NCBI RefSeq assembly: GCF_011044175.1
Contig: NZ_CP049057.1
Location: 310,001 to 374,000, forward strand
From: Rasiella rasia
GTDB lineage: Bacteria > Bacteroidota > Bacteroidia > Flavobacteriales > Flavobacteriaceae
DNA: 64,000 nt
Reading direction: 5' to 3'
A program made the position numbers and the translations under genes. Below, piece by piece: positions 1 through 64,000 of this stretch (the first letter of the stretch is position 1; each line of letters starts with the position of its first letter). Below the pieces are notes generated by a model that saw only the letters and a program-made list of their open reading frames with translations, was not told where the DNA came from and made no database searches.

Positions 1-346
1 TTGTTATCCGTCGGCTCAATTTGGAAAAGGTATTCAGGTATTACCAAACGCAGTGATAGATGCAGATGTTAGTATTGGTGACTTTTCAATTATAAATAAT
101 AACGCAACAGTAAGCCATAACAGTAAAATTTCAGCATTTTGTCATGTTGCCATTGGCGCTGCTATCTCTGGAGGATGCACAATTGGAGAAGGGGTATTGG
201 TTGGAGCGAGAAGCGTAATTTTGCCTAATATTTCCGTAGGAAAATGGGCTACTATTGGCGCTGGTGCTGTGGTAACTAAAGATGTGCCAAGTGGGGCTAC
301 AGTTGTTGGGAATCCTGCAAAAATTATTAAAACAAACCATGAATAA
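1..346 (+). CDS. NeuD/PglD-like sugar O/N-acetyltransferase, C-terminal part (5' end outside window)
   Basis: The reading frame is open back to the window edge, so only the C-terminal ~114 residues are present. They form a left-handed beta-helix of hexapeptide repeats (isoleucine/valine every six residues, for example VSIGDFSIINNNATVSH) and end in the VVGNPAK-type signature usual for NeuD/PglD acetyltransferases. The family uses acetyl-CoA to acetylate a nucleotide-activated amino sugar in the cytoplasm. The stop overlaps the start of the next gene by 8 bp, so the two are probably translationally coupled. With a PglE-like aminotransferase and a PglF-like dehydratase immediately downstream, N-acetylation of a UDP-4-amino sugar (bacillosamine type) is the most likely reaction. 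Acetylation of another amino sugar is possible. Confidence 0.85.
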   Translation, partial: CYPSAQFGKGIQVLPNAVIDADVSIGDFSIINNNATVSHNSKISAFCHVAIGAAISGGCTIGEGVLVGARSVILPNISVGKWATIGAGAVVTKDVPSGATVVGNPAKIIKTNHE

Positions 347-1469
347 TAAAATCTACCTTTCTTCACCCCATATGGGCGGGACAGAACAAAAGTATGTCAA
401 AGAAGCATTTGACCAGAATTGGATTGCACCATTAGGACCAAATGTAACAGGTTTTGAAACAGCTATAGAGTCTTATCTAGGAGGAGAAAACAAAGTTGCA
501 GCCTTAAGTTCAGGAACTGCAGCCATACACTTAGGGCTTATCTTGTTAGGCGTCTCTAAAGGAGATGAAGTAATTTGCCAAAGTTTTACTTTTTCCGCCT
601 CTGCAAATCCAATAGTATATCAAGGAGCAACGCCAGTGTTCGTAGATAGTGAGCAGGAAACATGGAATATGTGCCCAAAACATCTAGAGGAGGCAATAAA
701 AGATAGAATTCGTAAAGGAAAAAAACCAAAGGCGATTATCGCTGTTCATCTATACGGCATGCCTTTTAATGTAGATGCAATACTAGCTATTGCCAATACT
801 TACGAAATCCCAGTTCTAGAAGATAGTGCTGAAGCATTAGGAAGCACCTATAACGGACAAAAATGTGGAACCTTTGGCTCAATTGGTATTCTAAGCTTTA
901 ATGGAAATAAAATTATTACAACCTCTGGAGGTGGAGCATTAGTTACAAAAGATAATGCGTTGAAGGAGCGCGCTATTTTCTTAGCAACACAAGCAAGAGA
1001 TAACGCACCCCATTATCAACATTCTAACATCGGGTATAACTACAGGCTTAGCAATATTTGTGCGGGAATTGGTCGTGGTCAAATGGAGGTGTTAGACAAG
1101 CATATAGAATTGCGAAGAGAAATGAACAAATTCTACACATCACTTTTTTCTAATCAGGAAGGGGTGTCTGTGTTTACAGAGCCAACTACAGATTATTTTT
1201 CTAATCACTGGTTAAGCTGTATCACCGTTACTCCAGAGACCGCAGGATTTACTGCAGAAGATATTCGTCTTGCTATGGCAGAAGACAATATAGAGTGCAG
1301 ACCATTATGGAAACCTATGCATTTACAGCCTATCTTTAAGGATGCTCCTTATTACGGAACGAATTTTGCTGAAACCCTCTTTGAGAACGGATTGTGTCTA
1401 CCGTCAGGTTCAAATCTTTCAGATGCTGAACGACAACGAATTAGGACGGCTTTAAGACCTTTCGTATAG
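339..1469 (+). CDS. DegT/DnrJ/EryC1 family PLP-dependent sugar aminotransferase (PglE-like)
   Basis: 376 residues, normal for the family. The ATG at 339 is chosen because it gives the usual N-terminus (MNNKIYLSSPHMGG); longer frames start inside the upstream gene. The segment SFNGNKIITTSGGG holds the expected Schiff-base lysine near residue 191. The upstream SSGTAAIHLGL (phosphate contact) and VLEDSAEALG (aspartate contacting the pyridine nitrogen) are also present. Family members transfer an amino group from glutamate to a UDP-4-keto-6-deoxy sugar. SFNGNK and the flanking acetyltransferase and dehydratase resemble the PglD/PglE/PglF set that makes UDP-di-N-acetylbacillosamine. The exact sugar is inferred. 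Confidence 0.88.
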   Translation: MNNKIYLSSPHMGGTEQKYVKEAFDQNWIAPLGPNVTGFETAIESYLGGENKVAALSSGTAAIHLGLILLGVSKGDEVICQSFTFSASANPIVYQGATPVFVDSEQETWNMCPKHLEEAIKDRIRKGKKPKAIIAVHLYGMPFNVDAILAIANTYEIPVLEDSAEALGSTYNGQKCGTFGSIGILSFNGNKIITTSGGGALVTKDNALKERAIFLATQARDNAPHYQHSNIGYNYRLSNICAGIGRGQMEVLDKHIELRREMNKFYTSLFSNQEGVSVFTEPTTDYFSNHWLSCITVTPETAGFTAEDIRLAMAEDNIECRPLWKPMHLQPIFKDAPYYGTNFAETLFENGLCLPSGSNLSDAERQRIRTALRPFV

Positions 1470-1477
1470 ATATTTCG

Positions 1478-1485
1478 TATATTTG
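1478..1485 (+). promoter_or_regulatory. possible Bacteroidota -7 box (TATATTTG) at start of dehydratase gene
   Basis: TATATTTG matches the flavobacterial -7 consensus TAnnTTTG exactly, and its last three bases are the annotated TTG start codon. No clear -33 TTG was found at the usual distance, so this may be chance. If it is active, translation would begin downstream, for example at GTG 1504. Confidence 0.3.
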
Positions 1486-3462
1486 ACAAACCTATATACC
1501 CCTGTGAATAAATCTTCCAAAATATTAAGTAAACTCTTTGTTGGCGACAATAAATTACGGCTCTTAGACCAACGGTATTTACCACGTTGGATTGTTGTGT
1601 TAATTGATGTATTGTTATGCGGTTTGGCATTAGCTGTTTCTTATTTTATTTTGAGCGATACACGCATTGCCTTTCATGATGTTCTTTCCGTACCTGAGCA
1701 AATGCTTGTGATTTTGGCGGTGAATCTTACCTTCTTTTTTGTGTTTAAAAGCTATTCTGGCATTATTAGGCACTCCACATTTATAGATATCGTTAAACTT
1801 GCGTTTACGTCTATTTCAACCGCGGTAATTGTCCTTTTAGGAAATGAGATTTTTGCAGCATTAGAAGACCAAAAAATATTTCTAACGACCTTCATGTTGC
1901 TCTACATGTTCACTTCGTTTACATTTATGTTGTTCTTTAGAATTTCAGTAAAAGAAAGTTATACTTTTTTGCGAAATGCAGCACATAGCGAGAGCAAAAA
2001 GAAAATTGCCATCATAGGTATCGATGATCCTACCGTTTCTTTGGCAAAAGCAATAGTTACTGAAAGTGAATTACCTTATACCTTGGTAGGCTTTCTTACA
2101 CAAAATACGAGTACAAAACGTGTGCAAATATTGGGGAAGCCCGTAATTTCTTCTTCTAATCTTTCTGAAAGTTTAAATAAGTTGGAGGCTGAGGCTGTAT
2201 TATTAATGAGCGATTCGTTTTCTGGTCGGGAAAAAAATGAAATAGTTGAAAGCTGCTTGAACGCAGGAGTAGAGATTCTGAATGTACCCAACCTTCAAAA
2301 CTGGAAAAAGAAGGAAGATATTAGTAACCAGATAAAACCTTTAGAAATTGAAGATTTATTAGAGCGTAGTCCAATTCGTCTTGACGACACCGTGTTGGCA
2401 AACGATTTAAAAGGTAAAACAGTACTCGTAACTGGTGGCGCGGGTTCTATTGGTAGTGAAATTGTACAGCAATTAGCTACCTTTAAGCCAGCTTTAGTCG
2501 TGATTTTAGATCAGGCAGAGTCTGCCTTGCATGAGTTAGAGTTGTCTTTACGCCTAAACTATCCAGACTTTAATTTTATTACAGAACTGGCAGACATTAG
2601 TAATATGTATCGTCTTGAACTTATGTTCAAGAAATACAATTTTAATATTATATATCATGCTGCGGCATACAAACATGTTCCGCTTATTGAAAGAAATCCG
2701 CATGAAGCTATTTACGTTAATTTATTAGGAACTATTAACCTTTGTTTTCAATCAGTTTCTAACAAAATTGATCGCTTCGTAATGGTTTCTACAGACAAAG
2801 CTGTGAACCCTACAAACGTAATGGGTGCCTCTAAGCGCGCAGCCGAAATGTACGTGCAGGCACTTCAACAGGAACCAGAAACTACAACTAAGTTTATTAC
2901 CACAAGATTTGGAAATGTGTTAGGTTCTAATGGTTCTGTAATACCTCATTTTAAAAAGCAAATTGCGCAAGGAGGTCCGGTAACAGTAACGCATAAAGAT
3001 ATCATTAGATATTTTATGACCATACCAGAAGCTTGCCAACTAGTAATGCAAGCAGGTACTATGGGAAAAGGAGGTGAGATCTACGTTTTTGATATGGGAG
3101 AGCCAGTTAAAATTATAGATCTAGCCAAACGTATGATTCGTTTATCGGGACTGGAACCTTATGAAGATATAGACATAAAAATTACAGGACTGCGCCCTGG
3201 GGAGAAGCTGTACGAGGAGTTACTAAACGATACCAATGTGGTATTACCAACACACCATCCTAAGATTATGATTTCGAGTGTTCCTTCGGTTGCATTTTCT
3301 GAGATTAAGGCGAAATCTGAAGAAATCATTAGAACAGCTACAAAGCGTGATGACGAAAGCGTGGTTGCTTTGCTAAAGGAGATAGTTCCAGAATTTAGAA
3401 GTCAGAATTCAACTTTTGAAAGGCTAGATAAGCCAAAAAATAAAGCGCTAACAAAAATATAG
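1483..3462 (+). CDS. membrane-bound nucleoside-diphosphate-sugar 4,6-dehydratase (PglF/WbpM/FlaA1-like)
   Basis: About 659 residues: roughly four N-terminal membrane segments (residues ~35-170), a CoA-binding-like Rossmann linker, and a C-terminal extended short-chain dehydrogenase domain. The NAD-binding TGGAGSIGSE lies near residue 316. STDKAVNPTNVMGASKR near residue 436 has the Met-x-x-x-Lys pattern of the PglF/WbpM class instead of the usual Tyr-x-x-x-Lys. It should convert UDP-GlcNAc to a UDP-4-keto-6-deoxy sugar, feeding the aminotransferase 13 bp upstream. The start is uncertain: the TTG at 1483 lies inside a perfect TAnnTTTG promoter box (1478-1485), so GTG at 1504 is an alternative that loses only seven residues. 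Confidence 0.88.
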   Translation: MTNLYTPVNKSSKILSKLFVGDNKLRLLDQRYLPRWIVVLIDVLLCGLALAVSYFILSDTRIAFHDVLSVPEQMLVILAVNLTFFFVFKSYSGIIRHSTFIDIVKLAFTSISTAVIVLLGNEIFAALEDQKIFLTTFMLLYMFTSFTFMLFFRISVKESYTFLRNAAHSESKKKIAIIGIDDPTVSLAKAIVTESELPYTLVGFLTQNTSTKRVQILGKPVISSSNLSESLNKLEAEAVLLMSDSFSGREKNEIVESCLNAGVEILNVPNLQNWKKKEDISNQIKPLEIEDLLERSPIRLDDTVLANDLKGKTVLVTGGAGSIGSEIVQQLATFKPALVVILDQAESALHELELSLRLNYPDFNFITELADISNMYRLELMFKKYNFNIIYHAAAYKHVPLIERNPHEAIYVNLLGTINLCFQSVSNKIDRFVMVSTDKAVNPTNVMGASKRAAEMYVQALQQEPETTTKFITTRFGNVLGSNGSVIPHFKKQIAQGGPVTVTHKDIIRYFMTIPEACQLVMQAGTMGKGGEIYVFDMGEPVKIIDLAKRMIRLSGLEPYEDIDIKITGLRPGEKLYEELLNDTNVVLPTHHPKIMISSVPSVAFSEIKAKSEEIIRTATKRDDESVVALLKEIVPEFRSQNSTFERLDKPKNKALTKI

Positions 3463-3482
3463 TCCGACTCTTTTAATAACGC

Positions 3483-3490
3483 TATATTTG
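3483..3490 (+). promoter_or_regulatory. possible -7 box (TATATTTG) before the polysaccharide export gene
   Basis: An exact TAnnTTTG match ends 8 nt before the ATG at 3499. The transcript would be almost leaderless. A -33 element is not obvious, so it is a candidate internal promoter only. Confidence 0.3.
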
Positions 3491-3498
3491 CACAGATT

Positions 3499-4248
3499 AT
3501 GAGAAATTTTATCATCGTTTTACTATTGGCATTCTGTTTTTTTTCCTGCGCCACCAAAAAGGAAATTATTTACTTCCAAGATGCCGATAACTTAAACGCT
3601 ACAGAAACGGCGCAATATTTTGATCCTAAGATTGAACCAAATGATATTTTATATATCTCTGTTTCGGCATTAGATGAAGAAGTTTTAAAGCCATACAGAC
3701 GATCAATAGACATGCAAAATACGGTGTCAGACAATCAACTACAAGGATATTTAGTTGGCTCTGATGGAACAATACAATATCCAGGATTGGGAGCCATTTC
3801 TGTAGTTGGAAATACTAGAACCGAAGTGATTACAGCACTCACTACAGAGCTTTCTAAATTTGTTAAAGATATTGTAGTAGATGTACGTATTATTAACTTT
3901 AAAGTTACAGTCCTTGGCGAAGTAAATAACCCAGGCGTTTATGTTATTAAAGACGAACGAGTTACCATACCGCAAGCCATTGGTTTGGCTGGTGATTTCA
4001 CTGCAGATGGTAAGCGCGAGACGGTAACCATAATTAGAGAAGAAAATGGATCACAAAAGGTAACGAAGGTCGATTTTACAAAGACTGAGTTTTTTAGTAG
4101 TCCGTATTATTTCCTCAAACAAAATGATATTGTTTATGTAGAACCTTCACTGAAAGGAGTTAAAAAATCAGGTTTTATTCCAGATATCCCAGCTGTTTTA
4201 TCGGTTGTTACAATTGTTTTAAGTGCCGTAATTTTAATTACAAGATAA
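3499..4248 (+). CDS. polysaccharide export lipoprotein, Wza-like
   Basis: 249 residues beginning with a lipoprotein signal (hydrophobic run, then FFSCATKKE, lipid Cys near residue 17). The body matches the Poly_export domain (EPNDILYISVSALDEE) followed by an SLBB-type segment (VTVLGEVNNPGVYVIKDERVTIPQAI). A C-terminal hydrophobic segment near residues 230-247 is common in Bacteroidota members. Wza-type proteins form the outer-membrane channel for capsule or exopolysaccharide. It lies 4 bp upstream of the Wzc-like kinase, the usual export pair, and so is probably in one operon with the amino-sugar genes. Confidence 0.92.
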   Translation: MRNFIIVLLLAFCFFSCATKKEIIYFQDADNLNATETAQYFDPKIEPNDILYISVSALDEEVLKPYRRSIDMQNTVSDNQLQGYLVGSDGTIQYPGLGAISVVGNTRTEVITALTTELSKFVKDIVVDVRIINFKVTVLGEVNNPGVYVIKDERVTIPQAIGLAGDFTADGKRETVTIIREENGSQKVTKVDFTKTEFFSSPYYFLKQNDIVYVEPSLKGVKKSGFIPDIPAVLSVVTIVLSAVILITR

Positions 4249-4252
4249 GTGT

Positions 4253-6625
4253 ATGCAAGCACCACCTGCGCAAAATGAAGGACAAGATTTTAATCTCAAA
4301 GAGATTTTACAACGCTATACTCATAAATGGTATTGGTTCGTATTAGTGGCAGCTATTACCCTTGTTGCGGCTAAGGTTTATTTGCGTTATACCATCCCAT
4401 CGTACCAATCTAAGGCTTCAATTTTAATCAAGGATGACCAGTCAAGTGGTGGTTTGGGAGGAATCTCACCTTTCTCTGACGCTAGTTATTTCTCTGGAAT
4501 ATCATCCAGCAAAATCGACAGTGAGCTTGCAATATTAAAGTCTAAGCGTCTTATTTCAGAAGTCGTAAAAGAGCTTAACCTAAATATTAGGTATGAAAAT
4601 ATTGGCTCTATAATTACTTCGGAAATATATACAAATAAGCCATTCGTAGTTCAATATCTTTCGTTCAAAAATGAAAACAACAAGGGAGTTCAAAAGTTGT
4701 TTTTTGAAATTAACTCAGAAACAGAGTTTACAATTTACAATGAGAGTAAATCTATAAATGAAACACATAGTTTTGGAGAGTCGTTAGAGTTTCCTTTTGG
4801 CGAAATTACGGTTATACCAGTTTTTGATCAAAGCGTTTCCTTTTCAGAATTTATAGGAAAAACTATTTCGGTGAGTTATGCGCCTGTTGAAAGTACAGCG
4901 GTGCAATATCAAAATAGAATAAACGTAGCAACAGACAATCGCTATAGCAACGTTATTTCACTTTCTATGCAGTCGCCCGTGCGTCAAAAAGCCGAAGATT
5001 TTATCAATGAATTAATATTTCAGTACAATGAAGATGCAATTAATGATAAAAATCAAGTAGCGCAAAAGACTTCTAATTTTATAGACTCAAGACTAGAAAT
5101 AATTACAAGAGAATTAGATTCTGTCGAGCAAAATAAAGAAACATTTAAAAGTACCAATAGGCTTACAGACATAGAAACTGAGGCGCAAATTATACTTCAG
5201 AATGCGAGTGAATTCGATAAGAGACAACTAGATGTTGGAACCCAATTAGAGCTAGCCAATACCATGGTAGATTATATGGAAAATGCTGGTGCTAATGATT
5301 TGTTACCAACTAATATAGGAATTCAAGGGCCAGAAATATCTTCGGCCGTTGTAAACTACAACCAGTTAATCTTGGAACGTAACAGACTGTTAAAGAATTC
5401 TACGTCCCAGAATCCTGTAGTAGTTAATCTTAGCAATCAAATAGCTCAAATTAGAACGGGAATTAAGGGAAGTCTAGAAAATCAAAGAAGCAGTTTAAAG
5501 ATTACTTTACGCGATTTAAATTACAAAGAAGCGACGCTAAACTCGCAGATTGCGAAGGTTCCGAGAAAGGAAAAATTATTTCGTGAGATAAATCGCCAAC
5601 AAGGAATAAAAGAACAATTGTTTTTGTTCTTATTGCAACAGCGAGAAGAAGCATCTATTTCATTAGCGGTTACTTCGCCAAAGGCAAAAATTATAGATAG
5701 TGCCTTTAGTAGTAAAGCACCTGTTAGTCCAAATCGATTAGTTATTTATGCTGGCGCCCTATTAATTGGTCTGCTAATTCCGTTTTTAATAATCTACATA
5801 AGCAATTTAATAGATACGCAGGTAAAAAATAGAAGGGATATAGAGCGAATTTTACCTCAAGTTAATCTGTTGGGTGAAGTGCCAAAACTAGGCAAGAACG
5901 AAGACGAACTTGTACGACAGAATGACCGAAGTATGTTGGCTGAGTCGTTTAGAATTTTGCGTACTAATTTGCAATATCAATTCTTAGATAAAAAGGATGC
6001 AGATGTAGCAAAACGACTTTTTGTAACTTCTACAGTAAAAGGTGAAGGAAAAACATTTGTTGCCTTTAATTTAGCACTAACATTAGCCTTAACGGGTAAA
6101 AAAGTAATCTTAGTTGGGGCCGATATCAGAAACCCTCAATTACATAGATATCTCGATGGAGATAAAAATAAATACAGAGGCCTAACAGAGTATATCATTG
6201 ACGAAACAGTGACGGCTAAAGAGCTAATGCAACAAAGTAGTCTGAATGAAAATTTGAAAATTATACACTCTGGTGTTATTCCACCGAATCCAGCAGAACT
6301 TTTAATGAGGCCAAGAACTGGAGCATTTTTTGAAGAAATTGAAAATGACTTCGATTATATTATCGTAGACACAGCGCCGGCGATGTTAGTTACAGATACC
6401 ATCTTAATAACACAACTAGCCGATGTTCTTCTATATGTTGTAAGAGCCGGTCATACAGATAAGAAATTGCTAGAGTTCTTAAAAGATGCAATCAATAGCA
6501 AACGATTGCCGAGTGCTTCTGTAATCTTAAACAACGTTTCGTCCAACAATTTCGGATACGGTAACAAGTACGGTTATAGCTACACAGAAGAAAAGAAGTC
6601 ATTCTTTCAGCGATGGTTCAGATAA
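4253..6625 (+). CDS. polysaccharide co-polymerase / bacterial tyrosine autokinase, Wzc-like
   Basis: 790 residues. An N-terminal Wzz domain is framed by membrane segments near residues 27-45 and 500-520, with a long coiled-coil periplasmic region between them (residues ~260-470). The C-terminal BY-kinase domain has Walker A VKGEGKT near residue 595, Walker A' VGADIRNP near 622 and Walker B IIVDTAPA near 703. The C-terminus carries a cluster of tyrosines (FGYGNKYGYSYTEE), the usual autophosphorylation sites. The protein controls chain length and export through the Wza-like channel encoded directly upstream. Domain order and length are typical, and nothing essential seems missing. Confidence 0.94.
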   Translation: MQAPPAQNEGQDFNLKEILQRYTHKWYWFVLVAAITLVAAKVYLRYTIPSYQSKASILIKDDQSSGGLGGISPFSDASYFSGISSSKIDSELAILKSKRLISEVVKELNLNIRYENIGSIITSEIYTNKPFVVQYLSFKNENNKGVQKLFFEINSETEFTIYNESKSINETHSFGESLEFPFGEITVIPVFDQSVSFSEFIGKTISVSYAPVESTAVQYQNRINVATDNRYSNVISLSMQSPVRQKAEDFINELIFQYNEDAINDKNQVAQKTSNFIDSRLEIITRELDSVEQNKETFKSTNRLTDIETEAQIILQNASEFDKRQLDVGTQLELANTMVDYMENAGANDLLPTNIGIQGPEISSAVVNYNQLILERNRLLKNSTSQNPVVVNLSNQIAQIRTGIKGSLENQRSSLKITLRDLNYKEATLNSQIAKVPRKEKLFREINRQQGIKEQLFLFLLQQREEASISLAVTSPKAKIIDSAFSSKAPVSPNRLVIYAGALLIGLLIPFLIIYISNLIDTQVKNRRDIERILPQVNLLGEVPKLGKNEDELVRQNDRSMLAESFRILRTNLQYQFLDKKDADVAKRLFVTSTVKGEGKTFVAFNLALTLALTGKKVILVGADIRNPQLHRYLDGDKNKYRGLTEYIIDETVTAKELMQQSSLNENLKIIHSGVIPPNPAELLMRPRTGAFFEEIENDFDYIIVDTAPAMLVTDTILITQLADVLLYVVRAGHTDKKLLEFLKDAINSKRLPSASVILNNVSSNNFGYGNKYGYSYTEEKKSFFQRWFR

Positions 6626-6635
6626 TAAAATTATA

Positions 6636-7982
6636 ATGAGAACACACCTGCTTGTTTTTTTTCTTTTGGGTACATGTTTTTGTTATAGCCAATCTAATGT
6701 CTCGTTTAATGGGTCGGTAGAAGCTTCGGGTTATGTAAGTACAAACGATAGTTTACCCTTATGGATGTATACAAATACATCGGGCAAAGTAGGCAGAGTA
6801 AGTGCCATAGCTGGTTTGTTAGAAGGTGAAGCTATTTATAGTCTTACTGAAAATAGTGAAATTTTGGCTGGGGGTGCTTTTTACTATAGAGATAATGTAG
6901 CCGATGAGTTTCAAAGAAAGAATTTGTACCTACAGTTTCGAAATTCTTGGCTAGATATCACTGCCGGTGCCAAAGAATTCCCAGAAGTGGCACAAGGACT
7001 TTCAGCAATTAATAAGAATTACCTGTGGACAAGAAACGCCAGGCCACTTCCTGGAATAAGAATTGCCTCAGCTGCTCCACTAAAAATTTCACGCACATTT
7101 AGCGTAGATGCAGGAATCGCTCATTACGAGTTAAATGACGATCGAATTACACGCAATACTCGACTCCATTATAAACATTTTGCCTTGATTACAAATTTTA
7201 ATGAGAATCACTCGTTTACGGCAAAGATTCAACACTTTGCGCAATGGGCGGGAACTTCACCAGATTTCGGTACACTTAAAAATGATTTTAGTGCTTTTGT
7301 AGATGTCTTTACAGCTCGGGAATCTCCAGAGATTGGTGTAGATGGAGAAATTTATAATGCAGTCGGAAATCATCTAGGAACCTACTTGTTTGACTATAAA
7401 TTTTCAACCTCTTTTGCTTCCACATCTATATATCATGAACATCCTTTTGAAGATGGTAGTGGTACGGGATTTTCTAACTTTCCAGATGGGGTATGGGGTA
7501 TTTATGTGCAGCCGAAAAAAAATACATTTATTTCAGGAATCGTATACGAATTTATAACAACCAAAGACCAAAGTGGTGCAACTGGAGGTAGCGGATTTGA
7601 TAATTACTTTAATAATAGTGTCTATAGAAGTGGATGGACCTATGAAGGCGCTATGATTGGTTTACCGTTTATGATTACAGCACCCAGAGGTGAATTAAAC
7701 GAAGATCGAGTTACCTTTATAAGCAATTCGTTATCGATGCACCATGTCGCGGTCGCAGGCGTTTATAATAAGTTTGCATGGAAGGTTAAATCGTCTTTTG
7801 TTAAAAATTTTGGAAGACTTGTTTCCCCTTTTGCTGAAACTTTAACAACAACACACCATTCTCTAGAAATTACCTATCCAACGCAAAAGTTGGGAACATT
7901 TACATTGCTTACTGGATTTGATAGCAGTTCAAGTTCTGATGCTATTTTTGGAGCAGGGGTGCAGTATGCCTATCGATTTTAA
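6636..7982 (+). CDS. Wzi-like capsule assembly outer-membrane beta-barrel protein
   Basis: 448 residues with a signal peptide (LLVFFLLGTCFCYSQ) and a body of alternating strands ending in an aromatic residue (GAGVQYAYRF), as expected for an outer-membrane barrel. The region around LWMYTNTSGKVG and the repeated charged/aromatic strands fit the capsule-assembly Wzi family of Bacteroidota, and it directly follows the Wzc-like gene (10 bp). Wzi-type proteins hold capsule polysaccharide at the cell surface. The family assignment rests on general pattern and context rather than a catalytic motif. The stop codon is shared with the convergent gene on the other strand. Confidence 0.7.
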   Translation: MRTHLLVFFLLGTCFCYSQSNVSFNGSVEASGYVSTNDSLPLWMYTNTSGKVGRVSAIAGLLEGEAIYSLTENSEILAGGAFYYRDNVADEFQRKNLYLQFRNSWLDITAGAKEFPEVAQGLSAINKNYLWTRNARPLPGIRIASAAPLKISRTFSVDAGIAHYELNDDRITRNTRLHYKHFALITNFNENHSFTAKIQHFAQWAGTSPDFGTLKNDFSAFVDVFTARESPEIGVDGEIYNAVGNHLGTYLFDYKFSTSFASTSIYHEHPFEDGSGTGFSNFPDGVWGIYVQPKKNTFISGIVYEFITTKDQSGATGGSGFDNYFNNSVYRSGWTYEGAMIGLPFMITAPRGELNEDRVTFISNSLSMHHVAVAGVYNKFAWKVKSSFVKNFGRLVSPFAETLTTTHHSLEITYPTQKLGTFTLLTGFDSSSSSDAIFGAGVQYAYRF

Positions 7983-8500
7983 TTAGAAACACCTTCTAGT
8001 AACTCTTTTGCTAAGGTTTCATCACCTTGAGTATGCAACACAGAGATATCGCTGGTGACTTCAAACACCACAGCTCTTACCTCGCTCATCTCAATAACAT
8101 TTGCTTCCCTCAGCTTCGCATATAAATCTGAAATACTAACGTTTGCCTTGGCCAAGTTTTGTTTAAGGAGTTCTCCATCTTTCATTAGTAAAATAGGGGT
8201 GTTGGTCGCCATTCGTTCAAATAGGTTCGATTTCCGAATAAAAAAAGAATACAAAGTTTGTAATAGTATAATGATACATAAAGCAATACTACCTTTAAGT
8301 ATAGAATAATCTGTGCTCCCAATTACATCTGCAAAAATAGACCCCATTACAATGGTCGCAGCAAAGTCGATACTCGTCATTTTTGCGAAGGTTCTTAAGC
8401 CGAAAATTCGAGTATAGAGCAAAATAATCAAGTAAATGGCAATAACAGAGAGTCCTGTTTTATATAGTGTAACATCGTTTGCGTATAGCCAATTTTCCAT
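7979..8500 (-). CDS. DUF421 (YetF-like) membrane protein
   Basis: 173 residues. The N-terminal half has three hydrophobic segments, and the family signature LLYTRIFGLRTFAKMTSIDFAATIVMG-like run lies near residues 28-55. The soluble C-terminal half (LMKDGELLKQNLAKANVS) matches the DUF421/YetF domain. The function is not known in general; some YetF-like proteins are linked to spore or stress physiology, which does not apply here. It ends convergently with the Wzi-like gene, the two stops overlapping in a TTAA. It is a single gene with no obvious operon partner. Confidence 0.85.
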   Translation of the reverse strand: MENWLYANDVTLYKTGLSVIAIYLIILLYTRIFGLRTFAKMTSIDFAATIVMGSIFADVIGSTDYSILKGSIALCIIILLQTLYSFFIRKSNLFERMATNTPILLMKDGELLKQNLAKANVSISDLYAKLREANVIEMSEVRAVVFEVTSDISVLHTQGDETLAKELLEGVSN

Positions 8501-8602
8501 TTTTCATAATTTTATCTGCTTGAAATACTTATAACTTATATAAATATCATTTTTTTACAAAATATTTAAGAATCAATGGAGTTTTATGGGCGATAGAAAG
8601 TG

Positions 8603-8610
8603 TAATTTTG
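8603..8610 (+). promoter_or_regulatory. -7 promoter box (TAATTTTG) of the small multidrug-export-like gene
   Basis: TAATTTTG is an exact TAnnTTTG match, 18 nt before the TTG start at 8629. The region between this and the divergent DUF421 gene (8501-8602) is AT-rich and otherwise featureless. Confidence 0.5.
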
Positions 8611-8628
8611 CGCGATTAAGTAGATAAA

Positions 8629-9087
8629 TTGATTAAAGAAACCATTATAACTATATTGTGGAGTTTATCTCCCTTTGGAGAAGCCAAGGTGGGTATACCG
8701 TACGGTATCGCTAATGGTTTAAATCCGTTTTTCGTTTTTGTAATAGCGCTAGCTGCAAATATATTGGTGTTTCCAATTATGCTATTTTTTCTGAAATATA
8801 TAAATACATCACTCTTGCGATGGCGTTTCTATAAGAAATCTGCAATTTGGGTAGCAAGAAGAGCGAAAACAGGATCGGGGAATAAAATCGAAAAATACGG
8901 GTTTTGGGGACTTATCTTCTTTGTGTCAATACCCCTGCCTGGCACCGGTGTCTATGCAGGAACCATCGCGGCTTATATTTTTAAAATTGAACGTAAAAAA
9001 GCGTTTTGGGCCAATGTAATTGGCATCTCTATTTCTTCTATTATTGTCTGGGTTACTACCTTTCTTACCGTAAACGGGGTGGCATAG
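8629..9087 (+). CDS. small multidrug-export family membrane protein (COG2426-like)
   Basis: 152 residues starting at TTG (IKETIITILWSLSPFGEAKVGIPYG...). It has four hydrophobic segments and the family hallmarks: SPFGEAKVGIPYGIANG at the N-terminus and FFVSIPLPGTGVYAGT near residue 105, similar in style to SNARE-associated/DedA half-repeats. The Pfam name 'small multidrug export' is historical, and transport of a specific drug has not been shown for most members. The TTG start is supported by the -7 box 18 nt upstream and by the lack of an in-frame ATG near the conserved N-terminus. Confidence 0.82.
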   Translation: MIKETIITILWSLSPFGEAKVGIPYGIANGLNPFFVFVIALAANILVFPIMLFFLKYINTSLLRWRFYKKSAIWVARRAKTGSGNKIEKYGFWGLIFFVSIPLPGTGVYAGTIAAYIFKIERKKAFWANVIGISISSIIVWVTTFLTVNGVA

Positions 9088-9118
9088 AAAATTTTTAACT
9101 TTCACTAATTCAGTAATT

Positions 9119-9165
9119 TACGTGTTTTTACGTATGGTGTGATTTGTTTGTTGATAGTACTTTAG
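9119..9165 (+). promoter_or_regulatory. paired TACGTA operator plus -7 box, first copy (collar operon)
   Basis: Half-sites TACGTG (9119-9124) and TACGTA (9129-9134) lie 10 bp apart. A -7-like box TACTTTAG (9158-9165, one mismatch to TAnnTTTG) follows after exactly 23 nt. The ATG at 9196 lies 30 nt further on. The upstream flank (CAGTAATTTACGT) nearly repeats that of the site at 13656. The same spacing recurs at 13656 and 58602. Confidence 0.65.
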
Positions 9166-9195
9166 CACTATTATTAACCAAATAAATTTTAAAAT

Positions 9196-9564
9196 ATGTA
9201 CACACTAAACGTGAAAAACAATTACATCTGGCCAATAAGCACAAGTGAGGCTAAGAATATCCCTGCTAAGGGAGGTTCTGCAGCATTTGAGAAGCAGGGT
9301 AATATAATTTTAGAAGTTCCGGGTATGGGAGCACTTAATTTTATAGACATTGCCGCCGATAGAATTCCAGGGTTTCCGAATCCGCAACATTGGGGAGTTC
9401 TTATTAGAACACACAGTATAGAAGCCTACTACCGCTATGAAGGTGGGGGAGAGCTAACAGCAACGTTTGATAAATTCGGAACGTGCACGTTAACGACTTC
9501 TAATGGCTCACTGATTTCAATTTCTTTACCAGAACTTGTTGTCGATGACAAAGGGATCGAATAA
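9196..9564 (+). CDS. hypothetical beta-rich protein leading the collar operon
   Basis: 122 residues, not recognised. There is no signal peptide or membrane segment. The sequence alternates hydrophobic and polar residues and is rich in Gly, Thr and Ile, suggesting a small all-beta fold. Notable stretches are WPISTSEAKNIPAKGG, PNPQHWGVLIRTHS and a near-terminal LISISLPELVVDD. It is the first gene behind the paired TACGTA promoter and lies 37 nt upstream of an MdpB-type collar protein, so the two are probably co-transcribed and related in function. A sugar-binding or fibre-associated accessory role is only a guess. Confidence 0.75.
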   Translation: MYTLNVKNNYIWPISTSEAKNIPAKGGSAAFEKQGNIILEVPGMGALNFIDIAADRIPGFPNPQHWGVLIRTHSIEAYYRYEGGGELTATFDKFGTCTLTTSNGSLISISLPELVVDDKGIE

Positions 9565-9601
9565 AAACTAACCAATATAAATTTAAAAAAACAAAGATAT
9601 T

Positions 9602-10117
9602 ATGACACCATTTTTAGGACAAATACAAGCATTCGGATTTAATTTTGCGCCACGCGGCTGGGCAATATGTCAAGGACAGTTATTACCAATTAGCCAATAC
9701 TCCGCATTATTCGCTTTAATAGGGACTACCTTTGGGGGAGACGGCCGTACATCATTCGGTTTACCCGATTTAAGGAGTCGTTCAATCGTTGGCATTGGTA
9801 ATGGACCAGGGCAAGACAATATTTCTTGGGGAGAAAGAGGAGGTAATCATACGCACACAATGACTGTTGCGCAGATGCCGCAGCACAATCACTCTGTAAA
9901 AGTAGGCGTAAATACCGGAACTGGCGATGAAGCAAGCTCAACCTCAGTACTTTCGAGCTCTGCAAACTCCTTTTCAGAAGATGTAACGCCTGGCGCTTCA
10001 TTAGGAGGAGTAACCCAATCGAATATGGGGAGCGGTCAAGCATATAATATTCGTAATCCGTATTTAGGAATCTACGTATGTATTGCACTGCAAGGAGTAT
10101 TCCCGTCAAGAAGCTAA
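9602..10117 (+). CDS. phage tail collar domain protein (MdpB / microcystin-dependent type), copy 1
   Basis: 171 residues. The N-terminal Phage_Collar domain is clear: FGFNFAPRGWAICQGQLLPI near residues 12-31, then FGGDGRTSFGLPDLRSR. A His-rich stretch follows (GGNHTHTMTVAQMPQHNHS). The C-terminus has the family's usual end (NPYLGIYVCIALQGVFPSRS). There is no signal peptide. Such genes are scattered in non-phage bacterial genomes, often in tandem, and their role is unknown. No other tail genes are nearby, so this is not a prophage remnant. It pairs with copy 2 at 11943, and both have the FSED-TPGA-LGGVT motif. An intrinsic terminator follows. Confidence 0.9.
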   Translation: MTPFLGQIQAFGFNFAPRGWAICQGQLLPISQYSALFALIGTTFGGDGRTSFGLPDLRSRSIVGIGNGPGQDNISWGERGGNHTHTMTVAQMPQHNHSVKVGVNTGTGDEASSTSVLSSSANSFSEDVTPGASLGGVTQSNMGSGQAYNIRNPYLGIYVCIALQGVFPSRS

Positions 10118-10137
10118 TCAGTATATTTTCTTTTATG

Positions 10138-10163
10138 GCCCGCCTTTTAGTGCGGGCTTTTTT
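10138..10163 (+). terminator. intrinsic terminator after first collar operon
   Basis: GCCCGC (10138-10143) and GCGGGC (10152-10157) form a 6-bp GC stem with an 8-nt loop followed by six T. The T run overlaps the stop codon of the convergent methyltransferase gene. Confidence 0.85.
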
Positions 10164-11190
10164 AATTAACAGATGTAAGTAAATAGGGATCGTCACTAAG
10201 TATATACCTGGTTGTAATGGTTTTTTTACCACCCGTAACAGCGTTTGAAATCATTGAAGATGTTGTTAAGCCGCTTTCTCGAAATTTAATCTTTTCAGAA
10301 TCATACACATGAATATCTGTTAATATGGCTAGCGCTGTTTTCTCTTTCAGCTGTTCTTCAGAAAAATTAACTACGTGTTCAGCAAAGGAGAACCCTGGTT
10401 TAAAAAATGTATGAGCGTCTTGTAAAATTGCATCTTTATTTAAGGTGAACACTGGATCAGATTTTTCCATAAAATCTGTGGCAGGTGTATTTGAATTGGT
10501 TAGTAAAGAATTATTCATACCCGATATGTCTATGGCGGCAATGTGCAATGAAATCTCCTGCGGGATTAAAATAGTGTCTTTATTTAATTGCGGGAGTAAG
10601 TTATAACATATGGCTACCTGGGGTTCGCGCGCTAATGCATGTTGTAAACATTCTACCACTAAAATATCTGCTTCGGTATTTTTTGGTAATTTAAAAATAC
10701 TGGCGTCACAATTATGAATGGAATGAACATAACTCTCTGCGTCCATTTTAGTTATTACTCTTTTGAGACTCTCAACGCTATGCAGATTTACTTCTATAAG
10801 TATGAGCTGAAGCTCAGCTGGGCTAAAGATAGTAGTTAGCGGCATGAGTAAAGTTGCAAAGGGCCCGGTACCCGTATACAAGACTGTTATCGGTCTATTT
10901 GGATTTTCTTTTTGCTTTGAAAGAATAGCTTTGTATATACCAGTTATAAATCGTTTGGTTCTAATCATATCGTCTAGGCATCTACTGGCCCATTTAGGGG
11001 CAATCGCCACTCCAGAGGGTAAATGCACTGTTGCTTCCATCTCTGGCTTATTAAAATCTACTTCAGATAATGTAGAGAATATACTTTGTAATTCCGTAAG
11101 AGCCTTTGAAAGCTGTAAATAGTCAATCTCGGGATTTAGAATTGTAGTAGTTATTTCTTTAATAGCCTGATTATTATTCATATTGTTCAT
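10162..11190 (-). CDS. SAM-dependent methyltransferase, PRMT-like
   Basis: 342 residues. A Rossmann-type SAM-binding motif VLYTGTGPFATLL lies near residue 100. The acidic end of strand 2 (LILIEVN) is about 25 residues later. A post-II segment VVECLQHALAREP and LNKDTILIPQEISLHIAAID resemble the 'E-loop plus IP(Q)' region of protein arginine methyltransferases. The resemblance is partial: the double-E loop is not fully preserved, so the substrate is open. It lies on the opposite strand inside the collar cluster, between the two collar operons, with a degenerate paired operator just upstream. Modification of a protein of the same cluster is an inference only. Confidence 0.62.
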   Translation of the reverse strand: MNNMNNNQAIKEITTTILNPEIDYLQLSKALTELQSIFSTLSEVDFNKPEMEATVHLPSGVAIAPKWASRCLDDMIRTKRFITGIYKAILSKQKENPNRPITVLYTGTGPFATLLMPLTTIFSPAELQLILIEVNLHSVESLKRVITKMDAESYVHSIHNCDASIFKLPKNTEADILVVECLQHALAREPQVAICYNLLPQLNKDTILIPQEISLHIAAIDISGMNNSLLTNSNTPATDFMEKSDPVFTLNKDAILQDAHTFFKPGFSFAEHVVNFSEEQLKEKTALAILTDIHVYDSEKIKFRESGLTTSSMISNAVTGGKKTITTRYILSDDPYLLTSVN

Positions 11191-11220
11191 AATTAGGGAG
11201 CCGTTTATGGGTGTTTCAAA

Positions 11221-11240
11221 AATACATATAACTATGTATT
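11221..11240. promoter_or_regulatory. degenerate paired operator between methyltransferase and dioxygenase-like genes
   Basis: TACATA (11223-11228) and TATGTA (11233-11238) form an inverted repeat with the same 10-bp spacing as the TACGTA pairs. The TAAC spacer is identical to that at 13656. The 23-nt spacing to a clear -7 box is not seen on either strand, so its target gene is uncertain. Confidence 0.4.
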
Positions 11241-11373
11241 GGCATATAAATTCATTTTCTAAATTTTTTGCCTAGTTGAAAATTGCATTTAATCGCCAGT
11301 TTTAACAGATAACCGATTTTTGTCAAAACTTTGAATTTTATTTGCTATTTTCACAACAACTAACTAATTCAAT

Positions 11374-11919
11374 ATGAAAAAAATTACCTCACGGAGGTTG
11401 TTTTTGCAGAAGTCTGCAATAGCAACAACGGGTGTAGCTCTATTGTCCTCAGGCCTAGCCAATGCCCTAACAACAGAATGTCCATTTGCTGGTTATAATC
11501 CGTATATAGAAGAGAAAACAGATCTTCGTATTTCTTTATTTGGTAAAGAAATTAAAGTGAATGGAACTCTTTATGATAAAAGTACTGGACAACCCATTCA
11601 AAATGCCACTATTGAAGTCTGGCATCTTTCTCAAAACTCTACTAAATTTCGAAACCGTGGTCAGTTAAAAACAAACAGCTCAGGTGACTACAACTTCATT
11701 TCTAACTTTCCGAATAAACCAAAAGACAAAGCAGCACGTGTCTATTTTAAAGTAAGTCATGCGGGTAGAACAGATTTTACCGAGCTAGTTCTAAATAATA
11801 CTGGCGCTCATATTTCAGCAAAACACTGGGAGACAAATCAAAATTTAGGAAAAAAACTATTCCCTAAAACAAATATGTTTTTAGGAGATACACAAATAGA
11901 ATTCAATCTTTCAATATAA
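11374..11919 (+). CDS. Tat-exported intradiol-dioxygenase-like protein, probably not catalytic
   Basis: 181 residues. The N-terminus has a twin-arginine signal (SRRLFLQK, then a hydrophobic run ending GLANA). The body follows the intradiol ring-cleavage dioxygenase fold: VNGTLYDKSTGQPIQNATIEVWH, then RGQLKTNSSGDYNF. The four iron ligands of the family (two Tyr, two His) are missing. The first Tyr position reads Phe (STKF), the second Tyr is absent in FPNKPKDK, and the His-x-His motif is replaced by ARVYFKVS. It is therefore probably a binding or structural protein. It begins a three-gene run with collar copy 2 (23 nt gap) and the binding protein. The leader AACTAACTAATT is shared with two neighbours. 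Confidence 0.75.
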   Translation: MKKITSRRLFLQKSAIATTGVALLSSGLANALTTECPFAGYNPYIEEKTDLRISLFGKEIKVNGTLYDKSTGQPIQNATIEVWHLSQNSTKFRNRGQLKTNSSGDYNFISNFPNKPKDKAARVYFKVSHAGRTDFTELVLNNTGAHISAKHWETNQNLGKKLFPKTNMFLGDTQIEFNLSI

Positions 11920-11942
11920 CTAACTAATTAAATACAAATTTT

Positions 11943-12497
11943 ATGGATCCTTTTATAGCACAAATAGTAATGTTTGGAGGTAATTTCGCACCAAGAGGCT
12001 GGGCAAACTGCGACGGACAATTATTACCAATTTCACAATATCAAGCCTTATTTTCTTTACTCGGTACTATGTATGGTGGCGATGGGCGAACCACATTTGG
12101 TCTACCAGAGCTACGAGGTAGGATGGCTATGCACGTGGGTAATGGTCCTGGATTGAGCAATAGACAGCAGGGTCAAAAAGGTGGGCAAGAAACTGTTGTA
12201 GCTACTGTTGCTACCTTGGCAAATCATACACATACGGCAAGTTCTACTGCAACAACTACAATTGCTGTTGCGGCTTCATCTGGTGGAGAAGGTATTGCTT
12301 CAGGTCAAGTTATCTCAAATCACCCTGGTGCGTTTAGTGAAGATTCAACACCCGGAGCTACGCTTGGAGGTGTAACCTCTACAGCTGCTACAACCGTAAA
12401 CCCTATTGGAGGACAGCAACAACAAAATAATGTACCGCCTTTTCAGGTAGTTCGGTTTATCATTGCATTAGAAGGTACATATCCGTCAAGAAATTAA
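11943..12497 (+). CDS. phage tail collar domain protein (MdpB type), copy 2
   Basis: 184 residues. It carries the same architecture as the copy at 9602: FGGNFAPRGWANCDGQLLPI near residues 11-30, GGDGRTTFGLPELRGR, FSEDSTPGATLGGVT, and an end in RFIIALEGTYPSRN. The central part is Ala/Thr/Ser-rich (residues ~75-120), where copy 1 has a His-rich segment. There is no signal peptide. The start is preceded by ACTAACTAATTAAA, also found before the fibre gene at 58688. It is followed after 2 nt by the binding-protein gene, so the two are co-transcribed. The function of the family is unknown outside phages. Confidence 0.9.
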   Translation: MDPFIAQIVMFGGNFAPRGWANCDGQLLPISQYQALFSLLGTMYGGDGRTTFGLPELRGRMAMHVGNGPGLSNRQQGQKGGQETVVATVATLANHTHTASSTATTTIAVAASSGGEGIASGQVISNHPGAFSEDSTPGATLGGVTSTAATTVNPIGGQQQQNNVPPFQVVRFIIALEGTYPSRN

Positions 12498-12499
12498 TT

Positions 12500-13639
12500 A
12501 TGGCAATTAAGCTAGGTATTCTGTTACCAAGGTCAGACATGTATCCAAGGCTAGCCCTAGATTTTGTGAATGGCTTTAAACATGCCTTGTCTATGCATCC
12601 TTCTAAAGGAGCTCAGACAGAATTAGTAATAGAAAGTGCTGGAACTGCCAGTAACGAAAACCTGCTTAAATCTGCAGAAAAATTACTGCTTCAAGATAAT
12701 GTTGATGCAGTAATTTCTTTTTGTGGAATGACCCTGATTAATCAATTTATAGCGCTTTTCAATAATTATAGAAAACCGCTCTTGCATATAGACATTGGTA
12801 GCTCATATTTAAAGAAAGAGAATAAAAGTCCGTATGTGCTTCATGTCACCCTCGGTGTGTGTCAAGCTAGTTATCTAGCAGGAGCCTATGCAGCCAAGAA
12901 CTACGGAAAGAAAGGATATTCTGCTTCATCTGTATATGATGGAGCCTATCACCTTACCGAGAGTTTTGTTCGTGGTTACGCGAGTGAAGGGGGTGCGATT
13001 GATAAGTTTTACGTGAGCCCGATGGACTATAAGTCTGAAACTTTTGAAACGCTTGTAGACGATATTAATGCTATTAAACCAGATGTAATTTTTGCCACTT
13101 TCAGCTATAAGGAAGGTCAAAAAGTTTTCAATGTTTTGGCCAAAGATGATCGAGCAATGTCAACTCCAATTGTGGCAATACCATTAATGACAGAGGAATG
13201 TACAATTTCTGAAAGTTTAACTATTGAAAATGTAGTGTCAATGGCATCATGGTCTTTTAATGATGAAACTGAGGCAATGAAGACTTTTCAGAAAGAATTT
13301 GAAGCCCAATACGATGATGCTCCAAATATAATTTCACTTCTTGGGTATGAGGCAGGCCTCACATTAATGACTTGCATTTCTTCTGAAGAAAAATTAGAGA
13401 AAAACCTAGAAGCTGCAATTAAAAATAAAACAATCGATTCACCCAGAGGGAAAATTTTGTTTAACAGTTTAAATGAATCACAACCAGAGGCATTTTTGCT
13501 TCGGAAATTGGAATTTATCAATAATGAAATTCAAAACAACGTAGTTGAAACTTTTGACGTTAATTTTTTGGAAGGACTGTATAGCGAATTTGAAGAAGTT
13601 GCCTATACGGGTTGGCATAACCCATATATTTGTACTTAA
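12500..13639 (+). CDS. type-1 periplasmic-binding-fold protein without signal peptide
   Basis: 379 residues. The fold of branched-chain amino-acid/AmiC-type binding proteins is visible: an N-terminal IKLGILLPRSDMYPRLALDFVNGF, AVISFCGMTLINQF in the first lobe, KPDVIFATFSYKEGQ, and the C-terminal SPRGKILFN. Unlike ordinary ABC substrate-binding proteins it starts directly at the fold (MAIKLGI) with no Sec, Tat or lipoprotein signal, and no permease or ATPase gene is nearby. It is probably cytoplasmic or exported in an unknown way, and could act as a ligand sensor. It begins 2 nt after the collar gene stop, which implies coupled translation. Confidence 0.8.
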   Translation: MAIKLGILLPRSDMYPRLALDFVNGFKHALSMHPSKGAQTELVIESAGTASNENLLKSAEKLLLQDNVDAVISFCGMTLINQFIALFNNYRKPLLHIDIGSSYLKKENKSPYVLHVTLGVCQASYLAGAYAAKNYGKKGYSASSVYDGAYHLTESFVRGYASEGGAIDKFYVSPMDYKSETFETLVDDINAIKPDVIFATFSYKEGQKVFNVLAKDDRAMSTPIVAIPLMTEECTISESLTIENVVSMASWSFNDETEAMKTFQKEFEAQYDDAPNIISLLGYEAGLTLMTCISSEEKLEKNLEAAIKNKTIDSPRGKILFNSLNESQPEAFLLRKLEFINNEIQNNVVETFDVNFLEGLYSEFEEVAYTGWHNPYICT

Positions 13640-13655
13640 TTAATAACCAGTAAAT

Positions 13656-13702
13656 TACGTATAACTACGTATTTATAATAAGTTAAAGGACTCGTATTTT
13701 TG
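13656..13702 (+). promoter_or_regulatory. paired TACGTA operator plus -7 box, second copy (HYR giant)
   Basis: TACGTA at 13656-13661 and at 13666-13671 (10 bp apart), then 23 nt, then TATTTTTG (13695-13702), an exact TAnnTTTG box. The ATG of the giant gene at 13748 lies 45 nt downstream. Same arrangement as 9119-9165 and 58602-58648. Confidence 0.7.
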
Positions 13703-13747
13703 CTTTTCAAACTAGTCAATACGATAATCGAATTAAATAATACCATT

Positions 13748-16700
13748 ATGAAAAAAATTACCTTACTCTGTATCGCGCTCTGCTCACTATTTCTAGTGAC
13801 CAACAGTTTTGCACAAAAAGTTGTAATTGTAGGAATGAATCATATCTCTGGAGGTGCAGGGGACGATGGATTTACTTTTGTTGCTACAGAAAATATTCCA
13901 GGGGGAGAGGTAATTTACTTCACCGAAAATGAATATGTAAGTGGTTCTAATGCTTTTACTTTTGGTACAGGTACGACAGGTGAAGGTGTAATTAGATATG
14001 TTGTTGGTGCCGGAGGGCTTGCAACGGGAGTCGTTGTTTTTATTAACGAAGATTTGGGTTCCAATGCATTTACGATTACATGTTCTTCTGGTGATTGTGG
14101 TTCACTTACGGCCTCTACCACCAATGGTAATGGTTCTTTTAATTTAGCTACCAACGGAGATGGTCTGTATGCATATTCAGATACAGATGAGAATGTGTTA
14201 AATGGTATTACTCAAATATATTCGGTAATGTATACTGGCTCAGGTGAAAGCCTGTTGCAAAACGGTGGAGCTATTCCGGCTAGTGAGAGTCCAGCAATAG
14301 ATTATCCAAATGCAGTAATCGTAGATGGTTTTCCTAACGACTCAGATGACTTTGTTGGTCCAGATAGAGTCGAGTATGTGTTCAACCCTGCTACTCTAAG
14401 AGATGGTGTAAGTCAAGCGAGTCTTGAGAATCCAACAAACTACGTAAGTTATGTTTCACAACAACTGTTATCTACAGTGCCTTTTACCAATTTAAATCTT
14501 GGTGGTGCAAATCCAGTTTTAACGGTTACAACGGCGCCAACTTCAGTAAATGAAAACAGTGGAACTGGAATGGTATATACGTTCACACTATCAGCAGCAG
14601 CAGTAGGACCTGTTACCGCTAATTTTTCAGTAGGCGGAACAGCGACTTTCTCAACAGACTATAACCAATCTGGAGCAGCTAGTTTTAACGCCTCTACAGG
14701 AACAGTTACCATTCCGAATGGTGCAACAACGGCATCAGTGACCATTACGCCTGTTGGCGATGGAACTTTAGAGCCAGACGAAACTGTTGTTTTAACTATA
14801 ACTTCTGGTACAGGATACGATGCCGGTGCGCCTAGTATAGGAACCGGAACAATTATAAATGACGATAGTATCTCTGTTACGCCACTTGTCGCAGTGACAG
14901 GTTCAACGCACTCACCACCCATAACACCCGAAAGCTTTTCTTTTGTTGCCTTAGACGATATAGGAGCGGGTGTACAAGTATATTTTACTGAAAGAGATTT
15001 TAACAACAACCAATTAAACTTCTCTGGCGGAGGAGGAGGTGTTGCAGTATGGACTGCACCAGCAGGAGGTATTGTACGAGGTGAAGTTGTAGTAGTTGCA
15101 GAAACAGGTTCGAATGTTTTTACTACTTCTTGTAATAGCGGAACCTGCGGTTCGGTATCCATTATAAGCGGTACTTGGGACTTGGCAAGTCAAGGTGCTT
15201 CTATATTTGCATATCGAGATTCAGATACAAACCCAGAAAACGGAATTACAAGCGTTGACGCTGTATTATTTACAGGAACGTCATCTGCTTCAGGAGGAAA
15301 TATTCCAGCTATAGAAGACCCTTCAGGCGTATATGCGGGATCTGTGGTAGTAGATGGTTTTCCATCAGCTCCTTCAGAAAGAACAGAATATGATCCAACA
15401 CTTCGCGGAGTGACTGTAGATCAAGCAAATTTTCAAAATATAGCAAACTGGTTGCATTCGCAACCAACGGGAGCACTTTCTCCAGTACCTTTTGCAAACA
15501 TTATTATTACAACAGGATCTGCGAATCCAGCACTGTCGGTAACGGTAGCACCGTCTACTACTGTTGAAGATAGCGGAACAAGTATGGTGTATACGTTCTT
15601 GCTTGATGCACCAGCGGCGGCAGATACCACGGTTAATTTTGATGTTTCAGGTACAGCCACACTTACAACCGATTATACGGTTAGCGGAGCAGCTACTTTT
15701 AGTGCAACAGCAGGTACTGCTTTAATTACCACTGGAAATACTTCTGTAGATGTAACAATTACACCCGTTGTAGACGCTATTGTTGAACCTACCGAGACCA
15801 TTGAGCTAATGGTAGCTTCTGGAACAGGTTATGATGGAGGAACGCCAAATGCTGCTACTGGAAGCATTACAAATGACGATACAAGTATGTCTGATCCTCT
15901 AGTTGCAGTTATGGGTATGACACACGAATTAGGATCGATGGATTCATTTTCGTTTGCGGCTGCACAAGATGTACCTGCAGGAACGGTTGTATATTTTACA
16001 GAAGAATCATTTAATAACACTACCCTAATGTTTGCTTCAACTGGAGAAGGAGTTGTGCAGTGGACTGCCCCAGCTGGCGGACAAATTGATCAGGGGGATG
16101 TTATAGTAATTACAGAAACCGCGTCTAACGTGTTTACAGCTACATGTTCAGACACATCTGGTTTTGGGTGTGGTACGGCGGTGCTTGTCTCAGGAACTTT
16201 TGCTCTTGCATCAAATGGAGAAACTTTTTATGCATATGAAGATAGTGATACCGACCCAACAAATGGTGTTGACGATATTTATTCAGTAATGTATACAGGT
16301 GTTTCTGCTACGCCAGGTGGAAATATTCCACCAAGCGAAGATCCATCAGGCATCTATTTAAGTGCTTTGGTGGTTGATGGCTTTGCGGCCGTTGCACCAA
16401 GAAAAACAGAATATACTCCAGGAAGTCGTAATGTACTAGTAGGCATGGCAGATTTCGAAAACCCTTCAAATTATGACAATGGAGTTGCTCCAGGAGCTGG
16501 TTTATCTACTGTGCCATTTGCAAATTTAAATATCGTAGTTACATTTACGGCTCCTGCAGACCTTTGTGTAGACGCTGGAGTGCAAGCCGGTCTTGGAGGT
16601 GGTTCGCCAACAGGAGGGGTGTATAGTGGTCCTGGTGTTACAGACGATGGAAATGGAATGACCTATAGCTTCGATCCTGCCGCTGCAGGTGTTGGAGTGC

Positions 16701-19700
16701 ATACGCTTTCATATACTTCTGGAGGAACTGCTGTTACCGATGATATTGAAGTTTTTGCCCTTCCTACAGTAACCTTTACAGCTCCTGCCGACCTCTGTGT
16801 TGATGCGGGGGTACAAGCTGGTTTAGGTGGCGGAACTCCTACAGGAGGCGTGTATAGCGGAACAGGCGTAACCGACGACGGAAATGGAACAACGTATTCC
16901 TTTGATCCTGCAGCAGCAGGGGTTGGGACGCACACCATAACCTATAACTTTACAGACGGAAATGGTTGTTCTGGTTCAGCTTCAGACGATGTAGAAGTAT
17001 TCGCATTGCCAACAGTAACCTTTACAGCCCCGGCCGATCTTTGTGTTGATGACGGTGTACAAACTGGTTTAGGTGGCGGAACTCCTACTGGTGGAGTGTA
17101 TAGCGGCCCCGGCGTTACTGATGATGGTAACGGAACAACGTATTCCTTTGATCCTGCAGCAGCAGGGGTGGGAACGCATACCTTAACCTACACGTTTACT
17201 GATGCTAATGGGTGTACAGGAAGCGCAACCGATGATATTGAAGTATTTGAATCACCCACAATTTTCTCAGCCGGTACAGGAACAACAATAACATTATCTG
17301 CTAATAATTGTAATGCTGGAGGAGAATATACTTTAGAAGCAACCCTTTTTAATGGTCGTCCATCGTATTTGAGAGCCAGCCCATTTAATGCTTTTATCCG
17401 TTGGGATGGCACACAATGGGGTGTGTTTGATGATTTTGGAAATGTAGCAATGATTAATACGATAAATACGCCCACACCACCTTGTTCAGATTTGTCACCA
17501 TGGCAAGCTTCTCTCTGTAGTCCAAGTACTGTTACCGGCGATGGAACAACCTGTGATGATTTTTCACCATCGGATGTATGTATAAATTCTGGTATTCAAA
17601 CGGGACTGGGTAACGTCAATCCTACTGGAGGAGTTTATTCAGGTACTGGAGTAACTGATGATGGCAACGGGATGACCTATAGCTTTGATCCTGCAGCAGC
17701 AGGGGTTGGGACGCACACAATAACCTATACCGTTACCAATGGCAATGGTTGTACGGCAACGGCTTCAAGCGATGTAGAAGTTTTCGCTTTACCAACAGTA
17801 ACCTTTACAGCCCCAGCAGACCTTTGTGTCGATGCCGGTGTGCAAGCTGGTTTAGGGGGCGGAACTCCAACAGGAGGCGTGTATAGTGGTCCTGGCGTTA
17901 CTGATGATGGCAACGGAATGACCTATAGTTTTGATCCTGCAGCGGCAGGGGTAGGGACGCACACAATAACCTATACATTTACGGATGGCAATGGCTGTAC
18001 TGCAAGCGCTACAGACGATGTTGAAGTATTTGCATTGCCTACAGTAACTTTTACTGCACCTGCAAGTCCTGTTTGCCCTACACTAGTATTAACTGGACAA
18101 GGTGGTGGAACACCAATAGGGGGTGTATATAGTGGTCCTGGTGTTACCGATGATGGTAACGGAATGACGTATACTTTTGATACCAATGCTTCTGGAACAG
18201 GAACTCATACCATTACGTATACCTATACAGATGGAAATGGTTGTACGGCATCAGATTCTGATACAGTAACCGTAGAAGATAATGACCCGCCCGCAATTAC
18301 TTGTCCAGCAGACATAACAGTAGATAATGACCCAGGAGAATGTGGGGCAATTGTAACGTTTGCGGCAACAGCAACCGATAACTGCCCAAGTACGGTAAGC
18401 ATTACCTATTCGCAAGATCCAGGTACGCAATTCCCAGTGGGAACCACTACCGTAACGGCTACTGCAACAGATGGTGCTGGAAATTCAGCAACTTGCACAT
18501 TCAATGTAACCGTAAATGATGCAGAAGACCCAACAATAACATGCCCAGGAGATATTACAGTTAATAATGATCCTGGAAATTGTGGGACTGTTGTAACTTA
18601 TACATCTCCAATGGCAACTGATAACTGTTCTGGATTTATTACTACTGAAACATTCGATTTCACAGGAGCTATGCAAACATTTACAGTTCCGTCAGGTGTA
18701 ACAAGCATCTCAATTGAGGCATTTGGTGGAGCAGGACAAGACATGATTATCGAAGATTTTGATCCGAGTATCGGTGGCCTTGGTGGTCAAGCGAGTGGAG
18801 ACTTGGCGGTTACCCCTGGCGATGTACTTACTATTTTTGTAGGTGGTGAGGGTGTTGATGGTATTGGCGGATTTAACGGTGGCGGAGTAGGAGGCTTTGG
18901 AACACCTTCTACAGGAACCGGTGGGTTTGCAGGTAGTGGAGGAGGAGCTTCTGACGTACGCTTAGGAGGAATGACATTAGCAGATCGTGTAATCGTTGCC
19001 GGTGGCGGTGGCGGTGGTGGAAGAGATTATGTAAATGGTAGTTGCGTACCTTGCGGTATTGGTGGTAACGGTGGCTCAGGAGGAGGATTCACTGGTACCG
19101 ACGGAGAGGATCCTTCATGGAGTGGAATTCTAGGTGCTTTTCCAAATGCTGGAGCTGGTGGTAAAGGAGGAACTCCTGCCATGGGCGGTGCTGCAGGAAA
19201 CGGTCCTAACGGCCCTCCTGGAAACCCAGGTACTCTAGGAATTGGGGGTATTGGAGTAGATGGAACGCAAAGTGTAGCTAGCGGTGGCGGTGGTGGCGGT
19301 TTCTACGGTGGTGGTTCTGGTGGCGGAGGTAATTCTGGGGACGGATTTGCTGGTGCAGGTGGAGCTGGAGGTTCTAGTTATGTAGGTGGTGTTACTTCAG
19401 GTATGACAAATGCCGGAGTGCGTACTGGAAATGGTCAAATAATTATTACATACGCGGCATTGAGTGTTACTCAAACTGCTGGTCTACCTAGCGGAAGTAC
19501 TTTCCCAGTAGGAACAACAACTAACACCTTTGTGGTAACAGACGGAGCTGGAAATACAGCTACGTGTAGTTTTGACGTAACGGTGAACGACACCGAAAAT
19601 CCTGTTATTACCTGTCCAGCCAATATTACAGTGAATAACGATCCAGGAGCGTGTGGAGCCATCGTATCTTTTGCAGCAACTGCAACCGATAACTGTAGTG

Positions 19701-21814
19701 CGGCAGTAACATATTCTCAAGATCCAGGAACAAGTTTTCCAGTGGGAACCACAACCGTTACCGCAACGGCTACCGATCCTTCTGGAAATACAGCGACCTG
19801 TACCTTTGATGTAACAGTTGTAGACAACGAACCTCCTGTTGCAGTATGTACAGATATTACAGTACAATTAGATGCTACAGGAAATGCTAGTATTACACCT
19901 GGAGATATCGATGGTGGCTCTACAGATAACTGCGGAATCGCTGCGCTTGGGATTTCTCCAAGTACATTTACCTGTGCCGATGTAGGGGCTAACACAGTAA
20001 CCTTAACAGTAACCGATGTAAACGGAAACAGCAGTACGTGTACCGCAACAGTAACCGTTGAAGACAACGTAGCACCAACAGCAGTGTGTCAGGATATCAC
20101 AATCCAACTAGATGCTAACGGCGATGCAAGTATCGTAGCTGCCGATGTTGACGGAGGTTCTACCGATGCCTGCGGAATAGCGTCTATTGCAGTCGATATA
20201 GATACCTTCGATTGTTCTAATGTTGGACCAAACAATGTAACACTAACGGTAACCGATGTAAACGGAAATACAAGCTCTTGTGTAGCTGTAGTAACCGTAG
20301 AAGACAACATAGCACCAATGATTTTCTGTCCAGCAGATATAGTTGCTCCTACTAACAATGGTGAATGTGGCGCTACCGTTACCTTCCCACTTCCTGTAGG
20401 CACCGATAACTGTGGTATCGACTTTGTTGTTCAACAAGCAGGTATTGCTAGTGGTGAAATATTCCCGATAGGGGTTACCACGAACCAGTTTATTGTAGTA
20501 GATGTTAACGGAAACACAGCTACGTGTAGCTTTACGGTAACAGTAACAGACGATGATCCACCAATGGCGGTTTGTCAAGATATTACAGTGATGCTAGATG
20601 CTACAGGAAATGCTACCATTGTAGCCGCCGATGTAGATGGAGGTTCTACCGATAACTGTGCAATTACAAGCTTGAGTATCGATATAGACAGCTTTACCTG
20701 TGCAGACCTCGGTGACAATATTGTAACCCTTACTGCTACAGATGCTGGAGGATTAAGCAGTAGCTGTACAGCCATAGTAACTGTAGAGAATGGTGTTATG
20801 CCAAATGCAGTCTGCCAAGACGCTAGCGTGCAGTTAGATGCACTAGGAATGGTTAGTATTATAGATGCATCCATCTTCGATGGAGGGTCTACAGACGCTT
20901 GTGGGGGCACGAACCTTACTTTTAGTGTATCTCCAGACACATTTACTTGTGCAGACGTAGGAGACAACACGGTAACCATAACAGTTACAGACGATGGTGG
21001 TAATACTTCAACATGTACAGCAACGCTAACAGTAGAAGATGTAATAGCTCCAACAGTTAGTTGTATGGATCTTACCGTATCACTCGATGCAAATGGAGAG
21101 GCGAGTATAGACCCAGCAGACCTTGTGGTGATGAGCGACGATATCTGTGGTATTGCTCAAACCTCTGCAGACATTACAGATTTTAACTGTGATGATGTAG
21201 GAACACCAATTGTGGTAACGGTAACAGTAGAAGATCCTTCAGGGAACACTGCAACATGTACCGCAACAGTAACAGTTCTTGATGAAATAGCTCCAGAATT
21301 AGATTGTCCTGTAGACTTTACAGTACAAACTATAGAAGGAACTCAGTATGAAGTAGAAAACTTTATCACATCAGGAGCGGTAACTGCTACAGATAATTGT
21401 ACAGACCCTGTCAATGTTGTAAGTCAATCACCAGCAGTTGGTGACTTGTTAGACCCAGGCGTGTATCCGGTGACTATTACCGTATCTGATGCTTCAGGTA
21501 ATGAGGCAGACTGTACTTTCAATCTTACTGTAGAAGCCGTACTAGGAATAGGTGATAATAGCTTTGATATTTCAAGCGTAAGCATGTATCCAAACCCTGC
21601 TACAGACTTCGTTATGTTGAGCAATCCGCAACATATTCCGTTACAAGACGTGCGTATTTACGATGTAACAGGACGTTTGATAAAGACGATAGATGCAAGA
21701 GAGACGCTTTCAGAAATGAGTATAGATATTTCAGAATTAGCAAGTGCCACCTATTTGTTCTTAGTGAATACAGAAAACGGAGAACAACTAACGCATCAGA
21801 TTGTAAAAGAGTAA
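13748..21814 (+). CDS. 2688-residue secreted multidomain HYR/Calx-beta/glycine-rich protein with T9SS sorting domain
   Basis: The ATG at 13748 is used because it gives a signal peptide (MKKITLLCIALCSLFLVTNSFA); an in-frame TTG at 13700 lies inside the promoter box. Order of modules: three copies of an unnamed ~215-residue module opening LVAV-GM-H (~13820-14510, 14885-15530, 15895-16540), the first two each followed by a Calx-beta domain. Six ~80-residue Ig-like repeats follow (TFTAPADLCVDAGVQ; 16541-18282), broken by a ~100-residue insert (17257-17568). Ten HYR-type repeats follow (TCPADITV...; 18283-21540), the second split by a ~273-residue glycine-rich domain (18641-19459). The end is a T9SS type A domain (SMYPNPATDFVML... 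to VKE). It is probably a cell-surface adhesin or matrix protein moved by T9SS. Confidence 0.9.
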   Translation: MKKITLLCIALCSLFLVTNSFAQKVVIVGMNHISGGAGDDGFTFVATENIPGGEVIYFTENEYVSGSNAFTFGTGTTGEGVIRYVVGAGGLATGVVVFINEDLGSNAFTITCSSGDCGSLTASTTNGNGSFNLATNGDGLYAYSDTDENVLNGITQIYSVMYTGSGESLLQNGGAIPASESPAIDYPNAVIVDGFPNDSDDFVGPDRVEYVFNPATLRDGVSQASLENPTNYVSYVSQQLLSTVPFTNLNLGGANPVLTVTTAPTSVNENSGTGMVYTFTLSAAAVGPVTANFSVGGTATFSTDYNQSGAASFNASTGTVTIPNGATTASVTITPVGDGTLEPDETVVLTITSGTGYDAGAPSIGTGTIINDDSISVTPLVAVTGSTHSPPITPESFSFVALDDIGAGVQVYFTERDFNNNQLNFSGGGGGVAVWTAPAGGIVRGEVVVVAETGSNVFTTSCNSGTCGSVSIISGTWDLASQGASIFAYRDSDTNPENGITSVDAVLFTGTSSASGGNIPAIEDPSGVYAGSVVVDGFPSAPSERTEYDPTLRGVTVDQANFQNIANWLHSQPTGALSPVPFANIIITTGSANPALSVTVAPSTTVEDSGTSMVYTFLLDAPAAADTTVNFDVSGTATLTTDYTVSGAATFSATAGTALITTGNTSVDVTITPVVDAIVEPTETIELMVASGTGYDGGTPNAATGSITNDDTSMSDPLVAVMGMTHELGSMDSFSFAAAQDVPAGTVVYFTEESFNNTTLMFASTGEGVVQWTAPAGGQIDQGDVIVITETASNVFTATCSDTSGFGCGTAVLVSGTFALASNGETFYAYEDSDTDPTNGVDDIYSVMYTGVSATPGGNIPPSEDPSGIYLSALVVDGFAAVAPRKTEYTPGSRNVLVGMADFENPSNYDNGVAPGAGLSTVPFANLNIVVTFTAPADLCVDAGVQAGLGGGSPTGGVYSGPGVTDDGNGMTYSFDPAAAGVGVHTLSYTSGGTAVTDDIEVFALPTVTFTAPADLCVDAGVQAGLGGGTPTGGVYSGTGVTDDGNGTTYSFDPAAAGVGTHTITYNFTDGNGCSGSASDDVEVFALPTVTFTAPADLCVDDGVQTGLGGGTPTGGVYSGPGVTDDGNGTTYSFDPAAAGVGTHTLTYTFTDANGCTGSATDDIEVFESPTIFSAGTGTTITLSANNCNAGGEYTLEATLFNGRPSYLRASPFNAFIRWDGTQWGVFDDFGNVAMINTINTPTPPCSDLSPWQASLCSPSTVTGDGTTCDDFSPSDVCINSGIQTGLGNVNPTGGVYSGTGVTDDGNGMTYSFDPAAAGVGTHTITYTVTNGNGCTATASSDVEVFALPTVTFTAPADLCVDAGVQAGLGGGTPTGGVYSGPGVTDDGNGMTYSFDPAAAGVGTHTITYTFTDGNGCTASATDDVEVFALPTVTFTAPASPVCPTLVLTGQGGGTPIGGVYSGPGVTDDGNGMTYTFDTNASGTGTHTITYTYTDGNGCTASDSDTVTVEDNDPPAITCPADITVDNDPGECGAIVTFAATATDNCPSTVSITYSQDPGTQFPVGTTTVTATATDGAGNSATCTFNVTVNDAEDPTITCPGDITVNNDPGNCGTVVTYTSPMATDNCSGFITTETFDFTGAMQTFTVPSGVTSISIEAFGGAGQDMIIEDFDPSIGGLGGQASGDLAVTPGDVLTIFVGGEGVDGIGGFNGGGVGGFGTPSTGTGGFAGSGGGASDVRLGGMTLADRVIVAGGGGGGGRDYVNGSCVPCGIGGNGGSGGGFTGTDGEDPSWSGILGAFPNAGAGGKGGTPAMGGAAGNGPNGPPGNPGTLGIGGIGVDGTQSVASGGGGGGFYGGGSGGGGNSGDGFAGAGGAGGSSYVGGVTSGMTNAGVRTGNGQIIITYAALSVTQTAGLPSGSTFPVGTTTNTFVVTDGAGNTATCSFDVTVNDTENPVITCPANITVNNDPGACGAIVSFAATATDNCSAAVTYSQDPGTSFPVGTTTVTATATDPSGNTATCTFDVTVVDNEPPVAVCTDITVQLDATGNASITPGDIDGGSTDNCGIAALGISPSTFTCADVGANTVTLTVTDVNGNSSTCTATVTVEDNVAPTAVCQDITIQLDANGDASIVAADVDGGSTDACGIASIAVDIDTFDCSNVGPNNVTLTVTDVNGNTSSCVAVVTVEDNIAPMIFCPADIVAPTNNGECGATVTFPLPVGTDNCGIDFVVQQAGIASGEIFPIGVTTNQFIVVDVNGNTATCSFTVTVTDDDPPMAVCQDITVMLDATGNATIVAADVDGGSTDNCAITSLSIDIDSFTCADLGDNIVTLTATDAGGLSSSCTAIVTVENGVMPNAVCQDASVQLDALGMVSIIDASIFDGGSTDACGGTNLTFSVSPDTFTCADVGDNTVTITVTDDGGNTSTCTATLTVEDVIAPTVSCMDLTVSLDANGEASIDPADLVVMSDDICGIAQTSADITDFNCDDVGTPIVVTVTVEDPSGNTATCTATVTVLDEIAPELDCPVDFTVQTIEGTQYEVENFITSGAVTATDNCTDPVNVVSQSPAVGDLLDPGVYPVTITVSDASGNEADCTFNLTVEAVLGIGDNSFDISSVSMYPNPATDFVMLSNPQHIPLQDVRIYDVTGRLIKTIDARETLSEMSIDISELASATYLFLVNTENGEQLTHQIVKE
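18641..19459 (+). other. glycine-rich domain inserted within an HYR repeat
   Basis: The inserted segment starts with FDFTGAMQTFTVPSGVTSIS and ends with GNGQIIITYAA. Between these it is dominated by Gly runs (GGGGGGGRDY, GGGGGGFYGGGSGGGG) with one Cys pair (SCVPC). It resembles the Gly_rich domain known from ALK/LTK receptors and bacterial surface proteins. The host HYR repeat begins TCPGDITVNNDPGNCG and resumes at LSVTQTAGLPSGSTFPVGT. Confidence 0.75.
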
Positions 21815-21845
21815 TTTCATAATTAATTTTAGATAGTTAGAGAAG

Positions 21846-21876
21846 CCTTCTTCGAGAAATCGGAGGAGGTTTTTTT
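21846..21876 (+). terminator. intrinsic terminator after the HYR giant gene
   Basis: A 10-bp stem (CCTTCTTCGA with TCGGAGGAGG, two G-U pairs) is closed by a GAAA tetraloop and followed by seven T. Confidence 0.85.
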
Positions 21877-21919
21877 ATTGACGCAACATGTTAAGGATTA
21901 ATCTAGGAAGGAGGTTACA

Positions 21920-22516
21920 TCATTGGGTATGTCTATAAAAGGCCCAAATATAAGCCGCTACAGATACAACAACACCTACAACTAAAACTACATAAGTAAT
22001 GTTTAGAATTCTAAATTTCTTATCTAATACCGCGCCTAAAAAATAAAGATCTTTGGTGAGTACTTTATAAATTTCTTGTGTATTAGATTGCATATGTTTT
22101 ACGGCCCATTCGTATTCTTCTAGTTCCATTTTATGAAAGTTTCCGAAGAAAGCTAAATTCACATCATGTGCTATCACTGCTTCCTTGCTAAAAGTTCCTC
22201 TCGTAATTTTAGGCATTGTTGCGTAAATAGAGAGTACCATTGCCACAAGCATAAAGAATACAAATAACCCAGTGGGTATAAGTAAGTATTGGTCGCCAGT
22301 TTTCTGAAAAAACTTTAAGCTATTTGTTAGAATCCCCGATATAAGGAGCGCACATACGGCAAGAACCAAATTAGATTTACGATCTGCCATTCCACTTAAT
22401 TTTATATGGTTTTTAAGAGCAACCATATAAAAAGTTTGCACGGCAAGAGCAGCACCTTCTTCTACAGTAGAAAGGGGTATGGTGTCTATCTTTTCGTTTT
22501 CTAGAGTGACATTCAT
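21920..22516 (-). CDS. orphan Pycsar-effector-like membrane protein (DUF5706/PycTM)
   Basis: 198 residues. The C-terminal ~165 residues fit the PycTM/DUF5706 pattern: VQTFYMVALKNHIKLSGMADRKSNLVL, membrane segments near residues 47-65 and 78-98, then the conserved ATMPKITRGTFSKE, VNLAFFGNFHKMELEEYEW, TKDLYFLGAVLDKKFRILN, and a last membrane segment near 172-192. In Pycsar defence a cyclase makes cCMP or cUMP and a PycTM effector disrupts the membrane. In many Bacteroidota the same domain is fused to an HD hydrolase. Here there is no HD domain and no cyclase gene in the neighbourhood; the divergent neighbour is a histidine kinase. Its role as defence effector or as a general membrane protein is open. 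Confidence 0.75.
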   Translation of the reverse strand: MNVTLENEKIDTIPLSTVEEGAALAVQTFYMVALKNHIKLSGMADRKSNLVLAVCALLISGILTNSLKFFQKTGDQYLLIPTGLFVFFMLVAMVLSIYATMPKITRGTFSKEAVIAHDVNLAFFGNFHKMELEEYEWAVKHMQSNTQEIYKVLTKDLYFLGAVLDKKFRILNITYVVLVVGVVVSVAAYIWAFYRHTQ

Positions 22517-22680
22517 TGGCTAAAGGTACAACCAAATACAGATATTTTGGAGGGGATTAAATTATTGGTTTTTATAACTATAGGTTGTACGATTAATAAA
22601 ATCTGTTAAAAAAGTAACGTTATTACCATCATATGCACTAAAAACTCCTATGAAATTATAAATATATTATCTTTACGGAG

Positions 22681-23886
22681 ATGACTAACACTAGTACTAC
22701 AGCAATTTCTGAACGTGAGCGGATTGATTTTTTAAATTCGTTAAAATTATTTGATACGTTACCGGAAGATGAATTCGATATGCTCACTCAAATGGCGTCT
22801 AAATATCTTAGCGCCCCGGTGTCTTTATTTAGTATTGTAGATGATCACCGGCAATGGTTTAAGTCTAGGGTAGGAGTTGATATGTGTGAGACACCTCGTG
22901 ATATTTCATTTTGTTCTCATGCCATTCAGCAAAAGGATTTATTTGTGGTTGAAAACGCAGATGAAGATCCGCTATTTGCCAATAATCCGTTAGTTACAGC
23001 AAAAGATAATGCTGTGAAATTCTATACGGGCGTTCCCATTATTATTGAGGGCAAGTACGCAATTGGCACTTTGTGTATTTTAGATTACAAACCAAGAGTC
23101 TTGTCTGATGAGGAACAGGAATTACTAAAGAATCTTGGAAAACAAATTGAAAAACTTATTGAGCTAAGAATGCTCAATAATAAGGCAAAGGCACAGCAAA
23201 AAGAGTTGGTAGAGCAGCATGAGCGTCTTAAGGAGTTTGCTGGAGTTATTTCGCATGATATGAAAATGCCTTTAGCCAATCTTATTATTACCAGCGATAT
23301 ACTGAAAAAGAAATACAGCTCCATTTTAGATACAGATGGTATTAATTATTTAGAGTACCTAAAAACGAGCTCGCTAACTTTAAGCGATTACATAAGCAAT
23401 ATTTTAAAGTATTACGAAAGCGACGGACTCGTAAAAGAATCTAAAACTACCTTCGATATTTTTGAATTGTTGGAAGAAATTATTGAAATCCTTCATGTGA
23501 ATGAGTTATGTACTATTTTACTCCCTGAAGAGAACCTTATTCTTCACGCGAATAAAGCAGCTGTCGAGCAAGTTTTACTGAACCTATTTACCAATGCCAT
23601 AAAATACAACGACAAAACGAATACTGAAATTAAGGTAGATTGTTATGAAGACGAAGTGTTTTACAATTTTTCTGTAACCGATAATGGTAAGGGTATTGCT
23701 CCAGAGAAATTGCACCTAATTTTTAATCTCTATGAAACCTTAGATGCTACCGATAAGAAAGGAAATAAAGGACACGGTATTGGCTTATCTATGGTAAAAA
23801 AGATTTGTCAGAGTTTAGGAGGGGATATTGAGGTAACCAGTGAGGTTGGTAATGGATGTTGCTTTAGCTTTTGGATTGCTAAGTAA
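22681..23886 (+). CDS. GAF-domain sensor histidine kinase
   Basis: 401 residues, cytoplasmic (no membrane segment). A GAF domain covers residues ~10-150 (LFDTLPEDEFD, FSIVDDHRQWFKS, RDISFCSHAI, YTGVPIIIEGKYAIGTLCIL). A coiled-coil linker follows at 155-185. The HisKA H-box has ISHDMKMPLANL with the phospho-accepting His near residue 193. The HATPase domain has N-box LLNLFTNAIKYN, G1 VTDNGKGIAP and G2 GHGIGLSMVKKI. The substrate is a response regulator not encoded nearby. The GGAG just before the ATG is one of the few Shine-Dalgarno-like sites here. It is divergent from the PycTM-like gene; a signalling link between the two is possible but unproven. Confidence 0.92.
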   Translation: MTNTSTTAISERERIDFLNSLKLFDTLPEDEFDMLTQMASKYLSAPVSLFSIVDDHRQWFKSRVGVDMCETPRDISFCSHAIQQKDLFVVENADEDPLFANNPLVTAKDNAVKFYTGVPIIIEGKYAIGTLCILDYKPRVLSDEEQELLKNLGKQIEKLIELRMLNNKAKAQQKELVEQHERLKEFAGVISHDMKMPLANLIITSDILKKKYSSILDTDGINYLEYLKTSSLTLSDYISNILKYYESDGLVKESKTTFDIFELLEEIIEILHVNELCTILLPEENLILHANKAAVEQVLLNLFTNAIKYNDKTNTEIKVDCYEDEVFYNFSVTDNGKGIAPEKLHLIFNLYETLDATDKKGNKGHGIGLSMVKKICQSLGGDIEVTSEVGNGCCFSFWIAK

Positions 23887-23937
23887 ATATTTTATGCGCT
23901 ACTTAATTTCATAGAAAGAGTGATATTTTCGCGCTCT

Positions 23938-25179
23938 TTAGAGTCTACCTATTAATTCTTTCAATAATGTATCAGTCTCCTTAAACAAATCATCTGTTTT
24001 TTGATGTAATGTAATATCAGGCTGAAGGGCGGTATTTGCTTGTTGTGATATACGAAAAAGCCGTTTGGAATAGGTAATGACAAGGTTGGAGTTTGGTAGC
24101 GTAAAGCTGTCCATATCCTGATAACCATTCGGATTGGAGCCCGTGGGCTGCCCAACAATAGTTGCATTTAACAATTGTTTAAAAAGCGCTGCATTACTAG
24201 TTGCGGCAGAAAACGTTGTATTACTTGTTAAAACAAACACTCCATTTTCCCAATCTATGGTATCGGCAAGATTAAGTGCATGGGCTAAAACAATTCCCAC
24301 ATATAAATCGCCACCACCATTCTTTCGCATATCTATAATTAATTGCTTTAGTTGTTTTTCTTGAATATAAGAGACCAATTGTTCTCCAAAAGCACTCATT
24401 TTTTCAAATGAGGGATATGCCTCAAAATTGACATATATTGCTTTTGTACCTGAAATAGGAGCGAACCATATATCGCGATTTTCATTTTTGGGTATCTCTA
24501 TTTGAGGAACACTTAAAACCAGTTTTGAAATATCAGTTTCTTCCCACATTTTATTAGAAATTGCACCTAAATTTTTATGTATGATTTCATTAGTATTAGT
24601 TCGAAAACTAAACGTAGCTTCATTCGTTTTGTTGATTAAATTTAGATAGTAAAGCACTTCTGCATTGGTTAAGTAGCTTCCAGTTCTTTCGTTTAAAGAA
24701 TTTTGGTTTTCAACAAACTGCGCTATTTCTGACACTTTTTGTGCAACCTTATTAATTGGAGTTCCGTTTATAGATTCCAATGTGGTTGTAAGGATTTGTT
24801 TATCGCTTTTTAATGCTTTTGTAACATACCATTTCCCTTCAATTAATTTAATTTCGATTGGAAAACGATGGGTAGAAATGTTTCTCAATGATACGGCTGT
24901 ATGTCCATCATTTATGCGCCTTGTTAATCGCATTAATTTAAGTGTAATATCAAAATCGCTTTGGGTGTCTAGGCCCTCATAAATTTTATCCCATTCCTTA
25001 TTAAACGCTTCTTTTGATACCGTATGGTACAGATTAATATGTTTATTTTCTAAAGAGGTTTTATAAATTTCAAGATCTTCTTTCCAATTATTTTTGGTTG
25101 GTGTTTGTGAAAACACCATATTAAAAGTTGAAGCCAAAGCGAAAATAAAACATACAAGTACCGTTTGAAATGAGTTCAT
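23938..25179 (-). CDS. secreted S41-family (tail-specific protease-like) peptidase
   Basis: 413 residues with an N-terminal signal peptide (TVLVCFIFALASTFNMVFSQ). The C-terminal half has the S41 core: LIIDMRKNGGGD near residue 275 and TSNTTFSAATSNAALFK near 325. The Ser in TFSAA is the expected nucleophile, and GQPTGSNPNGYQD follows. A PDZ domain is not evident. It is a paralogue-type S41 enzyme of Bacteroidota, periplasmic or exported. Its start lies 4 bp after the stop of the serine hydrolase gene, so the two form an operon. The substrate is unknown. Confidence 0.85.
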   Translation of the reverse strand: MNSFQTVLVCFIFALASTFNMVFSQTPTKNNWKEDLEIYKTSLENKHINLYHTVSKEAFNKEWDKIYEGLDTQSDFDITLKLMRLTRRINDGHTAVSLRNISTHRFPIEIKLIEGKWYVTKALKSDKQILTTTLESINGTPINKVAQKVSEIAQFVENQNSLNERTGSYLTNAEVLYYLNLINKTNEATFSFRTNTNEIIHKNLGAISNKMWEETDISKLVLSVPQIEIPKNENRDIWFAPISGTKAIYVNFEAYPSFEKMSAFGEQLVSYIQEKQLKQLIIDMRKNGGGDLYVGIVLAHALNLADTIDWENGVFVLTSNTTFSAATSNAALFKQLLNATIVGQPTGSNPNGYQDMDSFTLPNSNLVITYSKRLFRISQQANTALQPDITLHQKTDDLFKETDTLLKELIGRL

Positions 25180-25183
25180 ATAG

Positions 25184-26320
25184 CTATTTGTTTTCTAATT
25201 GTTTAAGGATGTTGTATACCAAAATTAGAGAACTTTTTGACGCTTCTAATTGGTTTAAAGTGCCAGTAACATAGGTGTCTAGTTGTGGACAATACCATAA
25301 AAACGATGCTGTACTCCCGGTATGTCCAATAAGTTGAAGGGGAGTATCTATATTCATTAAGTCTTTTATGGATACTTTTCTTAATCCATAGCCGTATTCC
25401 ATGCCTACAGTTTCATACATCCAATTCTGCATTTCTAATCGGGTTTCATTTGTTAGGATCAAACCTTTATTGAACCCTTTTAAAAAGCTAATTAGATCTT
25501 GGGTTGTAGCAACTAATCCTCCGCCTCCCCAATCGGCGCTTAGGCTGTTTAACGTTGATAACTCAATATCGCCAACATAAAACTCTGCTAATTTGTGTTC
25601 TTTCTGTTGCGATGATGATTTCAAGTTCATATATGAATTTTTCATGCCTAAGGGATCAAAAATGTACTGTTGGAAGAACTGATCTAACGAAAGGCCACTT
25701 ACTTTTTCAATTATTAAAGCCAAAAGAACGTATTCTGTATCGGTATAATTATACCCCTGTCCAGGCACAAAATTTGGTTTCATATGTTCCTTGGTAAACT
25801 GAATCATTTCTTGTGGTGACCATAATTTTTCTTTATCAATTAACAATTGATTAATAATGTTAGGGCTTCCATCAATTGTTTCACCTGTGAAATAGTCTGG
25901 CAGTCCAGAAGTATGCTGTAATAATTGAGCAATCGTGATGTCTTTCGAATACGTTTTGCCATTTAATACGTGCAGATTATTAATAATCGCTTCTGATAAA
26001 TAAAGAGCTATTTTATCATTAAAATTCAGCATTTTTCTATCTTTTAAAATTCCGATAGATGTGGCTGTTAGCATTTTAGTAATACTCGCTGTATAGAAAG
26101 GACTGTTAGTAGTTACAGAGTTTTCTGAACGTAGTGCATCTTCAGCAAACTGAAAATTAATATTTTTTGATTCAGAATAGACGTGTATGATAGCACTTTT
26201 TATTGGTTCTTTAGCTAGTTCTGCTTTCAATAACTTCTCAACTTCTGTAGTAATCGTTTGTTGACCATTACAGAATAGTGAAAAAAGGAGCAATAAGCTT
26301 AGAATAACATTGTTTTTCAT
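25184..26320 (-). CDS. serine hydrolase, beta-lactamase/D-Ala-D-Ala peptidase fold (class C type)
   Basis: 378 residues, signal peptide at the N-terminus (VILSLLLLFSLFCNGQ). Active-site motifs: Ser-x-x-Lys as SITK near residue 80 (YTASITKMLTA), the Tyr motif as YTD within GYNYTDTEY near 195 (instead of the usual YxN), and HTG within IGHTGSTASF near 335. Family members act as esterases, peptidases or beta-lactamases, so the substrate cannot be read. It is the first gene of a pair with the S41 peptidase and the second of two such hydrolases in this minus-strand block. Confidence 0.88.
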   Translation of the reverse strand: MKNNVILSLLLLFSLFCNGQQTITTEVEKLLKAELAKEPIKSAIIHVYSESKNINFQFAEDALRSENSVTTNSPFYTASITKMLTATSIGILKDRKMLNFNDKIALYLSEAIINNLHVLNGKTYSKDITIAQLLQHTSGLPDYFTGETIDGSPNIINQLLIDKEKLWSPQEMIQFTKEHMKPNFVPGQGYNYTDTEYVLLALIIEKVSGLSLDQFFQQYIFDPLGMKNSYMNLKSSSQQKEHKLAEFYVGDIELSTLNSLSADWGGGGLVATTQDLISFLKGFNKGLILTNETRLEMQNWMYETVGMEYGYGLRKVSIKDLMNIDTPLQLIGHTGSTASFLWYCPQLDTYVTGTLNQLEASKSSLILVYNILKQLENK

Positions 26321-26393
26321 GTGTAAATGTTTATTGTTCTCTATTAGTTCTTTAAATTCTTACAAATGTTTCAGGGTTCTTTATACTGTGTTA

Positions 26394-27488
26394 CTAATTA
26401 TTTGTTTTTCCCTTTACATAAGCAGCCAATTGTAGCATGTTGCGAAATCTAGTTAGGTCTCCTTGTATTGCTGCTACAATACTATGATTTACTAATAATG
26501 ATCTTGAAACAGATTGATTATTTTCTAGAATCATTTTGTTAATTACTGCTTTAGAATTATCTAATCCTTTCGTTTCGTAAACTTCTAATACTTTAACCGC
26601 GTTTTCTTCGGCAGTAATTAGCCTGGGTTTTGGTGTATAGCCCATTTGTTGTACCATAGCCTCTGCTAACACCCAAACAGACCATGGGTTTTGACCAGTT
26701 ATTAAATTTTCGTCACGACTCATTTTTTCCAAATACATTATTCCTTCTTGAAACTCTCCACCTTGTTCAATTAATTTGTCTTGCAGTAAGAAAGGAAAAA
26801 TAGTGGTTGCATTTGGTATTAACAATAGCTCTTCTTTATTGGTAAAACTACTTACTTTTTTATTTTTCAAGAACCAATCACCGTTATTCAGTTTTACATT
26901 TACGAAAGCTGCAGGGCCATGACATACAGCTCCAATAACTTTGTTGTTGTAATGAAAATCTCGAATTATCTCTTGCAAGTATTTATTATCTGGAAAATCG
27001 AACATGGCGCCTTTTCCTCCAACAAAATAAATAGCTTCATATGCTTGAGTATCTACGTCCTTTAAGGGCAAGCTATTCTTTAATTTGTTTTGGGGAACAT
27101 CATCATTCAAAAATGCATAGTCGAATTCTCCCATATCATCATCGTCTACAACGACAGGGGGTAGGCCACCTAAGGGACTAGCAATATCTACTTCAAAACC
27201 ATTAGCCTTGAAAACATAATAGGCTCTAGCTAACTCAGTAAGTTCATAACCTGTACTCTTGGTGCTTGTTCCCATAGTATCTGTGCTAGTTACCACGGCA
27301 AGTATTTTTCCTCTATACGGGGGTATATCATTTGTAATATAGGAAATATCTTTTGCTTCGCTAGTAACTAATGTAGCATCTTCCTCTGGTAATAAGCTTA
27401 CCATATATATGCCTAACATTATAATGACGGCGATGAAAGTGACTAGAATTGTTAGTATCCATTTTAGTATGCGGTATTTTTTAAACAT
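26394..27488 (-). CDS. DJ-1/PfpI-family (type 1 glutamine amidotransferase-like) membrane-anchored protein
   Basis: 364 residues. An N-terminal membrane anchor (residues ~9-32) is followed by a DJ-1/PfpI domain. The nucleophile elbow GAVCHGPAAFVNV, with Cys near residue 192, is followed by conserved LKNKKVSSFTNKEE. The Hsp31/YDR533C group has the same elbow and includes glyoxalase-III and chaperone activities. The C-terminal ~100 residues (ENAVKVLEVYETKGLDN...) form an extra helical part beyond the usual domain. It lies in a minus-strand block of hydrolases and oxidoreductases. A stress or carbonyl-detoxification role is plausible, not shown. Confidence 0.82.
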   Translation of the reverse strand: MFKKYRILKWILTILVTFIAVIIMLGIYMVSLLPEEDATLVTSEAKDISYITNDIPPYRGKILAVVTSTDTMGTSTKSTGYELTELARAYYVFKANGFEVDIASPLGGLPPVVVDDDDMGEFDYAFLNDDVPQNKLKNSLPLKDVDTQAYEAIYFVGGKGAMFDFPDNKYLQEIIRDFHYNNKVIGAVCHGPAAFVNVKLNNGDWFLKNKKVSSFTNKEELLLIPNATTIFPFLLQDKLIEQGGEFQEGIMYLEKMSRDENLITGQNPWSVWVLAEAMVQQMGYTPKPRLITAEENAVKVLEVYETKGLDNSKAVINKMILENNQSVSRSLLVNHSIVAAIQGDLTRFRNMLQLAAYVKGKTNN

Positions 27489-27575
27489 AGTTTCTTATTT
27501 AGATGAGCTCATTGTATTAATAAATGATAGTCGCATAGGCTTGTTTGAGCGTCATGGTTTTATTATCAATTAAAT

Positions 27576-28181
27576 TTATAACCAACTAAATCCTACCCCT
27601 ACATTAAAGGTTAAGGCATCTCTATAAGCATCACCTTCTAAATAGGCGCGTCCCAGCATTATTTTAGACTGCACATTAAGCGCGAAGTTTTTTCTTTTAT
27701 AAACTTCATATCCAGAACTAGCCATCACAGCACATCCAAAATTCCAGTCATCGTTAACACCATCTTCGAAATCGTAAAGTGCGGGAGAATCTATTGCTAA
27801 TCCAAATCCTCCATGAACCCACCAACGGTCTTTCACCCAATATTGTACCGATGGAATAAACGCTCCAAAATGTCTGTCGTTGTCTTTAAATTCGTAAATA
27901 TTACCCGGCAAGGATGCAGTGACAGCTAATTTGTCATGTATCATGTAACCAAATTTTAATTCTGGAAAACTCATAGCTCCTTGTGCTTCGTTAAAAGTTT
28001 GAACTCCCTCGCTATCTTCAACGCTAATAATACCTCCACCAACGGCGAATTCAAAAATAAAACCCTCCCGAGTTCTAGAAGTTTCTGTATTTAAGTTTTT
28101 CTGTGCAAATGCCACTGTTGACATGAACATAAAGGCAATGAATGCCATTTTTACGATTGATTGATTTTTGATTGATTGCAT
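27576..28181 (-). CDS. outer-membrane beta-barrel-like hypothetical protein
   Basis: 201 residues from the ATG at 28181. The longer frame to 28271 adds a charged stretch, whereas 28181 gives a normal signal peptide (MAFIAFMFMSTVAFAQ). The mature part alternates strands typical of a small barrel (FIFEFAVGGGIISVED, ELKFGYMIHDKLAVTASL, FIPSVQYWVKDRWWVHGGFGLAID) and ends FNVGVGFSWL with a terminal aromatic. No specific family recognised. Its long leader carries TTTGCATCATAA, also found upstream of the gene at 30536. Confidence 0.7.
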   Translation of the reverse strand: MQSIKNQSIVKMAFIAFMFMSTVAFAQKNLNTETSRTREGFIFEFAVGGGIISVEDSEGVQTFNEAQGAMSFPELKFGYMIHDKLAVTASLPGNIYEFKDNDRHFGAFIPSVQYWVKDRWWVHGGFGLAIDSPALYDFEDGVNDDWNFGCAVMASSGYEVYKRKNFALNVQSKIMLGRAYLEGDAYRDALTFNVGVGFSWL

Positions 28182-28524
28182 ATTTCTTGTTTTTTTAATG
28201 TTTAATAATTTAAAATTAAGGTGCTTATAAAAGCTTAATGTTTCAAAACAGGTGATTAATTGTTTTTTCATTTTAATGTGTAATTGCTTATTTGATTTTT
28301 AGTTAGAATTAATTTTATGATGCAAAGAAACGTTAGAAGTTAAGGCTCATCGTCCTGAATTATGATTTCAATCCTTTTTGATTTAGATACTTTTAATAGT
28401 ATGCAAGACCACTATTTTGTTCTTAAAGTCTCTATTTGTAGCCGAATAAAAAACAGGCTTAACATTTTAGTGCTAAGCCTATTTCTGAAGATGTTGATGC
28501 GAGATGACTGTACTTTTTTTCAGA
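28182..28524. other. intergenic region: leader of the barrel gene and terminator of the SDR gene
   Basis: 343 bp without a convincing gene. It holds the minus-strand terminator at 28445-28480 and, on the minus strand near 28310-28328, the element TTTGCATCATAA shared with the promoter region at 30562-30580. The remaining ~110 bp (28330-28440) show nothing I can name. Confidence 0.5.
28445..28480 (-). terminator. intrinsic terminator of the SDR/serine-hydrolase operon
   Basis: AGGCTTA (28455-28461) pairs with TAAGCCT (28474-28480). Read on the minus strand the stem is followed by GTTTTTT, so it ends transcription from the gene at 28525. Confidence 0.75.
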
Positions 28525-29388
28525 CTATATAAAATTCTTGGCCTCTTGATTATAATAGTCCGATAAATGTCTATTTCCAAACGGCGGAGCAATATTGTCT
28601 TCAGCCATAAGCGTTAAGAAAAACTCAATTGGCCCATAGGTTTTCGCACTTGTAAAAATTCTTAAACCCCATATAGTTATCCTTCTTAAAAAATCTGGCA
28701 TATGAACAATCTTGATGGGTTTGTTTAGGGCACTTAATGCGAGTTTACTAATATCATTAAGACTTAAAACATCGGGGCCTCCAATAGTTATTTCATTAGT
28801 ATTCTCATCTAGCATGTCTACAATAGCTCTTGCCAAATCTTCACCGTGGATAGGGTTAAATTTTTGATTGCCTGATCCAAATAAATAGACACGACCAGAG
28901 TTTGCCATTCGCAAAAAATCTTTCATATCTGAGAAAAAGCCGTTAGGTCTTATTATGGTATACGCTACCCCAGAAGATTTTAACGCATCAACAAATTTTT
29001 CTTTTGCTTCGAAAATTTTAAGGTTTCGGTGGAAATTTCCGTTAATTGCAGATACATATACAAAATGTTGCACTTCGCTTTTTACAGCTTCTTTCAACAA
29101 GTTCATATTGGCTTGATAGTCTACATCCATATAGGTTAAACCATCTTTTTGTCTTGTAATACCTACAGTAGAAATTACGATGTTAATCCCTTTGCAAATG
29201 TCCCGCAAGGTTTCTGGATTTGTAACTTCGGCTTGTTTTACCTCCAAATAATCTTCATTCCTATGTTCTACTTTATTTGGATTACGAGCAATGGCGATGA
29301 CCTGATTCTGTTTCTCAATTAGCACCTTCAATAAGTAACTACCTAAATAACCTGTAGAACCAGCTAATAGTATATTAGTGTTTTTCAT
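28525..29388 (-). CDS. NAD(P)-binding atypical SDR-family oxidoreductase
   Basis: 287 residues. The N-terminal Rossmann motif LLAGSTGYLGSYLLK is the GxxGxxG type of NmrA/complex-I-associated atypical SDRs. VISTVGITRQKDG, FVYVSAINGNF and YTIIRPNGFFSDM follow as in that group. The Tyr-x-x-x-Lys catalytic pair is not obvious, as usual for atypical members. It follows the serine hydrolase gene by 23 bp and is ended by the terminator at 28445. Quinone or isoflavone-type reduction and regulatory NAD sensing are both seen in the family; the function here is unknown. Confidence 0.85.
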   Translation of the reverse strand: MKNTNILLAGSTGYLGSYLLKVLIEKQNQVIAIARNPNKVEHRNEDYLEVKQAEVTNPETLRDICKGINIVISTVGITRQKDGLTYMDVDYQANMNLLKEAVKSEVQHFVYVSAINGNFHRNLKIFEAKEKFVDALKSSGVAYTIIRPNGFFSDMKDFLRMANSGRVYLFGSGNQKFNPIHGEDLARAIVDMLDENTNEITIGGPDVLSLNDISKLALSALNKPIKIVHMPDFLRRITIWGLRIFTSAKTYGPIEFFLTLMAEDNIAPPFGNRHLSDYYNQEAKNFI

Positions 29389-29411
29389 TATTCGAGAATT
29401 AATAGACCAGA

Positions 29412-30536
29412 TTAATTAAATTCGTTTGTCAATAATTGTTGAATAATGGTATTACGTTGTGTGCCTGTATTGTCTTGCTGATTGCTTAGAAGTACTATTG
29501 TTGCATCATATTCTGGTATAAATCCAATCATACTCCAATAACCATTTATATCGCCACCATGCCAATACATTGTGTTGCTTCCTTCTTGTGTAGTAAACCA
29601 ACCTAAACCGAAATCCACAAATCCACTAGGCACATTTTTAGCAAAAATTTCTTCTTTTTCAGCTTGGGTGAACCAATTAGTACTTATAGCGTTAGTCCAT
29701 GTTTCCAAGTCTTCTGGGGTGCTACTGAAGTCACCAGCGCCAAATGTTATTGCCATTGGATACGTACTATTTACATTCCCGTCTAAATAGCCTTGCGCGT
29801 GCGTGTTTAGGTCGATAGTATTTGTGCCTCTGTAAGAATTAGACATGCCTAACGGATTAAAAATTTTCTGCTGAATATAGTCATGGTATGTCATTCCCGA
29901 CAATTGTTCTATGAGTAATGCTGCAATTAAATAGTTTGAGTTACAGTATTGCTTGTCTGAACCTGGTATGAAGTTGAGACCATTATCAGATATTAAGTCC
30001 GTAATAACCTCATACAAGTCAGATTCATCTAACTCCATCCCTGAGTCGAATGCTTGCTCTGCTATGAATTGATATTCTGGAATTCCTGATTGATGTGACA
30101 ATAGGTGTTGAATTGTAATCTCATTTCCGTTTGGAAACTCTTGATTAAATTCACTTAAAGTTTGACTGTAACTGTTTATTAAGCCATCGCGTTTTAGTTG
30201 TACAATAGCCGCTGCCGTTAATGTTTTAGTTACCGAACCTATGCGATAGGCAAGGTTGTAATCTTGTGGCAATCCAGTGTTTTGATTGGCTAATCCAAAA
30301 CCTTGTCGCACTACATCTTGTCCATTTTTTGTTACAATAGCAAAGCCACTAAAATCAATTTCGGTTAGTAAACTTTCCACGGTTGTGTCATTGGTGGATG
30401 GTGTATAAATATCATCGTCATTTGAACAAGACATTAAGCTTGTTAAAGTAAGACAGAGCGACAATAGGAAGAGGTTTGTTTTGATTTTTTGATTTTTTGC
30501 TAAATAGTTTTTAAATCTTAGAATTGATACATACAT
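29412..30536 (-). CDS. serine hydrolase lipoprotein, class C beta-lactamase/DD-peptidase fold
   Basis: 374 residues. A lipoprotein signal ends in LMSCSNDDD (lipid Cys near residue 37). Motifs: Ser-x-x-Lys as SVTK within RIGSVTKTLTAAAI, Tyr-x-Asn as YCN within KQYCNSNYLIAALL, and HGG in YWHGGDINGYWS. All three are intact, so it is probably active, unlike some family members. It is similar in plan to the gene at 25184 but not a recent copy. It is co-directional with and 23 bp from the SDR gene, and a TolB/TPR/AraC regulator lies directly upstream. Confidence 0.88.
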   Translation of the reverse strand: MYVSILRFKNYLAKNQKIKTNLFLLSLCLTLTSLMSCSNDDDIYTPSTNDTTVESLLTEIDFSGFAIVTKNGQDVVRQGFGLANQNTGLPQDYNLAYRIGSVTKTLTAAAIVQLKRDGLINSYSQTLSEFNQEFPNGNEITIQHLLSHQSGIPEYQFIAEQAFDSGMELDESDLYEVITDLISDNGLNFIPGSDKQYCNSNYLIAALLIEQLSGMTYHDYIQQKIFNPLGMSNSYRGTNTIDLNTHAQGYLDGNVNSTYPMAITFGAGDFSSTPEDLETWTNAISTNWFTQAEKEEIFAKNVPSGFVDFGLGWFTTQEGSNTMYWHGGDINGYWSMIGFIPEYDATIVLLSNQQDNTGTQRNTIIQQLLTNEFN

Positions 30537-30636
30537 AATTGTTTGTTTTTTGATTATTAATTATGATGCAAAGATTCTGCAGATTACTTTGGCAATCGTA
30601 CTAAATTATAATCTGAAACAAACTAGTAAAGATGTA

Positions 30637-32430
30637 TTACATATTGGCTTTCATCCAAGCTCTAGGAGTAACGTTTTCTATTTTTTTAAAATAGGTATTG
30701 AATACACTTTTAGAATTAAAACCGCTATCATAGGCTAACCCTAAAATTGTTAAATGTGAATTTTTTGGGTCTACTGCTATGGTTTTGAAGTAATCTAAGC
30801 GGTAAGAATTAACAAAGTCATTGAAATTAAGAGAAAATGCTTTATTGATTAAGTACGATATTTTATTGGTGTTTGATTCTAAAATTTCTGCAACTAGTTT
30901 TAGATTTAATTGCGGATTAAGAAATGGTTCTTCTTCTTTAAAATATAATAGCAATTCGTCTTTTAATGTTTCTATTTGAATTTCGTTTAAAATAGCAGAA
31001 GTGGTTTTTTCTGTATTTTCTTGTGATAATTTAACCTCAGAAAGTTGTAAACTAGAATGGTGTAGGTCTTTAAAACCTTGCATATTGTGCAGTGGCTGTA
31101 AAAAAGGTTCTTGTCTATAGTTTATGACTTGACCACGCCTATGTTTCACCATTTCGCTTAAACTAGAAAACGCGAGCTTTTTGTGGTTTGAGTTACTTAA
31201 AATAAATAGATCATAGGGGACTAGCATGGCCTCATTTTTTGAAATTTCAGACCATTTTTTAATAAGGTGATTTGGAACCTCAACTCCTTCGTTATTGACA
31301 AGGTTGAATAGTAGATTTTTCTCTTCAATTAATGATGACTTATCAATAAATTTACTGAACTGTTGTTTTTTGTTCAGATTGATTAAACAAAAACATTTTA
31401 AATGATGGGCTAACTCTAACCCAGGATTAAGTGTCAATGCATAATTGATGCATTCTAAGGCTTTATTGTATTGCCGTTGATAATAATATATATGTGCAAT
31501 TGTGTAATGATTATTTGCTGAAAGCGGATCTACTTCTAAAAGTTTGTTTGCATAAATTTTGGCGTGATCAAAAAACCCAAGTGCAATGAATAACTCTGTC
31601 ATTGCTTCTAATCCATCAATGTGCTTTGGATTAATTTCTAAGACTTTGTTAATATGAATATATGCGTTTTTAAAATCCCATTCCTCCCAAAAAAATTTAC
31701 CTACAAATGATAACGGATATTCTGGCAAGGAGGTGTCTATCTCTTTGGCTATAAGTAAATTACTTATTGCTAAACCTATAGCTTCCTCATAAGGCATATA
31801 ACCCCACATTCCTAATAGTCCATAGCATTGTAACTTGGCGTAATAAGCTTTCGCATAATTTTTGTCTAACGCAACAGCTTGATCATAACATACAATAGCT
31901 TGGTTTATGCTATCTGGAGTCCATTTTAATTGTAATGATCGCCCTTTCAAAAACATTTGATATGCATCAATATTATTCGTGGGTTGTGTAATTAATTGGT
32001 CTTGAATTTCAAAATGTCCAAAATTGTTTCGAACTTCATCAGCAATGGTAAGGCTGATCTCATCCTCTAAATCAAAAATATCTATTAATTCTCTATCAAA
32101 TTTTTTAGACCAATAATGGGTGCCGTCCTTTATGTCAATTAATTGTGCGGTAATTCTAATTCTATCTTGAGATTTCTTAATACTTCCTTCAAGTATGGTA
32201 TGTACGTTTAATTGCTCACCAATTTTTCTAATATCAATATCTTTTCCTTTAAAGGCGAAAGACGAGGTTCTGGCAATAACTTTAAGTTGACTAATTTTTG
32301 TTAGCGCATTAATTATTTCTTCGGTTATACCATCGCAGAAATATTCATTGTTAATATCATTACTCATATTAACAAATGGTAAAACGGCTATTGATTGTTG
32401 ATTGATCAAATGTTTGTTTTCGTAAGACAA
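30637..32430 (-). CDS. TolB-like/TPR/AraC-type transcriptional regulator
   Basis: 597 residues in three parts. Residues ~1-150 match the TolB-like/adenylate-cyclase-associated domain (AVLPFVNMSNDINNEYFCDGITEEIINALT, HTILEGSIKKSQDRIRITAQLID). Residues ~150-370 are TPR-like helices (AIVCYDQAVALDKNYAKAYY, ALECINYALTLNPG). The C-terminal ~100 residues are an AraC helix-turn-helix (LVAEILESNTNKISYLI, TILGLAYDSGFNSKSVFNTYFKKIENVTPRAW). No sensor membrane segment is seen. Regulators of this design are common in Flavobacteriia, often next to the operons they control; the serine hydrolase/SDR genes downstream are the obvious candidate targets. Confidence 0.88.
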   Translation of the reverse strand: MSYENKHLINQQSIAVLPFVNMSNDINNEYFCDGITEEIINALTKISQLKVIARTSSFAFKGKDIDIRKIGEQLNVHTILEGSIKKSQDRIRITAQLIDIKDGTHYWSKKFDRELIDIFDLEDEISLTIADEVRNNFGHFEIQDQLITQPTNNIDAYQMFLKGRSLQLKWTPDSINQAIVCYDQAVALDKNYAKAYYAKLQCYGLLGMWGYMPYEEAIGLAISNLLIAKEIDTSLPEYPLSFVGKFFWEEWDFKNAYIHINKVLEINPKHIDGLEAMTELFIALGFFDHAKIYANKLLEVDPLSANNHYTIAHIYYYQRQYNKALECINYALTLNPGLELAHHLKCFCLINLNKKQQFSKFIDKSSLIEEKNLLFNLVNNEGVEVPNHLIKKWSEISKNEAMLVPYDLFILSNSNHKKLAFSSLSEMVKHRRGQVINYRQEPFLQPLHNMQGFKDLHHSSLQLSEVKLSQENTEKTTSAILNEIQIETLKDELLLYFKEEEPFLNPQLNLKLVAEILESNTNKISYLINKAFSLNFNDFVNSYRLDYFKTIAVDPKNSHLTILGLAYDSGFNSKSVFNTYFKKIENVTPRAWMKANM

Positions 32431-32523
32431 ATCTAAAAAATAAAATACGAATGTGCTGCTGCAAATAACTTAATAACAATTAAAAAGTAAAGTCAGAACA
32501 AGTCTTTTACAACAGTTTTAATT

Positions 32524-33912
32524 CTATTTGCCGATACAAAAATTCGCGAAAATATTACCTAGCAATTCGTCATTAGAAATTTCACCGGTAATTTCTCCAA
32601 AATGATACAGTGCTTGTCTAATATCTATTGCCAAAAGATCACCGCTTAAACCAGCATTAATTCCGCCTTGTACTTTTTGTATTTCTTCTAACGCTTTTAA
32701 AAGTGAGTCGTAATGTCTAGTGTTTGTTACAATAGTTTCATTATTTCGCAAAGCCCCAGTGTTTACAAAGTTAAGTAGGGTAGCTTTAAGGTCTTCTACG
32801 CCCATGCCAGTTTTTGCTGAAATCGTAATCAATTCAGGAATTACATCTTTTAATGCTGAAATTTCCGCAGTTGAGAGCTGATCTACTTTGTTAGCAATAA
32901 CAACAAGCGATTTTAATGGGTGCTTGTTTTTTATTTTTTCAATTTCAACATGTATGTGAGAACTTAATTTTTTAAAGTTGATAGCATCAAACAAATACAC
33001 TACCACTTCAGATGCGTCCATTTTCTCGAAGGTTTTTTTAATGCCGAGACCTTCAATAGTGTCTTTTGTCTCTCTAATTCCGGCTGTATCTATAAATCTA
33101 AAGCCAATGCCACCAATAGTGATTTCATCTTCAATAGTATCGCGTGTTGTTCCAGCGATATCACTAACAATAGCACGCTCTTCATTTAAAAGTGCGTTGA
33201 GTAAAGTAGATTTTCCTACATTAGGTTCGCCTACAATGGCAACAGGAATTCCATTTTTAAGCACATTACCCGTTGCAAATGAATCTATAAGACGTTTAAG
33301 AACTTGTGTAATTCTCGTAATTAATTGCTGAAACTCATCTCTATTGGCAAATTCTACATCTTCTTCGGCAAAATCTAACTCGAGTTCTATTAGGGAGGCA
33401 AAATTTAAAAGCTCTTCTCTAAGTTGTTTAATTTCATTACTGAAACCTCCACGCATTTGCTGTATAGCCAATTGGTGGGCCGCTTCAGAATCACTAGCAA
33501 TTAAGTCGGCTACCGCTTCGGCTTGACTTAAATCCATTTTTGCGTTTAAGAATGCACGTAGTGTGAATTCACCCGCTTGCGCCATTCGGCAACCTTTCCG
33601 AAGACATAATTGAATTATTTCTTGTTGAATAAAAGCACTACCATGGCAGGAAATTTCAACTACATCTTCGCCGGTATAGCTATTAGGATTTTTAAAAACA
33701 GACATTAAAACTTCATCCAACACACGTGTTCCGTCTTTTATATGTCCTAAGTGTATGGTATGTGTTTTCTGTTCTGAAAGTTTCTTGCCTGAAATTGAGG
33801 TAAAGATTTCTGAAGCAATAATAATTGCATTGTCACCAGAGAGACGGATTATCGCAATGGCGCCTGCTCCCGAAGGGGTGGCTAAGGCTACAATAGTATC
33901 GTTATGTGTCAT
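32524..33912 (-). CDS. mnmE: tRNA uridine-5-carboxymethylaminomethyl(34) synthesis GTPase MnmE
   Basis: 462 residues from the ATG at 33912 (MTHNDTIVALATPSGAGAIA), the conserved start; the frame extends 15 codons upstream without support. An N-terminal folate-binding TrmE domain is followed by an inserted G domain: G1 VGEPNVGKST near residue 225, G3 DTAG within FRFIDTAGIRET, G4 NKVD. The C-terminal end FCIGK contains the catalytic Cys conserved in MnmE. With MnmG it modifies the wobble uridine of several tRNAs. Single housekeeping gene, minus strand. Confidence 0.97.
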   Translation of the reverse strand: MTHNDTIVALATPSGAGAIAIIRLSGDNAIIIASEIFTSISGKKLSEQKTHTIHLGHIKDGTRVLDEVLMSVFKNPNSYTGEDVVEISCHGSAFIQQEIIQLCLRKGCRMAQAGEFTLRAFLNAKMDLSQAEAVADLIASDSEAAHQLAIQQMRGGFSNEIKQLREELLNFASLIELELDFAEEDVEFANRDEFQQLITRITQVLKRLIDSFATGNVLKNGIPVAIVGEPNVGKSTLLNALLNEERAIVSDIAGTTRDTIEDEITIGGIGFRFIDTAGIRETKDTIEGLGIKKTFEKMDASEVVVYLFDAINFKKLSSHIHVEIEKIKNKHPLKSLVVIANKVDQLSTAEISALKDVIPELITISAKTGMGVEDLKATLLNFVNTGALRNNETIVTNTRHYDSLLKALEEIQKVQGGINAGLSGDLLAIDIRQALYHFGEITGEISNDELLGNIFANFCIGK

Positions 33913-34095
33913 GTAAAAATTTGTGCAAACGGAATATACAACCGCTTTCATATGCAAAAATACAAATTATTACAGCTGCGCACTAGACAGTTAGTTCGCA
34001 ATGTTGGCACACGGGTGTAACGATAAATTCTTGGGCTTGAGTTTAATGCCATGTAACATTTTATTATTTTTTGCTACAAATAAATAAACACAACC

Positions 34096-34215
34096 ATGAA
34101 AAAGGAAACTGAAGAGCATTCAAACAAACCTATGTTAATGAGATTACTCTTGTTTGTTGGAGTAGCAGTGGTAACCTTTGTAATCGCTTCATGGATTATT
34201 ACCCTTTTTAAGTAA
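34096..34215 (+). CDS. 39-residue single-span membrane protein
   Basis: An ATG at 34096 opens a frame of 39 codons ending at TAA 34213. A polar start (MKKETEEHSNKP) is followed by one hydrophobic span (LLLFVGVAVVTFVIASWIITLF) and a terminal Lys. It lies 19 bp upstream of the DUF4870 gene on the same strand, so the pair is probably co-transcribed. Small one-span proteins next to DUF4870/PspC-type genes are common in Flavobacteriia. No function can be assigned. Confidence 0.65.
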   Translation: MKKETEEHSNKPMLMRLLLFVGVAVVTFVIASWIITLFK

Positions 34216-34234
34216 CCTCTAAATCAATCAAATC

Positions 34235-34600
34235 ATGGAAATCATTAGCACAACACACGCGGCGAAACAAGTAGATAACAACCTTTTGGTATTTACGCAT
34301 TTGTCACAATTATTAACGTATGTCACCGGTTTTGGTGGCTTTGTAGTTCCTCTTATACTTTGGCTTGTAAAAAAAGACCAAATTGTGGGAATGGACGAAC
34401 ACGGTAAGAGTATTATTAATTTTCAAATTACCATGTTCTTAATAGCACTAATTAGTGTACCTGGGATTTTCTTATTCGGGCTCGGGATACTCTCGCTAAT
34501 CTACGTTGGTATAGTATCTCTGGTAGTACCTATTGTAAATGCTGTGCGAGCAAGTAATGGAGAAGCACCATCGTATTTTAGCACGATAAAGTTTATCTAG
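34235..34600 (+). CDS. DUF4870 small membrane protein
   Basis: 121 residues. The family signature is clear: LLVFTHLSQLLTYVTGFGGFVVPLILWLVKKD near residues 18-50, then MDEHGKSIINFQITMFL, two further hydrophobic segments, and the end RASNGEAPSY. Function of the family is unknown. It is followed 34 bp later by a terminator and preceded by a small one-span membrane protein. Confidence 0.92.
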   Translation: MEIISTTHAAKQVDNNLLVFTHLSQLLTYVTGFGGFVVPLILWLVKKDQIVGMDEHGKSIINFQITMFLIALISVPGIFLFGLGILSLIYVGIVSLVVPIVNAVRASNGEAPSYFSTIKFI

Positions 34601-34633
34601 TAAATAAATAGAACGGGGTCTAGTACCTTTCCC

Positions 34634-34666
34634 AACCCTCATTTCTTACGATTTGAGGGTTTTTTA
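34634..34666 (+). terminator. intrinsic terminator after the DUF4870 gene
   Basis: AACCCTCA (34634-34641) pairs with TGAGGGTT (34654-34661) and is followed by a T run into TTTTTAG. Confidence 0.8.
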
Positions 34667-34701
34667 GTTCAGTTTTGGTGTTCATTTTAAAAACGAACAT
34701 T

Positions 34702-35127
34702 ATGAAAACTACTTTAAAATTTCAACTCGTATTAATTGTATTGGCTTTATTTCCTTTAGCAAACGTTGCTTCTGCGCAAGGGGTAAGTGTGGCAGCAAAG
34801 GGCGAATTTCAATTTGAAGCAACAGAAATTGATTATGGGACTATTGAAAAAGACTCGGATGGGACTAGAACTTTTTCGTTTACAAACGTGGGAAGCGTTC
34901 CAATTGTAATTACCGATATTAAATCAAGTTGTGGTTGTACAGTACCTACAAAGCCAAAGGGGCCTATTATGCCAGGGCAAACTGCCGAAATAGGAGTGAA
35001 GTACAAGACAAATAAAGTGGGGGCTTTTACAAAATCTATCACGGTGCTCTCTAATGCTAATGAATCTAAAAAAATTCTAAAGATTAGAGGAATTGTGGTT
35101 GATTCTAAAAATAAATTGGGAGAATAA
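34702..35127 (+). CDS. DUF1573 periplasmic protein
   Basis: 141 residues from the ATG at 34702; an upstream in-frame GTG-type start at 34675 lies in the T run of the preceding terminator. Signal peptide QLVLIVLALFPLANVASAQ. The DUF1573 domain is evident: FEATEIDYGTIEKDSDGTRTFSFTNVG, then SCGCTVP and KPKGPIMPGQTAEI, then GAFTKSITVLSNA. The domain is Ig-like, and its conserved CGC motif is typical of Bacteroidota secreted members. The function is unknown. A bidirectional terminator separates it from dnaN. Confidence 0.9.
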   Translation: MKTTLKFQLVLIVLALFPLANVASAQGVSVAAKGEFQFEATEIDYGTIEKDSDGTRTFSFTNVGSVPIVITDIKSSCGCTVPTKPKGPIMPGQTAEIGVKYKTNKVGAFTKSITVLSNANESKKILKIRGIVVDSKNKLGE

Positions 35128-35136
35128 TTGCTAAAA

Positions 35137-35186
35137 AACTTCTCTCTGTCCTTGTCCTTTTATAGACTCGGGGTAAGAGAGAAGTT
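35137..35186. terminator. bidirectional terminator between DUF1573 gene and dnaN
   Basis: AACTTCTCTC (35137-35146) and GAGAGAAGTT (35177-35186) form a perfect 10-bp stem with a 30-nt loop between two convergent genes. A-rich and T-rich flanks are short, so termination efficiency is unclear. Confidence 0.6.
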
Positions 35187-35192
35187 CTCTAT

Positions 35193-36311
35193 TTAATTGT
35201 TCAGCATTACCGGCATAACCAGCATGGTAACCTGTTCGCCTTCGTCTAAACCATCTACAGGGGTTAAAATACCCGCACGATTTGGAAGACTCATTTCTAA
35301 TGAAACCTCGTCGCTGGTTAGGTTGTTTAACATTTCAGTTAAAAAACGAGAGTTAAAACCAATCTGCATGTCATCACCTTGATAATCGCATGTTAAACGT
35401 TCTTCAGCTTTGTTGCTATAATCTATATCTTCTGCTGAAATATTAAGTTCGGCACCTGCAATTTTTAAACGAATTTGATGTGTGGTTTTATTACTGAAAA
35501 TACTTACACGACGCACACTGTTTAAAAACTGATTGCGATCAATACTCAATCGATTTGGGTTCTCTTTTGGAATAACTGCTTCGTAGTTTGGGTATTTACC
35601 ATCAATTAAACGGCAGACCATTTCAATATTCTCGAAACTGAATTTCGCATTGCTTTCGTTGTACTCAATAGTAACTTCTTCTTCGCTACCAGCCAATATA
35701 CTCTTTAAAAGGTTAAGTGGCTTTTTTGGCATGATAAACTCTGCTGCTTGAGATGCTGAAACATCTTCGCGGGTATATTTTACCAGTTTATGGGCATCTG
35801 TGGCCACAAATGTAAGTCCGTCTGTTGCAAATTGAAAAAATACACCACTCATTACAGGTCTTAAATCATCATTACCGCTTGCAAAAATAGTTTTGCTAAT
35901 TGCGGTCGCTAAAATATCGCCTTGCACATTTGTAGCTGAAGGGTCTTTTAGCTCTACTGCCGTAGGAAATTCTTCACCAGCAGCGTATGCAAGGGCATAT
36001 TTACCGTGGTTAGAGCTAATTTCAACAGTATTGTTATCTTCTATGGTAAAAGTAAGTGGCTGTTCAGGAAATGTTTTTAGGGTATCCAATAACAGACGTG
36101 CCGGTATACAAACACTCCCAGATTCGCTACTTTCTACATCAAGTTTAGAAGCCACGGTAGTTTCTAAATCTGAAGCGGACACCGTCAGGGAATTTCCGTC
36201 GAGATTAAATAGAAAATTATCTAAAATAGGAAGGGTGTTATTACTGTTTATAATACCTCCAAGCACTTGTAGCTGTTTTAAAAGGTACGAACTAGATACG
36301 ATGAATTTCAT
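35193..36311 (-). CDS. dnaN: DNA polymerase III subunit beta (sliding clamp)
   Basis: 372 residues, standard length. Three clamp subdomains are visible, with typical pieces MKFIVSSSYLLKQLQVLGGI, IPARLLLDTLKTFPEQPL, RPVMSGVFFQF, DAHKLVKYTRED, and the C-terminal MLVMPVMLNN. It forms the ring that tethers polymerase to DNA. dnaN adjacent to gldG/gldF is a known flavobacterial arrangement. There is no sign of an origin (no DnaA-box cluster) in the 148 bp between dnaN and gldG. Confidence 0.97.
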   Translation of the reverse strand: MKFIVSSSYLLKQLQVLGGIINSNNTLPILDNFLFNLDGNSLTVSASDLETTVASKLDVESSESGSVCIPARLLLDTLKTFPEQPLTFTIEDNNTVEISSNHGKYALAYAAGEEFPTAVELKDPSATNVQGDILATAISKTIFASGNDDLRPVMSGVFFQFATDGLTFVATDAHKLVKYTREDVSASQAAEFIMPKKPLNLLKSILAGSEEEVTIEYNESNAKFSFENIEMVCRLIDGKYPNYEAVIPKENPNRLSIDRNQFLNSVRRVSIFSNKTTHQIRLKIAGAELNISAEDIDYSNKAEERLTCDYQGDDMQIGFNSRFLTEMLNNLTSDEVSLEMSLPNRAGILTPVDGLDEGEQVTMLVMPVMLNN

Positions 36312-36459
36312 GTAAGGTTATTTTCTATACTATTATTCTATGGAAACGCGCTTTAGGCGAATCTCTTTTTCATAACAAGCAGACCTTAAACGATACTAAG
36401 CTTGTTGAAGTACAAATATATCCTAAAACCAACGTTCTTTAAAACTAACTTATTAACAG

Positions 36460-38145
36460 TTAACGCGTGTATTTACGCTTTCTGAAATAGCCAAATGCAA
36501 ATCCAAATACTGCTAACAACGTCAACGGTAGCAGTATGTTAACAAGTTGCCAGTAACTGCGTTCTGCGATTGTTTTTTGTGGATCTAGAAACGGAACAGC
36601 AATTTTCTTATTCCGTATGTTTATAAGTCCGCTATCATCCAACATATAATTCACCGCATTTAGTAAAAACTCCTTATTTCCGTAAAACGCTTGTGTCCAT
36701 TTATCGAACCCTAATTCTAAGGGTCTACCGTTGTCTAACTGATTTTTAATCACGTCGCCATCACTTATTACAAGCATGCGCGTAGGGGAAGATTTGGTTT
36801 TATCTTTTATAGCTGCGGAAAGTTTAAATGGTTTAATTCGGTTCGAAAAAACAGATGGGAATTCACCTTCCAACAAAACAGCTGTTGGGGTTTCGCCAGC
36901 GTTAAATTCTGACGGATTTGGACCTTGATTTACAATACTAAGGGCTTCGGGTATTTCTTTGTTAATATCCAATTCTATTGGAGTCCCTTGCTTCTTTGTA
37001 ATAGGAGAGGAGCTTAGTAAGATGGTTTTCTTTACCGCATTAGGTAGCGTGTCTATACCGCTTACGTATTCAAACTTAACGGCTTCAATGTTGTTTACAA
37101 TAGGGTGGTCGTTTGCGCTTGCGCTTAGTGGGTGATATAACCAAGGATATTTGTTGTATTGCGCATCTCGCTCATCTCCAGATGCCATTACAATTGGGGC
37201 ACAATACACATCTTTTAGTACGTTCGGGTTAATACGTACGCCATATTTAAAGAAAAAATCTCCTAAATTTAATTCTCTAGGTATGATTACAGTATTGCCA
37301 TTCTCAGGATTTTCAATCAATTCTGTGCCGTCAACTAACCAAATAGATGCTCCACCGTTCATGGTAAACTGATCTAAGATATATTTTTCTGCATCGGTGA
37401 ATGCTTCAGTTGGTTTGGCTATTACGGCCAAATCGAAGCTATTTAGCTGCTCTAAAGTTCTCAAAGGAGCCACTGCGGCAGAATCTAAGGTAAAAGGTGC
37501 TGTGTAGTAAGTGTCTCGTAGCGTGCTAAATAGGTCGGCTACATAGCGATCGTCTAGTTCTCCATTTCCTTTTACCACAGCAATACGTTTGCTTTTAGCA
37601 TTTATTAATTTATGAAACCCTTCTGCAAAGGCATACTCTAAATTTTGTACGGAATTGTTTATACGTTCTTCAGATGTAGCACCAAGTGTATTCTTTAATA
37701 AAGGAATTTTAACAGTGCGTTCATTAAAATAAGCAAGTGCCCACGGATACACAATTTCAGTAGAAACTTTACCGTTTTCACGAACTTCAACTTGTGCGCC
37801 CTTCATACCTTGAGAAGCAAATTGTTGCTGTAAAGCTTCTGGATTGTCACTCTCTAACGGATTGACAAAATTGAATTTAATATTAGGGTTGTAATTGGCG
37901 AACTCTGCCAATAATTGTTCTGTTTCAATTTGTAATCTTTTAAACTCTGGTGGAAAATTTCCTTGTAAAAAAACATCAATAACAATAGGAGAGTTTACCG
38001 TAGCAACTGTTTCTTTGGCTTCTTTAGATAGGGTGTAACGTTTGTCTTGCGTCATATCGAAACGACTGTAAACGTAATGAGATACCACATTTACAGCAAC
38101 AATGCAGAGCAATACAAAAACAATATAGACAAACTTGTTTTTCAT
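36460..38145 (-). CDS. gldG: gliding-motility ABC transporter auxiliary protein GldG
   Basis: 561 residues from the ATG at 38145 (MKNKFVYIVFVLLCIVAVNV), which leaves one base after the gldF stop. The frame extends 12 codons upstream inside gldF. An N-terminal membrane anchor is followed by an ABC-type uncharacterised transport domain (TLSKEAKETVATVNSPIVIDVFLQGNFPPEFKR) and a C-terminal membrane span near residue 535 ending in basic residues (RKRKYTR). In Flavobacterium johnsoniae GldA, GldF and GldG form an ABC transporter needed for gliding. Together with the T9SS-tagged giant proteins this suggests a gliding surface apparatus. Confidence 0.95.
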   Translation of the reverse strand: MKNKFVYIVFVLLCIVAVNVVSHYVYSRFDMTQDKRYTLSKEAKETVATVNSPIVIDVFLQGNFPPEFKRLQIETEQLLAEFANYNPNIKFNFVNPLESDNPEALQQQFASQGMKGAQVEVRENGKVSTEIVYPWALAYFNERTVKIPLLKNTLGATSEERINNSVQNLEYAFAEGFHKLINAKSKRIAVVKGNGELDDRYVADLFSTLRDTYYTAPFTLDSAAVAPLRTLEQLNSFDLAVIAKPTEAFTDAEKYILDQFTMNGGASIWLVDGTELIENPENGNTVIIPRELNLGDFFFKYGVRINPNVLKDVYCAPIVMASGDERDAQYNKYPWLYHPLSASANDHPIVNNIEAVKFEYVSGIDTLPNAVKKTILLSSSPITKKQGTPIELDINKEIPEALSIVNQGPNPSEFNAGETPTAVLLEGEFPSVFSNRIKPFKLSAAIKDKTKSSPTRMLVISDGDVIKNQLDNGRPLELGFDKWTQAFYGNKEFLLNAVNYMLDDSGLINIRNKKIAVPFLDPQKTIAERSYWQLVNILLPLTLLAVFGFAFGYFRKRKYTR

Positions 38146-38146
38146 G

Positions 38147-38860
38147 TTACCTTTTCCGCAGTTTAAAAATGGTACAGGCAATAAAAAATCCTGCCACGCT
38201 TAAGAAGTAAATAAGGTCTCGCGTATCTAATACACCTCTCGATATACTTGTAAAGTGTGCCTTTAACCCTAAAAATGATATATCGAGGTTTTGATTCACA
38301 CTTGCCAACCCGTCAAAACCAAAATAGAGTACAAAGCATAAAAAAACTGCGATAATAAATGCCACAATCTGGTTTTCTGAAAGGGTAGAGGCAAATACAC
38401 CTATGGCGGTAAATGCTAAAACTAAAAAAAGCAACCCTAAGTAAGAACCAATAGTGCTGCCAACGTCCCAATTCCCTTCGGGGTTTCCTAAACTAGAAAT
38501 TGTCCAAATATAGAGCAAGGTTGGAAGTAGTGCTAGAATAATTAATACTACGGCTCCTAAATATTTACCTAAAACAATGGCGCGTAACGAAAGTGGTTTT
38601 GTAAGCAGAAGCTCTAGCGTACCCATCTTCAATTCATCGCTAAAGGCACGCATGGTGACAGCGGGAATTAGAAACAGTAAAATCCACGGTGCTAATTCAA
38701 AGAAAGCCGAAAGGTCTGAAAAACCAGCATCTAGGATGTTGTAATCCCCACCAAAAACCCAAAGAAAAAGACCGTTTATCACTAAAAAGAGTCCAATAAC
38801 CAAATACCCAATTGGGCTGGCAAAAAAACTAGTTATTTCTTTTTTAATGATTGCTATCAA
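38147..38860 (-). CDS. gldF: gliding-motility ABC transporter permease GldF
   Basis: 237 residues with six hydrophobic segments. The start MIAIIKKEITSFFASPIGYLVIG and the middle MRAFSDELKMGTLELLLTKPLS are the hallmarks of ABC-2 type permeases of the GldF family. It is the permease partner of GldG, encoded directly downstream; GldA (ATPase) is not in the window. The coupling is tight, with gldG beginning one base past this stop. Confidence 0.95.
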   Translation of the reverse strand: MIAIIKKEITSFFASPIGYLVIGLFLVINGLFLWVFGGDYNILDAGFSDLSAFFELAPWILLFLIPAVTMRAFSDELKMGTLELLLTKPLSLRAIVLGKYLGAVVLIILALLPTLLYIWTISSLGNPEGNWDVGSTIGSYLGLLFLVLAFTAIGVFASTLSENQIVAFIIAVFLCFVLYFGFDGLASVNQNLDISFLGLKAHFTSISRGVLDTRDLIYFLSVAGFFIACTIFKLRKR

Positions 38861-38914
38861 GCTATACTTCTTTAGTTTTAAGTTGCTGAGGCTCTCGATG
38901 TGTTATACGTAACA

Positions 38915-39226
38915 CTAGTCAAGGTTCTCAGATTGAATTTCCTCTATAACATCTACGCTCCAAGCGGCGGCTTTAGAACGAAATTTTGGTTTGGTTGTTG
39001 CCCAAATTCCTTTAAATAAATCACTGCTTCTATAGGCTTCTAAGTCTTCTTCAGAATTCCATTTGCTGTAAGTAAAGAAGGTGTTTAGGTCTTTTTTATC
39101 TCGTAACAGCTTTAAATGTTGACAACCAGGAAAATTTCGAATTTTAGATTTTACAGTTTCAAAATTAGCTAAAAAGGAACTAACCTCCTCTGCTTTAAAC
39201 TCCATCTTTACTATTCTTGTAAACAT
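38915..39226 (-). CDS. antibiotic-biosynthesis-monooxygenase (ABM) fold protein
   Basis: 103 residues. The ferredoxin-like ABM pattern is seen: FTRIVKMEFKAEEVSSFLANF, then FPGCQHLKLLRDKKDLNTFFTYSKWNSEEDLEAYRSS. Members degrade haem, oxidise quinols, or have no known activity. It lies between gldF and the SAM hydrolase gene on the same strand. No substrate can be inferred. Confidence 0.8.
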   Translation of the reverse strand: MFTRIVKMEFKAEEVSSFLANFETVKSKIRNFPGCQHLKLLRDKKDLNTFFTYSKWNSEEDLEAYRSSDLFKGIWATTKPKFRSKAAAWSVDVIEEIQSENLD

Positions 39227-39267
39227 ACTATTCTTAAACGATTTACGAGCTTCTTTTGTGCTATTCT

Positions 39268-40098
39268 CTATTCAAAATTGATGGTTACTGCGTCTCTAAA
39301 CTCCAAACCAAATAGAGTAGATGCACTACCTACTGTAGATGGATTACTTTTGTAAATAGCCAACTCTAGAAATCCAGAAGAGTTCCAAATAGCTAATTTT
39401 TTACCATCTTCTTCGCGTCGCTCTTTTGGAGTTTCAAAATGTATGGCGTCGCTATAATGGGTGTGTATGTTATTAAAACTAGCACGTCTAGCGGTAATTT
39501 TAAAATTCCTACCCTTGCCAATTTTATCAAATAAGGTCTTGTTGATATTGCTAACAACATTTCCGTAATTATCTATATAAATTACATTGCCAATAATCTG
39601 ATTTGCTTCAGAATTAACCACAGGTTGAATGCCAACCAATTGTTTTACTTCTGAAATAGGTTTTCCTATAACTTCAAGGGTTCCTCCACGGGCGATATGA
39701 CAGGCAACTTTCACAAAAACATCGAGCACAGGAAAATTACTTATAATTCGGTCGTGGATATTAATTTCAACAATCTTTTCAGGGTTGATTTCCGAAGTTA
39801 ACATTGATATAATTCCGTTGTTAGCACACACAAAATAATGTCCGTCAAGTAATACTGCAATATGTTTGTTTTCTGGGTTTAATTCAGAATCGATTCCGAT
39901 AATATGAATGGTTCCTTGCGGAAAACTTTTGTATGCATTTTGTATAATATACGCCGCTTCTGTACTATGAAATGGAGAAATACTATGTGAAATATCAACA
40001 ATGCGTACTTCTTCGAGTTCACTGTAAATAGCGCCTTTAACCGCACCCGCGAAGTGATCTTTCTCTCCAAAATCGGTTGTAAGCGTTATAATGGGCAT
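39268..40098 (-). CDS. SAM hydroxide adenosyltransferase / SAM hydrolase (DUF62 family)
   Basis: 276 residues. The family signature is evident: an N-terminal LTTDFGEKDHFAGAVKGAI (catalytic Asp-region), ISHSISPFHSTEAAYII, FVCANNGIISML, and the C-terminal YIDNYGNVVSNI. Members split S-adenosylmethionine into adenosine and methionine using water. The gene is divergent from the PhoH gene with 111 bp between. Its cellular role in Bacteroidota is not established. Confidence 0.92.
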   Translation of the reverse strand: MPIITLTTDFGEKDHFAGAVKGAIYSELEEVRIVDISHSISPFHSTEAAYIIQNAYKSFPQGTIHIIGIDSELNPENKHIAVLLDGHYFVCANNGIISMLTSEINPEKIVEINIHDRIISNFPVLDVFVKVACHIARGGTLEVIGKPISEVKQLVGIQPVVNSEANQIIGNVIYIDNYGNVVSNINKTLFDKIGKGRNFKITARRASFNNIHTHYSDAIHFETPKERREEDGKKLAIWNSSGFLELAIYKSNPSTVGSASTLFGLEFRDAVTINFE

Positions 40099-40209
40099 TG
40101 GTTAATTGTTGATATGTTGTTGAAATTACTAGTACAAAAATAAGGTACTTTTGTGGTTGGAAAAACTATATTTACACATACATTTCTAATGTTATAAACA
40201 ACACTGCTT

Positions 40210-41166
40210 TTGAACGAACTTATCATTGAACTCACCGAGATTAGCCCAAGAGATTTCTTCGGACTGCAAAATGCCAACATAAACCTTTTAAAAAAGTATT
40301 TTCCTAAGCTAAAACTTGTTGCGCGTGGCAGTAAGTTGAAAGCTTACGGAGATGAAGAAGAACTCGAAGAATTTGACAAGCGTATTAGTATGCTTCTTGA
40401 ACATTTTGGTAAGTACAATAAAATAGACGAAAACATAATAGAACGCGTATTGCTAAGTCGTAATAAGGATGAATACGAAACTTCTCCTAGTAGTGGCGAA
40501 GTATTGGTGCATGGTGTAAGCGGAAAATTAATCAAAGCCCAAACTGCAAATCAGCGTAAATTAGTAGAGTTAACGCAAAAAAATGATATGGTTTTTGCCG
40601 TGGGTCCTGCAGGAACTGGAAAAACATATACGTGCGTAGCATTAGCCGTTAAAGCACTAAAAGAAAAACAAGTTAAGCGAATTATCTTAACCCGTCCCGC
40701 TGTAGAAGCTGGAGAAAATTTAGGATTCCTTCCAGGCGACTTAAAGGAAAAGTTAGACCCCTATATGCAGCCTTTGTACGATGCGCTACGCGATATGATT
40801 CCGCATGAAAAACTAGAAAGCTACATTGAAAAAGGTGTTATACAAATCGCCCCTATGGCATTTATGCGTGGTCGTACGCTAGACAATGCTTTTGTGATTC
40901 TAGATGAAGCACAAAACACAACCCATGCACAGATGAAGATGTTTTTAACGCGTATGGGAAAAAGTGCAAAATTTGTAATAACTGGCGACCCAGGACAGAT
41001 AGATTTGCCGAGACGTATTATTTCAGGGTTAAAAGAAGCACTCTTAGTATTGAAAGATGTAAAAGGAGTGGGCATTATATTTTTAGACGATAAAGATGTA
41101 ATTCGTCACCGTCTTGTAAAAGAAGTGATAGCAGCGTATAAAAGCATCGAAAATTTAGACTCTTAG
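40210..41166 (+). CDS. PhoH family ATPase (PhoL/YbeZ-like)
   Basis: 318 residues, starting at TTG 40210 ([17 protein letters not shown]), the conserved flavobacterial N-terminus; there is no upstream ATG. Walker [12 protein letters not shown] is near residue 137, [23 protein letters not shown] follows, Walker B is [10 protein letters not shown] near 235, then [11 protein letters not shown]. PhoH-like ATPases are linked to RNA metabolism and ribosome maturation, often with YbeY. It is followed by purC after 82 bp. The last ~230 bp of this gene, the spacer, and the start of purC are duplicated in decayed form at 50774-51125. Confidence 0.95.
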
Positions 41167-41320
41167 ACAAAATATAAATTATAATCATATAATATCCATT
41201 CAAGGCATTATTTGGAATATTGTTACTATTAAAAACCTACAATTAGCTATGAATACTATAATAGATACTAATTTTAATTTTCCAGGTCAAAAATCTGTGT
41301 ACAAAGGAAAGGTAAGAGAA
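40939..41320 (+). repeat. parent copy of the duplicated phoH-purC junction
   Basis: This segment (phoH 3' end, intergenic spacer, first ~70 bp of purC) is the intact counterpart of the degenerate copy at 50774-51125. The two are in direct orientation about 9.8 kb apart. Confidence 0.75.
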
Positions 41321-42199
41321 GTCTATACCTTAGCAAATAATCAGTTGCTAATGATTGCTACCGATAGGTTAAGTGCTTTCGATGTGGTGATGCCAAAAGG
41401 AATACCATTTAAAGGACAAATTTTAAATCAGATAGCTACTAAGATGATGCAGGATACTGAAGATTTAGTCCCTAACTGGCTAACTGCTACTCCAGATCCT
41501 AACGTGGCGGTAGGAGAAGCTTGTGAGCCATTTAAAGTTGAAATGGTTATTCGTGGTTACATGAGCGGTCACGCTGCGCGCGAGTATAAAACAGGCAAAC
41601 GGATGCTCTGTGGTGTTGCTATGCCAGATGGTATGAAGGAAAATGATAAATTTCCACAGCCAATAATTACACCTGCTACGAAAGCTGAAATGGGCGATCA
41701 TGATGAGGACATTTCTCGAGCTGAAATTTTAAATCGTGGTATTGTATCTGAAGAAGATTATGTTGTGCTAGAAGACTACACAAAAAAACTCTTTAAGAGA
41801 GGTACCGAAATAGCCGCTAGCCGTGGGCTGATTTTAGTTGATACCAAATATGAATTTGGAAAAACCAAAGCAGGAAAGATTGTGCTTATAGATGAAATAC
41901 ACACTCCAGATTCTTCGCGTTACTTTTATGCAGATGGCTACGAAGAACGCCAACAAAAGGGAGAGGCCCAAAAACAGCTTTCTAAAGAGTTTGTGCGCCA
42001 ATGGTTAATACAAAATGGTTTTCAAGGCTTAGAAGGACAGAAAGTGCCTTTTATGAGTGACGATTACATTGCGACGGTTTCAGAAAGATATATAGAGTTG
42101 TATGAAAACATTACTGGAGAAACCTTTGTTAAAGGTGATGTGGCAAACATTGAAGCAAGGATTGAGAAAAATGTAATTTCATATTTAGACAAAAATTAG
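41249..42199 (+). CDS. purC: phosphoribosylaminoimidazole-succinocarboxamide synthase
   Basis: 316 residues, of the longer SAICAR synthetase type usual in Bacteroidota. Motifs: [11 protein letters not shown] near residue 20, [39 protein letters not shown] near 97-115, and [17 protein letters not shown]. It joins aspartate to CAIR in purine synthesis, using ATP. The gene looks intact. Its first bases are part of the duplicated junction seen again at 51080-51125. Confidence 0.97.
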
Positions 42200-42257
42200 T
42201 CATAAGTTACTTCCTACAACACCTTCATTTATTTTGTAATTTATTAACATAGAGTGT

Positions 42258-42273
42258 TAAAACGTACGTTTTA
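42258..42273. promoter_or_regulatory. 16-bp perfect palindrome upstream of the beta-helix giant gene
   Basis: TAAAACGTACGTTTTA is its own reverse complement. It shares the ACGTA core with the paired operators elsewhere, but not their 10-bp spacing. A candidate regulator site. Confidence 0.4.
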
Positions 42274-42565
42274 TAGTTTGTTAAAGTTTCCGCATAAGAA
42301 ATCTAATTGAAACGAAAACTGTCTAATTTATAATTCACTATCCTACTTAAAATCAGTTATTACTTCTATTCTGAAACACTGTACTCTAAAACTTAATGAG
42401 ATGTTAAAAAACTCATCCTCAGTTATTTTAACATAATTTAAGAAAACCAGCCCTTCGCTTCGTTCGTATATTTTAATAAGTCGAGCACTTCTCACAAGTA
42501 GTGCGACCTAACTAATGTACCGAAGAAAATGATAACAACATTAAATTGCATTTCAATTTAGACGA

Positions 42566-42606
42566 AAGTATTACGCGCTATAGAATAGCTGGTAATACTT
42601 TTTTTT
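42566..42606 (+). terminator. strong hairpin with T run in the leader of the beta-helix giant gene
   Basis: AAGTATTAC (42566-42574) pairs perfectly with GTAATACTT (42592-42600). Inside, GCTAT/ATAGC form a second 5-bp stem with an AGA loop, separated by a 2x2 internal loop. A run of eight T ends the structure. It could terminate purC transcription or act as an attenuator. Confidence 0.6.
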
Positions 42607-42656
42607 GTGCGTTGTATTTCTCTTTACATATAAATTATTAACCTAATAAATTAACT

Positions 42657-45600
42657 ATGAAAAGCAAAATTACTCGAAATTGGATTTTACTTGTTTCAAT
42701 TTTACTTACCACTACATTGTCTTATGGGCAGTTTGTGGTCCTTAACAGCAATAATGCGGGCGCAGGATCATTACGACAAGCTGTTTTAAATGCCAACGCT
42801 GCCCCTGGTTTAAACACGATAACCTTTGATTTGGCTACAGATGGAGTGCCTATACTTCTGACTGCTGGTATAACAATTAGTGATGATGTCACTATAACAG
42901 GAAATGGTTCAGGAACCACCATTATAGATGGAAGTTCAGGGGCCAATAGATTTCTTGCAACTGGCGGAACCAATACTTCTTTCGATGCAGTAACCATCCA
43001 AAATTTCTTACATACAAGTACTACGGAAAATGGAGCGGCTATTGCTATTGTTGGTGGGTCACTTACCGTAACAAATGCAGTTTTTGAAAACAATGAAAGC
43101 AACGGTGCTGTAGGAGGTGGAGCCGTACTTGTTAGAAACGCAACAAGCTTATTTACGAATTCTACTTTTACCAACAACCGGGCTGTAAATACAACCTCTG
43201 GTAGCGGGGGGGCTATTTTGGTAGATGTGAGCGGAGTTGCCACAATCTCTGGTTCTACGTTTAACGGAAATACTGCTGTACGGGCTGGTGGCGCCATTGA
43301 AAAAAATGGTACTGATATGCTAACCATTACCGATACCAGCTTCGATGGAAATGTTGCTTCTGGAGGAACAGCACCAGGAAATGGTGGTGCCTTGCATATT
43401 ACGGGAGCGGCTAATTCAACCATTACAGGTGGTATTGTTTCTAATAACACTGCCGTAGAAGGTGGTGGATTTTGGAACGGAACAGGACTAATGACTATGA
43501 ATGGAATTAGTTTTGATGATAATATTGCTACTGGCGGAACAACTGGTGGTGGTGGTGTGTTCACAGTAGGTGGACCATTAACAATTATAGATTCTAACTT
43601 TAATAGAAACATAGCTACTACGGGATCTGCTTCTGGAGGTGCTATTTTTGCTGCTGCAAATGCTGTGGTTGACATAAATGGAATGCCAACAGGAGGATTC
43701 TTTCAGGAAAATCAAGCCAATAGAGCTGGTGGAGCCATTGAAATGTCTGCTGGAGGAACTTTAACTATTGCAAATAGTAACTTAGGAAACAACATAGCAA
43801 ATGGGGCTCCTGGAAATGGGGGTGCAATTCACTTAACAGGAAATGCTAATTTAACAATATCAGATTCTAACGTTGCAGCAAATATAGCTGCTCTTGAAGG
43901 AGGTGGATTATGGAATGGATCAGGAACTATGACCGTTACAAATACTACCGTTACTGGAAATGACGCCCAAGGTGGCGCTGCTGCAGATGACGGTGGAGGA
44001 GGAATCTTCAATAATGGTGGATCACTTATAGTTGATGGTACAAGCACAATTACTGGCAACACCGCAACGGGAGCATTAGGCTCTGGTGGTGGAATTTTAA
44101 CGTTAGGTGGAACACTTATAGTAGATAACATTACGATTTCAGGAAACACAGCCAATCGCGCTGGTGGTGGAATTGAAATCAACGGTGGTGCAGGTTACGC
44201 TTTTACTAACTTAACACTTGATAATAACAGTATTGCAACTCCAAACCCAGGAAATGGTGGTGGATTGCACGTAACGGGCAACGTAGACACATCTTTTACA
44301 AATTGTGTTATTACAAATAACAATGCCAATGAAGGTGGTGGACTGTGGAATAATGCTGGAAATATGACAATTGTTTCCTCTACTATCACTGGAAATTCGG
44401 CACTTGGAAATGCAACTGGTGGTGGAGGTATCTTTAATCTCGGTCCTGGCGATGTAAATATAGACGCTACAACAACATTAAGTTCAAATATTGCGTCTGG
44501 AATGACTCCCGGCGGAAGAGGAGGAGCAATATTCAACAATACCGATGGAACACTTACCCTAGCTTCTGGACTTAACATTAACGGAAACTACGCGAGTAGA
44601 GCAGGTGGTGCTATCGAAGATGCTTCTAACGGATTACTAATCTTGAATGGTATCGTTATGCAAGGAAATGCAGCTGGAGTGGATATCGGATTAGGGAATA
44701 CAATTATGCCAAATCCTGGTAATGGAGGTGCATTACACCTTTCAGGAACTACAAGTGCAACTCTCGATTTTTTCAGTAACGTATCAAATAATCAGGCGGC
44801 TTCTGAAGGTGGCGGATTGTGGAACAATTTAGGTACGCTTACTGTGAACCTTCCTATCATGGACGGTAATATTGCCTATGGAGACGATGCTACCAATGGT
44901 GGTGGTGCTATATTTAACAATGGTGGTACCCTTTCAATAAATGGCGGTGCATATTCAAATAACACTGCTTTGGGAACTTCTGGTTCTGGGGGTGCGGTAA
45001 TGAGTACCGATGGTACAGTTACCATCACAGATGTGGTAATGGCTTTCAATAGCGCTAACAGAGCAGGTGGTGCTATCGAACTAATAGAAGGTGCCTTAGA
45101 TGTAAGCGGAAATTATAACTTAAGTCAGAATAACGCGGGTGCCAACCCTGGTAACGGTGGGGCAGTTCATATTACTGGAGCTGCGAACTCTACATTTACC
45201 GGCGGATTGATACAAAACAATATAGCAGGCCGTGAAGGAGGAGGACTCTGGAACGGAACAGGAACTATGACCGTTACCAATACAAATATCTCTGGTAACG
45301 ATGCGCAAGGACCTGCAGGAGATGATGGTGGTGGTGGAATATTTAACAACGGTGGTGCCCTTATTGTTATGGGAACATCTGTTTTAGACGGTAACTCAGC
45401 ATCTGGACTTTCTGGTTCTGGAGGTGGAATTTTCAACTTAACACCTGGAACACTCGTTGTAGACGGAGTAGAAATAACAAATAATACGGCTAACAGAGCT
45501 GGTGGAGGAATTGAGTTAAATGCGGTAGCGGGAGAAACATATAGTTTTGATGACATAACATTAACAAATAATAGCATAGCTACTCCTAACCCTGGAAATG

Positions 45601-48600
45601 GTGGTGGTTTACATATTACCGGAGCTGGAGATGTGAATATTTCTAACTCTTTAGTAGATGGGAATAGCGCCAACGAAGGTGGTGGTTTATGGAACCACAA
45701 CGGTAACATGACTATCACTAATACTGTTATAACAAATAATTCTGCTCTCGGACCAAATACCGGTGGTGGTGGTCTTTTTAATCTTGGAGGAGGAACACTC
45801 GCTATAGATGTGGCAAGTACTTTAACAGGAAATATCGCTTCTGGTGCGACCCCTGGGGGACGTGGAGGAGCAATCTTCAATAATACTGGCGGTACTTTAA
45901 CAATTGCTCCAGGTAGTACAATAAATGGGAACTACGCAAGTAGAGCTGGTGGAGCTATTGAAGACGCCTCAGGAAATACGCTTCTTTTAGATAATGTAAC
46001 GCTTAGCGGAAATGCTGCTGGAGTTGATATAGGTTTAGGAAATACAATTACTCCTAACCCTGGAAATGGTGGAGCAATTCACTTATCAGGTACTTCAGGA
46101 CTGACAATTAGTAATTCATTAGTAGATGCCAATTTAGCCGCTTCTGAAGGTGGCGGACTGTGGAATGGATTGGGAACAATGACCATAGACGCAGTGCAAA
46201 TCACAAATAACATAGCAAGCGGTGCTGCCGGAGATAATGGCGGTGGAGGTGTTTTTAATAATGGTGGAACACTAGACATATTAACTGGAACCAATATCAA
46301 TAATAATTTAGCCAACGGAGCTTCAGGTTCTGGTGGAGCACTATTATCTACCGATGGTACTGTAACTATTGCTGATATTTTTATTGATCAAAACAGTGCT
46401 AATAGAGCTGGTGGTGGAATTGAAATTATAGATGGAACTGTAAACCTTACAGGCACAGTACTTGTAAATAATGATGTAAATGGTACAGCAGGAACACCTA
46501 GTCCTGGAAATGGTGGTGGTATGCATGTCACAGGTATTGCAACGATAACTGTAAGTGATGCCTTAGTTGGTAATAACGAAGCTTTTAACGAAGGTGGCGG
46601 ATTATGGAACCAAGCTGGGAGTACCATGAATGTGACTAATACATCTCTAAATCTAAACCTTGCCGTTTCTGGCCCAGGTGGAGGTGCTATTTTTAACAAT
46701 GGTGGAGATATGAATATTGACGGCGGAAATGCAATCTCTAACAAAGCTACAGGAATCTCTGGTTCTGGTGGTGGATTACTTTCTACAGATGGTATCATTA
46801 CTGTGACAAACGGAATGTTTGACGGAAACAGTGCAAATAGAGCCGGTGGTGGTATTGAAATTGTAGACGGTACACTAAACTTAACTGATACAACCCTACA
46901 AGGAAATGACGTAAGCGGGAACGCAGGGACCCCTAATCCTGGAAACGGAGGGGGAGTTCATATTACAGGAGTTGCTACTACAACAATTACAAACGGGGCG
47001 ATTACATCTAACGACGCCGCTAGCGAAGGTGGTGGTTTATGGAATCAAGCTGGAAGTACAATGACAGTAGACGGTACATCAATCGATAGCAATCAAGCTG
47101 GAGGTGCCGCTGCAGACAATGGTGGAGGTGGAATTTTCAATAACGGGGGAATTCTTATTGTACAAAACCTTAGTAGCATTAATAACAATGCGGCAACTGG
47201 AACTGCAGGTTCTGGTGGAGGAATTCAAAACGTTGATGGTGGTTCTGTTACTGTAACAAATTCAGCAATAACAAATAATACAGCGAAAAGAGCTGGTGGT
47301 GGAATTGAAGATAATTCTACTGGCGCAGCAGGTATAATTACTTTAACAGATGTAACCTTAGACGATAACTTCGTAGGAACTGCACCAGGAAATGGTGGTG
47401 GCTTACATATGACTGGTCCTGGAACTTCTACAATTACAAATGGTTCGGTTTCAAATAATAGAGCAACACTAGAAGGTGGTGGTCTGTGGAATGGATCTGG
47501 AACTATGACAGTAGATGGAACCACCGTAGACGGCAACACGGCAAACGGAGACATGGCCAACGAAGGTGGAGGAGGTATCTTCAACAATGGAGGTACACTT
47601 GATGTTATCAATGCAACCATCACAAATAATATCGCCGATGGATCTTCAGGTTCTGGTGGTGGTATTTTAAACGATTCAGGTACAATTACGGTTGCCGACA
47701 CAGAGATCTCTGGAAACACATCTATGAGAGCTGGTGGAGGAATTGAAGTTGCCTCAGGTGGAGGAACGACTACACTTACGAATGTAGATTTACTAAACAA
47801 CACTACAGCATCTGCTCCAGGAAATGGGGGAGGACTGCATATTACAGGGGCTGACAATAGTACTGTAACAGGTGGAACGATTTCAGGAAATACTGCAGCC
47901 CTAGAAGGTGGTGGATTATGGAATGGATCAGGAACTATGAGTGTAGACGGAGCTACTATTGATGGTAACACGGCAAGCGGTGATGGAGCGAACGAAGGTG
48001 GAGGAGGTATCTTCAACAATGGAGGTACACTTGATGTTATCAATGCAACCATCACAAATAATATCGCAGATGGAGCCTCAGGTTCTGGTGGTGGTATTTT
48101 AAATGACTCAGGTACAATTACGGTTGCCGACACAGAGATTTCTGGAAATACATCTATGAGAGCTGGTGGAGGAATTGAAGTTGCCTCAGGTGGAGGAACA
48201 ACTACACTTACGAATGTAGACTTACTAAACAACACTACAGCATCTGCTCCAGGAAATGGAGGAGGACTGCATATTACAGGGGCTGACAACAGTACTGTAA
48301 CAGGTGGAACGATTTCAGGAAATACTGCAGCCCTAGAAGGTGGTGGACTATGGAACGGATCAGGAACTATGAGTGTAGACGGAGCTACTATTGATGGTAA
48401 TACCGCAAGTGGAGCCATGGCGAATGAAGGTGGAGGAGGCATCTTCAACAATGGGGGTACACTTGATGTTATCAATACAACCATCACAAATAATATCGCA
48501 GACGGAGCCTCAGGTTCTGGTGGTGGTATTTTAAATGACTCAGGTACAATTACGGTTGCCGACACAGAGATCTCTGGAAACACATCTATGAGAGCTGGTG

Positions 48601-50507
48601 GAGGAATTGAAGTTGCCTCAGGTGGAGGAACAACTACACTTACGAATGTAGACTTACTAAACAACACTACGGCATCTGCTCCTGGAAATGGAGGAGGACT
48701 GCATATTACAGGGGCTGACAATAGTACTGTAACAGGTGGAACGATTTCAGGAAATATTGCAGCCTTAGAAGGTGGTGGACTATGGAATGGATCAGGAACT
48801 ATGAGTGTAGACGGAGCTACTATTGATGGTAATACCGCAAGTGGAGCTATGGCGAATGAAGGTGGAGGAGGTATCTTCAACAATGGGGGTACACTTGATG
48901 TTATCAATGCAACCATCACAAATAATATCGCAGACGGAGCCTCTGGTTCTGGTGGTGGTATTTTAAATGACTCAGGTACAATTACGGTTGCCGACACAGA
49001 GATCTCTGGAAACACATCTATGAGAGCTGGTGGAGGAATTGAAGTTGCCTCAGGTGGAGGAACAACTACACTTACGAATGTAGATTTACTAAACAACGCT
49101 ACAGCATCTGCTCCAGGAAATGGAGGAGGACTGCATATTACAGGGGCTGACAACAGTACTGTAACAGGTGGAACGATTTCAGGAAATACTGCAGCCCTAG
49201 AAGGTGGTGGACTATGGAACGGATCTGGAACTATGAGTGTAGACGGAGCTACTATTGATGGTAATACCGCAAGTGGAGCTATGGCGAATGAAGGTGGAGG
49301 AGGCATCTTCAACAATGGGGGTACACTTGATGTTATCAATACAACCATCACAAATAATATCGCAGACGGAGCCTCTGGTTCTGGTGGTGGTGTTCTTAGC
49401 ACAGATGGAGCTGTAACAGTAACCGATTCAGAAATTAGTGCCAACGCTGCAATTAGAGCAGGTGGAGCAATCGAAATTATAGATGGTTCTTTAACCGTAA
49501 CTACGTCTCAACTATTAGATAATGATGTTGACGGAACTGCTGGTGCTGCAAACCCAGGAAATGGAGGTGCTTTGCATGTTACAGGAAATGCTTCGATAAT
49601 TGATATTGCTGAAACTACTGTAGACGGAAACAGAGCTGCAAATGAAGGTGGTGGACTATGGAATCAAGGAGGTAGTATAATGAATGTACTTACGTCTACA
49701 ATTTCAAGAAATAGCGCTGCTGAAGGTGGTGGTATCTACAACAATACAGATGCAATTACCACGGTAATGAGAAGTACAATTTCAAGTAACGATGCCAGTG
49801 CTAATGGTGGAGGTATTACAAACGACGGTGCTTCACTAGACTTAAACGCTGTTACAGTAGGAGCAAATACAGCCGCCGGAACAGGTGGAGGTATACAAAG
49901 TAATACCACTACAAGCTTGAAGAACACTATTGTTGCTTTAAACACAGCTGGTTCAGGTCAAGATGTAAGTGGTACATTTACTTCAAACGATTATAATTTA
50001 ATTGGTACCGACGATGAAGCAGCATTTCCAGAACAAGCTAACGATGTAGAAGAAGTAGATCCAATGTTAGGACCATTACAGAATAATGGTGGTACTACAG
50101 AAACACACGAGTTGTTACTAGGTTCTCAAGCCTATAATGGAGGAGACCCGGCAGATGGCTTTGACGACCAAATTGGTCAGAGCGTATTTGATTCAATTCG
50201 CGATATTGGAGCTTTTGAAGCGCAAGATATCTTGTTATCGATTGATGACATTTCAAACAATGGAACAGGTGTTGTTGTATATCCTAACCCATCACAAGGG
50301 TTAGCAAACATCGATATTCCTCAAACATTTGGAAGTGAAATTCAAATAACTGTTGTTGAACTAGGTTCAGGAAAAATTGTAAAGAATTTTAGAGCGAATC
50401 AAGGAACCAATCAGTTAGAGTTTGGTGGTATGGCCAATGGAGTTTATATCATTCAAATTGTTTCTGAAGGAGCAACATCAACACATAGGTTGATTTTAGC
50501 CAAATAA
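42657..50507 (+). CDS. 2616-residue secreted right-handed beta-helix repeat protein with T9SS sorting domain
   Basis: Signal peptide NWILLVSILLTTTLSYGQF, then the CSLREAI-like opening SNNAGAGSLRQAVLNANAAPGLNTITFD. The body is built from Pmp-like GG-rich repeats (GNTA, GGGIFNNGG, EGGGLWN, RAGGGIE). A ~144-residue super-repeat is marked by 15 copies of GNGG-[AG]-x-H-[ILVM]-[TS]-G between ~43378 and 49560. A choice-of-anchor-like part (LKNTIVALNTAGSGQDVSGT ... SIRDIGAFEAQ) precedes the T9SS type A domain (VVVYPNPSQGLANIDIP ... HRLILAK). It is probably a large surface or released adhesin. A long shadow frame on the other strand is a by-product of the repeats. Confidence 0.9.
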   Translation: MKSKITRNWILLVSILLTTTLSYGQFVVLNSNNAGAGSLRQAVLNANAAPGLNTITFDLATDGVPILLTAGITISDDVTITGNGSGTTIIDGSSGANRFLATGGTNTSFDAVTIQNFLHTSTTENGAAIAIVGGSLTVTNAVFENNESNGAVGGGAVLVRNATSLFTNSTFTNNRAVNTTSGSGGAILVDVSGVATISGSTFNGNTAVRAGGAIEKNGTDMLTITDTSFDGNVASGGTAPGNGGALHITGAANSTITGGIVSNNTAVEGGGFWNGTGLMTMNGISFDDNIATGGTTGGGGVFTVGGPLTIIDSNFNRNIATTGSASGGAIFAAANAVVDINGMPTGGFFQENQANRAGGAIEMSAGGTLTIANSNLGNNIANGAPGNGGAIHLTGNANLTISDSNVAANIAALEGGGLWNGSGTMTVTNTTVTGNDAQGGAAADDGGGGIFNNGGSLIVDGTSTITGNTATGALGSGGGILTLGGTLIVDNITISGNTANRAGGGIEINGGAGYAFTNLTLDNNSIATPNPGNGGGLHVTGNVDTSFTNCVITNNNANEGGGLWNNAGNMTIVSSTITGNSALGNATGGGGIFNLGPGDVNIDATTTLSSNIASGMTPGGRGGAIFNNTDGTLTLASGLNINGNYASRAGGAIEDASNGLLILNGIVMQGNAAGVDIGLGNTIMPNPGNGGALHLSGTTSATLDFFSNVSNNQAASEGGGLWNNLGTLTVNLPIMDGNIAYGDDATNGGGAIFNNGGTLSINGGAYSNNTALGTSGSGGAVMSTDGTVTITDVVMAFNSANRAGGAIELIEGALDVSGNYNLSQNNAGANPGNGGAVHITGAANSTFTGGLIQNNIAGREGGGLWNGTGTMTVTNTNISGNDAQGPAGDDGGGGIFNNGGALIVMGTSVLDGNSASGLSGSGGGIFNLTPGTLVVDGVEITNNTANRAGGGIELNAVAGETYSFDDITLTNNSIATPNPGNGGGLHITGAGDVNISNSLVDGNSANEGGGLWNHNGNMTITNTVITNNSALGPNTGGGGLFNLGGGTLAIDVASTLTGNIASGATPGGRGGAIFNNTGGTLTIAPGSTINGNYASRAGGAIEDASGNTLLLDNVTLSGNAAGVDIGLGNTITPNPGNGGAIHLSGTSGLTISNSLVDANLAASEGGGLWNGLGTMTIDAVQITNNIASGAAGDNGGGGVFNNGGTLDILTGTNINNNLANGASGSGGALLSTDGTVTIADIFIDQNSANRAGGGIEIIDGTVNLTGTVLVNNDVNGTAGTPSPGNGGGMHVTGIATITVSDALVGNNEAFNEGGGLWNQAGSTMNVTNTSLNLNLAVSGPGGGAIFNNGGDMNIDGGNAISNKATGISGSGGGLLSTDGIITVTNGMFDGNSANRAGGGIEIVDGTLNLTDTTLQGNDVSGNAGTPNPGNGGGVHITGVATTTITNGAITSNDAASEGGGLWNQAGSTMTVDGTSIDSNQAGGAAADNGGGGIFNNGGILIVQNLSSINNNAATGTAGSGGGIQNVDGGSVTVTNSAITNNTAKRAGGGIEDNSTGAAGIITLTDVTLDDNFVGTAPGNGGGLHMTGPGTSTITNGSVSNNRATLEGGGLWNGSGTMTVDGTTVDGNTANGDMANEGGGGIFNNGGTLDVINATITNNIADGSSGSGGGILNDSGTITVADTEISGNTSMRAGGGIEVASGGGTTTLTNVDLLNNTTASAPGNGGGLHITGADNSTVTGGTISGNTAALEGGGLWNGSGTMSVDGATIDGNTASGDGANEGGGGIFNNGGTLDVINATITNNIADGASGSGGGILNDSGTITVADTEISGNTSMRAGGGIEVASGGGTTTLTNVDLLNNTTASAPGNGGGLHITGADNSTVTGGTISGNTAALEGGGLWNGSGTMSVDGATIDGNTASGAMANEGGGGIFNNGGTLDVINTTITNNIADGASGSGGGILNDSGTITVADTEISGNTSMRAGGGIEVASGGGTTTLTNVDLLNNTTASAPGNGGGLHITGADNSTVTGGTISGNIAALEGGGLWNGSGTMSVDGATIDGNTASGAMANEGGGGIFNNGGTLDVINATITNNIADGASGSGGGILNDSGTITVADTEISGNTSMRAGGGIEVASGGGTTTLTNVDLLNNATASAPGNGGGLHITGADNSTVTGGTISGNTAALEGGGLWNGSGTMSVDGATIDGNTASGAMANEGGGGIFNNGGTLDVINTTITNNIADGASGSGGGVLSTDGAVTVTDSEISANAAIRAGGAIEIIDGSLTVTTSQLLDNDVDGTAGAANPGNGGALHVTGNASIIDIAETTVDGNRAANEGGGLWNQGGSIMNVLTSTISRNSAAEGGGIYNNTDAITTVMRSTISSNDASANGGGITNDGASLDLNAVTVGANTAAGTGGGIQSNTTTSLKNTIVALNTAGSGQDVSGTFTSNDYNLIGTDDEAAFPEQANDVEEVDPMLGPLQNNGGTTETHELLLGSQAYNGGDPADGFDDQIGQSVFDSIRDIGAFEAQDILLSIDDISNNGTGVVVYPNPSQGLANIDIPQTFGSEIQITVVELGSGKIVKNFRANQGTNQLEFGGMANGVYIIQIVSEGATSTHRLILAK
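47559..49390 (+). repeat. 432-bp tandem repeat array (four units plus ~100 bp of a fifth)
   Basis: Units start at 47559, 47991, 48423, 48855 and 49287, each exactly 432 bp (144 codons), beginning AA(C/T)GA(A)GGTGGAGGAGG. They differ at few sites. Units 3 and 5 share two variants (GGC in the first Gly run, and Thr in VINTTIT) that units 2 and 4 lack. The fifth diverges after GGTTCTGGTGGTGGTG at 49390. Confidence 0.9.
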
Positions 50508-50528
50508 ATAATTGCTATGAAAAGGAAA

Positions 50529-50556
50529 AGCCTCTTCTTCGGAAGGGGCTTTTTTT
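50529..50556 (+). terminator. intrinsic terminator after the beta-helix giant gene
   Basis: AGCCTCTTC pairs with GAAGGGGCT (one U-G) around a TTCG tetraloop, followed by seven T. Confidence 0.9.
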
Positions 50557-50574
50557 ATACATTCTTTTGAAATT

Positions 50575-50766
50575 TTACTTCTTGTTAATTACTTTAATTG
50601 TTTCAGGGTAGGTAATTTCATATGAAGCATTTGAAGCTAGATTCTTTACAGTAAAAACCTGTTCATTACTCCAACGAATTTCAACTGAAACCTCATTGTC
50701 TTCACCAAGACCAAAATGCTGTTCTTTAGGATGCACAGATAGATACCCCGAAGTACTATGAATTTC
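50575..50766 (-). pseudogene. C-terminal remnant of an ASPIC/UnbV (CRTAC1-like) gene
   Basis: The minus strand reads EIHSTSGYLSVHPKEQHFGLG, then EDNEVSVEIRWSNEQVFTVKNL and ASNASYEITYPETIKVINKK, then stop. The G-Y-L-S-x-x-P...H-F-G-L-G pattern followed by VEIRW is the end of the ASPIC/UnbV domain found in large FG-GAP/TonB-linked proteins of Bacteroidota. Upstream of residue 1 the frame meets a stop (TAA) at once, so only ~63 codons of what is normally a >500-residue protein remain. The break lies within 10 bp of the start of the decayed phoH/purC copy. Confidence 0.7.
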
Positions 50767-50773
50767 TTACAAT

Positions 50774-51125
50774 ATGTTTTAAACACGTGAGGGGAAAAGT
50801 GCAAAATTTATAATAACCAGTGACCCAAGATAGATAGCTTTGCCGAGGCATATTAATTCAGGTTCAATAGAAGCACTTTTAGTATAAACAACGTAAAAGG
50901 AGGGAGGATAATATATCAAGACGACAAAGATGTAATTTGTCACCGTCTTGTAAGAGAAGTGATAACAGCTTATAAAAACATCGAAAATTTAGTTTCTTAG
51001 ATTAATAAAAATTATAATCATATATTACCCATTCAAGGAGTAATTTGATAATTTTCTACTACTTTAAACCTAAGATTAGCTATGTATACTGCAATAGACA
51101 TTCCGTTTATAAAACAGTTTTAGAA
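50774..51125 (+). pseudogene. degenerate second copy of the phoH 3' end, spacer and purC 5' end
   Basis: The sequence aligns along its length with 40939-41320. GGAAAAGTGCAAAATTT at ~50790, GATGTAATTTGTCACCGTCTTGTAAGAGAAGTGATA at ~50929 (FVI...HRLVKEVI in PhoH), AAAAACATCGAAAATTTAG, then the spacer AAATTATAATCATATA, ATTCAAGG and ATTAGCTATG, then a start like purC (ATAGACATTCCGTTTATAAA, matching SVYK after a ~27-bp gap). Frameshifts and stops (for example TAA in the phoH part) show it is not coding. Confidence 0.8.
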
Positions 51126-51151
51126 TATCTTTAATTTGTCAACTATAACTT

Positions 51152-52495
51152 ATGCAAAAAATCTTAATACTTCTATTTGCGGTGTTAAACCTTTCTTTTC
51201 AAACAAAAGAAAGCTTAAATAGTATTTTTGAAAACTGTCTAATTTCTGATACAGAAAGTAATATTGCTCGAGAGAATCCTATTAGGGTTATCGCATTTGA
51301 TGAAGCTAACAATCGTATAAAAACAAACTATACATTACTCGAGAATCTGGTAATAAAAGCGACAAATCAGGAATCTTGGTTTATAACACAAAGCGAAGAA
51401 GCTACAACCATTGTTGAAATTAAACATGTAGACGTTAAATCTGGTTGGATTACCATTGGCGAAACCTATGCTGGATTTTTTAATATGGATGATGGTGAGA
51501 CCCTAGAGTTTTTTAATCCGTTTATTAATTATAAAATTATTAACAACAAGCCTTTGTTTGATACGTATCCAACAAGGGTAGAAAATGAAAATATTAATTA
51601 TATACAAGCGGGCGGAATCATTAAAAGAGCAGCAAATGATTATGTGTTACTAACGCCTGTTATTTTTGGTGCGCATAAAAAAAGATCACTTTATTATGCT
51701 ACAAGTTCGGATTTAGAAAATTGGAAATTTCAGAATCAAAAATTACTTGATACAGAAGAAATTGCGTTCGCAAAGAAAAAGGGAAATGTCTTTAGTACAG
51801 GAAATCCTTTAGAATTGAAAGATGGTACATTCTTAGTTCTACTAGGTGTAGAACAACCCAATGGAAACTATACTTCAGCATATATGATTCTCAATAAAGA
51901 CTTAGAAGTAATACAAGTACCTCAAGAAATAAAATTACCTAATTGGCATGGCGTATCTCAAAATAGTTTTCCATTGTCCATAACAAAATATAATGATACC
52001 TTCCGTATACTGTTACATCGAAGAAGTGAAAATTTTATCGACTCCGAAATTCATGAAATTACAACAAAAAACATAGTTAAAGCATTTGATTATAACGAGG
52101 GGATTCTCTCTTCTTCAATCATTCAAGAAACTAGAAATGCTAGTGGGTATTTACGCGGTAAAGCGGATGATGCTAGTTATTTAATCTTTAATTCTGAATT
52201 ATATATTTTACTAGGCAGTGAAGAATTGCCCTCTGAATATTTAACTTCTTTTAATCGTGAATATGGTCTGTTAAAGTTAGAAAATAAGAAATGGATTCAC
52301 GACGAACGTAGTCCGCTAATTGTTAATCCAATGACTATTCATCATAAATATCCGGAGTATGAATGGGCTTCAGATCATTTAGGAGGATTTATTTCCCCTG
52401 TATTTAATGAGAATTTTCTATATTTATTTTTAACATTTGGAACTGATAATCCAGACTATCTTCTTTCAGGAATTAAAATAGAAATACCAAAATAA
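51152..52495 (+). CDS. secreted protein with five-bladed beta-propeller-like (GH43/GH32-like) pattern, function unknown
   Basis: 447 residues with a hydrophobic N-terminus (ILILLFAVLNLSFQ). No family was firmly recognised. Several blocks have the look of GH43/GH32/GH68-type propellers: AGGIIKRAANDYVLLTPV, RSLYYATSSDLENWKF (strand ending in 'SxDxxxW'), GNPLELKDGTFLVLLG, YGLLKLENKKWIHDER. Three acidic catalytic residues cannot be placed with confidence. It is probably exported. It starts 26 bp after the decayed phoH/purC copy and may have arrived with it. Confidence 0.65.
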   Translation: MQKILILLFAVLNLSFQTKESLNSIFENCLISDTESNIARENPIRVIAFDEANNRIKTNYTLLENLVIKATNQESWFITQSEEATTIVEIKHVDVKSGWITIGETYAGFFNMDDGETLEFFNPFINYKIINNKPLFDTYPTRVENENINYIQAGGIIKRAANDYVLLTPVIFGAHKKRSLYYATSSDLENWKFQNQKLLDTEEIAFAKKKGNVFSTGNPLELKDGTFLVLLGVEQPNGNYTSAYMILNKDLEVIQVPQEIKLPNWHGVSQNSFPLSITKYNDTFRILLHRRSENFIDSEIHEITTKNIVKAFDYNEGILSSSIIQETRNASGYLRGKADDASYLIFNSELYILLGSEELPSEYLTSFNREYGLLKLENKKWIHDERSPLIVNPMTIHHKYPEYEWASDHLGGFISPVFNENFLYLFLTFGTDNPDYLLSGIKIEIPK

Positions 52496-52603
52496 CGTAA
52501 ACTTGAAGTAAAGAACTATTTATTAATTTTGATAACTTCTCTTTTTTATTAAAAGTATGTTCTTCGATACTTTATATAACAAAGTATAAAGTAAATGAGC
52601 TAA

Positions 52604-53593
52604 ATGATTTCAATAGATAAATTAAATTTTTTACTTATAATTTTAAGTTTTGTACTAGCCTGTTTTTTGCCTTTTGAATTATTTTTATTTAGCTATGCCT
52701 TCTTCGGACCATTACATTATCTAACAGAGACGAATTGGATTAGAGATAAAAAATACTTCGTAGATAACACACACTGGAAATACATAGTATTTATTTCAGC
52801 TATAATCTATTCTTTACCGTATATCTTTTCCCTTCCATTTTGGTCTCATTTACTAGATGAATCTACAATATCTTTTTTTACCAAAAACTTGGTAAAATAC
52901 ACCAATATGCTATTATTATTTGTGCTAGTGTCTGCAATTAGTTCTGCATTTTTTAAAACCTATAAAGCATTTATTATAAGCTTTATGTTTACATTAGGTT
53001 TTTCCTTTTGGTTGTACACCACCGATATTTATATACTAATACTTGGCTTGCTGTTACCAACAATTATCCACGTGTATGTGTTTACTATTTTATTTATGAT
53101 TTACGGTATTAGGAAAGAAAAAAATACGTTCGGCATTGTGAATGTTGCTCTAGTTCTACTACTTCCTATTTCTTTGTTCTTTATTGACTTAGATTTTTTC
53201 TCGTATCGATTTTCCGATATTATTAAAGCGAATTACATAGACAATAATTTTCATGTACTGAACGCTAACTTGGCAAATATTTTTGGAGTGTATGAAGATT
53301 TAAAATTTTTCTTCTATGAAAAAATAGATTTAAAAATCCAAATATTTATCGCTTTTGCATACCTCTATCATTATTTGAATTGGTTTTCAAAAACCACAAT
53401 TATAGGATGGCATAAACAATTAAACAGAAAAAAGACGATAATCATCTTTTCAGTATGGATAGTACTTTTAGCAGCGTATTATTACGATTATAGATTGGGA
53501 TTGATACTGTCTATTTTCTTCAGTATATCACACGTTATGTTTGAGTTTCCATTGAATATAATAACAATTAAGCAGATATTTCGATTGAAATAA
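52604..53593 (+). CDS. polytopic membrane protein, unknown, with conserved-looking histidines
   Basis: 329 residues with about eight hydrophobic segments. His-containing motifs lie at membrane edges: FGPLHYLTE near residue 40, NTHWKYI, TIIHVYVF, FAYLYHYLNWFSKTTIIGWHK near 255, and SISHVMFEF near the end. Such patterns occur in Brp/Blh-type and other membrane oxygenase/hydroxylase folds, but I cannot match a family. It follows the propeller-like gene by ~110 bp and is convergent with the methyltransferase gene. No functional call. Confidence 0.7.
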   Translation: MISIDKLNFLLIILSFVLACFLPFELFLFSYAFFGPLHYLTETNWIRDKKYFVDNTHWKYIVFISAIIYSLPYIFSLPFWSHLLDESTISFFTKNLVKYTNMLLLFVLVSAISSAFFKTYKAFIISFMFTLGFSFWLYTTDIYILILGLLLPTIIHVYVFTILFMIYGIRKEKNTFGIVNVALVLLLPISLFFIDLDFFSYRFSDIIKANYIDNNFHVLNANLANIFGVYEDLKFFFYEKIDLKIQIFIAFAYLYHYLNWFSKTTIIGWHKQLNRKKTIIIFSVWIVLLAAYYYDYRLGLILSIFFSISHVMFEFPLNIITIKQIFRLK

Positions 53594-53649
53594 AGCTATG
53601 CCAAAGATCAATATTAAACTATTGTACCAGTTGTATACTTATTTCGCAG

Positions 53650-54423
53650 CTATTTCTTCAAAACACAGAAAAAATCTAATGTATTTTGCGAATACACCCC
53701 CAATGAATAGTCTTCTAAGGAAATATTATTTACTAGGGTTGAATTTTTTTTAAAGAGCGTTTTTCTATTTATTCTATTAGTAATTTCGTAGGGTAACTTT
53801 AGAAGAGCTGCGGGTACTAAGTACTGTATTTTAAAAATGTCTAACCTTAGAATTTTTTCAACAGATTTTTTATTTTTCAAATAGTATTCGTCTGTTTTTT
53901 TATTTCCCTGAATACTTGCAACTTTATAGTCTACAAAACTTTTCTTAATTAAACTATTTATCTCAGCGTAGTTATATTCTTTATAGTGCCAAGGATTTCT
54001 GGCAATGGTTTTTTTTGAATTTGGAGTAGTAATATAGGCGATACCGTCTGGTTTTAAAACACGGTGAATTTCTTTAATAAAAGCATCTGCATCTTTTATG
54101 TGCTCTAATACTTGAAAGGAAACGATAACATCAAAACTATTGTCGTTTAGCTTAAGAGAAGGAGTTATATTTTGCATTAATACTGAAGTATTTGGATATT
54201 TTCGTTTAATTTTTTTCAGTACTTTTTTATTTTTATCTATGACCGTTAGAGATTTCGACTTTCTTGAAATAATATCCAAACCGTAGCCCTCTCCACAACC
54301 TATTTCTAAAACATCTCCGTGCACTTTATTGGCAATTAAGGTGTACGCCTTTAAAGTTCTTTGAAATAAAGGGTTATCAGACAAAATTTTAGAAGAAGTT
54401 ACTTCAGTGGAAAATAAAAACAT
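53650..54423 (-). CDS. class I SAM-dependent methyltransferase
   Basis: 257 residues from the ATG at 54423, 11 bp after the DUF2723 stop; the frame goes back to 54501 inside that gene. Methyltransf_11-type motif I is VLEIGCGEGYGLDI near residue 40. NSFDVIVSFQVLEHIKDADAFIKEIHRVLKPDG follows, with the usual TTPN. The protein family methylates sugars, lipids or small molecules. Its coupling to a DUF2723 glycosyltransferase-like gene suggests a surface-glycan substrate, as inference. Confidence 0.9.
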   Translation of the reverse strand: MFLFSTEVTSSKILSDNPLFQRTLKAYTLIANKVHGDVLEIGCGEGYGLDIISRKSKSLTVIDKNKKVLKKIKRKYPNTSVLMQNITPSLKLNDNSFDVIVSFQVLEHIKDADAFIKEIHRVLKPDGIAYITTPNSKKTIARNPWHYKEYNYAEINSLIKKSFVDYKVASIQGNKKTDEYYLKNKKSVEKILRLDIFKIQYLVPAALLKLPYEITNRINRKTLFKKNSTLVNNISLEDYSLGVYSQNTLDFFCVLKK

Positions 54424-54433
54424 GAATAATAGA

Positions 54434-57400
54434 TTAATAGGGCCAATTCCGTTGCTTCCAAAGATTATGTTTAGTTTCAAAAGCTTTATAACCTTTATCA
54501 TCTACATTTAAAGTTGATATTTCTCCAGGAAACTGTTGCCTCATTTGTATATACATATTTTTTAATTTTTCAGCATAACTTACGTTTATAGCTGGATACG
54601 GCGGGTCGAATGAGGTAATCCATACAAGCTCATCCCAAATGTTTTTCATAGCCGTCGCACAGATATTGTCACCCTTGGTTTTTAAGCCAGCTCTATAATA
54701 TAATTTACCCAAGGCATATGCATATTGCTTATAGGCTATTGTTTTATTAGGAAAAAGAGAGAAACATTTATCTAAGACAAGAATGGCTTCTTCTTTTTTA
54801 TTTTCTTCCAATAACGCTTGGGCTAAAAAATAATAATTTCGTCTTAAAATATCCTGAACATAGACCCTATTTTCATAAGGTATAAATTTCTCATCATCAT
54901 TTAAACCTTCAAATTGCAGTTTATTCATGATGTACGGATACATCATATTTGTATTTACAATTTTTGGGTTGAGTGTATCTCCCTTTCTTTGAATAGGAGC
55001 AAGGCGTTCAACCATTCCATTATGTACTAAATAATCTTGTAAGCCTAAATAATGGCCAGACTTACCGTTAATAGCAAAACATATGGGCCTATCATGTATG
55101 TTATTTGTAATAACGTTCATTAGAACAATTTCATTAAGGCCGTAAAAATCTTTTGGGTAGTCCCATTTTACTTCGGCAGTATAGAATGCATTTAAATCTT
55201 CAGCTGTTAAACCATTCTTCTTCATTTTGAAGGTGTCTATTGGGATGGAGAATTTAGTTGCGGGCATATAATGCCTTAATCTCCCATTCCAATTAATTTG
55301 GGTGGTACTATCCTGAAAGAATTCGAATAAAATAGGTAATTCTGCTGCTCGGTCAATTTCTTTTTGAAGTGGAATTAACTTATCTACTCCATTAATATAA
55401 AAATGCTTCTTCAAACTTATTTGAATAGGCTTAGAAGAACCCACTGTATGCTTAAGTCTATCTATATGAGTATCTAAATTCAATTGATCAAAATTTAAAA
55501 CTCTCACATCTGTTCTATAATTCTCAACTTCTTGTAAATACCACAGAGGAAATGTCATGTTATCTCCATTTGTAATCAGTATGGCTTGTTCTGGGCAAGC
55601 ATCTAAGTAAGCTTTTCCAAATTCATAAGCAAAAGTGTCTTTACTACGTTGATGATCATCCCACCCTTTTGCTAGCATTTGTATAGGTCCGCCAATTAAG
55701 ACCAGAATTGAAACCACAATTAATCTAATCTTGGCTGAAACTAAAAATTTAAGGGTGTTGTAAAATAAAAGAATTGAAAGACCTACCCAAAGTGAAAAAA
55801 TAAGAAATGAACCAATAAAAATATAATCTCGTTCTCTAACCAAAATACTTGACGGAACGGGGTTTATATATAATGTTATACCTAATCCGAAAGATAGAAA
55901 AATAAATAATGTTGTTAAAAAAAACTGTCTATGTTTTACAAGTGAAAGCAGACCAATAATCCCAAAAATAAAGGGAATGAAATAATAGGCGTTCCTACTT
56001 TTGTCGGTTCTAAAATATTCTGGCATTTTGGAATAATCACCAACTCTTGCTTTGTCTATACTATTTATTCCGCTAATCCAATTACCATCCTTTACATAGC
56101 CCAACCCCTGATTGTTATTTTGTTTTCCGATAAAATTCCAAAATAAGTAACGAAGGTTTAACCACGAAACTTGATAATCTATAAAGAAATTGAAATTTTC
56201 TTTAAATGTTGGTTTGTAAATTTTCTTGATTTCTCCATTGACCGAATAATCGATTGGCTCGCCTTTTATAGTCGTCCATAATTTGTACTCGTTTTCATCT
56301 TTAGCCTCATATAGCCTTGGAAAAAACATGGAAAATTCATCAGCATAGTTTATGTTTTGGAAGTCACCATTATCGACAGTGATATATTTTTGTTTTTCAG
56401 AGTCAAATGTCAAAATGGGGTCACCATTTAAAAATGGTTTTTGATTATTTAGAGGTGCGTTATATGTATAACCATTTAATAAAGGTATGCTGCTTATACC
56501 AAACTGGTCTCCCTTTATATATTGCAACATCCTATTACTATTTTCTATGCCATTGGCGATTTGCGAATTAGCTTTAGATCTTTGAATAGGCATTAAATAA
56601 GAGCTAACACCTACAAGAAAAAACAATAGGGCTAATACAATATGGTGTGCATTGAATTTCTTTTTTCTATATGTATATAATAGTGAGATTCCAAAGAATG
56701 CGGTTATAATTGCTAGCATAACAAGTATACCTGTATTCATAGAAGTGTTAAGTGTATTCACTAACCAAATGTCTAGAGAATTTGCCATTTGTATAATACC
56801 CTGAATAATAAACAGGTAAATAAAAAAAAACAATAAACAGCCAAATAGTAAGGATAGCACTGTATTTTTTATAGTTAATCCATATTTTTTATGGGTAAAT
56901 AAAAGTGATAGAGGAATGATTGTAGATATGAGTATTAAATGAACTCCTGTAGAAATACCAAATAATAGTGCTAATAATAACAATAACCTATCGCCCTCAA
57001 TATCATTCAATGAATGTTCCCACTTTAACATTATATAAATCATTATCGCTAACAATGCGAACGAAAGAGTATATACCTCTGTTTCAGTAGAAGCAATCCA
57101 AAAACTATTTGAGAAGGCCAATGTTAACGCACTTGTAAGACCTGTTAAATAAGGCAAGTACGCTATTTCAAAATCAGATTTCTTACTTTGGATTTTAGTA
57201 GTTATATGAAAAGTTATTTTAAAAAGGTATGTCACGGTTAACGCCCCGAAAAAACCAGATATCAGATTTGATACAAAGGCCGCTTTAGAAGCAGAAAAAA
57301 ACTGTAACACTATACTGCAAAGCATTGTGTAAAAAGGAGCGCCTGGAGGATGAGTGGCTTGTAAATTATAATTGCTACCAATAAATTCGGGACTATCCCA

Positions 57401-57490
57401 AAATGAAATTGACCTTGACGCAGAGATCGCGTATACGGTAAAAACGAATACAAAAAGAATTAGGCTTGTAATTCTTTCTCTTTTAATCAT
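54434..57490 (-). CDS. DUF2723 integral membrane protein, O-mannosyltransferase-like (TMEM260-like)
   Basis: 1018 residues. The N-terminal ~600 residues have about twelve hydrophobic segments, and the family signature SISFWDSPEFIGSNYNLQATHPPGAPFYTM lies at residues ~27-57 (Asp/Glu after the first span, as in GT-C enzymes). The C-terminal half is soluble, with a TPR-like end (YFLAQALLEENKKEEAILVLDKCFSLFPN). Human TMEM260, a relative, is an O-mannosyltransferase; Bacteroidota members are thought to glycosylate surface proteins or glycans. It forms an operon with the methyltransferase. Confidence 0.9.
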   Translation of the reverse strand: MIKRERITSLILFVFVFTVYAISASRSISFWDSPEFIGSNYNLQATHPPGAPFYTMLCSIVLQFFSASKAAFVSNLISGFFGALTVTYLFKITFHITTKIQSKKSDFEIAYLPYLTGLTSALTLAFSNSFWIASTETEVYTLSFALLAIMIYIMLKWEHSLNDIEGDRLLLLLALLFGISTGVHLILISTIIPLSLLFTHKKYGLTIKNTVLSLLFGCLLFFFIYLFIIQGIIQMANSLDIWLVNTLNTSMNTGILVMLAIITAFFGISLLYTYRKKKFNAHHIVLALLFFLVGVSSYLMPIQRSKANSQIANGIENSNRMLQYIKGDQFGISSIPLLNGYTYNAPLNNQKPFLNGDPILTFDSEKQKYITVDNGDFQNINYADEFSMFFPRLYEAKDENEYKLWTTIKGEPIDYSVNGEIKKIYKPTFKENFNFFIDYQVSWLNLRYLFWNFIGKQNNNQGLGYVKDGNWISGINSIDKARVGDYSKMPEYFRTDKSRNAYYFIPFIFGIIGLLSLVKHRQFFLTTLFIFLSFGLGITLYINPVPSSILVRERDYIFIGSFLIFSLWVGLSILLFYNTLKFLVSAKIRLIVVSILVLIGGPIQMLAKGWDDHQRSKDTFAYEFGKAYLDACPEQAILITNGDNMTFPLWYLQEVENYRTDVRVLNFDQLNLDTHIDRLKHTVGSSKPIQISLKKHFYINGVDKLIPLQKEIDRAAELPILFEFFQDSTTQINWNGRLRHYMPATKFSIPIDTFKMKKNGLTAEDLNAFYTAEVKWDYPKDFYGLNEIVLMNVITNNIHDRPICFAINGKSGHYLGLQDYLVHNGMVERLAPIQRKGDTLNPKIVNTNMMYPYIMNKLQFEGLNDDEKFIPYENRVYVQDILRRNYYFLAQALLEENKKEEAILVLDKCFSLFPNKTIAYKQYAYALGKLYYRAGLKTKGDNICATAMKNIWDELVWITSFDPPYPAINVSYAEKLKNMYIQMRQQFPGEISTLNVDDKGYKAFETKHNLWKQRNWPY

Positions 57491-57664
57491 ACAACTAATA
57501 ATTAAAATTTTTTGGCAAGATAATAGAAATAAAATCTTATAAAATAATTATTCAAATTTATTCGTAAGATTTTTTCCTATGTTTGGATGAGAAGAAATAA
57601 GACAATTTGTATAAAAAAAATAAGAAATTGTGGAATAATCTCATACAGAAGTAATGTGATAGTA

Positions 57665-57714
57665 TTCACGATATCGTAATTTATATTTTGGCTAAGTTAT
57701 TACGATATCATATT
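57665..57714. promoter_or_regulatory. inverted pair of ATTACGATATC sites
   Basis: ACGATATCGT (57668-57677) is a perfect palindrome. Its minus-strand extension ATTACGATATCGTGAA matches ATTACGATATCATATT on the plus strand (57699-57714) in 13 of 16 bases. Centres are 34 bp apart, about three helical turns. A candidate operator for one of the divergent genes. Confidence 0.45.
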
Positions 57715-57776
57715 TCCGGTAAGATATTGATTATGCAAAGGATAAAATGTGATAACTTTCATTTTAGTTTCGAATT

Positions 57777-57804
57777 TGCTATCCAATCATTTTTGGTATA
57801 TTTG
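57777..57804 (+). promoter_or_regulatory. -33/-7 promoter (TTTG ... TATATTTG) for the small ORF and the 190-residue gene
   Basis: TATATTTG (57797-57804) is an exact -7 box, and a TTTG lies about 17 nt upstream, the expected spacing. The small ORF at 57834 begins ~30 nt downstream. Confidence 0.55.
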
Positions 57805-57833
57805 AAACCCAACTAACCAGATAACCCTACTTC

Positions 57834-57968
57834 ATGCATAAAAATGCGCTTCATTCCTTCGTGTTAAAAAATATACGTAAGCGTGCTCAAAAGAAGAGAA
57901 CATCAGGACCATCAAGTCTGCTGTATTATTTTCAAGCCAAATATTCAAATAGTTTTTTTATTAAATAG
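57834..57968 (+). CDS. 44-residue basic small protein or leader peptide
   Basis: An ATG at 57834 opens 44 codons ending TAG at 57966. It is rich in Arg/Lys (VLKNIRKRAQKKRTS) and ends with an aromatic/hydrophobic stretch. It follows the -7 box by 30 nt and stops 6 nt before the ATG of the next gene, which suggests coupled translation. No homologue recalled. The coding nature is unproven. Confidence 0.4.
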   Translation: MHKNALHSFVLKNIRKRAQKKRTSGPSSLLYYFQAKYSNSFFIK

Positions 57969-57974
57969 GTTTCA

Positions 57975-58547
57975 ATGAGATTTAAGAAATTAAATATGTT
58001 ATTGCTTCTTTTTTTAGGAATTAGCATGTCAACTTTAGCACAAAGTAAAAAGAAAAGAATTGATGAAGAGTTTCCTACTCCAATTGCGTTTCCTTTCGAA
58101 TTTTTTGGTGATTACGCCGGAAATTTAAGAGTTTCAGACAATACAGGAACTCTGGCAAATATACCTACAGAACTTTCTCTTACTAAAACAGATATAGATG
58201 GGGAGTTTGAGTATACAATAGTGTTTTTAAATGGAAAAGATAAAGAACAATTAACACATAGGCTCTTTACAATAGACCAAGAAAAAGGATTTTATGCAAT
58301 TAAAGATAATCAAGGACTTGAATTTACTGCAATTTTAATTGATGGGATACTTCATAGTATGTTTGAAGTAAATGATATGCTACTGTTTACAACATTACAA
58401 TTTACAAACGATGAAAAGGTTAGACTTACTATAACCCGAGCAAAGAAGATACTAAATAGTAGAACGAAAAAACTTAAAGAAGACCAAGCTAAATCATCAA
58501 ATGTAGTATTAGTTCAAAAAGCACTTTTAAGTAAAGTTCGCAACTAA
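57975..58547 (+). CDS. secreted hypothetical protein, lipocalin-like in style
   Basis: 190 residues with a signal peptide (MLLLLFLGISMSTLAQ). The mature part looks all-beta (GDYAGNLRVSDNTG, ELSLTKTDIDGEFEYTIVFL, FTAILIDGILHSMFEV) and resembles small calycin/lipocalin-like domains. The C-terminus is basic and helical (ITRAKKILNSRTKKLKEDQ). No family assigned. It lies between the promoter region at 57777 and the fibre gene, but the fibre has its own promoter at 58602. Confidence 0.72.
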   Translation: MRFKKLNMLLLLFLGISMSTLAQSKKKRIDEEFPTPIAFPFEFFGDYAGNLRVSDNTGTLANIPTELSLTKTDIDGEFEYTIVFLNGKDKEQLTHRLFTIDQEKGFYAIKDNQGLEFTAILIDGILHSMFEVNDMLLFTTLQFTNDEKVRLTITRAKKILNSRTKKLKEDQAKSSNVVLVQKALLSKVRN

Positions 58548-58601
58548 TCTATACGTTCAAAACAAATGAACTACATCTACAATTGCCTTGTGTTGCATAA
58601 A

Positions 58602-58648
58602 TACGTACTAGTACGTATTTGTATATATAATATTAAAATGTAATTTTA
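58602..58648 (+). promoter_or_regulatory. paired TACGTA operator plus -7 box, third copy (YadA-like fibre)
   Basis: A 22-bp perfect palindrome AAATACGTACTAGTACGTATTT starts at 58599. Its half-sites TACGTA are at 58602-58607 and 58612-58617 (10 bp apart). TAATTTTA (58641-58648, one mismatch to TAnnTTTG) follows after 23 nt. The ATG at 58688 is 39 nt further. Same geometry as 9119 and 13656. Confidence 0.7.
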
Positions 58649-58687
58649 TCAAACCATTTAGAAACTAACTAATTAAAATTCAAGTTT

Positions 58688-61600
58688 ATGAAAAAACATT
58701 ATTTTATTTTAACAATCTTTATGCTTTCTATACTAGGAGTGCAAGCCCAAACGTTTAACGAAACTATGGGTACTGGCTCTGGTGTCAATATTACTTCTGG
58801 AGATTTTAACACCATGTATGGAGATAGTACGGGTAGTTTTATAACCTCAGGGTCTAGAACTACCTTGTTAGGTTATAGTGCTGGACGAAGTGTGACTACT
58901 AGTGAGCTAACTGCCATTGGGTACTTAGCTGGTTACTCCAATACTACAGGTTTCGACAATACTTTTATTGGATACGAGGCTGGACGTTTAACTGTTAATG
59001 GCGGAGATAACACGTTTGTTGGCGCTGAATCTGGAGAAAATAATACCACAGGTTATGATAACACCTTTGTAGGAGAAGAATCTGGAGCAAATAACACCAC
59101 TGGATATGAAAATACTTTCATAGGTGAAGATGCAGGGTTTAGTAACACTACTGGTTACAAAAACACATTTATAGGAAACGAAGTAGGTATTTCTTCCGAT
59201 GTGGGATATAGAAATACAGGAGTGGGTAGTGAATCTATGAGCGATGTAGATGATGGGCATCATAATACAGGTCTTGGTGATTCTGCAGCTATCGATATTG
59301 GAGATGGTATTTATAATACAATGGTAGGGGCAGCTGCTGGTGTTGCAACAGAATATGCAGATTATAATACATTTATCGGTGCTCAATCAGGCTGGGATAA
59401 TAACCGTACAAATAATACATCAAATGCAAATCATAATACGTATGTAGGATTTTCTGCTGGATTTACGAATAGAGAAGGACAATATAATGTAGGTATGGGA
59501 TCGCTTGCAGATTTTGACAACACTAATAGATCTAATACAATGTTCTTTGGGTATAATATTACCGCGAGTAATAATAATGTAATGGGCTTTGGTAATAATT
59601 CTTTTATAGACGGTCCATATTCTATTTCTTTAGGTATAGATCATGATGTAAGAGGGCAAAATTCTATTATGATGGGGTATTTAGGAAATATGCCAGCCTT
59701 AGCAGATTATTCTGTAGGTATTGGTGATCGTGTTGATATTGCAGAAAATGATGTGGTTGGTATTGGACGATCAGTCAATGTTGATAATCAATATGCCGTA
59801 GCAATTGGTTCTACTACAGTAGCACAAAACGATGGCGCAATTGTCATTGGATACACAGCTTCTTCAACAGATCCAGGTGGGTTAGACCCAACAAATAATA
59901 TTGCTATAGGTAATGCTGCAAACGTACAAGGTAGAAATGCAGTCGCTATTGGTAATGCAGCAACAGCTGTAAATGATAATTCTATGGTGTTAGGGGGTGC
60001 TACAAATCCATTAAGTGTTGGTATTGGTACAGACGCACCTAATGCTAATGCTTCTTTAGATTTAGTGGGTTTTAATAAAGGGTTACTTGTAAATAGAGTT
60101 ACCAATGCCCAACGAACTAATATGGAAACTTCCCCAGCGTCAGGTATAGCATTAGATTTGGCAGATGAAGGATTGATGGTTTTTGATACTGAAGATGATG
60201 CATTGTATGTTTGGGATGGATCGGATTGGGTTGCTTTTGGTTCTGGAACAGATGATCAAACCGTAGACCTTTTTCAACTTGATGGAAACAATTTAGAACT
60301 TTCTTTAGAAGACGATGGCGCTGCTGCGCTGCAGGTAGATCTTTCAGGATATTTAGATAATACAGACAACCAAACAGCTGACGTTTTTCAGCTAAACGGA
60401 AATAACCTAGAACTTTCTTTAGAAGACGATGGAGCTGCAACGCAACAAGTAGATCTTTCAGGATATTTAGATAATACAGACGATCAAACAGCAGACGTTT
60501 TTCAGTTAAACGGAAACAACCTAGAACTCTCTTTAGAAAATGACGGTGCAGCTACACAACAAGTAGACCTTTCAGGCTATCTAGACAACACAGACAACCA
60601 AAATATTGCTGGTTCTGGTTTGGCAGGAACAGACTTAACTATCGGAATTTCTGGTGGTACTTCGCAAACTGTAGATTTGTCTTCGCTAAATGATTCAGGA
60701 ACAGATGACCAACAATTATCAATTGCTGGAAATTCATTAGATCTAGAAGATGGTGGTTCTGTAGACCTTTCAGGATACTTAGACAATACAGACAACCAAA
60801 ATATTGCTGGTTCAGGTCTTGCAGGAACAGACTTAACTATTGGTATTTCTGGAGGTGCTTCGCAAACTGTAGATTTGTCTTCGCTAGATGATTCAGGAAC
60901 AGACGACCAACAATTATCAATTGCTGGAAATTCATTAGATCTAGAAGATGGTGGTTCTGTAGACCTTTCAGGATACTTAGACAATACAGACAACCAAAAT
61001 ATCGCTGGTTCAGGTCTTGCAGGAACAGACTTAACTATTGGTATTTCTGGAGGTGCTTCGCAAACTGTAGATTTATCTTCACTAGATGATTCAGGAACAG
61101 ACGACCAACAATTGTCAATTGCTGGAAATTCATTAAATCTAGAAGATGGTGGTTCTGTAGACCTTTCAGGATACTTAGACAATACAGACAACCAAAATAT
61201 CGCTGGTTCAGGTCTTGCAGGAACAAACTTAACTATTGGTATTTCTGGAGGTGCTTCGCAAACTGTAGATTTGTCTTCGCTAGATGATTCAGGAACAGAC
61301 GACCAACAATTGTCAATTGCTGGAAATTCATTAAATCTAGAAGATGGTGGTTCTGTAGACCTTTCAGGATACTTAGACAATACAGACAACCAAAATATCG
61401 CTGGTTCAGGTCTCACAGGAACAGACTTAACCATTGGTATTTCTGGAGGTGCTTCTCAAACAATCGATTTGTCTTCTCTAAATAATGCTGGTACAGACGA
61501 CCAGACGTTAGGTAATTTCTTATTAACTAACGAAATTTTGAGTTTAGCAATCGAAGATGGAAATGTTGTAAACGTTAGTTTAGCACCATTAATTCAGCCG

Positions 61601-62023
61601 TTAGAAGATGAAAATGCGGCACAACAAGCTCAGATTGATGCTTTGTTGGCAAATGCAGCTGCACAACAAGCGCTTATAGACGACTTAATAGATCGAGTAG
61701 AAGCACTTGAAGATTGTGCTTGTAAAACGTTAGATGCTCCAGATTTCGATCCTAATACGGGCGGTAGAGCATACCTATACCAGAATGTTCCTAATCCTTT
61801 CGGTAATACAACATCTATTGGTTACTACATTCCTTTTGAGCATTCAAGAGCTAACCTCTTAATCACAACTACAGAAGGTAAAGTGCTTTCTAACATTGCG
61901 ATTAGAGAGTTTGGTGAAGGAACTATTGAGTTTAATAAATCAACGCTTCAATCTGCAATGTATTTCTATACACTATACGTAGATGGTGAGCGAGTAGATA
62001 CGAAGAGAATGCTAGTAGAATAG
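58688..62023 (+). CDS. 1111-residue YadA-head-like fibre protein with T9SS sorting domain
   Basis: Signal peptide YFILTIFMLSILGVQAQ. Residues ~20-190 are short GxxNTxIG repeats with NTTGYDNTFVGEESGAN-type ~17-residue units. Residues ~190-440 continue with YadA/hyalin-head-like repeats (AVAIGNAATAVNDNSMVLG). A linker (NANASLDLVGFNKGLLVNRVTNAQR) leads to three 38-residue repeats and five 66-residue repeats (SGYLDNTDNQNIAGSGL). A coiled coil follows (DENAAQQAQIDALLANAAAQQ), then DCACK and a T9SS-type end (YLYQNVPNPFGNTTSIGYYIP ... KRMLVE). The head and coil suggest a trimeric fibre. It has T9SS export in place of a type V anchor. Confidence 0.88.
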   Translation: MKKHYFILTIFMLSILGVQAQTFNETMGTGSGVNITSGDFNTMYGDSTGSFITSGSRTTLLGYSAGRSVTTSELTAIGYLAGYSNTTGFDNTFIGYEAGRLTVNGGDNTFVGAESGENNTTGYDNTFVGEESGANNTTGYENTFIGEDAGFSNTTGYKNTFIGNEVGISSDVGYRNTGVGSESMSDVDDGHHNTGLGDSAAIDIGDGIYNTMVGAAAGVATEYADYNTFIGAQSGWDNNRTNNTSNANHNTYVGFSAGFTNREGQYNVGMGSLADFDNTNRSNTMFFGYNITASNNNVMGFGNNSFIDGPYSISLGIDHDVRGQNSIMMGYLGNMPALADYSVGIGDRVDIAENDVVGIGRSVNVDNQYAVAIGSTTVAQNDGAIVIGYTASSTDPGGLDPTNNIAIGNAANVQGRNAVAIGNAATAVNDNSMVLGGATNPLSVGIGTDAPNANASLDLVGFNKGLLVNRVTNAQRTNMETSPASGIALDLADEGLMVFDTEDDALYVWDGSDWVAFGSGTDDQTVDLFQLDGNNLELSLEDDGAAALQVDLSGYLDNTDNQTADVFQLNGNNLELSLEDDGAATQQVDLSGYLDNTDDQTADVFQLNGNNLELSLENDGAATQQVDLSGYLDNTDNQNIAGSGLAGTDLTIGISGGTSQTVDLSSLNDSGTDDQQLSIAGNSLDLEDGGSVDLSGYLDNTDNQNIAGSGLAGTDLTIGISGGASQTVDLSSLDDSGTDDQQLSIAGNSLDLEDGGSVDLSGYLDNTDNQNIAGSGLAGTDLTIGISGGASQTVDLSSLDDSGTDDQQLSIAGNSLNLEDGGSVDLSGYLDNTDNQNIAGSGLAGTNLTIGISGGASQTVDLSSLDDSGTDDQQLSIAGNSLNLEDGGSVDLSGYLDNTDNQNIAGSGLTGTDLTIGISGGASQTIDLSSLNNAGTDDQTLGNFLLTNEILSLAIEDGNVVNVSLAPLIQPLEDENAAQQAQIDALLANAAAQQALIDDLIDRVEALEDCACKTLDAPDFDPNTGGRAYLYQNVPNPFGNTTSIGYYIPFEHSRANLLITTTEGKVLSNIAIREFGEGTIEFNKSTLQSAMYFYTLYVDGERVDTKRMLVE
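60251..60592 (+). repeat. three 114-bp tandem repeats in the fibre gene
   Basis: Units at 60251, 60365 and 60479, each 38 codons (DxQTxDxFQLxGNNLELSLE, then DxGAAxxQVDLSGYLDNT). Confidence 0.85.
60602..61505 (+). repeat. five 198-bp tandem repeats in the fibre gene
   Basis: Units start at 60602, 60800, 60998, 61196 and 61394, each exactly 198 bp (66 codons; NIAGSGLAGTDLTIGISGG, then SQTVDLSSLDDSGTDDQQLS). Units 2-4 are nearly identical; the last drifts. Confidence 0.9.
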
Positions 62024-62046
62024 CAGATTTTTTTTTCATAAAAGGT

Positions 62047-62081
62047 AAAGGCCTCTTCTCATAAGAAGAGGCTTTTATTTT
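62047..62081. terminator. bidirectional terminator between fibre gene and PagL-like gene
   Basis: GCCTCTTCT (62051-62059) pairs with AGAAGAGGC (62064-62072), loop CATA, with A-rich and T-rich flanks on both sides. It overlaps the stop of the minus-strand gene. Confidence 0.85.
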
Positions 62082-63331
62082 TTCGGAAGTAGATAGACAT
62101 ACCCCACAGAAAACGCTGTAAAATCTGCTTGTCCCAAATTAGCATTTAGTGATACTCCTGCAAACAAATTATGTGTTGGATTGGTTTCATTGCCAAACAG
62201 ATAATAGCGCAATCCTAATCGAGTAGCGATGGCTTTTTTAAGTTTGTACTTAGAATTGTATTCTCCCAACATCCAATTTTCTGGAATATCGCGAGGTGTA
62301 TTATCCCACCCTTGATTGATACGCCAATCTATATCGTATCCAGGTTTATGAATATTACCGCCAATCATAAAGGTAAGTCCAACATGGTTTAACAGTAGCT
62401 CTCCTTCGGCAAACAAGGTAATATTAGATGCAGACCATGTTGGATTGTCTGTAAAGTCTTCAAACTCTCTACCTGGTTGCACTAACGATTCGTTGTCTAT
62501 AATATAATCGTAGTAGTGTTCGTAATACCTATAACTTATTCCAACCCCATATTTAAAGGTCTTATTAATTTGTTTTCCTGCGGAAATAGCCACCGTATAC
62601 ACCGCTTTCTTGTCATTATAGATTAGAGAAAGCGTGTTGCTTCCCAAGCTAAAACGCGGAGAAATATAGTATGCCGAAGTTTTTTCGCGCTCTTGAGAAT
62701 CATCTAATTCTGTAACCGTCCTGTTTTTTGTGCCAATGAGTGCAGAGACACTTCCTATTAATGAATTATACCCATTATTAGGCAAACGTGTATGTCCGTT
62801 AGAGTGGTGCAAATACCCTCCTCCCAATCGCCATTGTATGCTTTCAGATTCATATAATTTATAATGAAAAAATAATCGAAATGTCCATGTAAAATTGGTA
62901 GATACAGCTTGATTTAAGGGATTTTCAACTTCATCAAACTTTTTGTTGAAATAAGAAGTTCCAAGCCCCACATTCATAGTGAAATTTCTACGCGTTCGAC
63001 CTAAAATATTAAACTCAACATTAGGAAGTAGGGTATAGGCTTGTCCTAAAAATTCAGTATTGCCATAGTCTACAACCCCAAAAGCAATTCCTGTTTTAGG
63101 AAATCCAAGACGGTAGGCCCATTCTTGTGTATTGTTTTGCTGAAACTTTCCAAAGTTCACATAGAGTCCTAAAGTTGACGAAGATTCAGGGAAATCGGTA
63201 TTGCTCGCTGCAGTAGTTCCGACTAGAAATTCTGGAGTAATAAAATTACTAAAGTCAAAATTCTTAGGCGTATTTTGCGCCCAAATCGAAATGCTTGCGA
63301 GAAGAAATAGTGTGGTTGTTAGTTTTCTCAT
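62075..63331 (-). CDS. acyloxyacyl hydrolase-like outer-membrane barrel (PagL-like lipid A deacylase)
   Basis: 418 residues, signal peptide TTTLFLLASISIWAQ. Beta-barrel strands run throughout, ending FSVGYVYLLPKK. The PagL hallmark His-x-Ser-Asn is present as HHSNGHT near residue 193 within GGGYLHHSNGHTRLPNNGYN, which would supply the catalytic His and Ser. Length is about twice that of Pseudomonas PagL but usual for the Bacteroidota group. It would remove an acyl chain from lipid A. The divergent neighbour is a symporter gene with 75 bp between. Confidence 0.78.
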   Translation of the reverse strand: MRKLTTTLFLLASISIWAQNTPKNFDFSNFITPEFLVGTTAASNTDFPESSSTLGLYVNFGKFQQNNTQEWAYRLGFPKTGIAFGVVDYGNTEFLGQAYTLLPNVEFNILGRTRRNFTMNVGLGTSYFNKKFDEVENPLNQAVSTNFTWTFRLFFHYKLYESESIQWRLGGGYLHHSNGHTRLPNNGYNSLIGSVSALIGTKNRTVTELDDSQEREKTSAYYISPRFSLGSNTLSLIYNDKKAVYTVAISAGKQINKTFKYGVGISYRYYEHYYDYIIDNESLVQPGREFEDFTDNPTWSASNITLFAEGELLLNHVGLTFMIGGNIHKPGYDIDWRINQGWDNTPRDIPENWMLGEYNSKYKLKKAIATRLGLRYYLFGNETNPTHNLFAGVSLNANLGQADFTAFSVGYVYLLPKK

Positions 63332-63406
63332 GGAACTGCAAGAAACAATTTCTTCGGTAATTTTAAAAATTTAAAACTACATTCGTACAACCAAATACAA
63401 TCACCA

Positions 63407-64000
63407 TTGCAAATTATTGATACACTTTTCGCGAAAATGGCCTCGTTGGCTTGGGGACTTCCGTTGTTAATTTTATTGATGGGTGGCGGACTCTATCTTA
63501 TTTTTAGAATACGCTTTCTTCCGTTTAGATATTTAGGTCATGCGCTCGCGGTACTTCGCGGTAAATACGATGATACAAACGATGTTGGCGAAATTAGTCA
63601 CTTTCAAGCATTAACCACTGCGTTATCGGCTACCGTTGGTATGGGGAATATTTCTGGCGTTGCCGTAGCCATTGCAATTGGTGGCCCAGGAGCCGTATTC
63701 TGGATGTGGGTAAGTGCGGTTATTGGTATGTCTACAAAATTTTTTACCGCTAGTTTGTCTGTAATGTATCGTGGTAAAGATACCAATGGTGAAATTCAAG
63801 GTGGCCCCATGTATTTTATAACAGAAGGCCTCGGTAAAAACTGGATGCCTTTGGCGGCGTTTTTTAGTGTCGCTGGACTCGTTGGAGCTTTGCCTGTGTT
63901 TAATGTAAATCAGCTCACCCAAGCTGTTAACGATCTCTTGTTAAAGCCAGCAAATCTATACCATGGTACATACACAAATATTATTATAGGTGTAATACTT
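63407..64000 (+). CDS. alanine/glycine:sodium symporter (AGCS family), N-terminal part (runs off window)
   Basis: An open frame of 198 codons reaches the window edge. Start: TTG 63407 gives LQIIDTLFAKMASLAWGLP, matching the usual family N-terminus better than ATG 63437. Family signatures are clear: WGLPLLILLMGGGLYLIF, GEISHFQALTTALSATVGMGNISGVA (the AGCS signature), and GGPMYFITEGLGKNW. It imports alanine or glycine with sodium. The rest of the protein lies outside the window. Confidence 0.93.
   Translation, partial: MQIIDTLFAKMASLAWGLPLLILLMGGGLYLIFRIRFLPFRYLGHALAVLRGKYDDTNDVGEISHFQALTTALSATVGMGNISGVAVAIAIGGPGAVFWMWVSAVIGMSTKFFTASLSVMYRGKDTNGEIQGGPMYFITEGLGKNWMPLAAFFSVAGLVGALPVFNVNQLTQAVNDLLLKPANLYHGTYTNIIIGVIL

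Follow-up and report, generated by a model that had tools for sequence, protein, structure and literature searches.

The protein encoded at positions 11374–11919 of the DNA analysed here, to which we give the working name TTR protein, is, as judged from sequence comparison, a new iron-less variant within the intradiol dioxygenase family, and its gene immediately precedes a Collar protein gene in a tight operon. Taken as a whole, the reading in which the TTR protein binds the collars as a non-catalytic partner has, in our estimate, an even chance of being right. The window is a stretch of 64,000 nt from Rasiella rasia (NZ_CP049057.1, positions 310,001–374,000), and positions are window positions unless another locus is named (Table 1). 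The TTR family would represent a family-wide case in which an iron enzyme has turned into a non-catalytic protein through traceable sequence steps, and in which living relatives keep the iron site. Moreover, the family offers a testable answer to how Collar proteins that carry no signal could leave the cell: some lineages would use a linked Tat protein and others a Sec signal.

Table 1. Features of the TTR locus in the window and of the Tat protein genes of genus g20
Feature	Position	Strand	Description
122-aa gene, family unassigned	9196–9564	+	No Pfam match; homologues in L065, L069 and L080; recurs beside collar genes
Collar protein 1	9602–10117	+	No signal peptide; Pfam Collar E 1.2e-28; separate upstream unit
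Methyltransferase-like gene	10162–11190	-	Divergent; PRMT5 E 0.034, below cut-off
TTR protein	11374–11919	+	Predicted to derive from an intradiol dioxygenase, without the iron site; 181 aa; ATG start
Tat signal peptide	11374–11466	+	Residues 1–31; twin-Arg SRRLFL, hydrophobic stretch, A-N-A ahead of the probable cleavage site
TTR residues 83–92 (WHLSQNSTKF)	11620–11649	+	Shortened loop at the site of intradiol ligand Tyr1
TTR residues 113–124 (PNKPKDKAARVY)	11710–11745	+	Ligand Tyr2 deleted; catalytic Arg replaced by Lys119, His1 by Arg122, His2 by Tyr124
Collar protein 2	11943–12497	+	No signal peptide; Pfam Collar E 1.9e-29; starts 24 nt past the TTR stop
Periplasmic-binding-protein-like (SBP-like) gene	12500–13639	+	No signal peptide; Peripla_BP_6 E 8e-21
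Large repeat protein	13700–21814	+	N-terminal signal; C-terminal part resembling a type IX sorting domain (by eye)
g20 Tat protein, locus L111	4252–4851	-	
g20 Tat protein, locus L133	892–1530	+	

An intradiol dioxygenase core without its iron site

The TTR gene is present as a single copy in its own 3.39 Mb genome. Its product begins with MKKITSRRLFLQKSAIATTG, including a typical Tat signal (MKKITSRRLFLQKSAIATTGVALLSSGLANA), and contains the fold-marker motif GTLYDKSTGQPIQNATIEVWH at residues 64–84, GDYNF at residues 104–108 and ARVYF at residues 121–125. Pfam yielded sub-threshold matches alone, to Dioxygenase_C (E 4.3e-4) and CarboxypepD_reg (E 7.9e-5), and the NCBIfam model TAT_signal_seq was also sub-threshold (E 0.02; 15.2 versus a cut-off of 16.7 bits). 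TatC is encoded in the same genome (E 6.1e-67). The TTR gene was the sole match of the Dioxygenase_C profile in this genome, below the cut-off, and by that test the genome therefore encodes no active paralogue.

Searches with one protein query (E<=1e-8) revealed relatives in 26 of 397 sampled same-family genomes, the window's own included; a further relative outside that count, from Gillisia lutea (L002), is identical to L019. The family alignment (A1) comprises 26 members with 25 to 60% identity to the window protein and omits L019, as the duplicate of L002, and L006–L009, which are true intradiols or an unrelated protein. Dioxygenase_C was matched by 21 of the 26 members at E<=0.01. The family profile was compared with 28 same-order intradiols, the remainder of 33 loci after a motif filter had removed five (four of which show HFH; the fifth is L043). 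This comparison gave a probability of 99.6 (E 1.6e-23) over the whole length in hhalign, and still 99.1 (E 4.8e-19) without the first 49 residues. Control profiles reached probabilities of 0.2 (Collar) and 0.1 (methyltransferase-like) against the TTR family, and the TTR protein is thus unrelated to the Collar-domain (PF07484) proteins encoded by its recurrent partner genes.

The closest known system is represented by the intradiol dioxygenases (PF00775) of the same-order Tat type, for example L006 and L041. The TTR protein matches the whole intradiol profile as well as the Tat-type N-terminus, and the two groups have in common the W-H/Q and G-x-Y-x-F core motifs and the C-terminal region. Unlike the intradiols, the TTR protein has both ligand Tyr residues deleted and the His-x-His motif, the catalytic Arg and the catalytic Gln replaced, and it is much shorter, at 181 aa compared with about 290–330 aa for most sampled intradiols. 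The motifs and the profile comparison bear out the claim of the earlier note that this ORF keeps intradiol fold markers together with a Tat signal.

The ligands were mapped with three hhalign settings and MAFFT L-INS-i, which agree on the gaps, in an alignment of family homologues with same-order intradiols that places the Tyr ligands in deletions. The first ligand Tyr, in the G-x-Y that follows the W-H/Q motif, falls within a deletion of ~4 residues in all 26 members; the second (P-G-x-Y) is placed by MAFFT L-INS-i within another deletion of ~4 residues, and hhalign sets residue 116 opposite it, which is Glu in 18/26 members and Tyr in 0/26. These ligands are presumably Tyr408 and Tyr447 in protocatechuate 3,4-dioxygenase numbering, and we take the second-shell catalytic Arg and Gln to be Arg457 and Gln477 of that enzyme. 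Arg (17/26) or Lys (4/26) predominates at the first His position (122), where Asn also occurs and His never does, and Tyr (16/26) or Phe (7/26) at the second (124). The position of the catalytic Arg (119) holds Lys in 16/26 and Arg in 3/26 members, and that of the catalytic Gln (137) holds Glu in 19/26 and Gln in 0/26. One aligned member out of 26, L027, has His at the old second His position.

By these alignments, the TTR family is a homologous intradiol core in which the iron site has been lost family-wide, through deletions in two loops and replacement of both His ligands. The ligand loss proposed in the earlier note therefore stands with respect to the iron site itself and to the replacement of the two His residues by Arg122 and Tyr124; its assignment of Phe92 to the old Tyr1 position does not. 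Phe92 was rejected as a ligand position, since it aligns with a non-ligand Tyr/Phe in 'YNLRGK', three residues before a conserved Arg.

AlphaFold models computed from two-sequence alignments had a pLDDT of 45.6 for the full-length protein and 57.3 for its mature part. Neither model had a Foldseek match at E<=0.001; one intradiol, 5vg2, ranked 30th (E 0.023) and 32nd (E 0.019) in the lists. The VIA-align rows shown contain no intradiol, an absence that excludes nothing. The mature model resembles several beta-sandwich families, including transthyretin and 5-hydroxyisourate hydrolase (HIUase), with Z 6.7–7.2 and rmsd 2.5–3.0 over 83–89 residues at a pLDDT of 57, and Z values below 8 may reflect the common beta-sandwich arrangement. 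This resemblance fits an intradiol ancestry and proves nothing. The TTR protein has no Pfam sequence match to the transthyretin family, and the label 'transthyretin-like' from the earlier note is weakly backed by such Z values to transthyretin and HIUase chains.

It is very improbable that the protein is still an enzyme that works with a different metal, or by metal-free chemistry, at a new site formed by His84, His94, His151, Asp111 or Glu116/Arg122/Tyr124. All of these residues except Tyr124, given above, are widespread in the family at frequencies that would suit such a site (H84 23/26, H94 20/26, H151 24/26, D111 24/26, E116 18/26, R122 17/26). However, the window protein itself has Asn94, Asn111 and Pro116, and is thus variable where a catalytic set should not be. 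His84 occurs in many true intradiols as well (WH/WQ) and is therefore not a new feature, and the models are too weak for side chains or a new metal site to be placed.

Phylogeny and selection

The maximum-likelihood tree separated 28 family rows from 35 intradiols by one branch (support 100/97). At the phylum level, 11 of 395 genomes gave a match to the family profile at E<=1e-8. One is the window's own and eight have intradiols; the other two (L172 and L176, both of genus g146) encode reduced Tat-bearing proteins, which are positioned on a long branch between the TTR family and the intradiols. A phage origin was rejected, as no relative was confirmed in viral contigs (12 pattern matches checked), found among 50,697 phage records or matched in PHROG. 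The plasmid search returned two partial matches, one of which is an annotated intradiol dioxygenase. In the open-access literature, we found nothing on the TTR protein family and no paper joining an intradiol dioxygenase with a tail collar, a phage tail collar with type IX secretion, or an intradiol with a pseudoenzyme.

Sequence divergence indicates purifying selection on the TTR family. The estimate rests on one close pair, L003/L011, because dS is near or at saturation in the other four pairs; in L003/L011 dN was 0.053 and dS 0.234 (dN/dS about 0.23), and the ORF is therefore not a chance frame. These values already disfavour the least probable of the readings considered, that of a decaying ancestral Tat dioxygenase kept only through its place in the collar operon. 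The loss of all ligands, the low similarity among distant members and a long-branch pair of members without Tat signals would agree with such a relict, but the frame has no internal stops in 26/26 genomes and invariant positions are retained. Conserved residues of the family include G40-Y41, K48-D50-R52 and H151-W152. Since the fold is kept, the iron site is lost and selection is purifying, the best reading is the one proposed in the earlier note, namely that the fold has been reused for binding or structure.

The TTR gene is followed by a collar gene

All 24 loci with a Tat-bearing TTR protein have a Collar gene downstream on the same strand, immediately adjacent in 23 of them. The gap between the TTR stop and the Collar start is 5–32 nt in 23 of the 24 loci and 449 nt in L065, where a homologue of the 122-aa gene stands between the two. 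No fusion of a TTR gene with a Collar gene was seen. The shared operon implies co-expression of the two proteins, not binding.

In the window, the SBP-like gene begins 2 nt after Collar 2 and is followed by the large repeat protein. SBP-like genes follow in about 10/24 of the Tat-bearing TTR loci, and their N-termini show no hydrophobic stretch by eye in nine full-length genes at TTR loci and three elsewhere; the first Met shown for the SBP-like gene of L068 may be internal. This cluster could alternatively be understood if the TTR protein were a stand-alone periplasmic or surface binding protein for a glycan, an aromatic compound or a peptide, placed beside the collars for shared adhesion or sensing and making no contact with them. 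We consider this unlikely, though well worth weighing: the same cluster includes an SBP-like gene lacking a signal as well as a large secreted protein, and the weak similarity to CarboxypepD_reg and transthyretin-type domains concerns domains often used for binding. Nevertheless, it is the Collar gene that follows in 24/24 Tat-bearing members, whereas the SBP-like gene does so in about 10/24.

The combination of a signal-less SBP-like gene with signal-less collars recurs in G442 and G570. The distant relative G442 repeats the set, with three signal-less collars, an SBP-like gene, a formyltransferase-like gene (by eye), large secreted proteins and a Tat protein. Formyltransferase-like genes (by eye) were located within two collar clusters, at 8783–9760 (-) of L179 and 1558–2568 (+) of L133. 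The methyltransferase-like gene is divergent upstream in 15/24 Tat-bearing TTR loci, and its product may modify a cluster protein. Between this gene and the convergent Collar 1 gene lies a terminator-like hairpin (positions 10137–10158; 7 pairs, 6 of them G-C).

Origin and retention of the Tat signal

The earlier note had regarded a Tat signal in a protein without its metal as an unusual clue. This was not borne out: an N-terminal twin-Arg is present in at least 21 of the 28 sampled same-order true intradiols, and the N-terminus of the TTR protein aligns with that of the Tat-type intradiols. The signal is therefore, on the sequence comparison, most simply explained as inherited rather than odd.

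An RRxF motif with a hydrophobic stretch was found in 24/26 TTR family members. The two Tat-less members, L030 (G328) and L031 (G129), belong to one genus, have a different N-terminus and nest on a long branch inside the TTR family beside L018 (support 86/91). They are also the only two of the 26 without Collar genes, none being found near L030 or L031 or anywhere in G328 and G129 at E<=0.01. The retention of Tat in every Collar-linked member and its loss in one Collar-less genus suggest that the signal still matters. The joint loss of Tat and Collar was seen in a single genus and is perhaps one event. Both Tat-less genes adjoin a secreted repeat protein, perhaps marking a second change of function.

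Collar proteins and their possible export

Collar genes were present in 90/397 sampled genomes, namely in 24/26 genomes with a TTR gene versus 66/371 without (Fisher p 5e-15, which is too small because the genomes are related). Adjacency in every Tat-bearing case is a stronger fact than this co-occurrence. Collars away from TTR genes were counted at 69 loci, covering part of the Collar genomes and including four loci in genomes with a TTR gene elsewhere; L158, which overlaps L070, was uncounted, and the L149 collar, which has no anchor, was omitted from the signal count, although by eye it does carry a Sec signal. A Sec signal was found in 29 of these 88 collars, and 59 were signal-less. Nearly all of the Sec signals end in A/S-Q (by eye), as the Bacteroidetes Q-rule predicts (PMC5837995). 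With 29/88 unlinked members carrying their own Sec signal, Collar proteins count here as an exported type.

Among TTR-linked collars, only 1/43 (L086) has a Sec signal by rule, and this signal was judged an artefact of an N-terminal extension that overlaps the previous gene. G224 and G391 carry both kinds, a linked signal-less collar and an unlinked Sec-bearing one; in G179 and G283, which also have a TTR gene, the unlinked collars (L156 and L157) are signal-less. A FastTree phylogeny, from which six collar rows of four loci were left out, showed the linked collars spread over several lineages of collars rather than forming one clade (12 label changes, 3 of them forced by starred branches).

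How the TTR protein might assist these collars can be outlined as follows. Its ancestor would have been a Tat-exported intradiol dioxygenase, in which the iron site was then lost and the twin-Arg signal kept. The mature TTR domain would bind the co-encoded Collar protein or proteins, which carry no export signal themselves. In the favoured route, a folded collar would be bound by the TTR protein while still in the cytoplasm, and the two would pass the Tat translocon together, after which the collar could be displayed outside alongside the neighbouring large secreted protein; in a weaker form, the TTR protein would meet the collars only after separate export. Such hitchhiker export of the collars by means of the TTR Tat signal, an idea drawn by analogy, is rather unlikely to be correct. 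The same low probability attaches to the broader proposal that the former iron enzyme is now a Tat carrier for folded signal-less collars, and perhaps for the SBP-like protein too, with an unrelated small Tat protein filling the role in genus g20. A point against a carrier is that the Tat signal can be explained by ancestry alone.

The analogy rests on two systems. In PaoABC of E. coli, the Tat signal on PaoA is described as escorting PaoB and PaoC (PMC4273604), and in the FAD glucose dehydrogenase of Burkholderia cepacia (BcGDH), the alpha subunit is described as depending on the gamma subunit for its folding and secretion (PMC6719666). As in these systems, the TTR protein is a protein with a Tat signal that is co-encoded with signal-less partners. 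In contrast, the cargo of PaoABC and BcGDH is a redox enzyme whose export is backed by experiment, whereas the TTR cargo would be a phage-tail-like collar that is known here from sequence alone.

A Tat partner for every signal-less collar was rejected, as a Tat pattern was found in the flanks of a few kb at 6 of the 69 TTR-less loci and was plausible at two (L111 and L133). With 59/88 unlinked collars signal-less and nearly all of these without a Tat neighbour, a Tat carrier cannot be deduced from a missing signal. The two plausible loci belong to genus g20, in which a TTR-less collar operon starts with another Tat protein of 200–213 codons that has no clear Pfam family and is related to the TTR family at the signal alone (hhalign 10.3%). 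Stand-alone collars with a Sec signal (L089, L090, L093, L096, L099, L102, L104 and others) in several cases have the same neighbours, including a gene beginning with MAETIRLNKVL that looks like initiation factor 2, which hints at an orthologous secreted collar locus.
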